64,000 nt of DNA. Origin: Phlebiopsis flavidoalba. Lineage: Eukaryota; Basidiomycota; Agaricomycetes; Polyporales; Phanerochaetaceae. Each line of letters begins with the position of its first letter. Position 1 is the stretch's first letter. Below the pieces are notes generated by a model. It saw only the letters and a list, made by a program, of their open reading frames with translations, was not told the origin of the DNA and made no database searches. Below are positions 1-64,000 of the stretch, in pieces. The stretch covers positions 248,001 to 312,000 of the forward strand of contig JAOCPU010000030.1 of NCBI GenBank assembly GCA_035772785.1, given 5' to 3'. The translations under genes and the position numbers were made by a program.

Positions 1-262
1 CTGCATGCCACATCCGTAAATTCCGTCGTCTAAGGTGACGGTTCGTCGGAGGGGAGCCTTCACCTGGAATCTGAAAGACGGGTGACTCATAAGCTACAGT
101 CCCCAGATATGTGACAGCGAGAGGGGCTTACATGATTGCCATTTAGGACTGAGCTCGCCTTTGGGCTCGCCTGGGGTAGTCGTGCGGCCAGCAGCTGCTG
201 ACCTGAGCGTGGACAGCACCGAGGGTAGCGAGGAGACCCAATAGAGACGTGAGCCTATACAT
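1..262 (-). CDS. S10 serine carboxypeptidase, 5' end (truncated by window edge)
   Basis: Secreted serine carboxypeptidase, expected to remove C-terminal residues from peptides outside the cell or in the vacuole. Only the start is visible. The protein begins MYRLTSLLGLLATLGAVHAQ, a clear signal peptide (hydrophobic core, A-H-A|Q cleavage), followed by WPHDYP. The same opening is found in the gene at 60708 on the other strand, whose body is plainly S10. One extra base after the HDYP codons breaks the frame; the next codons in the shifted frame read GEPKGELSPKWQS and then meet a splice donor (GTAAGC, about 130). Exon 2 begins near 70 and looks like the YFQVKAPL segment, again one base out of frame. 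The assignment rests on the match to the right-hand copy. Everything downstream, including the catalytic residues, lies outside the window. Confidence 0.7.
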
Positions 263-302
263 CGTGGTTATGTTGTTAGCATCCTCAGCCTCAGCGAGAC
301 AG

Positions 303-310
303 CTTTTATA
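303..310 (-). promoter_or_regulatory. TATA box of left carboxypeptidase
   Basis: TATAAAAG on the minus strand, about 41-48 bp upstream of the ATG at 262. The right-hand paralogue has its TATA box at nearly the same distance from its ATG, which supports both starts. Confidence 0.55.
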
Positions 311-439
311 CTCGCCTCGAGCAGGCCCCTGTGCGCGGACGGTGCCCGTTGTAGCAGAGTGGCGCGTTCCGTCGCGTTGATGCGTGTAATGGTCTGGGGT
401 TTGTGGGTGGAACAGAAGTCGCATCAGGATACACGGGAG

Positions 440-3400
440 AAGGAAAACATGAGGCTACGGCTTCCAGGCGGCCCTCGTCCCTTGCGGAGCCGGAGTAGTA
501 GACTCGCCGGTTCGCGCGGCCTAATTAACGCGTCGTGCGCGTGGAGCGTTGTCAGGGCCTGGAATACTCCTCTTCGACCTCCTTTTGTGGAGATGTAATA
601 CGCAAATACTTGAAGAACTAATGCTGCCAGTCGTGAATATCAACTTTTGCCGAACAAATACAAGACGTACACACCAGAATACAGCACACTTGGGTTCAGA
701 ACGCGTCGCTCGAGAATGGGTGGCGTAGACGCGTCGCGATTTGCAATCACGTACGCGACCCCGTGATGACACTTTAGCCGATCAAAAGGGTAAACAAGGT
801 TCTGAAGGGTAAACAGTACTGACCGTGCCTGCAAGCGTGTCTCAAGAGGTCTCAAGAAACAAAAGACGAATGGCCTCTTCTTCATTACAAGTGTGAGAGC
901 CAACGGCAGGGGATCCAAGACGTTTGAGGAGTCATTGCGGCGGAGGGAACAAGAGATTAGACATGGAGAATCCGTTTAGAGACTGCCAATTTGCGTATTG
1001 TGAAGACACTATGCCACGCTACGCCGCGCACAAGACTTGGTGGAATCGCGTCGTAGGGGCGAGTGGTATACAGACTGCGGGCGATATGTGGAATCTTAGT
1101 CGCGTATGATGACTTGATCTTGAGGAAACAATCGCTTCGCACGTCCGGTGAATTCCTAGCGATCGTCAGTGACAAAACTTGACGGAGATAAAGTCGGTTG
1201 AATACAGGGAGATAGGAATGCTGTAATCATCGGGTCTTTTGAAGAACCAAATCCAACGCGGGCGGGTTGAGATTCCAGACTTTCCACGTTACGCTCCACT
1301 GTACAGCGTTAAAAAAATCCAAGCCAGTGCCGCAGGTTTCACCTGGCCGGGGACCTTCGCCTCGCCTCGCATTCTGATCGTCAATTGAACGGAGTAGTAG
1401 CAACGCAAGCACGGGGAGCAACGCGTACGACTCGTCATGAAGAAGGCCAGGCGACGCGCGTCGCGCCCGCATGCCATCAGAAGGTTCCATGATGCGCCCA
1501 ACGCCCCACAATTCCCGCCTTCTGTCCACATATGGCGAGTTGTCGGCGGCTACCGGCTCTTGCCGCCAGATGACGTTGTTGTGCTATTACGTGAGACGGT
1601 CCTGACTTTTAGCACGAAACCTTGTGTTGTCTCTCAAAGGCGATGACTGGCTCAGCAGTGATGCACTGATGCTTGCGAGAGATTTAGTCTGGGAATTTTG
1701 TCAATGCGCTCTGCCTTGATTTGCCTTTTCTCGTAGGACGCTGCGGTTGTGATTTTAAGGAAGCTAAAAAAACCGAGATAAGATCTTGGACCAAAGTTGT
1801 GGGAGGGGCTCGTCGCTATGTGGAAGCCTTTGGATGCGAGCTCTCCGCCACGACAGCTTTTGAGCATATCAGAGCTGCAGCGCAACACCGCAAAATCGCG
1901 CAGCGCTGGGTAGTACATAAGGCTTCTTGGCCATCCGCTCGTGATTTGTCAAAGAATACTCCGAGTCTCACACCAGTGGAAAGAGGAGACTGTACATCAC
2001 CCGCAAGTCAATAGGCACGTTGGCGAAGGGTAGTATTTAATCAAACCGTCAAAGATATGATCCGGTCATGCCACGGATTCACCAGCAGGTAGAATGCGTT
2101 TGATTCAGAGTGACTCTTGCTACCGTCGAGATGGAGTTTATGGCGAGCTGTGAGGCTAATCCCCACTGTTTCTCCACAACGGCAGATGGTTTCACTGCTC
2201 AAGAATCCGTAAATTCGATAGTCGAGCCCCCACCAAGAACGCTCGCCCGTACGCTACATTTGCGTCCATGCCCAGACACTCGTCACAGTGAGCAATGTCG
2301 ATCATTGCGACTTGCGTCCGATGGGATCACCATAGCTCGACGTCTTGCACGCGCGCAGTGGAGGCTCGATGGAGGTCTACGACAACAGCGATGTACGCCA
2401 GAAGTTCGCATTGCACCCGTTCCCCCCCGCTATCGACCCCCGCCAGGCAGTCGCATGGCCGCCGCCCTCACGAGCCAGCCACGGCAGGGCCCCCCCGAAA
2501 ATGAAATGCATCGATGTTCTAGTATGCGAACGAGGACGTCATTTCAATTGAGAAAGTTATGTCGTACGGCTCATGAGTTTAATGCAATGAAGGACAGTCT
2601 TACGGCGGGAACGGAGAGGGCTTCTAGGGTACCCCCCATCCTAGGCCGAGCTTGGCTGCCAGCAAGAGCAGCGGCGGCGACCCGAGGTCTGGGCATTACC
2701 GACCAACAGCGCACAAAAACCATGGGTTTCTGTGGATATCTGAAAGCAACTACACTTTTACGAGACGCCAACTCTGTCTGTGCTACAGATGAGAGCGGTG
2801 AGCAATCTCAGGACACAGGCGGCCAGCCGTGATTACCTTGCTGATTGACTACGGTTATCTCTCAGGTGCTTTTGTGAAGCCACACTTTTTCCCAACAGAC
2901 GCTGCAGCTTCAGGCAAAGCTACCGGGACGGTCCCACGATGATGTCACGCGCCAATCCCCCTGAAACGGGGTACCTCTACCACTACTACCGAGGTGATAT
3001 CTGCCTAACTACCACAGTCCTCTTGTACCATCTTCCTGCTTGATATTCTTTGTTGTTCAATGGTTGTGCTAATGTTAAATCTTGTTACAGTTCACGGTGT
3101 GCTTCAGGCTCCACAAATTACGACCACAGGTACGCTTATGCGACATTTCATTTTTGTTTCGTCCTTGCCCTTCCCCCACCTCGCGCGCAGCACCACTTGC
3201 AGGTCAAGTCTACCAGCCCACAAAGACCACACGTGGTAAAGCCGGACACCGAGAAGAGGGTACCGTCGGTCCCGTAACGGGGGCGAGTACATCAAGTAGC
3301 AACGGAGTGATGTCGCCAATGAGCGCACTCGCACATTCCCACACCCCCACTTTCGGCTATGACCGATAACTACCACAATGCCACGCACCGATAACATCGC

Positions 3401-5500
3401 AAAGGGTGGTGCCCTTCCGCGGGCAGGCGAAAGCCCCGGCCGTGGTGCACATCAGACATAAAGCTCAGCTGACGACGATCACGAAAACATCTCTAGCGAT
3501 AGAGCCCGACTGGCATACCGCTGGCCCTCTAGGCCTCAGCCCGGCACACCCAACCGTCCACGGACATCAAGCCCCGAACGACGCAGCACCCTCACGCTAC
3601 CAATTCTCGACGCGAACGACGCGATCGACGGCGCGGCCCAGTGTGTATCTCACACGCGTTGACTGCCCCACCACACCAACTTGTATCCATCTCACCCACC
3701 CACGCATGATTCACCTTGCCCAATGCCCTGCAGCTGCGCAACGGATTGTAGAGCAACCAGTGGCCAAATAATATGCTAAGGAAATTAGCACCGAATATCA
3801 GAATTGTGTACTTTATTCCCTGCGCACACTGAGTCAGATGGATGTGGCGCTGGTTTTGCATGGTAGCCATCGGTTCAAGAGACGAGTTTTCTCGTCAAAG
3901 TCAGCCGGCTGCGTGACAGCGTGCTAAGGGTGGTAGATGGACCTGCTCCCGCTCCTGCGTGCGCGAACGCAGGGAAAAGCTTAGCCGGAAGGAATAGCAA
4001 GCTGATGGTTACACGATGATAATTCGCGTAGGCAAACCCGGAACACGTTCGGCTTGTGTCGCTCACTCTGCACCCAAGTCAAAACTTACCGAGGAAGGGC
4101 TGTTGAAGTGAGGGTATGCCCATTTCCCGCCAGGAGTGCTGTGCGTGCGCCGTACGTATTGCGCCCGAGCGTCGTACCACACGTAAAAACACTGCATACT
4201 GCGGAATCGGGTAACACGGACAATGTCAGGCACACATTTTGCCATAACGAAATAGCGACCGTGGGTTATAAGCACCAAATGTACCTTATCAAGGTTTTGA
4301 GGTTGTCCTTCGAAACACAAGCCTCTGGTCCTATATCTGCTCGCTCTTTACATTCACGATAGCCGATCTTCATAGGATTTTTATGACTCTATGAGTTTTT
4401 CCGACAATCCGACCTATCAGTAACACGAGAGTCTGTGAACCGGGTGGTCAGTTTGATGTGCGTGATCGGCAATTCTATTATCTCTATGGTGTGGTGAATT
4501 AAATACAGATCATTCGTTGAGGTAGATACCCAAAGTAACCAGCTCTGGGAGCAAGGTTATCCGTCGCTTATCCAGGCCCTTTTCTTCTAGTAATGGTTGC
4601 AGATGTAAACTACCAAGACGGCTACTCGATAACACCTCTCCAAACCGATATCGGTTTACATGTCGACACGTCCCCCGCGTAGGGCATCGAGATGGAGTCG
4701 GCACTTGGGTATGCACTTAGCGGCGCCAGCTGGCCCACTCACGGAGTACAATGTACTTAGCCGAGAAAAAAACATGCCTGAACTTCGACATATGTGTGCC
4801 ACACTCGAGGGCGAAAGAGAACATGTCGAGAGTCTCTGTAAGGACGCGGGAGTGAGTCAAATAGGTCAAGCGGGATGGTTGGAGAGACAGCTGTCTATCG
4901 CGCCCCTGTTTGTGCCTTATTGACGGGCTGATGCCGGTAATCAGCAGCACTTCCGCCCATGTCCCCTTGCGCCCGCGTCAAAGCCAGTTTTGCCCCGTCG
5001 CCTGAACTTTAGTCTGATATAGTCTCCTGGGAAATTTAACGATCTTCGTCTGCTGGTGCAGCGATGGGCCTCTCACAGGGGGGCGTCGAGCCTGAACACC
5101 AGCGGGAGGCGACGGAGACGGCGGGGTGCCACTGACGACCGCTGTCGCTGGGTGGAGTTTTTTGTTCGGGCGCTCTGCCGAGGGCTATGGATGCATCCAA
5201 CCCCGCCGGGAACCGGTGCTGCTGGGAACTTCGGGCAGAAATTGACGACGTGTGTGTGAGGATTGGCGCGGGTGGCGCAGAGCCACCTAGGAAGACAATG
5301 GTCTGGGGTACGGGTGGCCGTTTCCCGGTACTGGGAAAAATACCAATGAAATAAACGAGTATGTGCGATGATTTATCGGGGGGGACAAGCGGGGTCCCTA
5401 TTATTGGTGGAAAGGGGCGAACCAAGGTTCTGTGGCCGAGTTGTCTGGCCCGCGTCAAGCCTCGGTCGGAGTTGAATCTCCCCTCGCACAGCGAGCGGAT
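440..5500. other. About 5 kb without a supported gene
   Basis: Open frames up to 240 codons occur on both strands (for example 2110-2832), but I recognise no domain, signal peptide or consistent exon pattern in them. A stretch at about 3378-3640 read forward (MPRTDN start, one internal stop, then a Ser/Pro/Arg-rich segment ending in LPILDANDAIDG) has a protein-like texture and could be a broken exon or transposon remnant. Pyrimidine-rich sequence from about 5500 to 5690 probably belongs to the promoter and leader of the next gene. Confidence 0.5.
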
Positions 5501-5689
5501 CTGACCCTCCTCCATAATCTCTACCTCCTTGACTCCTTAGTTTTTCCTCCTCGTACCTTGGCCTCTCGTCCCCCTCAATAATACCACACCTGCTGCCGGC
5601 AAAAGTGGGAGCTACACAGCTATCTATCCGGACAATTTTCTGCTCTTTGGGATAATATTTTATTCATCGCTTTCTCGACAGTCCTCATC

Positions 5690-8600
5690 ATGGCCCCACC
5701 AGCTGGCGCTCCTCCGTATCATATCCCTCAAGAACGGCGACCAGGTTAAATTCAATGGTGAGTGTCCTGAGCAAGGAGCGGGGCCCTGTTTTGAGCATCG
5801 GCGGAACTTATTTTGTTACGCAGGACCACGGGTTACTGTTCGACAGGCAGCCTGGTCTGTTCCGCGACGGCACCCCTTATTCGGATTGCACGAATCATGG
5901 AGTTCCTGCCTGCCGCCTGGCACGCCCACCCTTGACGAAAACGGCAAACGCAAAACGGGCCCCTCACCCGCGTGCGCCTCGCCTGGTATTATCGCCCCAG
6001 CGGACGTGAGCGCACCCCGGCAACCGTCGCGGACAGTCGCCTGCTGCTGGCGGCTATTTACTCGGAGGTCTGCGATCTGAGCCAGCTGCGGCGCGAATGG
6101 AGTGCTACGTGATCCACCGGGACAAAATCTCTGACCTCGCCGGGGTGGAAGAAACGTCCCGACCGGTTTTATTTTCCAGCGACTTTTTTTCGACCCCCTG
6201 ATCCGCAAGGAGTTCGAGGTCATCCAGGACCGCGACAGCGTCCGAAACCGTGCGTGCCCCTTCCCCGTTTCTCGGACGCTGACACTGCGCGCTTCGATAC
6301 GACGCTCATTCCGTCACAGGTTCCTGACAACTATCCGCGACAGACGCTCATCGAAAGATACGAGTATGTCGTTTGCGAGAAGGAGGTCGTGCCCGACCAG
6401 TCACCGACCAGCCTGCGCATACCTGCGCCACATGCGAGAGAAGTGGTGTCCTCCCGTCAGGTGTCCGCCATTCCATTTTTCTTTCTCCAAAAACACTATA
6501 GTAAAACTCCAAACGTAGACAGGAGACAGTGCTAGTGCGACCTGGTGCAAGAAGTTCTTTTCACATGGGGTGCAACAACCACGCCGCTGTCCGCGAAGAC
6601 GAGCCGCGGGTACGGCTGGACGTGCGCGCCAGTGCTCGCGGCGAGCAACGACGGAGGAGGGTCGACTCCCACAAAAAAAAGCTCGCGCGGCACCCCCACG
6701 CCCTCGGCGGCAAAGAAGCCCAAGTCCAACGCTGCCCGCCCCGCGAGGGCGCGGACGCCCGCGCAAGGACGGCGTGTGGCAGGCGGGAGGAAGGAGGAGA
6801 ACCTCGAAATCAAACACTTCAATATGTGGCCGTTCAGGTACTTTGGGTACGTTCATCTTCATTTTCTTCGCAGTAAAGTGGAAAGGAGGCTCATGAGCGT
6901 CGCAGGCAGTACACCGTCGCTGAGGACACACTCGGTGCGTGGCGTGCTTTCGTTTTCGCCCGTTTTGATCCCAACAGTTTTTTCGCTCAATTTGGCGTCA
7001 CCAGATCCCGAAGATCTCATTTTCCCACGTGCAGGCCACTCGCGTGGGCCCCAAGTAACCAGGTAGGGCGCCCTCCCTGCCCCCGGCGACGACCCACCAG
7101 GTGCGTTCGTCCACTGCAGCAAAGTCTTTCTCTAGTCTGAACGAGCTGTGCAGGCCGAGTTCGAGGAGCGTGGAGATGACCAGACGATTGAAGTCCTCAG
7201 CCGCGTCTACGAAATGTCCGCCTCAAGAAGGTGGCGTGCGATTGCATTCACCATAACCAGTTTTTGACTGATGCACTCGTTCCTAGTTGCTGCCAGTAAG
7301 TGCTTATGCAAAGGAATGATTCTCGTTGCGTCTCAATAACGGTGCAACCGCAGTGGCAGACCGTCAAGAATAGCCTCATGAAGAGCCCACAGACCAAGTA
7401 ATGCATGTGGACCACCTGACTCGAGGGGCCATTAAGCGGTTCAAGCGATGCGTCGGGCATCCGGTCGCGACTTCTTGACCGTGAGCATGAAAGCAGTCCA
7501 TGCGGTTACAGAAGGTGCGCGATTCGTCATGGGAGTTATGAGGTGTTGTTATAAGCCTTCTCCACTCGGGCCTCCAGTGGAAGAAACACGAGACGAGCTT
7601 CAGACGACAAGGGCTGTCGTCAGACGGCGAGATCGCCGCATTCGAAGATGCACTGGCGCTCCATGGCGCCGAGCTCCGCTCCGTCTCGTGCAGGAAGAGG
7701 TGTGCCCTCGCGAAACCATCGCAGACTAAGTCGTCCGTTTCTACACCCACGGAAGAAGTAAGCCTACTACCTAATGAGCAATCCTCTTCCTAACCTTGCC
7801 CGCTTTCAAACTCGGCGAAGAGAACAAGAAGATCAAAAGCCGCGCGCGCCGCGGGCAAGGACCGTGCCCGACAAGCCCTCCGCGGGCGACGCGTCCGACG
7901 ACGAGGGCTCGACGGTCGCGGAGCTCCCGCGCGCACACACGAGCTGCGGCGTCGTGCCGCACGCGCGAGAGCGAGAGTGGTGGAAGGCGCCCAAGGGGCT
8001 CGCGACGGGCGTGCTCTGCGACAACTGCGGCATCAGATGGCGCAAGTACGCGGGACCTCAACATCCGCCCGACGCGCGAGGATCCCATCTCGAAGGCGCG
8101 CCCCGCGGAGAAGCGCGAGGGCACGCCGCTGGCGCAGAGCACGGCGAAGCGCCACGGGTGAGTGTGCTTTTCTGTTTTGTAAGGGGGGCGGGAGGCTGAT
8201 GTGGGTGTAGAATTCGATATCGCAGACGACGCCGCCGCCCGCGGTCCCGCAGATACGGTGCTCGGCGTGCCACAAGAACGGCCCTGTGGGCAAGATCCTG
8301 CGCTGCCGCCAGTGCCAGTTCCGCGTACACCCCGGCGCGTACGGCGCCCACCGCCGACCCCTCTTCGAGCGAGAACTGGACGTGCGACCTCTGCGCAAAC
8401 GAGAAGAACCTCGAGGCCTCGCTGGTGCGTCCCCTCCCCGCGCTAAGTTTGCCGCGCGCCAGAGCTAACTACCAGACAGAAACACCGACTGCCTGCTCTG
8501 CCCCCGTATACGCGCGACCCGAAGAAGAAGCTCCTCTATACCCGCCGCCCGACAACGTACCTCCGCGCGCGCGTGGGCAAGCCGACCGAGGGCAACGCGT

Positions 8601-9591
8601 GGTGCCATGTCATCTGCGCGGCGTTTGTTCCCGAGGTCATGTTCACGGACGCGAGCCGGCTGCGGTGTCATCGAGGGCATCAGCACGATTCCGCAGTACC
8701 GGCTGGATGAATGTGAGTGTCTGGCGTGTTGGGTGTGGTCTGAGAGGCTGATTTTGATGGCTGGTGTAGGACGTGCACCGACTGTGCGACTCGATGGCGG
8801 CGCGGTTGTGAGGTGTAGCGATTGTCCGGCCGAGTATCATGTGTCGTGTGCGTGGAGGCGGGGCACAATTTTTGGATTCGAGATGCAACAGGTGCGTCCT
8901 CTTTAAGGATTTGATTTGTGGCAAGCTAACAATGAGTACTGTAGGTGAAGAGCAGCAAAACGAGAGGACTTGGCGGACGATTGTGGAGTTCAGGGATCTA
9001 GCTACGGGAGAACGTCGTCGGGGTGCATGGCCGTTGTTCACATAGTGACGTGCAAAGGGTCACCCGTCAAATCGGCGTCAAACGCTTTGGAATGTGTGAG
9101 CGACAACCGACAAACGATGCAGGAGATGTACGTGGTACCCACATCTTCCATCTTCCTCACCCAATCCACTAACCCGCCCCTCCCAGAAGACCGCCCTCCA
9201 AGTCTACTGTAAGAACTACAAACAGGCTGAGATCGGCAACACCCACGGGCTGCTCCGCAAGGCGATGCGGCTCGACGCGATCCTCAACACCGACGACTCC
9301 GCAGACTCGGAGAGCTCGCGGCGCGTTCCCGGACCCGCAGTGCGCGCGCTGCCACACGAGGTTCGAGTTCTCGCCCTCGTTCTTTACCCGACGCCGCCGA
9401 GCACACGCCGCCCGGCGACGGCACGCCCCTCCTCGTCTGCACACGCGTGGCTCTGCCACCGCTGCCACTTTGCGACTGCGCCGAGCACCCGAACGGGCTC
9501 CCCGGGCGCGCATGAGGGGGTCAATGGGGTCGCGCCGGTGGCGAACGGCGTGCCTGCGTTGGCGAATGGGATGATGGTTTGTATAGTGTAG
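5690..9591 (+). CDS. snt2: Snt2-like BAH/PHD/ELM2/SANT chromatin regulator
   Basis: Large nuclear protein of the Snt2 type. In yeasts Snt2 binds modified histones and works with JmjC/PHD proteins (Ecm5, Lid2) and Rpd3; the Snt2 RING/PHD region has been linked to histone ubiquitination. Domains in order: start MAPPAGAPPYH and an SLKNGDQVKFN exon; BAH domain about 5830-6410 (RDGTPYS, IARIMEFLPA, AWYYRPSDVS, KKRPDRFYF, RYEYVVCEKEVVPD); PHD1 about 6400-6640 (CATCEKW, YGWTCAPC); ELM2 about 7030-7230 (TRVGPKYQ, FEERGDDQTIEVLSRVYEMS); SANT-like helices about 7620-7750; GATA-like finger about 7940-8070 (VLCDNCGIRWRKYA); PHD2 about 8245-8430 (CSACHKNGPVGKILRCRQC); extended PHD about 8480-9000 (CLLCPR, WCHVICA, CSDCPAEYHVSCA); a C-terminal Cys cluster about 9330-9470 (CARCH, HRCHF). 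At least a dozen frame changes occur inside these motifs. The family call is firm; exact exons are not. Confidence 0.88.
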
Positions 9592-9735
9592 GGTCCTGGT
9601 TGCTACTGATGTTGTATATGATTACATGTACTATGGTATAATGGACGGGGGGTAATCAATGTGGAATGAACCGGAAACAGAGTACAACCGTGAGAGCAAA
9701 TAAACAAGCGAGAGGGGGTGGGTAGGGTGGCGTGT

Positions 9736-12700
9736 CTACGCTTTCGTCCTCTTGTAAAACAGAATGTACGCAGGCTTGCCCTAAGAAATAAAGTCAGACG
9801 CGACACGAGACAGCTGTCACAAGAGCGCACGTACCACCACGTCCTTAGGGTCAGCCGAGGTAATCCGACTATCGTCACAATACAACCATCCACCACGAGA
9901 AGAAATAAAGGCCGTATCTAAGCAATCCGTGTGAGTATAAATACGGAGTTCAGATAGGGACAAACGTACAGTGACCACTGCTTAATGTACCAAAATGAAT
10001 TTGATGACACCATATAGATCATATCTGTACGGTGGCAGCTGAGCCCGAGGGTCAATCAAGGGACACCGTCTGTCCCGTAACGACACCCGGCGGGAGTGGC
10101 GGGGGCATGTAGTTGGTCAAGTCCAGTCCCTTGAGCGGGAAAGTCGACGCAGGTCTCGATCTTCTCGGTGAAGTGGCCCTTCACCGAGAAGCGCTTCAGG
10201 TGGATCAGCAGCACTGGCGGCAATCGCGACAGGGAAAAAGCTTCGTTGCTTTTCGCAGCGTCTTGCAGCTCGGGCAGTTCCTAAGGGTAGTTAGCTTCTA
10301 TGATCCTGTATGCTGACGTGTAAAGCTTACCAGGCGTCTGACTTCTCGTCATCACTTCTTCTTTAACGAAAGCGTCCAGGCACTGCTGTAGAGTGACCTT
10401 GGAATGGCTCTTGGTCGGGACAGGCAACGTCAGGTACATGAAAGTGTTGTACGTCGTAGATGTCTATGACGATAAGATTAGACTCATGCATGAATGTGGC
10501 GTGAAAAGATGTTCACCTTATGACACGTAAGGCACTCCAAACGACTCCGATATTGACCCTGGAAGAAGTCGACTACTAAACTGTCGTCACGCATGCGGTA
10601 TATCTGCCACTGCTGCTCGCTGGCTAACTGCGTAGGCAGCAGCTTCTCCAGCTCTGCCTCGCGCTCGGGAGTCATCTCGATGTGAGGGTTTTTGAAGGAC
10701 ACACGGTTTAGGTCCTCGTGCAGGCTGTCGAGAAGCACGCCCAGGAACTCCTGCGAGTCATGCTGTTCCGAGCCGGAGAACTGTTTGGCGTACACACAGA
10801 CCGTGCGCTACACAGATGTCAGTACTTGTAGCACGTAGGAGGGCATTTCACATACACGGAATGGCATTGGGGTTCAACGTAGGCATTTCGTTTTGCCACA
10901 TGTCGCGTAGCGGGATGTTCGCAAACGCCATGGCTACCACACCCTTCGTACCCATAGGATTGACCATGTTGACGTGCACTCTTCCACCGCCCATCTGCAC
11001 AAAAAATGTCAATTCCTGTGGAAAGGCTATAATTCTTCTCTCTCACCTGTAAAAGAACCGTGCAAAGGGCACGGTGGCACTCAGGCACTGGATAGTCGCG
11101 TTCATGTAGCATGTGTTGCCCAGATTCTTCAAACCCGAAGTTCCAATCTGGAGATCCGCCCAATACGTGACCGGGTATTCCGACTGAATCATGGGCGGCT
11201 TGGGCACCAAAGACTGTGACGCCATGCGTGGCCTGTTGTCTTGGCGTTCCATGGTAGACGACGCAACGGCCGGCGGCGGACGAAGTATCGAATGTGAGGA
11301 CAGTTCAGGATAGTCAATAGACGGTCTGTTGGTGATCCCGAAAGTGCTTCTTGACTCTGATCGATTGTTAGTCACTCGTCGGTCGTCTTCGTCGTGACAA
11401 GGGCGAGGGTTGATGGACGCTTGCGGAGGTAGAGAAACAAGGCCGTTCATGGAGGACGAGTTGAAAAATTTGAGCCGGACATTTGTGGGGCTATCGTCCG
11501 GTTGAATTGTGGGTACTGTATGGGTGAGGTGCCGTTAGCCAGTGACGGGGATGTTCGATGGGTCATTGGCTGTGTGCATGTTAGCCTTGAGAATCCTGAC
11601 TGCCCAGCGAGTACTCACACTGTCCCCCCCCCCCCCCCCCCGCCCCCCCCCCCCCCCCATAATCGGGGACGCATATGACAACGAATTGGACGCTGGGCGG
11701 TTGACCAGCGCAGGCCTTCGTACCAGGTGATTCGTTGAAGGGGGCGACATTGGCTCTTTATTTTGGAATCCAGGCCTACGAACCATAGATCAGTCCACTT
11801 CTTAAAACGAATTCTCAATTTTACTGACCGTAGGGATAGGGGTACACTGTCTGGTGGCGCTGGTGTCGCGGTAGGAGGAGGGCACCCATGTCTTGTAAGC
11901 ATGCGGCTCTGCCAGACGTAGGTGACAGCGGGGCCATTTCGTGCTACGAAGTTTGTAGACTCCATCAACGGCGACGTAAGTATCGTCGATGTGGAAGATT
12001 CGGCCGGAGCTCTGAAGTGTCCGGGGGTCGGCTGCATGGTTGGTGGGGGTAGCGGTGCTAATGGCGCGCTGTTGGGTGAAGGCGCAAGAGGTGCGCTACT
12101 TGGTAGAGGTACAAGTGGTTGCACTGCTAGGCAGAGGAGCGAAAGGTGGATTGCTGGGTAGTGGCGCGAGTGGTGCGCTGCTAGGCAGAGGTGGTCCTTG
12201 TTCGGACGCGGTGAGACAATAATGTTAGTGATCGTCGTTCTATGATTGACCGGTGGCGATGGCACTGGACTGTGCGTAATGCCATTCGAGATGCCTGACT
12301 CGTCTGTGACCGACTCTACACCTCCGCGGACCAAGTGCTCAGATCCGAACTTGGTCTTCCATGCGCGCAGTCCTCCCGACGAGGATTAATGGGATGTTCC
12401 GCAGCATAGTCTTGAATGATTGTTCGTAGATCACTCGCAAGAGTGCCGTCAGCGCTGGTGAATCGCTTTATCGACTCTGATGACTCGTCCATGAATGGCA
12501 ATGAGATCAAATTTGTCCGGTTCAAGAAGAGGGTCAGCTCATGTCGAGGGCCCACCGCGATGGAGTCTTCGATGGTCTTCACTGTTGCACTATTTCTCAA
12601 TCAGTTTTACGAGTGAACATCATGAGCAAGAGGGCGTACTCTGGTCGTAGTAGAACTGAGGGCTCAATGCACATAACAGCAGCAGCCTTGATATGCTCCT

Positions 12701-14106
12701 GCTCGAAATCTCGGCGAGGTCGAACATCCAAGATGAGAATCTCGAAGCTGCGTTTCTCTTCTAATTCGAGCAGAGTCTCCGGAAACAGAGCGGTAGGTAG
12801 CTCCCTCTTCTCTGGAGGTGTCCGCATGTGGAATGAGTGGTGATCTCGGACCTCCGTTGAGGGAGAGGTTGGATGGTTTCTTCGGTACGGTAGGAACTAG
12901 GGGTGACCGAGGTGCGGGAGAGCTCGGCCTACTGTTGAAGGTGTCCAAGTGTGGTATCGGGGGGTACTGGACGGTCTAGGACCCGGATCAATGGGTAACG
13001 CAGGGAAATGCTTGGAGAAGACAGACGGAGAAATAGTTCGTGGGGGAGCTAACTTCGGCAGCCTGGTCTGAGTGTTTTTGCTTGACCCGCGTTCGCAATG
13101 CACTAAGAGGAGGAGCAGATGGGAGCTTTAAAGCTTCCATCTCGTCGAGTTCGTCAATTGACGGAAACGCATGGCTGAATTCCGACAAGCTTAGCCGATT
13201 GGCCATTCTTGGTGACGACGACGTTGACGACGTGGGTGAGGGAGGGTCCAAAGCTGGAAGCAGGGATGAGGGTGTGGACGGCTGGCGATGTTGAGCTACT
13301 TGGTACAGGTGATACATGGTTAGAGGAAGGTACAAGAGGTGAGGCGAGTGTCTGTAGAGGTGTCCGTAGGGGCTTGGAGAAGTCAGGCGAGAGTGGTTGG
13401 GACGTCGAGGATATGGGAGTAGACGGAATAGATGTTGAGGATGCCGAGGGGATAGATGAAACTGGATGGTGAAGGCAACGAGGGCAGGTGAAGATCCCGG
13501 GATACGCGCTTGGAGGCGGGGGACGCATCGAGTCCGGCACTCTGTAGTCTACGCATACGTTCAGCGATGCTCCCACCAGGCTTGCTGATGGGACCATCTG
13601 TGTTTTCAGCCTGCGCCTCGCTGTTGGACTATTAGGATATCCACCCAACACGTGTAGGGGGTGACGTTGCGCACCGTGCAAGCCGCCCTTTCCATCTCCA
13701 GCAACTTGGCTTCAACTCTGCCCATACTATCCTTCAGCTCCACTCCTTCAGCCTAGGACAGGTGAGTGAATGCAATGTAGACTGATGATAGATTATACGT
13801 ACATGTTGGAAGTCCAGAAAGCTTTTGGTGAGTACGAGTACTCCCTTCTTACCCGGCTGCATCTCTCCTTTGAACTCATTCGTCTCCATGAACATACTAG
13901 TGAGAGAAGCCGCTTTCGTCAATGCAGTCAACGCCTCTCGCAGCTCTCCACTACCCTCCAACGCCCTGGCAATCTGAATCTGGTCGCGCGCCGCACGGAG
14001 CAAGGACGTAGCGGAAGCACCCCGCACGTTTGAGTGCCTGGTCTTTCGCCGCAGCCTTGATCTCTGCGACGGTTTCATTAGCCTGTGACGAATGTCCGTT
14101 CTGCAT
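9736..14106 (-). CDS. Rhodanese-USP ubiquitin carboxyl-terminal hydrolase (Ubp4/Doa4/USP8 type)
   Basis: Cysteine protease that removes ubiquitin from substrates; Doa4/USP8 relatives recycle ubiquitin at endosomes and proteasomes. N-terminal USP8-dimerisation/MIT-like helices lie at about 14106-13800 (MQNGHSSQ start, AEIKAAAKDQALKRA, LRAARDQIQIARALE). A Ser/Pro-rich linker follows. A rhodanese domain lies at about 12830-12400 (ILILDVRPRRDFEQEHI); I see no active-site Cys there, as in Doa4. A second low-complexity linker contains a long poly-G run. The catalytic domain starts near 11210 with GLKNLGNTCYMNATIQCL (Cys box), then EQHDSQEFLGVLLD, zinc-binding CLTCHK and CPSCK. The His box is split by introns: YDLYGV, HFGTLSSGHY, GGWLYCDDSRIT, ending AYILFYKRTKA-stop at 9736. 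Frame breaks occur within conserved blocks, for example before DPRAQLPPY. An upstream in-frame ATG at 14151 is possible. The gene converges on Snt2 with 144 bp between stops. Confidence 0.88.
11624..11658. repeat. Poly-C tract (about 34 of 35 C)
   Basis: A nearly pure C run interrupted by one G. On the coding strand it is poly-G, just upstream of a possible splice donor (GTGAGTACTC), in the linker between the rhodanese and USP domains of the ubiquitin hydrolase. It may be intronic or encode poly-Gly. Length in such runs is unreliable in draft assemblies. Confidence 0.85.
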
Positions 14107-14151
14107 CTCTGCGGATACACATTTCGGTGAGCTTCGGTGTGAGATGTCCAT

Positions 14152-15058
14152 CTATCGGGTCCACTCACTCGAGTTTGACGATGGCCCAAAACCCGCAAAC
14201 GCTGGTGAAGGTGGCAGAATTGCGACACTGGGCATGGACAAGGGCAAAAGCGGTTATGAGACCGAGCCTGGCAGATTGAGGGTATAAATTGTTGAGAGTG
14301 GGTGGTAGCAGAGAGATGGATCGGAGAAGCGGCATTACTCGTCGTCGCCCCGCAGCGCGCACAGCGGTCTTCCCGGGGGCCCACCCGGTCGGGAGTCCAG
14401 GCTACGTAACTGCGCTTTGGTTTATAGCTTGTCCGTCTGCGCACAGCACAATGTCAGGCTGTGTAAGAGTTGTCTTGGAAGTCTTAGCAGCAAAGTCCGG
14501 AGCCGACTATGTGAAGGTGGGAGGATGGGAGGTGCAAAAGTCGCAGAGTAAGCCGGTCAAGCGAACCCTGATGTCACGTTCAGACAAATCTTCCCGGAAC
14601 GTGATTCGTTCACCGCACAATGCTTGCTTGGATATTTCTCGTGCATATAATACAAATATATTCGACACGGTACACATATACCTGAATGATCTGCGAGAAA
14701 CTCTTCGATGGGGAGTGGCGAGTCTCCACGTTAACAAGTTATTGTCATGGCTGGTTACCCGATCATTGGCCACCCCTTCCTAACAATGACGCTACACCAG
14801 CTTTGTGACTGAGCGTAAGTAAGACGGGCTTATCGCATCAACCGTCGACTTGACGCTGTAAGATCTACTTTAGACTCCGCTTATCTCACCGGTAATGGCC
14901 CTATAGTCGCGTGTAAGCGATCAATCCGTAAAGCAGGGTGCTTTTATATCTTGACCCTTGTCCATTCTCATAGTCCTCCCCAAGCGTGTCTGTACCACTA
15001 CAACTTCTCATCAACCAAGACATTGGAGATACCCACGACTTCAGCCACGTAACACACC
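14152..15058. other. Intergenic region between divergent genes
   Basis: About 0.9 kb between the starts of the ubiquitin hydrolase (-) and the Ran-binding protein (+). Open frames on both strands are short and mutually overlapping and show no recognised domain. It should hold both promoters. Confidence 0.5.
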
Positions 15059-17432
15059 ATGGAAGGACGGGAGTTGAGCGAAGAACGCAACATGCAGGAC
15101 GTAGAAGCGGGTGAGCCGAGTACGGCCACCCCACAGAAGGTGAACTCAACCATCTCGGCGGCCACTCATATTCTGAAAACATCTCGTAGCTTCCCGACGA
15201 AGTCAAAGTGTCTCTCAAACGCGAAAGGGAGGTCTCACTAGAACCGGGCACACCACAAGCAGCGTCTATCGTACGTACTCACGCAAACCATCCGATAGTC
15301 GTGTCTCTACAAAAGGCTAATTATCTTACGACTACCAATTCGTCGGTGCAATTTGTCTCCCGCCTCGCTAGGATGTCGAATCAAGCCCCTCGGACACGAA
15401 CACACAGACATGCGCCTGCGAAGAAGAACAGAGTGAGTGCGCAACTCGATGCAACAGCGGAGGAAGAGGAGGGCGGCGACAACGCGTTGGGGTTAGTGCC
15501 GGACGACGACAGCTTGCCTCGCCACGAGACTAAGATACGTGAGATAAGCCAGGGCGTGGAAGATATCACCTGGCAGAACATGGTCAAGGGAGCATCACCC
15601 GCCCCAGAAGAGCCGGAAGATCAGCACGAGGATATGGACACGGAACACGACCAGCAGGAGCAGGACGATTTACACCAGGCTCCTGTAGAGGTTCCACCGG
15701 CCCTCCTCGCAGAGAACCAGCCAGAGGTTCAAGATGATACCGGAGCGGACGAACACATTGGTGCGGCAGACTCTGCCGAGGTCCCTCCCAGTGCACAGCC
15801 GGAGGACCCTACATCAACAGACGGGAACGCGGCTTCTGAATCTTCACAGGCAGCAAACGAGCCTACACCCGCGTCCCAAGCCGAGCAGCCGGCCAGTCTC
15901 TCGAGACACGGCTCGGACGAAAGTATGGACCACGACAAGAACCTCAAACGCAAGTTGGCCGATCGCACAGTCAGCGACCGTAATTTGCCCGGAGAGCCGC
16001 TCCCTGAGGAAGACGCGGTCAAACCTGTGGCCACGAAGAGAACCACGCGATGAGGAAGATGCTGATGCGAATCCGCGAGAGAGACGAAACGACCCACTCC
16101 TCCGCCTGATGAGGAGAAGGAGACGGAGGGCGAGTCTACCTCAGTACCACCGTCTGCCACGCCGAGCCTTGCACCTAGCGAGGCACAGTCCAAGGCCACC
16201 ACGCCAACATTGATTCACGCGACGCCTGCTGCGCGCGCCCGCACCATCTACTCCGAAGCCGGTATGCACTTGTATCAACACCTACGGGGATAAGGTTGAC
16301 TAACTAACTTTGGAAAACAGGGTGGCTTCATGGCTTACGCCTCCACGAGCTCGCCTTTCGCGTCCGTCAAGGGTCCCAGCCTCTTCAGCAGTATGAAACC
16401 CTCGCCCTGGGCCTCCGCAAGCACGAGCACAACCGCGGCTCCCAAACCGATCGCGAACCCTACACCCGTGCTCGGCGACGCCTCCGGCTCGCCCCCACGC
16501 GAATCGAGCCTCAAGCGCACAGGCTTCGAGGCGTTCGCGTCCACCTCGTCGCCCTTTGCGTCTGCGGCGAAGCGGCCCAAGTCGCCGACGCCCGCGCTGT
16601 TCGGGAGCCGGAGCAGGTCGCCCGCGCGCCACCACTCGCCTGCGCGCGTGAACGCGTTCTCGGCGTACGCGGGCGGCGGGGCGTACTCGCAAGTCGTTCG
16701 CCGTGTACGCCGGCGCCCCAAGCGCGCGAGCTCGGGCTCGCCGGCCGCCGGGGGAATGGCGAGGCGGAGGCGGGCCCGTCTGCGCATTTGCGGCCGCGGG
16801 CGAGACGGGAGAACTCGGAGGGGAGTGATAACGAGAAGGGCGTCAGCTTTGGCGAACGCCTAAGGGCGAGTAAAGACGATGATGAGGACAGCGAGGAGAA
16901 GAAGCTCAACCTCACTGCGCAGGAAGGTATGCGTGGTCGTCGGGCCGTCGTCATTTTCTTTACTCATTGTCACGCAGTGCAAACTGGAGAGGAGGATGAA
17001 GAGACCGTCTACCAGGTACGCGGCAAGCTCTACGCCATGAGCCCACAAAATCAGTGGAAGGAGAGCGCGGTACGGGCCAGCTGAAGCTGAATGTCCGGAG
17101 AGTAGATGGCAGCGGCGCACGTCTACGTGCGTATTCGGATTTGTCCTTGCTCCACGTCCGTGTTGATTTCTCCCTAGTGATGCGCAAGGAAAGCAGTATA
17201 TACACTCCTGCTGAATGCCACCCTGTTCAAGGGTATGAAGTGCTTCGTCGCCCAAGATCCACGATACATCCGCTTCAGCGTGTTCGAGGATGGAACGACG
17301 ACACACTACAACCTCCGCGTAAGTCCGTGGTTCGAGCCATGATATGCAGATTGCGCTGACCGACGTCACCAGGTATCAAACGCGAAAATAGCTGCCGAGC
17401 TTCTCGACGAGATTAACTCGCACATCCCATAA
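15059..17432 (+). CDS. Ran-binding domain protein (Yrb2/RanBP3-like)
   Basis: Nuclear protein expected to bind Ran-GTP and assist nucleocytoplasmic transport. Starts MEGRELSEERNMQDVEAGEP; exon 1 continues as LPDEVKVSLKREREVSLEPG after a one-base frame change. The middle is acidic, Ser/Pro/Gln-rich and disordered, with a conserved-looking EDITWQNMVKGASP segment, a basic KRKLADR patch and KRPRDEEDA-like sequence that could be nuclear localisation signals. From about 16320 there are FG-like repeats (SSPFASVKG, LFSSMKPSPW, SSPFASAAKRPKSPTP). The C-terminal RanBD runs from about 16975: TGEEDEETVYQVRGKLYAM, GTGQLKLNVRR, YTLLLNATLFKGMKCFVAQDP with adjacent frame shifts, IRFSVFEDGTTTHYNLRV, and ends AAELLDEINSHIP-stop. 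The disordered FG-containing region followed by one C-terminal RanBD fits Yrb2/RanBP3 or Nup50-like proteins; Yrb1/RanBP1 lacks the long N-terminus. Confidence 0.85.
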
Positions 17433-17514
17433 TGAGCGACACGAATCGAACCCTGACCGAACGTTGGCAACACAGACTGTTGTCTTACTAGCAAGGACCC
17501 CGTGCTTTCCATGT

Positions 17515-18056
17515 CTAACTTAGCTGTCGAAGTATTGCTGTACATCGTCGTATCTGATATTGAGCCCGAAATTTGCACACGATGAGGGTATTAGCAAGCG
17601 CATAGAGGTGGTCTGAAGATCTGATATTCGAGCCCAAAGGAGCTGCCTCTCGCCAAGTAAGCCGCTTCATTTTCTTATACCACCTAGAATTGGCAGATTT
17701 CGGTCGCACAGCACACTTCATCTGCGCAGTGAGTTGAGGAACATTTCATCGATGACGTCCTGACCCTGTCTCGTTTAATCTATTCGTCCTGAACATTTCA
17801 AATAGTTTTGCCTTGCCAACGCGTACACGCTCCAGGATGTCTTGGAACCAAGTACGGAGAGGTTTTGCATCGAGCGATGCCTCCAGAGTATATAACGTAA
17901 TATATTTGAGGAAAGTCCCGTTCTGTCCGTCTCTCTGCTGAGGATTGTCTGAACGCAGGTCGAACGACGGCACTGCATTTGCGCGGGGTAAATTTGAGCA
18001 TTCTTATAGACGACCTCCCCAAGTTGCGGAGGTAACCAGAGGCGAACATGCCCCAA
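17515..18056 (-). other. Possible coding fragment, unrecognised
   Basis: On the minus strand two overlapping frames join into a protein-like stretch (LGHVRLWLPPQLGEVVYKNA, then FLKYITLYTLEASLDAKPLR and ILERVRVGKAKLFEMFRTN), followed by another open frame to about 17515. The texture resembles the C-terminal part of fungal F-box/LRR proteins, but no F-box is visible and I would not assign a function. Confidence 0.25.
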
Positions 18057-18459
18057 AGGGGTAAAGGCTAAACCTGGGATCTTAGATTTGATCGAAGAGG
18101 TACGTGCTTCTCCACGTGTTTATCGCGTGGCCCTGCTACGTACGCTTTGACTCTTTCATATTGACCCGAACCTTATCTTCCTTCCCCGACGACCCTCGCC
18201 CTGCTTTCACACTTCGACCCCGCCTCCGTGCGCGACTCTCACGTCGTCTGCGCCCTTTATCCCCGTATTTCTCCTCAATTTTCTGTGGCAGCGGCGACGA
18301 CCACTCACCCCCCGACGCCACCTGGGAGTTAAACGCCGTGGTAACCCACAGGCAGGGACTTTGCGAGATTCCGATTTCGATCACAGGCCCCCCCCCCCCC
18401 TTGATCACCGCGCCGTCAAGCCAATTCTCAGTCTCCCTGCCTTTCTTCTCCCGCCGCCC

Positions 18460-19786
18460 ATGAACGTCCGCGACCTCCTCCAGGACACCCCCCCCCCATT
18501 CAGAGAGGAGGAGGCAGCCTCAGCACTACATTTACCACCGCCCCAACACTCCGCAGCAGCACCGAGAGCCCAGCCGAGAGAGAGGGGCCGCCGTCGCGGT
18601 CAGGCAACAACAGCACCAACAAGCCACCGAGCTATCCGCCTCCACTATGCCCTCCTCGCGGACGCTGTCGCCACCACCTCACGACTATGCCCGCGAATAT
18701 TGCACCAAGCCGCCACTCTTCGCAGCGCTTGCCGCCGCTCAGCCGTCTGGCGATGGTCGACCTCCCGGAGCCGTTCGTCAAACCCCGCAGGGAGAGGATG
18801 GAGGAGAGGATGGAGTAGAATGGAGCCCCTGCCGCCTCCTCACGAGATGAGCATGAGACAGCAGCATGGACCTCGCCGCCCCGTCGATGGGTGGCCAAGG
18901 TGAGTAGTCTTTACTCTGCGTTCGTCTGTGTCTTTGTTCCTCCGCTCGCTGTCGGGTCGCGTGTCGATCGCCCACGCGTCTGGGCCTGAAGGGGTCAATC
19001 TTCAACCAAGAAGCGCTCGCGCGTGTCGTTGTGTGCCTGCTCCACGGGGTGCCCTTCTGGCCTGCCTGCTGTCGCAGCTGGTGGTCACAACGTCGCCTCG
19101 AAAAAATGGGTATACTCCGTTTTGTTTTCCCTCGCTCGCCGACTGGGGCGCGCGGTCCGACGAAGAGTGCACAGCTGGCTTCCCAGGTCGCGTGCCGTCC
19201 CGAATGGAAACAGTCCCCAAGATTGATTTCCACGGGCCCGGCTGTGCATCGGCACTCCCGCAGTAGGCTCAACGTCACGGAATCGTCTATGTTTTGTCAC
19301 ACAGCAATCCGAGACACATTCTGATAGCTTTGCAGGCCAACATATCCATCCCGACCATCGTCTCCCGTCTGGTCCGCCACATTCACATCGCAACCCCCAT
19401 CACTAGGCGCCACCGCCTAACCACCCTCATGGACACTCGCATTCACGTTCGAGTCACTCAGGCACTTTCAAACGGCTCGTCGCCGATGTATATGCCTCCT
19501 CCGACTTCCCGCAACACTCTACCTCCTCCCAAACACGATTCGCCGCACGGACCCGGTCTCCCACCTCCTAGCGTCACGGCCCAATGCCTCTCTTTCCCAC
19601 TCACGTCTTTGGTCCCGGTCATGTTGACCTCCCATGGACCGTCACCGTGGACTCGAGGATGGGTCGTCAAAGCTTCGAACAATTCGCCAATGTACTACAA
19701 GCGGCCCACGCGTCAATGGGCGACTGCCTCCTGTAGGTCAACCTCGGCCTATCCGACGCACGTAGCCCCACCCGCATAGTCGCCAT
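18460..19786 (+). CDS. Hypothetical protein, Pro/Ser-rich, spliced
   Basis: Exon 1 begins MNVRDLLQDTPPPFREEEAA at 18460 and stays protein-like through several frame changes (TMPSSRTLSPPPHDYAREY, LPEPFVKPRRERMEERME, SRDEHETAAWTSPPRRWVAK) up to a good donor GTGAGT at 18900. A second coding-like stretch runs from about 19340 to 19740, His/Pro-rich then VFGPGHVDLPWTVTVDSRMG and SFEQFANVLQAAHASMGDCL. I do not recognise the family. The terminal SFEQFANVLQAAHA helix looks structured and the rest disordered. It could be an independent gene or the N-terminal part of the Rxt3 gene downstream, because the sequence between (20.1-21.3 kb) also has scattered protein-like pieces. Confidence 0.4.
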
Positions 19787-19789
19787 CGA

Positions 19790-21530
19790 AGCAAGCAGCT
19801 AGGCCTCTGGTCGGGCCCGCCATAGATAGCCAGGGCATGGCTCGCCCATCTTTTTTTATGAGCCAGCTACAGCGACCGATCTATGACGAACGGTGACGGT
19901 CGGCCGGGCGTTCCACATCGGAGGTAGCAAAGGACCGCTCTCACATTATGGCGGTTCGGCAAACGGCCCGGGTATTATTTGTAGTCGTCCTATTTTTCGT
20001 CCGTCCTGTCCGGTTTCGAGTACCTCCGGTGAAGCTGCCTTCGGTGAGCACGGGTTTCCGAGCAACATTGAACCCGGATCCAGAGGGCAGCCCACCCACA
20101 ACTATGCTTACTGTGACCCGGCCGCTGCGGGTAGTCCATGGTGAGTTCTTTTGTCACACAAGGATTTTTTTTTTTGCGTTTTTGAGAGGAGAGGTTGGAA
20201 GGGAGTGGACTTTTTTCGCCGGGCGATGAGGGAGCGGCTTGATCCCCGCAGAACATTGAGTTGACCTTTTTTTTTTTTTTGCCGGCCCCCCCCCACCTGA
20301 CCGAGCGGCGAGATGTACGAGCAGGGAGATGTAATGAACGCTACGAACGAGATGCAAGAGTACTACGATGCTCGCGAGAGGCGGGGAATGAAGAGAGGGC
20401 CGAAATCCTTTTTTTTTTTTTTTGAGAGAGATAGGGAGATGCGTTTCCGAGGGTCCCCCCGACTTGATGCAGGGCTTGCTATTTGGGCGACGGCTCACGA
20501 GACCAGACAACGGACCACCACCGCAGGACGATGTCGAGGGGAGCAACAAGACAGGTCTGCGTATGGAGTTGGCACCCGCAAGCTCGCTCGAACCCAGAGT
20601 CGCGAAGACAGATAGAGATTGAAGAACACACAGCAACGCCGCCCTCGCGAAGGAAGAAGAGAGACGAGCGCGAGGAACTCGCTTGAACTTTGAGAGAATA
20701 GGAGGGAGATTACTCGTCATGGGCGCAAATTGGGCCAGTGAACTTTGACGCGAACAGTGATCACCACTGCACAACGAAGGACCCCGGCAGTTGGAAACGT
20801 GGCAGGCACTACACGGAAGATAGCGTCGCTCGGGAGTCTCGAAGGCTCCTGACGAAACACGGCTGGCTCTCCTGACCCCCATCTGAGGTCTCCGAGTCCG
20901 TGGCACGGACACACTAAAGAGGTTGGGGACATTTGGACAAGTGCGTGGCGCACGTAGGGAAACGCCGTGTAAAACCTTCTACGAACTTCAGCGACAACGT
21001 GATGAGAATTGGAAGTGCGCAGTATTAATCATTCTGGCCATCCCCGCCACTATCATCCCAAGACGTTCACCATCCATCACGACATCCGTCGCAACAGGGA
21101 GCCAAAATCCACAGTCACAAACCCGTATTGGATTCTGTCAAAAAGGCTTAGCAAGGCGACAAGGAATTCCGGAGCGGGCGAGCTTGGGCCGTCCACTGGT
21201 CGGCATTCTGCCTTACTCCTAGTTTGGTTCGGTCATTGTTGTAACGACCCTCTTCATCAAGCATATGGTCGAAGACTATGTTGGGCCAAGCCAGGCCTTC
21301 ACATTATACCCCAAACTTAATCCGTCCCAAAAGGTGCCACATACATCCCGCCGGCCATCAACCCCGTCTGTTTTCGGCCTACCCCCACCTGCCGCCTTCT
21401 CCCCAACACCTATGAAAACCCGCTCCAACATTTGCTCCTAGCATCACCGAGTTGCGCTCCCCTCTCCCACGAAGAAACTACTCCCACGTCCTAACCGCTA
21501 TTCTCCGCTGCACACAAAACTGACGTCCCT
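19790..21530. other. Low-complexity stretch with possible upstream Rxt3 exons
   Basis: Contains T runs at about 20165, 20267 and 20409 and a C run at about 20287. Short plus-strand segments look translated (for example a segment ending AAAGSPW just before a GTGAGT donor near 20141, RRTPAVGNVAGTTRKIASLG near 20780, and a His-rich piece near 21040), but none forms a gene I can define. They may be N-terminal exons of Rxt3. Confidence 0.35.
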
Positions 21531-21539
21531 GGCCTAGAA

Positions 21540-23484
21540 TCGGCGAACATTCGGTTTACACATCCGCGCCGTTTCCCCTTCCCGCTTGCTCACTTCCCCC
21601 AACATCCAGCCCGAGACCTCTCTAACGAGCCCGGGGCTGCTATCAGCCATTTGCCGAACCGCAGGCTAGTACCGTCGAGGTGCACGCTCGTCGTGTACAT
21701 CGCCGACGGGCTTCCTGCCACCGTGGCGCCCGAAGCGTTGCCGCGCATCTGGGGCGGCGCCTCATCCTGCTCTCGAACTTCAGCCCGCTCTTCACCTCGC
21801 GTCCGGGTGCAGCGCATCGCGCACACTCCAGGGCGGCATGCCTACGGCGGCTCCCGCCCGCACCCGCTCGAGATGTACGGCACGCGTCGCGTGTACACGG
21901 ACGACTCGGATCTGTTCTTGTGTGCGCTGCATTCGGGCTGGGTCAGCTGGAGCGCCACGCGCACTGCGCGCACGGAGGGCAAGGACTTGCGCCTCGAGAT
22001 GCGCCTCTCGAAGGAGGCGAGGTTTGTTGGTGGGCTTGGGGCCAAGTTTGTGGGGACCCCTGAAGGCCAGGAAGGCCTGAGCGACGATGATGGGAGCTCG
22101 TTGTGAGTGCCGTGTTGGGGGTTAATGGCACGATGGATCTGGACGGAGAGATTTTACGTGCCACGAGTTCGTCAAGGTACGTGTCTTTGCAGCTACGCGG
22201 GATCTGAGCCTTTGACACACTTGCTGCTCTCAGAAGTGGCAAGCGCTTCACAAAACTCTGCTTGACCAAATCGCACTCAGCGACTCCTCGAATATTCTGA
22301 GAGCTCTGCCAGGCTGGAGTGCATGTCGAATGTCCGCAAACGTCGTCGTGTCGACGCGATGTTCCATGACGACTGCGAGGATTTTACGCTGCCACCCAGC
22401 CAGGAATCTGCGCTGGTGGCCTCCCGAACAGTTGTCCTGGGTCACCAGCAAGGACTGGGCAAGGCTGGGTAAGTCACACGAGAGACTGCGTCCAACCCAT
22501 GCTGACTTGTGATGTGCAACTCTTATAGATTCAAATACTGCCCCAAGGCCGTCCAGAAAGCATTGTTCTCGACTGCTGACAAGCGTTCACCTTCACGCAA
22601 GAAGGCTCGCTTGGCGAATAGCAACAGTCAGATGGACGTAGACGAGCCTCCTCAAGCAGAGGCAGATTCCACTTCCGCTTCCATCGCAAAACCTGGATCT
22701 ATCATCGTCGAGACACTAGTCGAGACGTTCCTCTTCGCACCTCAGGGACGCACGATGCCCAATGGGAAGGAGAACGCGCTCAACGGTGCCGACGCGGACG
22801 ACCACGTCCCTGCACAGAGATACACCATCTCGCTCGTCAAAACTTCCATTCCCCCACCTGAAAAGAAGACTGAGCCGAAGAGCACCACTCAGCCCGAGCC
22901 CTCGACCAAAGCGAAATCTGTGGCGCAACCCACAGAGACAGTGCGGGCTGAGCCAGAGCCGATCGCCGACCCATCTACCCCCGCGGACGCTATGGACGTC
23001 GACTCTGCGCCAGCGAAGAATTCAGCAGGCGAAAAGCAGGAGATCAAGCGGAGTGACCCATCCTGCGTCGATGCCACTAAGACGCAGGATTCTGCCTCGG
23101 CTCCCAAGCCAGTCGTACCAAACGGGAAGCACGCGGACGATGTCGCAGCATCTACAGTTCCAAAGAACGCCACTACGACACCATTGGACAAGCCTGCTCG
23201 TCTTCTGCGCAGAGGCTAAATGCCGACTGAGCCTTGGACGAAAGGCCCAAAGAACCTGTGGACGCCCGAGCGCGCCACGTCTCGGCTCGACTCCCAGCAA
23301 GGCTATCGCCGACACTCGAGATTTCCAACGGAAACATCAGCCTGGATACCTGCTACGGACGCCGAGGTATCCAGTGTCTCTCACCGGACATCGTGGAGAA
23401 ACGGCGCACGCAAGGGGTTGGAAAACCGAGGCCGAGGGACTGGCGGTGTGGGCGACGGATGGGAGACTAACTGTCTTCTCTTGA
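21540..23484 (+). CDS. rxt3: Rxt3-domain protein, Rpd3L histone deacetylase complex subunit
   Basis: Rxt3 is a component of the large Rpd3 histone deacetylase complex. The family core is visible: a PFPFPLAHFP-like start, an antiparallel segment with VVYIADGFLP, then the hallmark MYGTRRVYTDDSDLFLCALH followed by SGWVSW, and LRLEMRLSKEARFVGGLGAK up to about 22105. An exon near 22320 reads MSNVRKRRRVDAMFHDDCED (basic, probable nuclear signal), then a donor and acceptor near 22470 and 22529, then FKYCPKAVQKALFSTADKRS and a long Pro/Lys/Glu-rich acidic region that also holds FLFAPQGRT. The final exon shifts frame around 23210; the best terminal stop is near 23484, but other frames end at 23219 and 23519. 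The N-terminus is not defined. Converges on the L11 gene. Confidence 0.75.
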
Positions 23485-23904
23485 CGATACCCCTGACGAT
23501 TCGACGTTACATCTGCTAATGATGTTGTTATCCTTGTTATGACGTTCACGCTATGTTAATGCAATGCCTCTGTATGGCATCGATTGTCTCGCGGGGCCGA
23601 CAGCCTACCTTCGGGTAAATGAAATGTGGTTTTAAGCTCAAGTTGCAGTCTGGTTTCTGTGGCTTTTTGCCCGTGTTTTTACAGCGCGGGGCCACCTGAA
23701 GAATGGAAGGGTAGTCCGACGAAGCCCTGCCTGCCGTGACTGATGAGGTTCGGTGTGCGTGTTTTGGGTGCCTATGCGTTGTCGGGATACATGGAGGTGC
23801 AATAATCATAGGTAAAAAAGGACTAGAGTCATACAAACCGAAAGAAGGAAACAGCCTATTTCTGTAAAAAGCTCGTGTGAGTAAAAGGAATCGCAAGCAG
23901 AAGT

Positions 23905-24608
23905 GTTGCAACGTACGAGGATGAAATACCGTCGACAGCGCTGCTTGAACCATCGCCAATGGTCTCTGTCGCTCCTTCTTCAGCCCCGGTGCTGAGAGCC
24001 AACACGGGTCTTCTTCTGCTTCCTCCGTGCTACCCGCGCTCATCCCTGGCCGTCCCATAACGACGTAGAAGTCCATGCCGAAGATACCAATGCCGGGGTC
24101 GTAGCGGGCACCGAGATCGATGTGCTCCTGGATACCGAAACCGAAGTTGCCGGTCTCGGAGAAGTTCTTGCGGCGGAGCTCGTACTCCTTGACCTTGAGG
24201 GCCGCGCTCAAGAATCTCCCTCGGCCTTGGGGCCACGGATGGTGACGTGCACGGGCGATCTTCTCGTTCGACGGATACCGAACGTGCGGGACGGTGTGGA
24301 GCGGGCCTTCGAGGTGACGGGTGTTTGGACCGCGGTCAGTCTGCTCGAGCACCTTGGATGCTCTGGTGTCGAAAACGATCACCAGACTCGGCCAACGGAG
24401 ATGGTCTATTAAGACGTTTAAATCATACGTTCAGTAACTGATTATGATGCGTGAAAGCGAGCACGACGCACTGAGGACGAGCTTGTCGATTGCGGACCTC
24501 CTTCATGGAGGTTGGTGGGGGCGTCTTTTGTTCGGCCTGCGAGCATAGTCCCTCCCCTCAGGCATTCGTAGACAGATTCTTTACATGGGGATTTTCGCTG
24601 CTCACCAT
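23905..24608 (-). CDS. rpl11: 60S ribosomal protein L11 (uL5)
   Basis: Structural protein of the large ribosomal subunit that contacts 5S rRNA. Exon 1 is only the ATG (24606-24608), followed by donor GTGAGC. Exon 2 (24472-24536) starts [15 protein letters not shown] and, after one extra base, IDKLVLN. Exon 3 carries SVGESGDR (one extra base), [27 protein letters not shown], then the unbroken [20 protein letters not shown] and [20 protein letters not shown] followed by [10 protein letters not shown]. The end ([14 protein letters not shown] in one frame) matches the usual WFQQRFDGIVL tail; the stop is not certain. At least five frame changes occur in about 500 coding bases. An essential protein cannot be this broken in a living cell unless another copy exists, so these are the best evidence for sequencing error. 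Confidence 0.92.
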
Positions 24609-24619
24609 GTCTTCTTCCC

Positions 24620-27600
24620 CTCGAACCACCTGTCCGCCGGTCGTGTCTCGGTCCTACCTTTTGGATTTAGCTATGTCGTAACGCCAGCTCATTGGTCCGA
24701 GATAGGGCGGCTTGATTCGTCAACGGTGGCTGGAACGACTGTACAGTTTCAGCGGGCTCCCCCCCGCGACTTCCCAGTGCCGAACTCCCATTTACACAGG
24801 CGCTCAGCTCCATAGCGACGTGCGAGCCGAGCTCCGCGTCTGCTTCTCGCTCCCCCGGGGGGAGTCTCGCTTCCCTTGTGGGTGTCCGTCACCCGCCATC
24901 TCCAGCCTCGCCCCCGTCTCCGCGTGTTTCGTCCTGACACGATTGTTCCCCGACATACCCGCGCGACAATATCCTGAATATCCACTGGTTCGTGTGATAT
25001 CTATGATCTACTGAATCGCAGACCGGCTTACTTCCTCTTTTGTGCAAGGCTTACTTTCGTTTTGTCTCAAGCTGGCTCACCACGGAGGCTCACCACGCCG
25101 ACACTCTTGTTCTCGAAAGTCAGAACGGAAACCCTGGCGCTCGACGATCGATGCATGACTGACTTGCACAGTTTGACCAACCATGGCCCGGACCACTTTC
25201 TGACAAACCACCCTCTTCCATCGTCACCTGACACCCCTCTGACACTCGCTGCTTTTGTGCACTCACCACGTACGCACAGGCTCGGGCACAAAGACCCGAT
25301 CGCTGTGCCGCAGCGACCTAGGGGGTTTCCATGATCATGATCGTGTTATAGCCTCCTCCTACTGGGTAATTGTTTTGTGACACGTATCCATCTGTCTCCC
25401 GCCCTACCCTAAAGTTCCGTCTTCGGCGCTATCGGAAGCCTTCGTGGGTGAGGGATGATACGATATGGTTAGCCAGCCTCATGAATGCCACCCGGATACG
25501 TTACCTACGCCGTAGTCGGCGCGCACTAAGGGGGCGGGAGGCCGAGTTGCGACTACCTTGGAAATTCGCAAACGGTCCGCCAAAATAACCCTGATCAGCT
25601 GATGAGGGATTCCCTACGATAGTAAATTTACACGGGACGGGTTACGTGATCGACGGTATGAGTACACACCTCGTACTGTGTGTTTAGGGCGATCGTATTA
25701 CGGCGTTCGCCGGCCGCGCACATTGTGACGGTCTTTGTTTCTTTGCTGTATGACCAAACTTCGGGATTAACTTATTCCGACAATGATCGGTGGGATATGC
25801 CGCATTTGGCGCACATCCAAGCTACAATTGTCTTTGCTCGGTGTAGGTCCCACACAGACTGCCCAAGGGCTTTCACATACACAATAGTCGGGCTGGTGCT
25901 ACGATGCCGACTTTCGACTGACGACTAAGATATCATGTGGCCGTTCACGAATGCTTAGTCCTTCTGCGGCCTCCACTGATTACAGGTGGTTGGTCGTTAC
26001 ATACTCCGCCCCTCGAAAGGCGGTGAGTGGTTTTTTTTGTTTCACAAATCCATCCTCGACGTATAAAAAGCTCTGTCAGCCGAAGGCTTGAAGAATCCCC
26101 AGGTTCCATTACGCTCTAACAACAAACCAAACCAGTCTTCGAAGACATCTATCTACCGCGCACCCATAGCCTCACGCACCTTAGCCACGCAATATGGACA
26201 GGCCATGTCTTCATCCTTCGCCTGCCGCCTGGTTCTCCGCACCGCGGATCACCTCGCGTGAGGGGGAGCCCACAGGTTCCCCCCAGGTACGAGGAGGGTC
26301 ACCACCAGCGGACAGCGTGGGCGATCAACCGGCGATTTTCCGTATACTGTCTGCTGGTGTTCTGATTCGGTGCATGATTGATTAAAACAAATTAGTCGCT
26401 CTGGTAGGGCAGGTTGTGGAATCTTTCATGTCTCGGTGTTCAGTAACTTTCACTCTTAATACGACATGGCTGCTGATTGCTCGTATATTTTGGTTGCGAT
26501 CTCATACTCAGTAACCCTGTTCATGTAGGTCGCTTCATTGTCGTTTTTCGTGGGCCTATTACCATCCTTCGTTGCTTCGGAGGAGTGTCATTCCCACCTC
26601 ACCTGCACAGTATATCAGCACGGAACGCTCGACATTGTGTCGCATGACTATTTTCGTTTTGTCGACCTTGTTGTAACAAACATGATTAGTCGGGTTTTCA
26701 CGGCCGTGAGCAACGGCCTAGGGAGCGTGGGAGCAGGTGTAGCGAATAGTGTTGTAGGAGTAGGAACGGCCGAGGAGGAGGAGTGAACCTGGTGTAAACA
26801 TCATTCGCGCGCATTTGTAGCACACTTACCATACGCACATCCACCCATGGATTATGACTCTTACGCTATGATTATGCATTACTTATCGAATCCACTGTCT
26901 GGTGTGAACCGTATATGATACAAGACTTCGAAAGCTACTGTTGGGATTCTTAACCTTGCAATCCTCACAAGGTTTGTCTCCGTTACGCCTGAAATTGAGT
27001 CACTCGGCGAGTAGCTTTGCAATCGAGAAGTCTGCACGACTTTGGTATGCTATTTCGGAGTTTGTTGGGCGCAGCGCCCACGAAGATACACAACACAATA
27101 AGCCCACTGTTCCCATCTCTGCTGGGCCTAGTCCGCTCACAAAGGGGGCTGTGTAAGCCTTATGCTGTGGCCTGGCGCACAAAACCAAGTCCCATCGACG
27201 TCCAGGGACGGTCGAGACGTCAGGGGTCCATTCCAAGCCACAAAAGATAAGAGTGAGATATACTTCCGGCGGCGGAGGCGAAAAAGTCAAAGCGGCGGGC
27301 TGACGCGCGGGCCGCGAATCGCGAGGAGGCGGCGAGATAAAATTACGGAGATTTCGGGCGCATGGTGCAGGGAGCAATGTCGTTTCTTGATTGTTAAAGA
27401 GCGAGGCAACGTCTTCGTATGTCGTGGCCCGACCGGCCAGCTCCCAATGTATACTGCCACAGAAAACGAGCACGCATAGATTTGCCACCCGAGAGGCCGC
27501 AAAGCACACCGACGAACCTATATCTTGACAATAGCAGCTGCGTCGAGGAGAAATTAGGTCCATGGGGTGCAAAGGAAGGACTCGCACGGCGTACCTGACC

Positions 27601-27900
27601 GCGATCCCTCGCGGACGCCCAATTGTCTCGATGGTCGATGGCCGGCTTGATCCTCGTCGTGCACACGCGTGGTCTCGTCACTGCGACACCAATAGGCTCG
27701 AGGGAGGCCCTGGGGGCGCCTCGCGCGAGGTCTGGCCCAGCGTGCGTGTCGTCCTGCCCGGGTGCCACAGACACCCCAGAGCAGAAACCGGCACCCTTCC
27801 CAGTGCCGCGGCCGGAACGAGCGGGCACAAGCGCGGGCAGGCAGGCCGGTGCATCGTCTGTTGTCAGCGACGCGTTCTTTTGTGTGCGCCGTGCGCACGT
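24620..27900. other. Gene-poor region
   Basis: Promoter region of L11, then about 3 kb without a recognised protein. A small ORF at 26686-26786 (+, MISRVFTAVSNGLGSVGAG start, poly-Glu end) and one at 26194 (listed separately) are the only items of note. Confidence 0.45.
26194..26385 (+). CDS. Small ORF with TATA box and C-terminal CMID, weak pheromone-like candidate
   Basis: A 63-codon ORF beginning MDRPCLHPSP and ending LIRCMID-stop. A strong TATA box (TATAAAAAG, about 26062) lies 130 bp upstream, followed by a pyrimidine-rich leader, a layout like the two better pheromone precursor genes in this window. A Cys stands four residues from the end, but the last residue, Asp, is not accepted by known CaaX prenyltransferases, and the length and basic content are atypical. 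Listed only because of the promoter layout and the frequent base errors in this window. Confidence 0.2.
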   Translation: MDRPCLHPSPAAWFSAPRITSREGEPTGSPQVRGGSPPADSVGDQPAIFRILSAGVLIRCMID

Positions 27901-27923
27901 TGTCGTCGATCACCCTGGCGCGT

Positions 27924-27929
27924 TATAAA
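27924..27929 (+). promoter_or_regulatory. TATA box of pheromone precursor gene at 28065
   Basis: TATAAA (followed by G) 136 bp upstream of the ATG. It is followed by a G run and then a long C/A-rich leader (CACCACC, CCACCCAG) typical of strongly expressed fungal genes. Confidence 0.55.
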
Positions 27930-28064
27930 GGGGGGGGGTGGGGGCCCGCCAAGGGCTGCAGAGGGGGACCAGCACCCGCCTGCCTTCATCCCGCGCTGTC
28001 AAGCCAGCTTGCAACCCACCCACCACCTTACAACCTTCCCGTTCGCACCCCCAACCACCCAGCA

Positions 28065-28184
28065 ATGCGACGCAGTTTGCTTCATCAGCCTGCCTCCCCA
28101 TCACCTCCGAGGATAGCCCAGCTCCCCCAGGACGAGGAGACCCCAGAGCCGACCACGCTAACATCCTCCTGCGTCATCGCATGA
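28065..28184 (+). CDS. Lipopeptide mating pheromone precursor (CaaX CVIA)
   Basis: A 39-codon intronless ORF ending TSSCVIA-stop, the canonical farnesylation box of basidiomycete mating pheromones. In these fungi the precursor is prenylated on the Cys, trimmed at both ends and secreted to activate STE3-type receptors of compatible mates. As written the protein begins MRRSLLHQPASPSP, but the neighbouring frame right after the ATG reads D-A and then FASSACLPITSEDSPAP, which resembles the MDAF-type N-terminus of the family; one or two base errors near 28068-28075 would explain this. The acidic, Pro-rich centre (PQDEETPEP) is also typical. TATA box and pyrimidine-rich leader lie upstream. No hydrophobic signal peptide is present, as expected for a non-classical export pathway. 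The C-terminus is strong; the N-terminal reading is uncertain. Confidence 0.75.
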   Translation: MRRSLLHQPASPSPPRIAQLPQDEETPEPTTLTSSCVIA

Positions 28185-28189
28185 GCGTA

Positions 28190-30270
28190 TTCGTGTCCTG
28201 CTCTCCTAACTTACTCTTACTTTTTTATCGTAAGTCGTCCTCTCGCACGGCACAATGTTATTCACGTACACCGTGCCCTGCAGACTCGCTTCAATACCCC
28301 GCCTGGCTCACGCCCACTTCGTTTATGCGAGCGCGGGCACCACTATTTTTTCAATCCGATTATCGCAATGCGATACCCACCGTATTTTCTACCGCGCCAC
28401 CTGTTCTGCATCAGCACTACTAGCCCCAGGAGGCTTTTAGTAGAAAAATTCAAGAGAGAATGGGATGTATGATGACGAGGAGAGGGAGGGGAATGAGGCA
28501 GAGGGCTACGAGGTGAGGGGGTGTACGATAAGGATTGGAAGACACGCACTGTAATCCTACGCATTTGTTTTGGTTTCGTCTTTTTTGGCTTTATTGGACT
28601 GATGCATTTGCATCGATGCCTTTCTTGGGAGCCCTCTGTGGCAGCCTGTGTGATGTGGAACGTCTACCCACGCCTAGACTAGTGGCGAGAAGGCAAGTTT
28701 TCCAGGTGGTGCTGGCGACTTACACCGACTAGTGCGATGATGTATGTCAGAGCTATGTTTCCGCCGCCGCATAACACACGCCGATTTGTAGTCTGGCAGG
28801 CACGAGCGAACGTCCGCGGTACTAGCCACGTACCCTTCGCGACACGCACATGTGCTCGCATGTTGACTGCCGGGGAAGGATTAGAGATAGAGCCCGTGGC
28901 TTGGTCCTTGCGCATCTGCCTTGAATTTGTGACGTACACGAACGTCAGCAGCGACGAACCGCTCAAGGGGAGGGTGCGAACCTTGATTTGCGGGTAGGGA
29001 TACCTTGCGGCGAATATTACGAGCGCGCGTACTGTAGGACTTCACGCGACACCGAAGGAGTGGGTCGGTGGTGGGGGGTAACTCCGACCACGACTACCCT
29101 TCGTGGCACACAACATGGGTTTTCATGTTGTCTGCCGCGAAAGGACAAGGCTTGGACTCAGTGGCTTATCTGTACAGCTGAAGTGCTTTCGCCAGAGCGT
29201 ACGGCGAGGGACTGGAGCCAACACAAGGTACTAGGTCTAAACTTGCCTTCCTTGACGGATGTGATGCGGGCTGTCCAGGGTCTTCGATGGATGAAGGTCC
29301 TCACACGGCGAGCGGATGCAAGTAAGCATATGTGGTCGGTTACTGTGAGTTCAAAGCAGCATCCCATATGTTGAGCCGACCCGATCTATTTGTGAACTGC
29401 AGATTACCTGCTGTACCCTTTAGACTTCCTACGTATCGGGACTGTGGCAAGGTCCGTCACTGGTACGGCCGGTAATAAGTACCAGGGCAGACATGGGCGT
29501 GCCCATGGGGCCCTTCGTGGCTACTCAGGATACATGGGCCTCCAAAGGGTATTGAACCCAGCTCACGACTGACCATCAGCTAACCATGTTCCTCGGACCG
29601 AACGAGTCGAACCACAGAAATGAACACAACTCACTCTGCGATCCACGACACCAACTCGCGACCGCGCCAACTCTTGCGTACAAGTCGCATAGGTGCTTGT
29701 CCCGCTCGATCCCAAGAACCCTCGCGACCGTCCCTCCCCCCCGTCACCCGCATTACTCACTTCGCCGTCGCATCTCGCAGATCTCGGAGGCTGCTGTGAT
29801 GTGTTTCAATGTGTTGTCAATGTATCATAGCGAGAGCAGCGGGCACAGTCGCGAAGGTGTTCGTTGCTGGTTGGGATGTGCTTGGCGGGTGGCGGTCGAG
29901 GTGTAACCTGTTTCTTACTCGGTGCACCTCTAAAGTAAGCCCTACGCGTTCCCACGCTCAGCACCCCTATTATCCTTCCTAATGCGCTTTGTTCTCCTCG
30001 TACTCCCAAGTACTGGTCCTCCGAGTAGCATGGTTATTGCTAGTACCCATCACGATTAACAACAGCACCGAATTCACAGCCCTCAGCTTCTCGCCTCACC
30101 GCGTCCTTCGTACGCACGATGACGGGCTGTGCCGCAGCCTTGACGCTAGCCCACGGGGCCCGCAGCCTGATGGGCTCGCAGGGCCGAACGGCCAGGGTAT
30201 ATGAAAGGCTACATGAAAGGCGATAGCACCACCCCCGTCCTTCCCGCTATCCTCTCCCACCAACTTAACC
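28190..30270. other. No recognised gene
   Basis: Open frames (28737-28997 and 28988-29374, both +) are uninterrupted for 86 and 128 codons but match nothing I know. The last 80 bp (TATATGAAAGG near 30196 and a CT-rich leader) is the promoter of the next gene. Confidence 0.4.
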
Positions 30271-30277
30271 ATCCGTC

Positions 30278-31330
30278 ATGATTGTCGAAAAGGTCGACGC
30301 TGCACCCGCGCGCGCGCTCCCCGAGAAGAGCTACTCCGTGCGTCCCTTTTATTTGTTGTTTGAATAGGGGGCTGATGAGGTTTGGTGGTCAGGGCGCGCT
30401 GCCGCCGCTGCCGGTGCATGAGCAGCCGCCGCCGTATGTCGAGGGCGGGGTCGCGAGCGGGAGCGGGCACCGCGGGCAGAGCGTGTTCGAGTCCGCGACG
30501 CAGCAGCACGTGAACTTTATCACGCTCGAGTCGAAGCACAATGCCATCGCTGGTGAGTCAAAAACGAATCTGTAAAGAGGGAGCCCACGGCTGATTCAGT
30601 GGACAGGCTCGTACATCATCAACCCGGAGCTGCCGGGCTCGGCGCACGCGCACACGCGAGCATGGCTCGAAGCCCCCCGGCGCGAACAAAGAAGAAGGTG
30701 CGTCACTACATCGTTGCCCAACGTTGCGGACGTTCAAGACGCGTACACGGCGCCGTGAACGTCACCTCGAGGCGACCGGCTGCAGCACGGACGTGCCGGT
30801 GCAAGCGGCGTCCGTCCGATGATCCCCACCAAGCCGGCAAGGTCATGTGTCAACTTTGGTGTGCGTGTCCCTCCTGGGTCGGGCAGTAATCGGTCGTGGT
30901 GGGTGGTGGCTAGACTGGGACTGCGTAGTTTGCGCTGCATGCGAGATAAGACACATCTGTTTGTAGCTGGGCACGAATCACGGTACGCACGGCGTGTTAT
31001 GTCGCTGTTCCGACGCACGCACTGATCGAGTGATGCAGCGCCGACATAACCCCTCACTCATACCCCCACAAACTAGTCCGCGGCCTGCTCCGCTTCGCCC
31101 ACCAAACGGGGACAACATCCACTTCCTCAAGACCTTCGCCGAGGCGCGGCGCGCGTCGTCTTCGCGGACCGACACCCACGTCCCGACGGTGCTCTTTTCG
31201 GGCCCGGCGGACCTCTCCGCGGCCGAGCCGACGAGCGAGGGCACGGATTTCGTTGTCGCTCTCGAGTCAAAGCAACGGCCCGCATCACGCTCGGCCGTCG
31301 CGTGGTGACGCGGTACCCGCTCGACGCCGC
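30278..31330 (+). CDS. DUF7330-like conserved basidiomycete protein
   Basis: Exon 1 starts MIVEKVDAAPARALPEKSYS; the intron (GTGCGT..CAG) leads to exon 2, Pro-rich LPPLPVHEQPPPYVEGG, then QQHVNFITLESKHNAIAG. Exon 3 begins SYIINPELP. This order (short acidic start, PPPY-type motif, a segment of the xNxIxGxYxINP kind) is what I know from fungal DUF7330 proteins, whose repeated beta-strand segments have no known function. Later pieces in shifting frames fit the same family: FLKTFAEARR, VLFSGP, EGTDFVVALESK, RITLGRRVV. No signal peptide or transmembrane segment is evident. The PPPY motif could bind WW domains. Family name is from memory of typical members; the 3' end is approximate. Confidence 0.5.
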
Positions 31331-34300
31331 GCCGCAGGGGTGCGCAGGTCGCTGAATCCGCAAAGCTCGGCCACGAGCTCGGTCATGAGCACGGACCTCG
31401 TGCGCAACGTCGTGCTCGCGCGCGCGGAGCTCATACTGACGCAGCGCCTCCGGTCGTCGTGCCGCAGCCCCCGCTCGGCTCGCCGCACCAGCTGCGCGGC
31501 CGCCGTCAGGCTTGCTGAGGCTGCTGCCGCCGTCATCGCAGACACTACCCGACACCACAGCAGTACGGGGACCAGGTGTACCAGGACCAGCAGCATGCGG
31601 GGCTATCAGCATCTGCCTAACAGAGCTGTCACAGGTGGGCCCCCCTCCATCTGAATTCGGAAAAGGGTAAAAACAGAGGCTCTGATGCACGGAGTTATTT
31701 ATTGAGTTTATATCACTGCTCGGATTGCATGTGTTGTACACTTACAAAACGTCTCGTCTTGTGTGGCGGTTGCTGTGCTTTATATTAAAACTACCCGGCT
31801 TTAGTTTTAAATTTAATTCATGTCTCGTTCGTCGCTGTGCTGTGAGCACAGGGGGCGTTGCCTGGCCATCACCCGAGGGTGACACTCGGCCTGCCCTGGT
31901 TTTCGCAGGCCCCTACATAAGCGGCTCCGACGAGCACGGGGCTCTGAGCGCAATCATCAGCCAGATTGCGGCGACGGGATGCAAAAGAGGGCCCACGTTC
32001 GGAGTTTAATACGATCCCACCGGGCGGCCACCGTCGTATTTACAGCCCAGGGAGGGCCCCGTGCGGTACACAATTCGGGAACGCGAGACTGTTCGACTGT
32101 CCCCGTCAGCACCCATGGGGCAACGGCCAGATTCGACCACGAGCAATAGAGCGTGTCGTGCGCAGCCTGCCGTTTACTGTAACGGCAAGGATGCGAAGAC
32201 TGCACTGACGACGACGACGACAGCACCGAAGAAGCTGCGTCTCCCCGATTCCAGAGAGTGCGCCCCACGCCCGCCCGATCAGATGCCCCCTCCGCGTGGC
32301 GTGCAACTATCACTTCTTTCTGCGCAGAGTTGTCCCCCCACGGGGCTGTGCATGACGTGCGGGCAGCTCCCTGATGAGCCTCGCGCCGTCGCCCGCGAGC
32401 AGCGCGAGCACGCCGCCGTCGTACAGCAGCGAGGACCCGCTATTCGCGCGCCGCCGACGGGCCCGGGCGCGGCTGTGCTCGACGCCGCAGGACGAAGATG
32501 ATCGTACCAGTCTCGACGCCGAACCTGCGCAGAGCTCAGTACTCTTCATGGGGGGTACTACCTGCACCGTCGATCTAGCGGCGAACGCTAATCCGCGTGC
32601 GCCGCAGAAAAGAAAACCCCCGAGCTGGCGTTCACAAGAGCGGTGAGTGGCCCAGCCACTCCTCACACGCGCAACTCTCATGCGTTGTGATACTGCAGGC
32701 TTAGGCGCACGACCGCGCTCAAGGCGTTTCATGGAGGCGAAGCGGGTTCGCCGTTGACGCGGACTACGGGGGCTGCCGACAGCGCGTGGCGTCACGTCAT
32801 CGTGTGGCCCTAGGTCCAGCCGTTATCGTTTTCAGCTCCGCGCCGTCCCTCTCGAAAACGTTCTCTGATGCGTCTCCGCGTTCCCCCCCCCGCCCCCGTC
32901 AGTCCCGTGCCGTAGCTCCGTTCTTACTCCCGGTCGTCTCCCCTTCCCGTCCCTCCCTCCCCGTTTGGTCGGTCTCCGTTGCCGTTTGCCCCCTCTGGTC
33001 CCCGTGGCACGCGCCGAACCCGGTTGCGCGGTGGCGCGGGCGGGAGCGCGGGGGCCTGCAGGCGGAGAGGAACGCATCACCGCGCATCGGGCAACGCGTT
33101 GCGGACACAACATCATCCGATGCGGGGCGTCGGCGCCGGCGCTCGGCCCCTTGCGCGCCCGCGCTGCTCAAACGCACGGGATACACGGGCCGCGTCCGTG
33201 CTGCTTTGCTGCGGAACAACCGGGGTTGAGGTGGGTGATAGGTGACCGCACTGGTGCGCGTTACTCAACGGGACGGTGTTGCCGCGCCAGCCGAGGAGCA
33301 AAGGCCGGCGGGCAAGATCGAAGCTGCTGAGGGCGGGGGCGTAGGACGAGGGATGGAACCTGTCCTCGTCCCTCATTGCGTGGTGCCGCGCTGCGCACTG
33401 TCCGGTTTCTGATATTAACTGACGGCGCGGCATCCACGCAGGGGGGCCGCATCCCGGTCCGGGCCCCAGCGGACAACCGCCATCGATCGTCGGAGTCTCG
33501 CGCCGTGGTACGGCCGTTTGGCCCGAACGTCGAGGGTCCGAGTAGCACCCCCAAGGCCGGCAGGTTGCGTCTCCCACCATCCTTGCGTTGTGGCGTGGGG
33601 TCCTGCGACCTGGGGCACGTTGCGCCCACAGCGGGCCACGCGGCGTACGGCGCCGGGGAGGGCCCAAGAGAACGGGAGGGCTCGACCGCCCGGGCCTTCA
33701 TATGTGCCCTACTCCGGCATATCCTGTCCCTGCGGCAGCATATGAAGCCAAATCCCACCGCGGTGCCACCCGGCATCAATCGGCCCGGGGCAACAGACGA
33801 ATGGGAGCCCCAAATCGGTACGGACGACCCCCCCGGGCGCCCGTTTCTATTCAATCAACCAAACTCACTCACCGTCACCGCCATTGATCCCGGACTACGC
33901 GCTCATGAAAAACTGGGCATCCGCGCGCCGACGTGGTCCCGAAGCTCGAACGGTCCTGCGCGACCGCGTCGTCAAGTGTCTCGAGGCTCGGCGGCGCGAC
34001 GGCCACCTCCTGCACCCGCGCGCATCACGCTCGGCGTCGGGTATAAGGACTGCGTCGAAAACACCGCGCTCGGTGCGTGCGCTCTACCCTCTTCCCAAGC
34101 TTCCCCCTCTCTGAAAAACACCTAACACACCCCCCCAGCGGAGGAGTACAAATACAAAGCACAACACACCCCCCCTCGCGCAGACGCGCTAACTAAAAAA
34201 AGGACGCACACAAAACCATCACAACCTCCGAAGGTCGCTGCAGCTGCAGGCCTCCACCGACCTCGTGCAAAACATCTCCTATGGTCCGTCCCTCTCCCCT

Positions 34301-34560
34301 CCCGCCCCGCCCCGCGCTGACGGGAAAGACAGAGATCCCGACGATCGAGCCCGTGTTCACGATCCCGACCGAGCCGAACGGGAGCAGACCACACGCCCGC
34401 GTCGCGCGGAGCGCACGCAGCGCCCGCGCGCACGCCCGCCGCGCTCGTCGCGGCCAAATGCCTCGCTGCGACGGGCGTGCGGGTGCTGGTTGATTGACGC
34501 GTTCTTCGCCAGGTGCGAGGTGCGTTTTTTTTTTTCCCCTTTCCCCCCACACATCCAAGG
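31331..34560. other. GC-rich region with unresolved coding pieces
   Basis: Strong GC skew opens long frames on every strand (up to 249 codons), so length alone means little. Plus-strand segments that look translated include HYPTPQQYGDQVYQDQQHAG near 31555, a Ser/Pro-rich piece near 32375-32640 followed by a possible GTGAGT donor, and RITLGVGYKDCVENTAL near 34021 with a donor-acceptor pair to EEYKYKAQH near 34140. The last lies in a module resembling the 3' part of the DUF7330-like gene. AT-rich sequence interrupts at 31690-31820. I cannot define gene boundaries. Confidence 0.35.
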
Positions 34561-35119
34561 CTGATGGTGGAGTAGTCCGGGAGTCATTTGAGGCGCAGGT
34601 AGGTAAGGGAAAGGCGTGAGTGAGTGAATGTATGCGCCTGGTGCGCCGAGAGAGAATGCGATGCGCAAGCTGCGCTATCCTGGCTCTATGCGCCGTACGG
34701 CGTCGAGCGAGGCCGCGCGGCCAGCAGCGAGACGCGATACAAACCCCCCATAGTCTCCCAAAGGCAGCGAGAGGAGATACCCCCTCCGCCCACGCACACG
34801 ACGGTACGACGCGGGCCATTCGCGTCGTTGGAGCCGTGTTTGGTCATCGTTGTTGTTGTAGTTGTAACTCGTACGTTGGATGTTGCTCTTGGTTGTTTAG
34901 GAGTGAGAGTGTCTCGCTGGTCGAGTATATTTGCAGGTGGTGGTCCATGCCAAAGAGCGGACGAGCCAGGATAGTGATGGTAGGCGCCCGCCAGTATCCG
35001 ACACGCCCACAATACTTGCGGTTTGGCTTCTTAGGTATTCGTCCCCTGCGCGTCATGAAGTCTCACACAAAATTGCTAGAAAAATGCAAGATCTGGCAAG
35101 AAAATGGCTTTTGATAGAT

Positions 35120-35422
35120 TCAGTGTATCTTTATGAGAATAAAAAGAAAAGAATACCAAACAGAGACTGGTGGCTTGGCGAGCCAGCTGCGTAACATTGG
35201 GTTATCATATAACAATCGACGACAAACTGTGAGTTGGTAAAAGTCACATATTACATTTGGCTCTAAAGGATACAACAAAAGATAGCCAACGATATAACCA
35301 TAAGCCTCAAGTAGCGGAGCCCAAAAATCCAAAGATCCAAAGGGTCCGATCTCAATAGCTTCACCCCCACGCAGACTTTCCTTTGCTAACCCTACTTCCT
35401 CTATGTGCAGATTCACCACCAA
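35120..35422 (-). other. AT-rich 100-codon ORF, unrecognised
   Basis: A continuous frame encoding a rather hydrophobic protein (LDFWAPLLEAYGYIVGYLLL, YSFLFILIKIH end). Its composition is much more AT-rich than its neighbours. There is no domain I recognise. It may be a foreign or transposon-derived piece, or chance. Confidence 0.2.
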
Positions 35423-35636
35423 TCTGCCGCGACTTCCTGCATAGCCGCCGTGGCGCGTTCACACGCCACCCTGGCCAATGACGTCTCTCATCCACCACAT
35501 TATTCGCAAAACTACCAAACCACGATCAGCATCGTTCACACAGAGCGCATATTCTGGAGGTCAGGAAACATCTCCCGCCTGCAGCGCAAAATCCAAGCCC
35601 CCGCTCGGTCAAAAAAAAAAACGCGTTTCCGGTGGG

Positions 35637-37060
35637 TCAGAGGTGGGGTTGCACAGCGCGCGTTCGGCAGCCTTTCTTGTGTCTGCTTGGCGCCACATGC
35701 TCTCGCCTGAGGGCATTGTAACGCGAACCCAAGAGCCGGCCTTCAGGTGGCAGCATTTTTTGCACCTCCTGGCCAGACGGGAGGAGGGCCCCTGACCTCT
35801 GTGTGCTAAGCCGCCCTGGTATCCACCCTAAGTCTCCGCGGATGGCGTGTGTGTAGTTGATGAAGCCGATCTCGATCTCGAGCGACGAGAGCATGCAGCG
35901 CCGGTCTTTGCGCCTCGACCACACGCCGCCGTCGTGCGCGCAGGCCGATGTGAGTGCAGCGATCTCAGGGTACTCTCGACCGTCAGTGTGATGAGGGTAC
36001 TGGTGTGTGGTGGTTTTGAGGTGGCCTGTGGTATTCGACGGCGCGGATGGGGCGCGCTGGAGCGTCGCGATGTCGGCGCAGGACATGTTGACGCGGCCTT
36101 TGGGCTCGATTTTAAGGGCACGAGGGATACCTGCAATGAGACGGGGAAGTGTTTGAGAATGTGGAAAAAGCATGTCGTCGCGGTTCTTGAGCACAAGCGT
36201 CTTCAAGTTGGGAAGAGTCTGTGGGGATATACATGGTAGCTGATTTTCCCTTTCCGCGAAAGAGGGGACTTCAACTGCGTAATCGAGGCAAAGGTCTTCA
36301 AGGAGAGGCATCCAACGGATGGTATCGAATAGGTCTTTGGCAAGGTATCCCTCAGTTTCGTAGGGGTCCCGAGTAAGCCATGAATATGCAGCACCCGGAG
36401 ATTCGGCGCACGAAAGCACGCCAACCACTGACACGCCCCGAGGGTCGTGAATTTTGAGCGTAATCGAGGTTGCGAAGAGTTCATGAGTAAAGGCAAAAGC
36501 GAGCTGACTGGCCATGACTGAGTTACGGAGGGTGGGTTCTTCTGGTATATGCAGCTCTAGTCGCTTCAGCCTCGGGGCATGCTCGCGAGCAGTTCATTGC
36601 CGTCGATGACATACGTAGCGTCCAGAGATCGGATTCGATGTATCTGTCTTAGAACCTCAACCACAACCGCAGTGTACCGTGCATTTGCGAGCGCACAGAT
36701 GCAAGGAGGGCATTCCGTCGTGTGAGTTGCCTGTAGAGACGCGAAAATCCTCCTTCCTCATGTGGACGTCGAGTAGAGTAGATCTACCAGAGCGCCCGCC
36801 AGCATCTCCCGTACAGGCCGTTCCTCATCCACCGTACCACCTGCGGTGGTGATTGTTCGACCAGAGCAGAGGGGTTTTGACTCCTCCGTTATATGGTACC
36901 AGTGGGAGCATACACACAACATGGCAATCCAAGCGTAGCCGCCATCTTTCCTGTAGTGCGGTCCTGGACGAGGGCGAAGATTGTTGGTCAAGACCTCGAC
37001 CGGTAGGCGATTAATGGGCGAGAGGGAGTTGTGAAGACGCTTCTCCGCGATAGAAAGCAT
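35637..37060 (-). CDS. F-box domain protein
   Basis: F-box proteins bring substrates to SCF ubiquitin ligases through Skp1; agaricomycetes have very many. Start MLSIAEKRLHNSLS at 37060, then the F-box INRLPVEVLTN, a partly garbled spacer, and GGYAWIAMLCVCSHWYHI, the classic second half of the agaricomycete F-box. GGTVDEERPVREMLA follows. After a frame-shifted stretch (36700-36500) the C-terminal region reads ASQLAFAFTHELFATSITLK, DLFDTIRWMPLLEDLCLDYA, LPNLKTLVLKNRDDM and MLSSLEIEIGFINYT, irregular leucine-rich segments typical of these proteins. An ATG at 37153 is an alternative start. The stop position is less certain because the tail beyond about 35800 no longer looks like the family. Confidence 0.75.
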
Positions 37061-39330
37061 AGGGTTTGTGATTGTTGAAGATATGGTAGCTGTGGGCCGC
37101 CCAAGAAAGGCGATAAGGTAAAGTCCGTGGGCAGCAAGCGATATAGTAGACACCCACGTGAGAGTGAAAAGCCAGCATTTTATACGTAGTCGTCCTCACA
37201 GCAAATGGAGCGCGCGCTTATTGCAATCGTGACCTATGGCAATGCAGGCCATCGCTACAAGGAGGTGCCACCCGGCCGCACGCAATAAGCCAAAGCGGGC
37301 CGAATGCAGAACAAGGCAAGGGTGTCCGGAGCTATTATGGGCCGACAACGGCTGGGTCGACGCTTGTCGTGATGCCGATTTTGTCAATAGCAATTGCGCA
37401 CCGAGACCTATTGGTAACGCCAATGTGCTATAATCGTGGGGGCCACCAGGGGCGAGACTCCAAAGTCCCGCACTGCCGGCGTAAAGGCTACATGCCGATT
37501 GCAGCATTTGTCGTCAATAGAGCTTCGAACCTAGACACGTCAGTGGTCATTACTTCAGTACCAGTCGTTCTCGGGCTAAGATGAAGGCCCCAAAGTGAAC
37601 GTCCCGCAAGAAACCTTCCACCAACATTCCACGCTGACCCTAAGTACCAAGCATGACGCATCTTCAAGATGTTCCCCACTATTGTGACGGAAACGCTAGG
37701 GAGAGACTTGGAGGACGTCGCGAAAGCGACAGACGAAGGAGATCTCAAGTAGGGGGGCGACGGCGACTAGCGTTGGTTCACAAAGAGACGTACACGGACA
37801 CGAGACGACAAGGCCCCAGTGCGAAGCGCCCCTGTGCCCGCAAGCAGATACACAAACAAATAGCGCAGGGCGTCAACGGAAACCAGACGAAAACACAAAC
37901 AATAATCACCAAAGGAAAGGAAATTAGACCGTGAGGCTCTAGGAATTACCAGAGGGACTAAGTATATTCAAGCCTGTTAAACTACTCCGAGTCATCAAAG
38001 TCATGCCCAGATGTATATGCGTACTAAGAATGGCCCTGTAACGGCATCAAGCGGTCTCAAGACTGTTAAACAATATACACCAGCTTGTTCCTGCGATGTG
38101 ATAAACGAGCGATAGCGAAGAGTGTTAAGTTCTCAATAAAAGTATATTTACTGTGACCGACCTCACGATTAACTTGGCTTGATATACGCTCACGACTTTT
38201 CGGCCGAGGCGTGGGGGTTTTACAGATTTTGGTGGCACATTTCGGGATAGAAAGAGATATAACGTTGGCTTGCGGATACTTGTAATTCTCTCTCGAATGG
38301 TCTTCTGAGTATTATCAGAAACAGCAATCACGGAGGTATACTAAAAGGAGTTGAATTCCACCCACTAAATCATCGCCCCCGATATTTCTCGCTAGGTCGA
38401 CCAATGATGACCGTAGCGGACCTGCAGGGGCTGCGGGAACTCCATCCAAAAAAGGCAAAGTGGCTGACTCTGCTTTTGGACCGGCGTCTGCCACGGAGGC
38501 GGCTTCGTGCGAGCACTTTTTTTAGGTTCAGACGGCATATAAAGGGGGACCCGACCCCTGAGGCCTGCGGGTTTGCACCACCCCATCTCCACTCACCCCC
38601 AGCACTTACCGGGTGGATCTCTCGCAGGCACTCCGCCAGGTAGAAGATCCACGTCCTCTCTGCCAAGTCGAGGCCCAAGTTTACCCTCGACTGGAACTTC
38701 CTCGGCGGCACAGGGCCGCACACCTCAAAATCCCATAGTAGTTCTATGAAGATGCCTTTGCGGCCACCTATCAAAAGCGGTGAGTACCGAACCAGGGCTT
38801 GTTTAATATGCCCGCATGGCCTATTTCTTTCGTTTCGATTTTTCCTTTGGCTTTTGTTTCGATCTATCGACATCCACGCTATGCGTACATATGTACTTGT
38901 CATTTCACGCTTCGCACTCGTCTTATGTCGCCTCTCGTTCATGTATACGACTCTTTTGAGATCAACGGCAGCACGTTGCATCCTTATTCAGAATCTCTTT
39001 GTGCCCCCCTTGCGTCCCGTCTCAGCCTTGCACTGCACTGAGTAGCCTTGTAAGTAGGATTCGAGTTACAAACAATACAAGCTCACCGCGGGTATGGAAC
39101 GACATGAAACGACCAATCTCGCAGCACACCGTTATGGGTATCGTTTATCGTTTTCCATCGTTGTTGTCAGCTGTCTCCTACTACGACACGGAAAGAAAGG
39201 GAAATGCACGGATACACAAAAAAAAGAACAATGCGTGGTTAGGATATATAGAGAATATGCGGTGGGAGAGAGGAGAGAGAGAGCAGATTGCAGTGCGGGG
39301 TCGGGAGCAGAGCAGAGTCGCAGCAAAAAA
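37061..39330. other. Intergenic, no recognised gene
   Basis: Mixed composition, AT-rich around 37920-38380. One plus-strand segment near 38660-38780 (KFTLDWNFLGGTGPHTSKS) followed by a GTGAGTACC donor could be an exon remnant. Nothing is assignable. Confidence 0.4.
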
Positions 39331-39335
39331 TAATA

Positions 39336-42300
39336 CTAGTCGTCGTCTTCATCGTCGTCATCGTCGTCAAGCAGCCGTCGGTACACGCTACGACTGCGCC
39401 CCGCCTCGCCAGCTGGACCCTCATGACCCTGTCGTCCGAGACCATCACGATCTCCTCGCGGCCCGTTGAGGGCCCGCGCTGAGCAGGCGCGCCGCGGTGG
39501 CCGTACCCGTACTGCTGCTGGTACGGGTCGAAGAACGCAGACGCGGCGGTGTTGGTCGTCGAGGGCGGGGTGTCGCGCGAAGAGCAGGCGCAGGTTGTTG
39601 CCCTGGATGATCTGAGAGATGCCACCGGTCGTGACGTCGTAGATCTCGACGAAGGTCGGCTCGAATGCGAGCACGTAGGGGTAGTGAAGCGCTGTTACAG
39701 GGTTTAGTCGGGGTGGGATGGGGGGAGGGGGAGGGAACGTACCGAAGCCTGTGGGCCGGCCCTCCCAGTGGATCTTGAAGTCTTTGCGGGACCACCAGCC
39801 GGCTTTGTCCACGTAGAAAGCGAACTCTGTTAGCGCGTGAGAAAACACCGGCGTGGGGGATGGGAAAAGGAAAAGACGGACCGTCGTAGCAGAGCAAAAA
39901 CTCGTTTGTCAATGCGATAGATGGCCATGGGCCGGAGCTCCTCCTTCTTGCGCGCAAAGTTGAGCGTCGTGTCCGCAGGGTCGAGCAGGCCCTGCGTGTC
40001 GAGCGTCTCGAGGTCGACGATCTCGAAGCCGTTCGTGCAGCCCACGCACAGGCGCGTCTTGAGGAAATGTATCGAGCTCGACTGCACTGGAATATAAAAC
40101 TCCTACACCCAGCCAATCAACGGCTTTTCAACCTCCGAAGCGGTGATGTCACGCACCTTGAACAGCCGGAGCGTGTCGTTGCCGCCTTGGAGCAGCATTC
40201 TTGAAACGTCGGTCTCCGCGCACCGCGCACAGTCGTCTCGATTGGTTCGAGACCTTGATCGTGCTCGACAGCGCGCTCGTCTTGACGACGCACACGAGCG
40301 TCTTACCCAGACATATCCCCGCCTTGAAGAACGAAATATGGCTCGCGATGCGTTTCGCGCGCTTCAGGCCCCCATGGGGTCCATCGCGTCCATCGCGTCG
40401 AGCGGCACCGTGATCACCTGCCGCTCTGCACCGGCGGTGCGCGTGTTAGAGGACAGAGCTGTAGTGAGTGCGAGAAGGACGCACCGGAGAGCACGATCAG
40501 CAGCCCGTAGTGCTCGAGCACGTCGATCTGAGTCACGTCGACCAGCGCGAGCACCTTTGTCGGCTCGCGGTTGTATTCGGCCAGATTCGACATGTACACG
40601 CCGTCCGCCGTGCCGTACACGAGCCGCTGGCCGTGTTCTACACATCATCAGCTCATCATACACCAGGACAGGGGACACGACGCGTACCAAACGGCGCCGC
40701 ACAATTGACCCTGTTCGCGCCAATGAAAAAGCCCTCGTTGAGCGAAACAGTCTCAAAGATGAGACTGCGCTCGCGCATCGCGTCCTGCTGCTTCGTGATG
40801 TGCTCGACCCACTTGCGCTGGGAGATGTACGTGCTCGCCCAGAGCGTGATCTCGTAGTACTCGCGCCCGAGGCGCACAAACGTGATCGAGAACCCGCCCT
40901 TGCCCTCCTTGACCGCGACGACGGGCGCGTGCGGCATGTTCTTCAGCAGCGCCTTCTGCTTCCCCGTCTTGTGGTTCGTCGGGTTCTCGTCCGGCGCAGA
41001 CACGAGCAGCAGCTCCAGCGGGATCGGCTGCGCGCGTGTGTTCTTAACAGACAAGTATTGGGTAGAAGGGGGGAACGTACCGGGCGGTAGGCCTTGTAAA
41101 GCTCGGAGCGACTCTTTTGCTTCACCATGAGCAGCGCGTGGTCGAACAAGAACACGAGCAGCTCCGCGCTGTCGCCCTGTCCTCCACCTCGCTTCTTCAG
41201 CGGGCCCTTGTACACGAGCTCGCGGCCCTCTTCTTGCAAGCGTAGGTCCTGTACGTGCTCCATCAAACACCGTTTCACGCGAGCGCATATAGCCACTCAC
41301 CAGCTTCTCGCCGTCCCGAGTGACCAGCTGTTGCTCGAGCTGCAACAAGTTGAACCTGTTCTCGGCCTTCCCCGTCTCCGCGTTGACCGCGCGGAGGAAC
41401 TCGCGAACCATCTCGATGACCCTCGGAAGCTCCTTCTTGTCCGGATTGTCCTCCTTCGTGTGTTTCAGCACGGCCCTCGAGTAGCAGTGGGTACCGCGCC
41501 AGACGCGTCGTCGGCTTCGTCAGGTACCCATTCAGCTCCAAAACTTCCTGGACTCTGGCCGCCGCTCGGTTTCCTAGTGGAGTTAAGGCGCCATACGCTC
41601 GCTCAAGAGAAAACACACGCGCTTACGCACCTCGACAAAATGCGCAAACGCAGGGTTCGTGCTCTTCTCCTTCTCAAACTCGTACTTGCCGTACAGCTGG
41701 TGCGCGCCGTAGGAGACAAAGGGCGCAAAGTGCGGGACCGCGTCCAGCAGGATGTCGCCGACGCGCTCGACGAGCGCGTACTGCTTCTGCCGCTTGTTCA
41801 GCGCGTCCCGCAGCCGCGTGTTCACCGCGATGATGTCGTGGATGTTCCAAAAGACCTGCTCCAGGAAGTCTGTCCGCCGCGGCTCCGGATGATGTCCCGT
41901 TCCCGCAGGGGCTTGATCCACAGCTGCAGGCGCGTCAGCACAGGTTCTCCGCGTGCGCGTTTGAAAGACTCACATCGCGTAGGTATTCCATGTCGCGTAC
42001 AAAATCTCGTTCTGTGTAGATTACTTCATTGATCGCTTCCTGCCGCTTTTTCTCGCTGTCTGATACACTGTCTACAATAGCTTGAGGTACAGAGTGGATC
42101 CAGAGCGTTCCAGGCTCCTACAAAAGGTGAGTGCCCCCACCCACAAACATTGAAATGAGCACGCGCCACGACAAGATCCCCCAAGCTCTCCTTGCTAATC
42201 TGTTTCTTCAGTCCCGGCTGAAGCTTCATGTTGAGCCGCGCCTGCTGCTCCAATCTCCGTGGACATGCAATTGAATAACAAAGCCGGTCTTTTGAGCATG

Positions 42301-44081
42301 TCGGCGAGTAACAGTCCGTAAGGAGCGTGAAAACACCTGTTGGTAGTGGCACGTCGTCCGAGGTGACCGAGCCCGACCGCGGGCGGGTTGCAGGCGACAC
42401 CACTGAGTCCGGGGGTGAAGGAGAGCCATCTCGCTGTCCTTTTTCGCCGCCGGATTCAATCGACTGCGTCGGACTCGCCCTTGGGCTCGCCCTCCTTGCC
42501 CTCGAGGAGCGCCGCGGCCTTCGCCACCGTCTCCTTCACGCTGACGCTCTCGCCGTCCTGGTCAACGAGCTCGCCCGACGTGAATGGGCTCGGCATCTTG
42601 GTGCGGAACTGGTAGAGGTCGTTCGAGGAGTCGCGGAGGCGGTGGTCGTAGGTAACGGCGTGGAAGAATTTCTTGCGCGTCGAGCGCGCGCGCGGCCGAG
42701 CAGCAGCGCGAGGTTCCGGTCCGTCGTCTTGATGATGTACGCGATCTTGTCGACCGCCTCCCGGCCGTCGAACGCGTCCTTGAACGCCAGCCCATCCTTT
42801 GCCCGGTCGCACAGCTGTATTCGGTCCTTGAACGCCTGGGCGGACCTTGGAGAGCAGCGCGGGGTTGACAACGATCGGCCGCCGCGCGTGCGCCCGGTGG
42901 TGGCTGCCCGTTGAGTCGCGCGTCCCAGGGGCATCGGCGGCATCACGGGTCGCGGGACACGGCCGTTCTCGAGCATCGCGCGCATTTGCGGGGTGACTGC
43001 CGCCGACATGGACCGTGAGCGGTCCTGGGCGGTTCGGTCGCGTTTTGCGAGCTGATTGGGCAACGTCCGGGACGACTCTGAAGAGCGGCGTCCAGATGGG
43101 CCAGGGGGGTTCGGAGGCGCCGAGAGTAGTAGCCCGAGGGCGAGTGGTCGACGGGCGATGGAGGATGGCGGGGGGACGTGCTGGGCCAGGGGCATGTGGG
43201 GAATGCACAACAGTGTCCACCTGGAGTGGGTACGGGCGAGAAGAAGGTCGAAGAAGGCAAGAGGCTGTTCTGGAATGGTGTGCAAAAGGTCGATGCGGCG
43301 GACAGCCGGGACCTGACGCTCTCGGGCTGTGAGCGACCTGGCTGCTGGGTGTATCCAATGTCCCAAGTTCCCGTTCGGTTTGTGTGCGGCAGCGTTGACA
43401 CCAGGAAATCAAGCCCCCAGCTTGCCGTCGTCGGTCTGCAGATCGAGGCGGTATCTGGGGAAGGCCATTTGGGGCGGAGCGACGATCTGCGGGGCGCGAT
43501 TCGAGCTTCGACTGCGACTGGCCCATGGGAGTCTTCATGTAAATCTGCGCCTGATACGCCTGGGCAGGCGTGAGGCCCTGTCCCGAGTGAGAGGGCTTCA
43601 AGACCCGGGTCTGGGGGTTCCTCTGGAGTGGGCGCAAATGACCGAGAGGCGAGGCGACCGACCGACCAGCGCGCGCGGCTGGCGAGTGAGGGCGCGGCGA
43701 GGGTGTTGGTCGCCGTAATGGGAGTAGAATTTGGAGGGCGGGTAGGGGGAGTAGTAGGGCTGCTGGTACGCCTGTGGGTGGTGGAGGCTGGGGTGCGCGT
43801 AGTAGGACAGAGTACGACTGGGCGTATGGATTCGGGGGCACCTGCGGCGAGGATTTCATCGATGGGGCCATGGACGACGCATAGGACGTCCCTGCGGTCG
43901 AGCTGGGTGTAATATTGGCCGTTCGCCGGCTGCTGGCCATACTGCAGCGGGGGCTGTTGCGGCTGGTGGTGGCTCTCGCATGCTCGGGCGGCGCGAAGAT
44001 GGACTCGTAGACGGCGTTGCCGGCGTTCAAAACTCGTTGCGCTTGGCCGGTTGCGAGCGGGGACCTATGGGGCGGTCGCAT
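39336..44081 (-). CDS. Rho1 guanine nucleotide exchange factor (Rom2/Rgf1 type, DEP-DH-PH-CNH)
   Basis: Activates Rho1 GTPase at the plasma membrane to control cell-wall synthesis and polarity. Long N-terminal Pro/Gln/Ser-rich disordered region (start MRPPHRSPLATGQAQRVLNA, then NAVYESIFAPPE). DEP domain about 42850-42580 (FKDRIQLCDRAKDGLAFKDA, AYIIKTTDRNLALLLGRA, FFHAVTYDHRLRDSSNDLYQ). Linker with Ser-rich and LNMKLQPGLKKQISKESLGD. DH domain about 42080-41310 (RQEAINEVIYTERDFVRDM, DFLEQVFWNIHDIIAVNTRL, YGKYEFEKEKSTNPAF, LNGYLTKPTTRLARYPLLLE). PH domain about 41280-40750 (GRELVYKGPLKKRGGGQGDS, LLVFLFDHALLMVKQK, YEITLWASTYISQRKWVEHI). CNH domain about 40700-39480 (RLVYGTADGVYMSNL, VTQIDVLEHYGLLIVLSG, LCVGCTNGFEIVDLETLDTQ, LHYPYVLAFEPTFVEIYDV). 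Ends in an Asp/Glu tail and stop. Many small frame shifts but every domain is present. Confidence 0.9.
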
Positions 44082-44348
44082 CGTCGAGCACGGCGTCGGG
44101 CAGGGCAGCGAGGAGGTGGTGGTGGGAGATTACATAAAAGCGACGCGGCTCGCGTCCCTCGACACCTTGCGTCGTGACGCACAACGTCAGTAACCGCGCA
44201 AATTTCGGGCCCTCGTAGTCGTCTCGTATCGTTCGCTCACAAGCACACGGCGACGGGCGTCGGGCGCGGCGAGGTGGTTGGATGGTGGAATGAAGAGCGA
44301 TGGGGCGTGCGCGGGCTCGCGCGCCCGCTGACATCTCGCTGCGACAAC

Positions 44349-44549
44349 TTATTGCGTCGTTAGGAACCGACAACGTCGCACAGCGCAATATTTCGTGGCC
44401 CTCATATCGTTACGCTCAAACATCATTCTGATTTTGCTCTTGGCACGCTCAACGGGCCCGTCCGCAAGCTGCCCACATCGATCACAAACGAAATTTTTGA
44501 GGAAGCCGAGATCAACAGACAACAACACTGGACTCTGAGCTCCTCGCAA
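44349..44549 (-). repeat. Dispersed repeat copy A with Cys-pair ORF
   Basis: Minus-strand frame with FVCDRCGQLADGPVERAK. A related sequence lies at 53722-53904 on the same strand (FCVRCDKLADGALKRV), with DNA similarity over about 60 bp (44455-44510 versus 53812-53870). Probably two diverged copies of an interspersed element or gene fragment encoding a Cys-pair motif. Confidence 0.35.
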
Positions 44550-47500
44550 AGCTTATCGAAGTCGCAGCACGGACCCAGCAAAGAGCCCACTTTGGACTAT
44601 CGCCGTGTCGCTTGTGTAACGTGCAGAGAACGACGCATGTGGGGGAACATGTTCATGGGGGGCTGGCAGAATTGTTGCACAGATCATGCAGGATCTCGCT
44701 ATGTCGCGCTTTTCTTCTTCTCGAACGTTGACTCGCGGACAAGTAATTAGGAGCTCGACGCTAGACCGGGCCAGAATAACATATGCTCAGTGAGTTTTAT
44801 TACTTTCGTGTATTATCCTGACAACAATAACGGATCCAGTTCCTTCAAGAGCTCGGTATTACGAATACTTCTACGTATTTCCAGACGGGATCTCGGATAA
44901 ACCAGCAATCAGGTTACCCGGAAAACACTATTCGCACGTGGCCCAACGGTCCCACTAACCTCTCTGGATGGTCAAGTATCCAGTCAAATTCTCGTAGTTG
45001 TATGTTATAATGGTGTCATTTATTGTCGTAATGTGAGCATAAGTAGATTTTGCCGTGGGAACGGAGTCCTGTTCCCAGAGTGAAACGAGGAGTGAAGCCA
45101 AATATGCATACGATATGTCATACATGCCTAGTCTCCGTTCCCATCCCGCTCTGAGCTCCCGTGATTCAACACAAGGCTTTCGGCTGGCAAGCGGACATCG
45201 TGATCTAAACTATGGATTTCGGCGCCGGGTTCGCCTGGTTCTCTTCCAATCTCAGGAATTTCGATATCCGCAATTCGGCTCAGCCCGGCTACGTCCGGGC
45301 TAGTGGGGAGAGGGCCACGTATCGTCGGACCTCTAATGGCTGAGGACGAGACTACACTATATAAGCTACTACTAACAAACCGCGTTAAGACAGCATAGAT
45401 GCAAAAAGGTTCTGAAGGGTCCCCTGCCATTTGGGGGTCGACCTAGTAACATCGTCACGCATAGATTCATCATAAAATGTGACGCGTAGGACTTGCGGGA
45501 TTGAATTGGCTAGGTGCAGATTTGATCAGTTTAATTTGACACTGATCCACCCACATTTTAGGCATTGTTTCTAGCGCCATCATTGTGTCCATACTGCGCT
45601 GCCTAACTTTGCTCCCCAAGTCAGCACACACCATGAGGGTGAAGGATCATGAACAAGATGTCGCATTTTCATCAGAAAAAGTGCAGACTTTAATCGCACC
45701 GGTGGTTACTGTCGTAGATTGCATAAGAAAAGATTTGGGGACAGAGACCTTATGCATTTGAGAATTTCGACTGTATGCCGGATACAAAGCCCCACGCGTT
45801 ACCCATCGTGGATGCCACCCATAGCTTCCCGTTCACATCAGTATCATTGGAACTGTGCCAACTACCAAGTAACTCTATTTCCTTGGACGGTGGGCAACGA
45901 CGCCAGCCCCCCGCGAACTTCCCACCATCCCAACGACCTCTCACCATCCGCCATCACGCGGTCCGAAACGTGCTAGCCCCTCCCACACAATAGAACCACG
46001 ACTCGTGAGCTACCCCTATCTCTCAAACGCTGCACCCGCACTGCTTTTAACGGCTTGGTGACTGAGCGCAACGTATCATCTGATCGTGTAGCTGCCAGCC
46101 GCCGACAATGGAGTGGCTAACCTGGCGACGTAATTTTGGCATCTCCTCCTAACCATCTGTTATGTTTGTTCCACGTCATGTAATATGTTCTTTGACATCA
46201 GTGCTGAGCATGTAGTGCTGCAGGTACATGCTAAGACGCGGTTCATATAGATTAACAGTGGGAGGCAGGTCCCCCGTTTGGAGTTCCTGTGGCGGAAGAG
46301 GGTCTCGTACACGAGTGTCCGTTGACGGTCCGCACTCTAACAGGAACGCATACTGATGAATCCCTTTGTCAAACATTCGAAAACGAAGGGCAAGCTGGGA
46401 ACCTGGGGGGGGGGGTGGTGCTGACGTAAGCGCAAGGGCTGTTCTAGCAGCTCTAAGACATTCTTGCTGCCCACTTACCACGAAGTACTAGCCACAAATA
46501 AACGCCATCGCCAATCGTTGCGGCGACACACCGTCCACAGTGTCAGTCCACATTCTAAAACGCCGTACCTTCTGGAAAATACCACACACCTGCAGGCACA
46601 ATGCGTGCATCCTTCGCAGCAAGGCACCGAGCCTTGTCGTGTGGAGAATCAGCACGACCTCGGCATCCGGCAGAACGCGTCCTCACGCATCAGAAACACA
46701 ATCAGAACGCCCCTCTGCTGCACTGCACTTCGAGCCAAAACAAAGTCGCGCTTATAAGCGCGTTTACCTGGGTAAACGTGGACTAAAACGCCCTATAAAT
46801 GTCGCCCCTTCATTATCGCGATTTAGACAGCTTTGTGTCCGGATAAACTGCTCCTTAAAATCTTGCTAAAAAAAAAGTATAAACGTCGTATAAGCACCGT
46901 ATAGTCAGCATCATTTGTATGGCGCACTTATATTAGGTATTTTTTTATTTCTAGCTCATTTGATATTATTTGTTCAATTTATATTCATTTACTACGCATC
47001 ACTGGGCATTTTGATAACAAAATTCCAATAGAGAGATGTGTTGATTATCAAGTGATAGCACATCCCGGCATGATAATTAGACTATCTACGCTGAGCATGT
47101 ACACAACGATCGCGCTACACATAACCCACGAATGCCCACAACACTCAGCCGAACGCACGCCACACGTCAAGCCGAATGCGCACTCGAACCTCGAGCCCGA
47201 GGCCGCGCGCACGGGTGTCGGGTCACAGCCCACGAAGCGACGTGCCCGACGCACAGAAAATACGAGCGTCGCGCCAGTGGTGACACCACAATTGATTGAC
47301 TTTTAAGGCCAGTGCCCTTGTCTGGCATAAGGTGGCCGCCTACTTCTCAGCATTAGTTATGCTCGAGAGGGCATCGGATGCGGTCATGGACCTTGCATAT
47401 GGGTGAGCTGCTGTCAGCCGCCATGAGTGACCCACCGTTCACGGTCGCCTCGCGAGGGCACGCACCTGAACATTGAAGTCTTGACTCTTGCGCAATATTG

Positions 47501-48510
47501 AGGCCTAGAAAGCATGTGAGAGTGAGAGTGTGGTGTCAGGGCTGCGCGAAAAGCCCCTGAGAGGGCGAGAGCGTGCGCAAGAGAGTCCATTTTGGTGGTG
47601 GTGGTTGGTGGTGGTGGTGGTGGTGGTGGTGTGGAGAGAAGGGGACTCGTTGAGACAAGAGCCTGCGCGACTGAGCTTTTTCTACGTGTGTCGGTCGATG
47701 CCGCCCGGGGGGATGTCGAAGTGAGCGCCGTCAACGACAACACCCAGATCTGGCGGACGTGCGCAGACGTGCGCTGACGTAGGCTGACATGCGCCAGACT
47801 ACCAAGCGCGTGTAACTAAGCCGCTCGTGGGGGGTTATGCATTAATGAGCGTCGATTGGACATTTACATACCTCGATTACACACCATTTACATGGTCAGA
47901 GTTTATACGATGGTTATATTCGCTTATATACCGGACAAACGAGATGTAAGCGCGGTTTTGATACAGGCCTGATGTGCAGATGCTGACTACTCGGAGTCCT
48001 CTGCGCTGAGTGTAGCGTGTGTGTGTATTATGATGTCATCCCCCAGAGCTTTGTCGAATGTGAAACTGAGTGAAAGCAAGACTAGACTCGTATATGTGAC
48101 CTAAAAACGACCTGCGGGATGACAGAGTAAGATAGAGTAAAGGATGTGTCGTGTGTGCGTACGCACTCGGCCTAGGTTCGCGCGACGCACGATAAGAAGT
48201 GGGCGACGTGCCGAGCGTGAGGCACGCGGGAGCTGTTCGCACCGAAGAGCCAATGGCGTAACATTGGTCGATGCTGAAATGCACACACTGCTCCGGCTCC
48301 GGTCATTTGAACCGAAGGGATGGTGGCTTCGCCTGCTGGATATGGTCATGGGCCCGAGTTCGCTCCGAATATTGACGTTTGGGTTCATGCAGCAGTTCAG
48401 CAAAAAAACCAGAGATCGTGTAGACTAGCAGATATACTCGAGCGTAATACGTTTATTTATAGGATTATGAGCTGGATAGAGGTCGTGAGAGAGAGAATCG
48501 ATACAGGATT
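44550..48510. other. Gene-poor intergenic region
   Basis: Only short frames. AT-rich between about 46860 and 47060. Contains a GGT repeat at 47594 and a minus-strand ORF (47414-47743) that reads through it. No recognised protein. Confidence 0.5.
47594..47632. repeat. GGT trinucleotide microsatellite
   Basis: About 13 imperfect GGT units with one interruption (GGTTGGT). Confidence 0.85.
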
Positions 48511-48511
48511 T

Positions 48512-48609
48512 GTGGCGAATTCTGGGATTCGAACTATCACAGCCTTCCATTTTTAGCACAGCGCCGGGACGATCAGTGCCGTTGGATTTCCACGTGTCTG
48601 ACCGGCCAC
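48512..48609 (-). tRNA. tRNA-like sequence, possible degraded tRNA or SINE
   Basis: The minus strand carries AGTTCGAATCCC, a near-perfect RNA polymerase III B box (T-arm), followed by CAGAATTCGCCAC. A 5' segment starting GTGGCC about 98 bases away can pair with the terminal GCCAC to form part of an acceptor stem. The T-stem itself pairs poorly and no convincing anticodon arm is seen. The length would fit a class II tRNA such as tRNA-Ser. Could be a tRNA with errors, a pseudogene or a tRNA-derived element. Confidence 0.25.
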
Positions 48610-49070
48610 CTAGACGCGGACTCCTTTAACACCATCCCCCTTCCCCATTTTCCTCCCCACCCAGCACACACTACCCATACTGCTCATTCTGACTACCGCC
48701 GACAACAACCCGATGGATGAGCACCATATAAGCAAACTCCATCGGACAACACTCCTCGCGGCCATCTACGTCCTCGCAGGTTGACAACTACGGTCCGTGT
48801 GCGTGGCCGCACGCCGCTGCGCCAGCATCCGTCCCGTGTCGTACCCTGCGGAAAGCGCAGCAGGGAGCCCGGAGAGCGCGGGGTGCGCGGGGAGTAGCAG
48901 TGGGCAGGGGGTGAATAAAATATGGAGTAACGTCCGGAGAGATCGATGTCGCAATGGCGGTGCTGGCAAGAAAACACGGGGGCGAGAGTGACGGTGAGTG
49001 CTCGGGGACTTCGTGTGGCGGTTTATGGAAAAGTGAAATACGAATCTGACCGCGGTGGTAGGCGAATGGG

Positions 49071-49784
49071 ATGTACTCGACACCGGTGGAGAGTCTGCCG
49101 GCGACTCCCTCGACGTTTACTTTTCATGACGCACAGTCAACAAGTCCAACGATTGAACAAATCGCTATGGGCCTGCACATATCTCGGACACCTCATCTGC
49201 TGGGTCCTCGTCAAAAGCATTCCACCCCGGACACGACAACAGACACTCCAGAAATTTCTCGCTCGGCGACAACGCCAAGTCGGCCGACCAGACCAATCCA
49301 CGCCAGGAGAGGCTCGGCACCCGCCATCACGCTACCACCTCCTCCAGCGCGTTCCTCGATGAAGAAACAACCCCCCGCTTCGAAACCCTCGTCGCTCAAC
49401 TCCAAACACCCATCACCTCCGACTCCCAACGCGTCGCTGTCCACGTTTGACGTCCACCGCCCCGTCTACGCCGTGGTCGAACCGCAGTGCTCCACGTCTC
49501 GCTCGCTCAATATGTGTCCTTCTCCAAGCTCCAGCTGGGGCATGCGGCTGCTTCTGCCAACAAGGAAGAACTCGGCTCCCAGCACGACGACTTTCTCCGA
49601 CGACGATTCAGGCGTCGTCGTGGAGCTTACGCCACGCAAGGTCGTCACCGTTTCTCTGTCACGTCGTCGGGGCAGAGCACAGGCAGTGCTTGAGCGTGTG
49701 TATTTTACGATGCAGAGCATCACCATCTTCTCGTATTTCGGATCTCTTACTCCCACCGCATCTCGTTTCGTAGAGCCTCATTGA
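49071..49784 (+). CDS. Small Ser/Pro/Thr-rich conserved hypothetical protein
   Basis: Continuous 237-codon frame starting MYSTPVESLPATPSTFTFHD. The segment PTIEQIAMGLHISRTPHLLG, followed by RRGSAPAITLPPPPARSSMK and later DDDSGVVVELTPRKVVTVSL, resembles a family of short uncharacterised agaricomycete proteins that I recall only as hypothetical. There is no signal peptide or membrane segment; the protein is mostly disordered, with basic, Ser-rich motifs that could be phosphorylated. The frame probably changes once around 49450-49500, since the neighbouring frame also looks coding there, so the C-terminal third is uncertain. A pyrimidine-rich stretch at 48620-48690 may be promoter or leader. Confidence 0.55.
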   Translation: MYSTPVESLPATPSTFTFHDAQSTSPTIEQIAMGLHISRTPHLLGPRQKHSTPDTTTDTPEISRSATTPSRPTRPIHARRGSAPAITLPPPPARSSMKKQPPASKPSSLNSKHPSPPTPNASLSTFDVHRPVYAVVEPQCSTSRSLNMCPSPSSSWGMRLLLPTRKNSAPSTTTFSDDDSGVVVELTPRKVVTVSLSRRRGRAQAVLERVYFTMQSITIFSYFGSLTPTASRFVEPH

Positions 49785-50225
49785 CATTGTATCACTTCGC
49801 ATACCGTTCCGTTGATTCTTATTCCAACCCACCCACACTACTCCCACACAAGTTATTTTTATTCGTCCACTATTTTGGTTCGACTCGCAAGTATTACGTT
49901 CGCTAGATATTGTAATGTCTTAACTTTTAAAACGTGTGGAAGTTCATTTTGTCACCGAATGTTTTGTTATTTGGCCATCGCGTCGATTGGTTGGTGTGGT
50001 CCTGCGTATGTCATCGGCAGACGGCAACGGAACGTCAGCATGATTTGTCGGAAAAAGTTCCTTTCTCGCACTGAAACGCCCGCTGTTGGGTTCGCCAGCT
50101 CACTGCTTGTACACCGTCTGTCATTCATCTCCTCATGTCCCCTCCTGATTTCCGATTTTAATACGACACATCCTGCTTTAAATAATACCCACGTAATACC
50201 GACCCCGCTTGCAAGGCCCATTAAG

Positions 50226-52445
50226 ATGGCACCACGTCGAGAACCGAGTATTACGACTGGGTGTCGTGCGGCTATAATCCTCACCTGCGCGAAGAGGTGA
50301 CCTGACCGCTGCGCTGAGTGTAGCTGCTGGGCGTGCCGACCGACGTCGGCGACACAGAGCTGAAGAAGGCGTACCGCAAGCAGGCCATCAAGGTCATTGC
50401 TTGTCCTCTGCTCGTATGCGATCGCGTGGCTGAGACACGAGCGCGAGCGAACTCAAACGCTGGCGCGGATGTTGTGTGTTGTACTAGCCCATCACCGGAC
50501 AAGAACCCGTCGCCTGAGGCGGATAGAGAAGTTCAAGGATATTAGGTGCGTACTACTAACACTACTAGATTGGATTTGTAATTCGGATATTATGCTCATT
50601 TTTGCGAGGCAGCAAAGCGTACCCAGGGTCTTGTCTGATCCTGTAAGTTCCCTCTGCCCATTTAATGTCCGGACATGATCAGGATGAATATCTTGTGCAG
50701 AATCTGCGTGCGGTATATGATCGCAATGGCGCAAAAGATGATAGACAAGGAGGGCGGTATCGGCATGGAAGACGCCGCCGGATTTTTTCGCAAACGTCTT
50801 CGGTGGCGAGCGATTCAAAGACTACGTGCGCGCCCCGCCTCCCTACATATCCGCGGTAATAATTCACGCATGCACCATATAGATCGGCGAAATCTCGTTG
50901 ATGAAGGAGATGACGTCCGTCGCGACGACGATGATGAGCGAGGAGGAGAAGGCGGAGATGGAACGCGAGATGAACGGAGGGCAGGGGCGCCGTCTCGCCG
51001 TCCGCCAGCACGCCGCCCGCCGGTGTCACGAACACGCCAGCGGCCACTGAAGCTGCGAATGGCGCATCCGCGCCTGCCGCGGAGCCCGGCACGTCGCTCG
51101 CCGCGTCCCCCCTCCCCTCGCCCGGCGAGGGCGAGCAGAAGGCCATCGGGGCGCAGCCGCATAAAGACAAAAAGGAGGACAAGAAAAAGAAGATCACGCC
51201 TGAGCAGAAGAAAAGCTGCAGGAGCTGGAGGAGGAGCGGCGGAAGAATATGGAGGAGCGGATCAAGTCCCTGACAGACAAGCTCATTGAGAGGCTGCGGC
51301 CGTTCGTCAACGGGGAAAGACAAAAACACACATGCGAAGCGGCCCGGTGACAAGGATGATCCCGAGACGCAGCAGTTTTTGAGCAGAAGATTAAAAGGGA
51401 GGCGGACGATATGAAGCTGGAGAGTTTTGGTGGTTGAGGTGCGTGCCCGCCAGGTTTTCGATTGGTAACGTATATGCTCATGGTGGTGCAGCTTCTCCAT
51501 ACGATCGGCAAATATCTACATCATGAAGGCCACAACGTTCATGAAGTCGAAGAAGTTCCTTGGAATGTACGTCGCAATAAGAGTTCACAGTTGGCGTAGC
51601 TGGCACTGAGACAGCCGCATTTAGTCCAGGGTTCTTCTCACGTCTGAAGGAGAAGGGAGCCATGGCGAAGGAGACATGGGGAGTCATTGGCAGCGCGTAA
51701 GTTGTGTGGTATGTTTCGCCCAGTTCCATTCTTGTAACAAATCCCAGGATTGGTGTGTTCCAGCAAATGATTAATGTAAGTCTCGTCGCACATGTGATGA
51801 AAAAAAGTGCTCAACCCCCTGGTTGTAGGAAATGGAGAAGATGCAAGAAAAGGGCGAAGTTGCGGAGGAGGAGCTGCGCGCGATCGAAGAAGACATCACC
51901 GGCAGGGTGCGCATTCACACCATTTACGGGTTACGGGTTTCTCAAGTACTCTTGTCTGACACATATACAGATTATGCTTGCGTCATGGCGGGGAACCCGT
52001 TATGAAGTGGTTGGCGTTCTTCGAGAGGTCTGTGACAAGGTTCTCAAGGACTCGTCGGTCAACGATCAGGAGCTTTAACACTCGCGCAAAGGTAAAGAGT
52101 TATCTTACCACGATTAATGTGGCATATCTCAACATTGACTGTGGCAGGGAATGCTCATCATGGGCGCGATCTTCAAGAATACGAAGCCAGATGAGTCCGA
52201 CGAGGAGCGTAGGGAGCTAGAGAGGTACGTGTACCCTCCACATTTTACTCCGTCTGTGCTGAGTAGATCACCGTAGAATGGTCGCTGAGGCCGCAGCGGG
52301 CAAGTCAAAGCACCACCAGCTACAGGCGCAAGCCCGGGCAGCCGCGAAGCAGAAGAAACATGCTTCACATGGCTCACCAGCCGCTGTCGAGGCTGACAAA
52401 GACAAACCTGCCGCCCCCGCTGCCGCCCCCGCTACTTTGTCGTAA
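50226..52445 (+). CDS. J-domain protein with C-terminal DnaJ-X domain (Caj1/Djp1-like)
   Basis: Hsp70 co-chaperone of the class that in yeast includes Caj1 and Djp1 (peroxisomal import, membrane-associated). Start MAP then, after small shifts, VETEYYD; an intron ends at TAG before LLGVPTDVGDTELKKAYRKQ (50323). A second intron precedes the HPD loop: the DNA reads CATCACCGGACAAG, so H-PDK is recovered only if two bases are extra. NPSPEA, a QVLSDP-like helix, LRAVYDRNGAK, GMEDAAGFFANVFGGERFKD, and GEISLMKEMTSV follow. A Lys/Glu-rich coiled region (EDKKKKITPEQKKKLQELEE, ERIKSLTDKLIERLRPFV) leads into the X domain: LLHTIGKYLHH, PGFFSRLKEKGAMAKETWGV, INEMEKMQEKGEVAEEELRA and AIFKNTKPDESDEERRELE. 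Ends in an Ala/Lys/His-rich tail, PAAAPATLS-stop. Many short introns. Confidence 0.85.
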
Positions 52446-53073
52446 ACGTCGCCTGGGTCGACCTCTCTGTTTGGGGTTCGCGTGCTAGCTCCGTCCTCAT
52501 AGTGCTGCATCTCGGCTGATTTAGACTTTCGTGGAACCTTTTACTTGGTTGTTATTGCTGCCAGCCGTACATACGCCTACACACTCTAATGATTTATATT
52601 ACGAATTCTCTCAGATATGCTTCATCTTCTTACTGATCAGTTATGACGCACACGGGCGGTGATCCTGGGGAAACCCAAATAATTCGGGATACAATCGAGA
52701 TACAATGCTTGGTGGTATGTGATTAGTGTCCTGTTTGTGACATGTCTACTAACATATCCCCTCAGCGACTCTACTACTCCTACACCGCTTCCTTTGCTCT
52801 ACCCTGCCAATCCTACACCACAATCCTACACTTCCCCAGTCGAATAAGCGAATCGTTGTGCGGAATGGACATCGCACGAATAAGGATAGAATAAAAGGCG
52901 ACGTCCGAAATCAATCTTCGAGGGACGACCGCGGGAGAAAGAAGTCGAATGGTCATAAATCGTCAACGACTCTCAACAGAGCCTACATAGCGACACGTCA
53001 GACCGCTTGCTATGAGCCGGAAGGGCGGTTACATACCTGAGTCATAAGCAGATGTTGTGGTGGGTCCTGGTAC

Positions 53074-53196
53074 TCATGCGATGGTGCACGAGGACGAGAT
53101 GCCCGAGTTGCCAGAGCTGTCCTGGTCTGATGGGACCTCCTGCTCGGGGGGGATGGTGGCGGGGACGGGAGCGGCGAGAGTGAAGAAGGCGTCCAT
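53074..53196 (-). CDS. Lipopeptide mating pheromone precursor (CaaX CTIA)
   Basis: A 40-codon, intronless, uninterrupted ORF. It begins MDAFFTLAAPVPATIPP, matching the MD[AS]F-T-L start common in basidiomycete pheromone precursors, has an acidic centre (EQEVPSDQDSS), and ends SSSCTIA-stop, a CaaX box for farnesylation. The product should be prenylated and carboxymethylated on Cys, cleaved to a peptide of roughly 10-14 residues and exported without a signal peptide to act on STE3-type receptors. Length is slightly short for the family (about 40-60). It sits alone between the J-domain gene and the RRT8-like gene, on the opposite strand to both. TATA box 107 bp upstream and a C/A-rich leader; an out-of-frame ATG lies five bases before the chosen start. 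This is the cleaner of the two precursors in the window. Confidence 0.82.
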   Translation of the reverse strand: MDAFFTLAAPVPATIPPEQEVPSDQDSSGNSGISSSCTIA

Positions 53197-53302
53197 GGCA
53201 TATCTGCACGGAAGGTGTGGTACGTGGGTGGTGGTGGTGAGGTGGAGGGGCTGTTCGACGACTCTGCTCGGCTGAGGGGGGGCCTCCCTGCGCGCTGCCA
53301 AA

Positions 53303-53310
53303 CTTTATAT
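53303..53310 (-). promoter_or_regulatory. TATA box of pheromone precursor gene at 53196
   Basis: ATATAAAG on the minus strand, 107 bp upstream of the ATG, followed by a CACC-rich leader. Same core (TATAAAG) and similar spacing as at the other precursor gene. Confidence 0.55.
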
Positions 53311-53721
53311 TCACCGTCCGTGTATCAGAGCCAGCGCGCGCGCGATGCGCCACGGAGAGGCTGACAATAAGCTGCTCTCACCCTTGCGCTTCTAGCGTTC
53401 CGTCGCTCCTGCGCCGCGCAGAAGGACATGTGAGGATGGAGGTCCGGGTCGCTCAAATTTCGCGCCACGTGTGGGAGGCTTATTGTCACACTGGCCACCC
53501 CCAAACTCATTCCGTGGCGGATAGAGTTTGCACATCCGACCTTACGCAGGAATATGAGCGATGAGTTTGGTTGTTTTTTGCTCACAACGTGATGTGGCTG
53601 CAAGCTGTGTTGGTCCGTGTATCATTTCTAGAGGGCATGTATCCTTACAGGAATAAATGATAAATATAGGTGTTGTCAATCTCAAGCTCGCTCTCACTCA
53701 CATTATGCTTTGTTTTGTGCC

Positions 53722-53904
53722 TCAAAAAACTGCATGACCTTCCGCTACACCATTGCGAGAGGGCTCCGCTCCCCTGGCTAGTAGCCGTAAGTTAGCCAAG
53801 ACGATGACCCGTTTGAGGGCCCCATCCGCTAGCTTATCACAGCGAACACAGAACAAAAAAGTATGCAGTGTCTGCTGATGCCGACATCTTTTCTCATTAG
53901 GCAT
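53722..53904 (-). repeat. Dispersed repeat copy B with Cys-pair ORF
   Basis: Minus-strand frame with FLFCVRCDKLADGALKRV, similar to the copy at 44349-44549. See that entry. Located about 0.5 kb upstream of the pheromone precursor promoter. Confidence 0.35.
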
Positions 53905-53909
53905 GAACC

Positions 53910-55300
53910 GCTTCTGTCTTCTATTGGTCGCTAACCTTACTCACTGTGAGCGCAACTTGCTGTGACGCGAGCGCGCGCAAAGACATAAAGAACATTGGCG
54001 CCGGCGTGGTGGCGGCGCCGAAAGCGTTCAGTTGGACCCGTACGTTCGGCCCGGATTGTTGCGCGCTGAGGTTCGCGTTTTTGGGAGCTGGCAAGGTTTG
54101 GCAGTGATCCTGCTGCAAAAGCCACCATAGTCTTAGCGCGCCTGCGGGGGGTTGACCGGGCTATCGCCATTTGAAATTCTAGTTTTACCACGTGATCTAT
54201 TGATCTGTGTAAACGCGTCCTCTCTAAGACGCGCCTTTGAGGACTAATGAACTCGGAAACAGAGTAAGAGGTGTTTCGGTGCATCCTAACGGCACTGATA
54301 CAGATTTGTATCCACAAGAGATTCATCTTTTTTGTACTGACTCTGTTTATTCAGCCTGGGAAGCGTTCAGGCCTACTCAGTGTGGTGGCAGTGACATGAT
54401 TTGGATGGAACTGAGAAGCTGAACTTGCTGTGACGTGGCTAAATGACTCATACAGGCACTCCGTCGACAAAATATTGGGGTTTAGAGAGTCTGAAAGCCC
54501 CCACATCGTGCGTTTTTGAACTGGCGGGCTAGCAGACGCCCAGGCATGCGCGCTTACTCTTGTTCAAGGTTTGCTGTCGAAACCATGAAAATGTCATGTC
54601 TGGATGCGACTTTTGTGTTGAATATGCAACTAGTATCAGCCAAAGATCGCACTGCTACCTTACATACCATTTTGGACGTGTAGTTTTCTGGGGGGACGAA
54701 TCCTCGCAGTCGAGGAGGGAAAGGCAATGAGTCAGCAGTGATCACGAAGTGCCGTAGCCCTACCAGCAGGCGCGCTTGAGCGCAGACCATACCTAGGAAT
54801 ATGATCGACTGTCACATCACATTCCTAATATGTAGTCAGCCACGGAGACTAAAGCCACCATAGGTAAAACTCAAAGATCGAGATCAAAAAAGGTAGGGCG
54901 ACATCGTGCAACACTGGCGCCGCTCGGCTGATTCACTTATTATTTAATAAATATCTTAGCGCGATAAGTCACTTATCCTGTTTTGTCGCAAGGCTTATCA
55001 TTCATCGCTCCACCTTGCAGTGTTTCTCACGATGTTTTTCTACTTAACGCCCTTCACTCGCTACTATCAGGTCCCCGACCTTTTACAACTTTACGACGCG
55101 AACTCTTATACGCTATTCGAGAGTTCCTGTTCTTGAAATTCAATGCCTGCAACGTCTGGCACCGTGGCAACCACTGACGTCATGGGAGCTAGTGACGTGG
55201 TAGGCTACCACGGTTCCTATATGAGCGGTGAAGCCAGCTTCGCAAGTTACCAAATAACAGCCATACTTCAGACGAGTCTCAGATTCAAAATAGTCTGAAA
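53910..55300. other. Intergenic, no recognised gene
   Basis: Short frames only. The string AACTTGCTGTGACG occurs at about 53946 and again at about 54422, a possible minor repeat. Confidence 0.4.
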
Positions 55301-55303
55301 ACT

Positions 55304-56415
55304 ATGTCGGTACAACACAACAAGACTCCACGTTAGAGAGCGCAAGCGTCCGCACGTTTTGGATGAGCTTCAAGCGGAAGCCATTTCAGCTGCGCAAACC
55401 TCCGGCGAGGCCATCACCTCGCTCACCTGGCTGTGGCCCCCCATTCGCGGCATAATTTACACCGTAATGCGTGAGTAGGATTCGTGCATAAACAAAGGTC
55501 AATCCCACTGATGGCTCTTACAGATCCCCAGATTATACTCTCCGTGCGCTCCGGTGCCCTTGCTTCAAATCGCTCGATCTTCCGCAATTCTCTTCGGAAG
55601 TCCTCGCGCTTCTTCACCTATTTGCCCCAGGCAGCCTTCCTTTCTCTATTCACAGGACCGTTCGGACCGATCCTGGCACTTCTACTCTTGGGCGCGGAGT
55701 CTATATTTCTCCTTACGTTCCTCGCGAAGCCCCTATTCCTCGAGCCAGCTCTTCAACATGTCTTCGACGCAACACTTATTGAGAATGGCCAACGTCAGCT
55801 CGTCAAGGACGGCAAGACGAAATTCTCAGCCACCGCAGATCGAAGCGCCGTCTTGCTCCGTCCGCTTCAAGCATTTGCTTTTTCCTTATCCCGAGATGGT
55901 ATCGCCAGATACCTCCTGACGCTACCGCTGAATGCCATTCCTGTCCTTGGAAACGGCGGCGTTTTTGTTCATCAACGGGCATCGCGCGGGACCGGGCTGG
56001 CACGCGCGATACTTCCAGCTCAAAGGGTTTGACTCCGCGCATAGGAAGGGCTTTGTCGCTGCACACCGCCCAGAGTACACAGCGTAAGCATTCGCATGTC
56101 CATCCCGGGCTCATGCAACATCTAACTCCCTAGTTTTTCCAGCTTCGGCGTGAGCGCACTTGTGTTCAGCTTCATTCCCATCGTTGGACTTGTGTTCACG
56201 TTCACAAATACTGTCGGTGCCGCACTCTGGGCCGCAAAGCTCGAGGCGAGGAGCAGCATCATCGAACCTAGCGGCAGTGTCAGCGATTTCCGGGATCAAA
56301 AGTTGAAGGAAGAGATTCGTATGCAGTCACGTAATGCGTCAGGACAAAAGCGTTTCACCGTGACAATGAAGATTAATATTGATATAACAGTTCAAACAAT
56401 GTCGATGTCCGCCTG
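55304..56415 (+). CDS. RRT8/EI24-like integral membrane protein
   Basis: Resembles yeast outer spore wall protein Rrt8 and the Lds proteins, multi-pass membrane proteins found on lipid droplets and at spore membranes; the role in basidiomycetes is unknown. Start MSVQHNKTPR, then a one-base shift to ERKRPHVLDELQAEAISAAQ and TSLTWLWPPIRGIIYTVM, an intron, then AAFLSLFTGPFGPILALLLL and IFLLTFLAKPLFLEPALQHV (two hydrophobic segments). RDGIARYLLTLPLNAIPVLG is a further hairpin, followed in the next frame by the family signature GPGWHARYFQLKGFD and RKGFVAAHRPEYTAFGV. The last exon has VFSFIPIVGLVFTFTNTVGA and ALWAAKLEARSSI, then a charged tail. The true stop is probably close to 56330-56415. Frame shifts near 55340 and 55960. 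Confidence 0.8.
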
Positions 56416-56419
56416 ACCT

Positions 56420-57480
56420 GATTGTGGGTCGTCAAGAATAGGACTCGAGAACGAGGTGCACGTAAAAGGTTTAGCTCACCCTTCACAAGCATCGGTAGCC
56501 TCATACCTCAGTAATTGTGCAAGATTCCAACGGCGACCTGCGCGCAATTTGGAGTGTGTACTCACCCACAAATGTAGCGCTGACTGCGCTCAGGCAACGT
56601 TCGTATGTGATTCCGAGTTGCTCTACGGATTAGACATGAAAAGTAATGTTCCGTCTTCTACTATTTGCGTCGCTGATGTCTTGGCGTTGTGCATGTCAAT
56701 GATCCATCAGGCTCTGATAACAGCCGTCACTCAGTGGCCATCGGGTGTAACTATCCCTTCTTTCAGGTACGCTTGGAAGATCATGTGTTGAGTCCAGTAC
56801 GTGCAGAGAACTGAATCAAAATGCATTCAAGACGGGAAGTTTGCACCCCTCGGACCTCTGGATGACCTTCAATCAAGAGTTTGAATGGCTTATAATCCGC
56901 TCCAATGTCACTGTTTCTGCAAATGCTGGGAACCATCAAGCACTGACTGTACGACGGCTCCGAGGATTAAGTTTGTACGAACTCGCTTTCTTACGTCATA
57001 TGCCCATCGTGTGCCCTGACCATCTCGTTCAGACACAGTATCCTGTTGATTGCACCTGTCCAACATCTCAGTGCTACCATTCTACCAACCCGCGTGAAAG
57101 CACTCACTCCACCAGAGATTATATGTGCCCGCTTCTGATGATCACAGCTCATGAAGACGTCGAGAACTCGTGGCTATTGAGGGACACTGACACAATCTAG
57201 AGCTTGTAGGACATCCTATCATATACTCGTCAAGGAACCACACAGCCACAGCCTGTCTCAATCCCTGCGGACTCAGTTTATCCATCTGAAGAAGCGATCG
57301 CTCTCGTTACACTAAGGTCCGTAACTCGTCTAGAAAATCCAGAATCATTTGCAGGGCGTCTTGAGCTCGCGCGGGTGCTTAAACCATCGTGGTTCTGTCG
57401 ATTAACGCGCAACGCACTGCTACTTAAAACGAAGGAAGCGCATCGAATATCAGCTCAACCCGCCACACTCACCCATAATA
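56420..57480. other. Intergenic, no recognised gene
   Basis: Two plus-strand frames of 111 and 119 codons (56456-56791, 56841-57200) have no recognised domain and balanced composition; probably chance. Confidence 0.4.
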
Positions 57481-57490
57481 TTGCGATTCC

Positions 57491-59100
57491 ATGTCGGACG
57501 CTGAGACGAGCTATCAGTAGTGAGTCAACTACTGCTCACTCGGTTTTATCTGCCGCTAACACGAGACGCATCAGTCTCTTATCGAACTATTTATATATAT
57601 CTCCTTCATGTGCGGAAACCATAGACCATAAGTCTCATTGCCTAAGCACTCCTTGATAATGATGCTCTCTAGGTCTCGCTGTGTATGAATTTCTCGTCAC
57701 ATTCCCTGAAGAGGTGAATCTCGGCTGGGCGAAGAAGTTCAACGCGACTTCTGGCCTGCTGATTAGCGTCAGATGGGTCATGCTGATTTTTACTATCTTA
57801 ACATTGAGTCCATCCACGGAACAGGTAAGAATCCGTTCAATAGTATATTAACTGTACTAAACCGCGACCTCGCGCAGAAGTACAAAGGCTCCTTCTAAAT
57901 ATTGTCATACACGGGCTGAATGATCTTCTTCAGCTGTACCGTGGTCGGAATCTTGCTTGAAAGCATGAACATAATTGGTACCGCACAAGTGGCAGGCGAG
58001 TGTTAAGATTCCACGAAAGTTCGCTTACAGGATTAATGTGATGGATTTTATAGTGTTTTCTGCACTTCGTGTCTACGCGGTAGGAGGTCGTAAGACCTTC
58101 CTAGCAGTTGCTATCGGCGTTATAGGCCTCATTCCAGTCCCCATAAAACGCTGTGAGTGAAGCTTTGCAAAGTGTAGACCTTGACAAACTAAGTAAGCAA
58201 CGCGCTAGTACGTTCTAGCCGTGTCTACTTTTCATTACATTGGGGCGCCGCTATATACATGCTATCAGACTGACGCAGGATCGGCATCGGCGGTCACCGT
58301 GAATACTACGTGCGCAAATAACAATACTATTCGTGTGTCCTGTTCAATTTATATACTTCCAATAGGCGTCAGTTTCTGCTAGATATGCTCCCAGAGTTCT
58401 CCACGAACTAATTTCGACGTCAATAGTTTTGCATATCTGCCGTATTACAGCTATCGTTGCAGACATCTTGTTTGATCTTGGTAACATGGATCAGCACCTT
58501 TCGCTCTTGGCGTGAAGGGCGCCGCTTGGGCATGCCAATGTCAATTTTTTTCGTGTGTCCTACGAGACGGTAGGTGCGACCGTTCATGCATATATCAAAT
58601 ACTAAGCTTCCATGTCAGGTACTATCTACTTCGTGTGAGTTTTCATATGACATTTCGATGGCTTTGAACCCTATCTGACTTCGATACTGAGTAGTGCGTT
58701 ACTCACTATCAACATAACCCAAATTCTCACCGAAGAGGTAAGCCATTCAGTATATTGTGCCGCGTGACTCTTGATTCTTAGCGTTCACTACAAAGGGTAT
58801 CGACTACACATATAGCTTCCTGGAAGTAATGGTAAGTCGACCCATGTGCCTCGCTCGAGAGCTGAGGACTCATGAACCCGAAGCCAGCAATATTGATCAA
58901 ACAGATTCATACTGAACCTGCGATCTCTGGACGGTGCGAGCAGCACACAAACTGCGATCATAGAAGGGCATAGACCAGAGGTTTCTACCTTAGGATTCCG
59001 ACGCCCTCGAAGTATTTTGGGGAACATTGGCGAGTCTCTAGGCGAAACGGATGGAGTTGGCAGATACGGAGCATATTCCTGGAGTCTGGATAGAGTCTAG
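57491..59100 (+). CDS. DUF6533-domain multi-pass membrane protein
   Basis: Member of a very large basidiomycete family of about seven-helix membrane proteins with an N-terminal DUF6533 domain and unknown function. Start MSDAETSYQ then a GTGAGT intron; RISLLSNYLYIS; the DUF6533 core LAVYEFLVTFPEEVNLGWAK and GLLISVRWVMLIFTILTL; CTVVGILLES; AFSALRVYAVG-like and FLAVAIGVIGLIPVPIK; CYQTDAG (typical third-loop motif); STFRSWREGRRLGMPMS; GTIYFV. The tail is FILNLRSLDGASSTQTAIIE then GHRPEVST and ETDGVGRYGAYSWSLDRV-stop at 59100, a well-formed end. Several frame shifts and about eight short introns. The helices in the middle are hard to follow because of errors, so the helix count is inferred from the family. 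Confidence 0.75.
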
Positions 59101-59109
59101 GATAGTAGA

Positions 59110-60650
59110 GTCGCAGGAGTAACTAAAGTACTACGTAAATTAGCGAACTGAATATTAGCTCTACTCACATGTATTCTCAGTCCGCTACTTTGTACGAAGA
59201 GTTGTCATTCATGTTAAATTAAAGTTCGAAACGGAGCCTGCGCCTCATCCTCTAGCGTCGGGAAATACCGACGGCTTGCCATTTCGGGTCAAAAGGCGGG
59301 ACTTACGACGCTAAGTCTAAGCGCATCAAGGCACCGTTTGATGGCAACAGGCAAGCGCCGTTGACGCCGCTTAGGGATACTTCTGTCCCGAGTCCTTCAT
59401 GACGGGAGTCGTTGCTCGGCCGTACTTTGTCATATACTGCAACATGATGTCACTTCTCTCGCTGATCATAATCGAAGTAGTTCAACAACGTGAGTTTTTT
59501 ACCTGTCAAACATGGTGCGTGTGATTTAGGCTTCTGCGATGCTACACGAGACGCGAAAAGTCATCTCACTGGCGGAACCTGCGGAACAAACTTTTACTCG
59601 CTTCGGACCTGGGCTGACCTTTTTAGCTTCAGATTTTTATGAGTGTAGTACGCATTTGAATGTACGTATCATGTTCCGCTTCTTCCTAGCCCACTATCCC
59701 CTGACGATCGCTAGTTCCCAGTTGCGCTGTTCTCGAGCGTCGATTGTACTCTGAGTGGCAAACCATCATTTCGCGGAAAAACCTCCTCCTGGAAATCGGC
59801 TACCCATATGCGAGCTGGGGTATCTTCAAGGATACGAAATGTACACGCGCAGCCCATGATATATTCATCTTGGCGACAGCGTCCCAGTACACCTTGTGCG
59901 CAGACGTCCTGTGGCGCGTGTCCGGACAATACGCGACTCGGAAGTCCTGACACCTGAACATATGCCACGCGGCTTACACGTGTGTTTCAACCGGCCGAAA
60001 TTGACTCTCCAAAGTTTTGCATATCATTTTGACGACTTGTGAGTCACAATGGAAGACAGGACATTTGCCTTTTTGTCTTTCAAGTTTGAGACATCATCAG
60101 GTGCGGGTCCACACCGGGTCCCGCACTGCATGGCTCGGCTGAGCGTTATCACACGAGGTCGCATGGCTATTGCCATATATTCTGCGTCTACGCCATTACT
60201 CAACCAAACCGCGTCTGGAGCTAAATATACTCTGACTTTGTGAGTGACATTTGACTTTCCGTGTTTGATCATCGACTACACCGGGCTCACCAACTGTAGC
60301 TTTGTTCAGAAAAAAGAGTCTAGATTTATAGAAAGCAAGATCGCATGTTCGTTTTGTTAGAGCTTCCCTCACGGTTTCACGCGGGGGACGCGCGTCGATT
60401 AGTCCGAGCGACTGCGTATTCAAGTCATAACCGCGTCTATTTCGGCCCTGGGCCCGTAAGGACAACGATCAGCGCATCCCTGGACCATCCTCGAGTGTAG
60501 TGTGAAGAAGATAGCATCAAGAAGTCTATAGCACCGTGTTCCTCCCATCTTTGATGAGCCCCTACTTACCAAAACCCGCAGCCCATCTCGCGTAACGCAG
60601 CGGAGCGCACCACCCTTGCTGTATAGTGATCGTCGCGGTCAGGGCCCAGT
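59110..60650. other. Intergenic, no recognised gene
   Basis: Scattered frames under 90 codons. The final 60 bases are the promoter of the carboxypeptidase. Confidence 0.45.
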
Positions 60651-60660
60651 CCGAGAAAGG

Positions 60661-60668
60661 TATATAAA
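60661..60668 (+). promoter_or_regulatory. TATA box of right carboxypeptidase
   Basis: TATATAAA 40-47 bp upstream of the ATG at 60708, mirroring the left copy. Confidence 0.6.
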
Positions 60669-60707
60669 CAATAGCTCGGTGACTCGAAAGCCCTCAACAT
60701 AATCGCG

Positions 60708-63549
60708 ATGTATAGGCTCAAGTCTCTGTTGGGCCTCCTGGCTACCCTTGGGGTTGTCCACGCCCAGGTGAGCAGCAGCTGGCCGCACGATTATCCCGGA
60801 AAGGGCCTCAGGCGACTTTAGTCCTGAGTGGCAGTCATGGTGAGTACATCTCTATTTGCCCGTACCCCGTTTCTCACCAGTAATTCGCCTCTCAGATTTC
60901 CGGGTGAACGCCTCGCTCCCCAACTCACTTTCCCGATTGAACGTAGTTGGGCGGGAAATATTCCCGTCGACCGGGCTAACCATCCTAACGACACGCGCTT
61001 CTTTTGCGCCTGGGAGAAGCAAAACGGGTCCTTTCACTGCTGAGAGCGATGAGCCTTGGGGTATCTGGCTTAATGGAGGGTGAGGCGTCCCGTCAAATGA
61101 AACGAAGCCAGTCTCTGAACCCGACATGTAGACCAGGCTCATCCAGTATGCTTGGCCTTTCTTCGAGGTAATATATGATGAGCTTCGCATTAAACCGTCT
61201 ACTCATGACCCCAATCTCTAGACATGGCCCATTGCACGTCGCAGACGACTATTCATCTGTACAAAAATAACTACAGCTGGGATAACGTTTCGCGGACTAG
61301 GTCTGGATCGACCAACCTGTGTAAGATCATTTCTCATATACGCCATGATCTCTTGCTGACTTACGACAGCGGAAACTGGATTTTTTCTACTGCTGATGCG
61401 ACGGGATTTAGTGAGTTTTCTTTCAAACTGTGTGAAAACTGTTAACTGATGACGTTGGTACTAGTTGATGACGGAGGACCAGATGGGCGAAGACTTTCGT
61501 GAGCCAGCTTCTCAATAGCTTCCTGGTACTTCTTCTCATTCTTGCGCCATCTTCATAGATGGAACTTCCTCTCGAATCTCGTCAAAGTCTTCCCGAATTT
61601 GAAGACTCGGCCCTTGCATATCACTGGCGAGAGCTACGCTGGCACCTACGCTTGAGTAGGTCCCGCTCTGTTTCCACATGACAGCTCGCTGTTGCTAAAC
61701 ACGTAACTGTTAGCCGATTATCATCACCAAGGCATACTTCGGCCTCGAAGACCCGCCGGTAAATCTCACACACGAATCGCCGTCGGCGATGGAACGCTGT
61801 GGAAACTTTGCGGTCTCAACGAAATCTCAGTGGTACGGTTGGATTCTTCGAGATCTGGTCTTTAGTTAAAGCGATAATCTGCACAGGTCCAAGTCATCGA
61901 AACCTACCCGCAGCTCATCGGCTATGATCACTGAAGTGTACGAATACTTCAAAGAACAGTACGTTTTCCTCGCATATCAGTCATTATTTCTATTTTATAC
62001 TTAATGGACATTCCGCCAGGCATCATCTTTGCGAATTTGATTTTTGAACATATCCTCATCCTCAACCTTCGACTTTCCCCACTATCAACCCTCCGTATCC
62101 TACTGAGATCCGATTCGTCCGAAACTCAGAGACCGCAAGACCAACCTTCTCAAAAACCTCCTGACAACAGGACGTCCTCGCCGAAGCGTTCTGAATCCCT
62201 GTCACCAGCACAGCTCGAGGGACGGGAACTATGGGAAACGAGACTTGTCTGGTCGTCCGAACGGTACAATCGACCCGTATTATTTGTGTGATTTGTTCGA
62301 CGAGATGGTTGAATACGCACTGAACTTCTCACTGCCCCTGGAGTAAGTGGCTCAATTTCTGAGTTTATCGTGAGGTTGCACTGATGAGCGATCTTCTGTA
62401 CTAGAGGGTCACGACTACAACGGCATCGATTTCTACAACGTCCTCGACGCGCTCGATCCCGAAGCTCCTATGGATGCAAGTGTATTTCTGAATAGTGCGT
62501 TCTCTTGTCCAAACTTCCCTACGGAAAGATCACTCAAGACAGAATAGACGACGTCGTCTACGCGCTGCGTATACATGCTCCAACGAGCAAGGACTGGGCC
62601 GAAGCCATCAACTATCCGTTCGGTGATTTCCGTTTTGGCCTCGATTCTCGTCTAGAATTATGCTGACTCTCATCTTTAGGCAGTCTCAAACGAAACTGAG
62701 GGTGTAGATCCCTAGCCTCGACGTAAGCATAATGATTAAAGTTGATGTATGGCGCGCAAATCTGATTGGAGTGCAAAGGCCGTATGTCTTTCTTGACGGA
62801 GCTCGCTACGAACGCCACCGAACGAGGGGTGCATGTCATCGTCTATTCGGGCAATGACGATTCTCTCGTCGCGCACAGGTTGTCGGCTCAGAGGGTATGT
62901 GTCGTGCTATTTTGAAGTCACAGTGTGTTGTTGACTCTTGATTTCACAGTCGTCATCCAGGTACGCTCTACAGACCGGTTTCGTTTCGGTATGAGTCTAA
63001 CTTTGGGGATAGAACAACGACTTTTGGCGGTATATCCGAGGCTTTACAAGGCCACCTTCGACCCCTTGGTACTCAAGATGATGGCGAATTTGCAGGAATA
63101 GTCCACCAAGATAGCGTAATTGGACCTTTGTCTTGTTCAAAGGCGCCGGTCATCTTGTGCCCCAGCAGCAGCCCGAACACGTGCGTTTTCAACCACCTTC
63201 CTGAAACCACTCCTTACAACAGTCCACAGGCTTTCACATTCCTCCGTGAATTCGTGTTTGGCTCTCCAACACAGACCATGGACTCATCTTCAACGGGACT
63301 GTCATCGGCGCGAGAATGTGACCCTCGCGCCCCCCCCCCTGCGCAGCCGTTTCTTCCTGGGCCAGCTGGCAATCTGTATGTGGCTAGGCTCCCGCGCACC
63401 ACTCAGTCTACTTACACCGCGCCTAGCGCGACGACTTGCTGCACTGGGAGAGCTACGCCGCGACAGCGATCGACGAAGTGCTAGTAAATTCAGCCCCCTC
63501 CCAACAGCAGCCTGAGGTACCCATAAACGTTTATCCACGATGTATGTAG
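60708..63549 (+). CDS. S10 serine carboxypeptidase, secreted
   Basis: Serine carboxypeptidase of family S10. Signal peptide MYRLKSLLGLLATLGVVHAQ, then SSSWPHDYPGK; one extra base before the first splice donor. Exon pieces in order: DFRVNASLPNS; ERSWAGNIPVDRANHPNDT, AWEK, NGSF, AESDEPWGIWLNGG; after an intron PGSSSM (61132); DDYSSV, NNYSWD; ATGF; LHITGESYAGTY-like with the catalytic Ser in GESYAGTY (61626); AYFGLEDPP, IGDGT; VIETYPQLIGYD; YDLFDEMVEYALNFS-like; GHDYNGIDFYNVLD-like; IVYSGNDDSLVAHRL with the catalytic Asp (62844 on); AGHLVPQQQPEH with the catalytic His (63151); AFTFLREFVFGS; ending WESYAATAIDEVLVNSAP and VYPRCM-stop at 63549. All triad residues are present, so the gene is probably functional once indel errors are discounted. 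About ten introns. Paralogue in inverted orientation at the left edge. Confidence 0.88.
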
Positions 63550-64000
63550 CTTGATGACAGTTGCTGCTGACGTGTTCTCGGTGCAATTATCGATAATTAA
63601 CGCATGTTAGTCAAGAGCGAGACACTACAATGAGTCGCTCCGTTGACACGCCAAAAAAACCCCAGGCTCATGCCACAGCCACATATTGTTGAAGCTGTGT
63701 CCTACAACGTACCCAAATTGGAGAGTTTAAAACATGGCAATCGCTGCGTATCTCGACCTGAAAATATTATCTTCAGAGCATGCTGCAGAGTATGTAAAAG
63801 TCTCACAATTGCATTGACGTCTTGGTGATCTTGGCCATTGGATTCTTGGTTTCTGAGAGCTACCTCGTGGACAGTGACAACCACTTCGTCACTCTTTTTA
63901 CCCCGGCATCATTTTAAATCCACTGAGTGTATCATCAGCAGATAGTCCTTCGGGGGCTTGATTCTTCTTCGTGTTGATCGCGGCTATGCAGCTGCTCGCC
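63550..64000. other. Terminal stretch, no recognised gene
   Basis: Downstream region of the carboxypeptidase; only short frames on both strands. Confidence 0.5.

Follow-up and report, generated by a model that had tools for sequence, protein, structure and literature searches.

A conserved open reading frame that is very probably a pheromone precursor gene lies on a contig where no STE3 match was found

The window, a stretch of 64,000 nucleotides from positions 248001-312000 of a 385 kb contig (C30) in a genome of 36.3 Mb and 129 contigs, carries on its minus strand an ORF that is very probably a pheromone precursor gene, either working now or having done so until recently. Directly observed are the ORF, its motifs, its conservation, the one copy found and a contig free of receptor matches. 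Translation of the minus strand of 53074-53196 gives MDAFFTLAAPVPATIPPEQEVPSDQDSSGNSGISSSCTIA followed by a stop, which confirms the 40-codon frame, the MDAF start and the CTIA end that an earlier note on this DNA had described; the acidic centre proposed in the same note is borne out by E18, E20, D24 and D26, the acidic residues of a protein that has no basic ones. The marks used to recognise farnesylated pheromone precursors of agaricomycetes, namely a length of at most about 100 aa, an MD(A/S/D)F start and a CaaX box at the stop, are found here as 40 aa, MDAF and CTIA. The initiating ATG has the context GCCATGG, and a search with the precursor protein found one place in the 36.3 Mb genome. 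The coding features are:

53074..53196, minus strand: pheromone precursor coding sequence, 40 codons plus stop (translation, genome search, two relatives)
53185..53196, minus strand: MDAF start motif (translation; motif described for Pycnoporus and Agaricus precursors)
53077..53088, minus strand: CaaX box CTIA, abutting the stop (translation; the same in 3/3 aligned sequences)
53086..53121, minus strand: predicted mature peptide D26-C37, 12 residues (presumed cut at the DR site of the relatives; Agaricus length 11-13 aa)

Conservation in two other sources is stronger evidence for the gene than the chance controls described below. A search through 5.8 billion proteins, working by shared 5-residue words, returned two relatives of 39 aa each: P0002, an ENA sequence without a name (90-92% identical to the precursor), and P0003, Phlebiopsis gigantea PHLGIDRAFT_534792 (85-87% identical). 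P0003 bears a UniRef name that is printed in part and begins 'B mating typ', so that one of the two relatives is named after mating type and the other is unnamed. Alignment to relatives, proposed earlier as a check, shows the full-length ORF, the start motif and the CaaX box kept in both P. gigantea and the ENA sequence. The three sequences agree in 34 of the 40 columns, among them MDAFFTLAAPVPAT and the final six residues, and over the last 14 residues they agree in 12; the presumed mature end differs solely by two S/T exchanges, both in P. gigantea. P0003 thus shares with the window protein the MDAFFTLAAPVPAT start, the SSCTIA end and identity over the whole query, but is 39 rather than 40 aa long and has DR where the window protein has DQ. 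In all three sequences the polar T follows the Cys, which would make the box a CpaX box as the Trichaptum paper uses that name; the form was reported there for Trichaptum, and its authors, in the sections drawn on here, were aware of no example among other basidiomycetes (PMC8970355).

Even at an E-value of 10, the precursor protein gives no match to PF08015, the pheromone profile of Pfam. Both relatives are likewise listed without a precomputed Pfam domain, so the profile does not cover this branch. Genome-wide, PF08015 has a sole match, on C55; it scores 13.9 bits, below the cut-off, is low-complexity sequence and was set aside. A PDB sequence search with the precursor protein returned nothing. 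In the P. gigantea genome paper (PMC4256170), 'pheromone' is absent and 'mating' occurs once, in a reference.

In tetrapolar fungi, precursor genes are tightly linked to STE3 receptor genes (PMC8970355). An exon-wise genome search with PF02076 (STE3), whose counts are lower bounds, gave at least eight matches, on contigs C23, C32 and C69; 0/8 lie on the 385 kb contig that holds the window. The earlier statement that no STE3 gene is nearby therefore stands as far as this search reaches, and the precursor is not filed as a B (P/R) locus gene because its contig has no STE3 match. The STE3 exon on C32 has as its nearest named receptor the 'mating-type-like pheromone receptor' of P. gigantea (78%), followed by those of Phanerochaete sordida (62%) and P. 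carnosa (58%); two unnamed database proteins (78% and 84%) outrank the named receptors. The exon thus places the species closer to Phlebiopsis than to Phanerochaete. On C69, three STE3 matches fall within 13 kb (57761-70351), a cluster that is possibly the ortholog of a B mating-type locus.

A strict CaaX box was defined as C[VITAL][ILVMTA][ASVM]. No ATG-started ORF of 30-110 aa ending in one was found in 175 kb of STE3 flanks on C23, C69 and C32, a search that passes over precursors with introns, with unusual boxes or at greater distance; the 18 kb beside the window also gave none, and C69 35001-85000 holds no recognisable precursor gene. The C32 flank has one strict-CaaX ORF of 23 aa, below the size range. 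Laxer boxes in the STE3 flanks yielded several ORFs, none of them MD-started as judged by eye, and a CTIA end at C69:58545 was dropped, lying 16 codons after a stop and lacking an ATG. As regards linkage to the HD (A) locus, the profiles PF05920, PF12737 and PF12731 have no match anywhere in the genome and so give no position for that locus. The peptidase M3 family includes the A-locus marker MIP; its matches lie on C3, C50 and C52, with 0/8 on C30.

Within the window a strict CaaX box ends two of the 423 ATG-started ORFs of 30-80 aa. One is the precursor; the other, about 25 kb away, is a weaker candidate:

28065..28184, plus strand: second pheromone-precursor-like ORF, 39 aa, MRRSLL start, CVIA box
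27924..27930, plus strand: TATAAAG, 141 nt before the ATG of the second candidate
28230..28283, plus strand: possible 3' UTR intron of the second candidate (weak, by the ORF control given below for the main gene)

The C-terminus of the second ORF is TSSCVIA, with DEE placed 11 residues ahead of the Cys, and the ORF is preceded by a leader of nearly the same composition as that of the main precursor (48% C, 22% A). It has no MD.F start. A homologue search, with a query that carried three extra upstream codons, found none; the genome search recovered only the ORF itself, and a six-frame Pfam scan of 24.5-29.4 kb around it found no family. We consider the chances that it is a second pheromone precursor about evenly balanced. 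Another frame just past its ATG reads DAVCFISL; we draw no conclusion from its likeness to an MD.F start. The earlier description of the 53074-53196 gene as isolated has to be qualified, as a second CaaX ORF with a TATA element and a C-rich leader lies 25 kb away.

These data bear on what kind of pheromone the gene would encode. The precursor probably does not determine mating type: a non-mating-type role is the most likely one, since the protein changes little from species to species and the receptor search gave no match on its contig. In both respects, a receptor-free contig and conservation across species, the gene fits the dispersed type of bipolar Agaricus bisporus. The basis of this reading is three sequences and a receptor search made exon by exon, and the name 'B mating typ' of P0003 counts against it. 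That name, together with an architecture that fits and a second candidate 25 kb away, is what favours a precursor of the same family that does determine mating type at a B (P/R) locus, with its receptor elsewhere on the same chromosome or moved away; B loci hold several precursor genes, and Trichaptum has two per strain (PMC8970355). We regard such a mating-type gene as unlikely: the 385 kb contig has none of the eight STE3 matches, and the three sequences share 12 of their last 14 residues, while precursors of B mating type are as a rule highly distinct (PMC4101180). The identification as a farnesylated mating pheromone precursor made in the earlier note is upheld for the family, through the conserved ORF, start and CaaX box; its 'mating' part is not, as conservation and a receptor-free contig fit a non-mating-type pheromone at least as well.

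Lipid pheromone precursors are farnesylated on the CaaX Cys, trimmed and carboxymethylated; cleavage takes place behind the MDS/AF part as well as at a charged dipeptide (PMC8305134, section 3.5). The dipeptide rule is loose, given as 'such as ER/DR/EH/NH/EE/DE', some 11-13 aa ahead of the Cys (PMC8305134). Both relatives read SDRD at the presumed site, and in both DR precedes a 12-residue peptide that ends at the Cys; the window protein reads SDQD. Processing may therefore differ, since DQ replaces DR and the window protein has no adjacent pair of charged residues anywhere; judging from the sequence, it may be altered or lost. This substitution is the main sequence-level doubt about function, and an upstream ATG is the second. 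The features on the 5' and 3' sides of the gene are:

53303..53309, minus strand: TATAAAG, 113 nt before the precursor ATG
53197..53273, minus strand: presumed C/A-rich leader, 77 nt before the ATG (45% C, 25% A)
53010..53201, minus strand: overlapping 63-aa ORF from an out-of-frame upstream ATG at 53201 (translation, context)
52983..53036, minus strand: possible 3' UTR intron of the main precursor gene (weak; the pattern is common among ORFs)

The promoter element and the short C/A-rich leader noted earlier were both found again: read along the minus strand, TATAAAG starts at 53309, and the composition of the leader is as listed, over a stretch whose 5' end was set arbitrarily 36 nt past the start of the TATA element. 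The upstream out-of-frame ATG, which the earlier note does not mention, sits 5 nt before the precursor start; it may lower translation, or leaky scanning may pass over it. On the 3' side, the possible UTR introns are weak because an intron-like pattern occurs within 100 nt of the stop in 58 of the 423 window ORFs. Pfam scans of 51.0-54.3 kb (minus strand) and 54.0-56.7 kb (both strands) found no family. Past the 3' end of the pheromone gene lies a convergent neighbour, stretches of which match the DnaJ-containing protein X-domain (PF14308) at 51252-52075 on the plus strand; judged by eye, it may extend to about 52446. Further away, frames at 40656-44129 (minus strand) are, by eye, suggestive of a Rho-type exchange factor.

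The two doubts might be read as signs of decay, i.e., of a precursor gene of the same family whose frame is still intact after the P/R mating-type function was lost in a bipolar lineage. The processing dipeptide present in 2/2 relatives is gone (SDQD vs SDRD), the upstream ATG would impair translation, and the P/R mating-type role is reported to have been lost in Phanerochaete chrysosporium and Agaricus bisporus (PMC8305134). Yet the frame, the start, the CaaX box and most residues are kept, and the cleavage rule is loose (PMC8305134), so that decay is distinctly improbable, more so than a mating-type-determining gene.

Chance controls address a more basic alternative. In 100 dinucleotide shuffles of the window, strict-CaaX ORFs arose at a mean of 0.5, with at least one in 38/100 and at least two in 10/100; a CaaX box alone is thus weak evidence. 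The combinations are more discriminating: neither an MD.F start with a CaaX box nor a CaaX ORF with TATAAA at -200 to -60 arose in any of the 100 shuffles. TATAAA lies at -200 to -60 in both real CaaX ORFs, as against 10 of the 423 ORFs overall; the joint probability, calculated by hand, is roughly 5 in 10,000, which is a guide only because the TATA test was picked after the element had been noticed in both. A genome-wide, 21-place start pattern (MD[AST]Fx[AST], then a codon with T in second place) was found at 19 places, vs 7 for the reversed control pattern, and only one of the 19, the 53074-53196 ORF, is followed by a CaaX-ended ORF. The loci retrieved by the searches held one other ORF with a strict CaaX end, of 30 aa on contig C12; having no MD.F start, it was taken as chance. 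That the MDAF frame is itself a chance ORF, with either a non-coding transcript or the overlapping 63-aa ORF that starts at 53201 as the real product, is extremely improbable: several ORFs do overlap in the region and strict-CaaX ORFs occur in 38/100 shuffled windows, but the MDAF frame is conserved full-length in two other sources, and neither combination above came up in the shuffles.

Precursors of the same build are described in other agaricomycetes. Those of Pycnoporus cinnabarinus, likened here by description only, share a length of 39-65 aa, an MDA/DF start and a CaaX box (PMC4101180). Phanerochaete chrysosporium is bipolar, with five STE3 genes alongside five precursors (PMC4101180). 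Agaricus bisporus, also bipolar, has non-mating-type pheromone-like precursors that resemble the window protein in being short, with an MDS/AF start, a CaaX box and a mature peptide of 11-13 aa (PMC8305134). They differ in their length of 44-54 aa, and ESTs show at least three of the four to be expressed; the predicted window peptide is serine-rich where Agaricus peptides are glycine-rich (PMC8305134). The SGN motif in consensus peptides quoted for other species in PMC8305134 gives a weak likeness to the window peptide. The authors of that paper, in the sections drawn on here, did not know in 2021 whether mushroom STE3-like receptors without a mating role interact with pheromones (PMC8305134).

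On the preferred, non-mating-type reading, the precursor would be the source of a farnesylated, carboxymethylated peptide pheromone in an agaricomycete close to P. gigantea, and we infer its transcription, processing, receptor and role as follows. C37 would be farnesylated, TIA lost and the new end methylated; a cut would then release a peptide of about 12 residues, DSSGNSGISSSC, for export. The exported peptide would be sensed by one STE3 receptor encoded on another contig and could serve as a constant signal, e.g., in self-signalling, in fusion or in post-fusion nuclear behaviour. A wider picture can be offered tentatively and with more doubt than confidence: this lineage of Phanerochaetaceae may keep a conserved non-mating-type pheromone, encoded together with a second and rapidly diverging one in a part of one contig that is free of receptors, with STE3 genes on C23, C32 and C69 that have no recognisable pheromone gene in the 175 kb of flanks searched, the peptide being the constant ligand of a non-mating STE3 receptor.

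The gene belongs to an already known kind, and the interest it adds is modest, lying in its conservation, its receptor-free location and its altered cleavage dipeptide. Such genes are easily lost, because PF08015 misses this one and because the Trichaptum study treated precursor matches far from STE3 as false positives and threw them out (PMC8970355). With its conservation between species and no receptor match on the contig of its gene, the predicted pheromone offers a concrete candidate for a ligand, one that can be synthesised and assayed.
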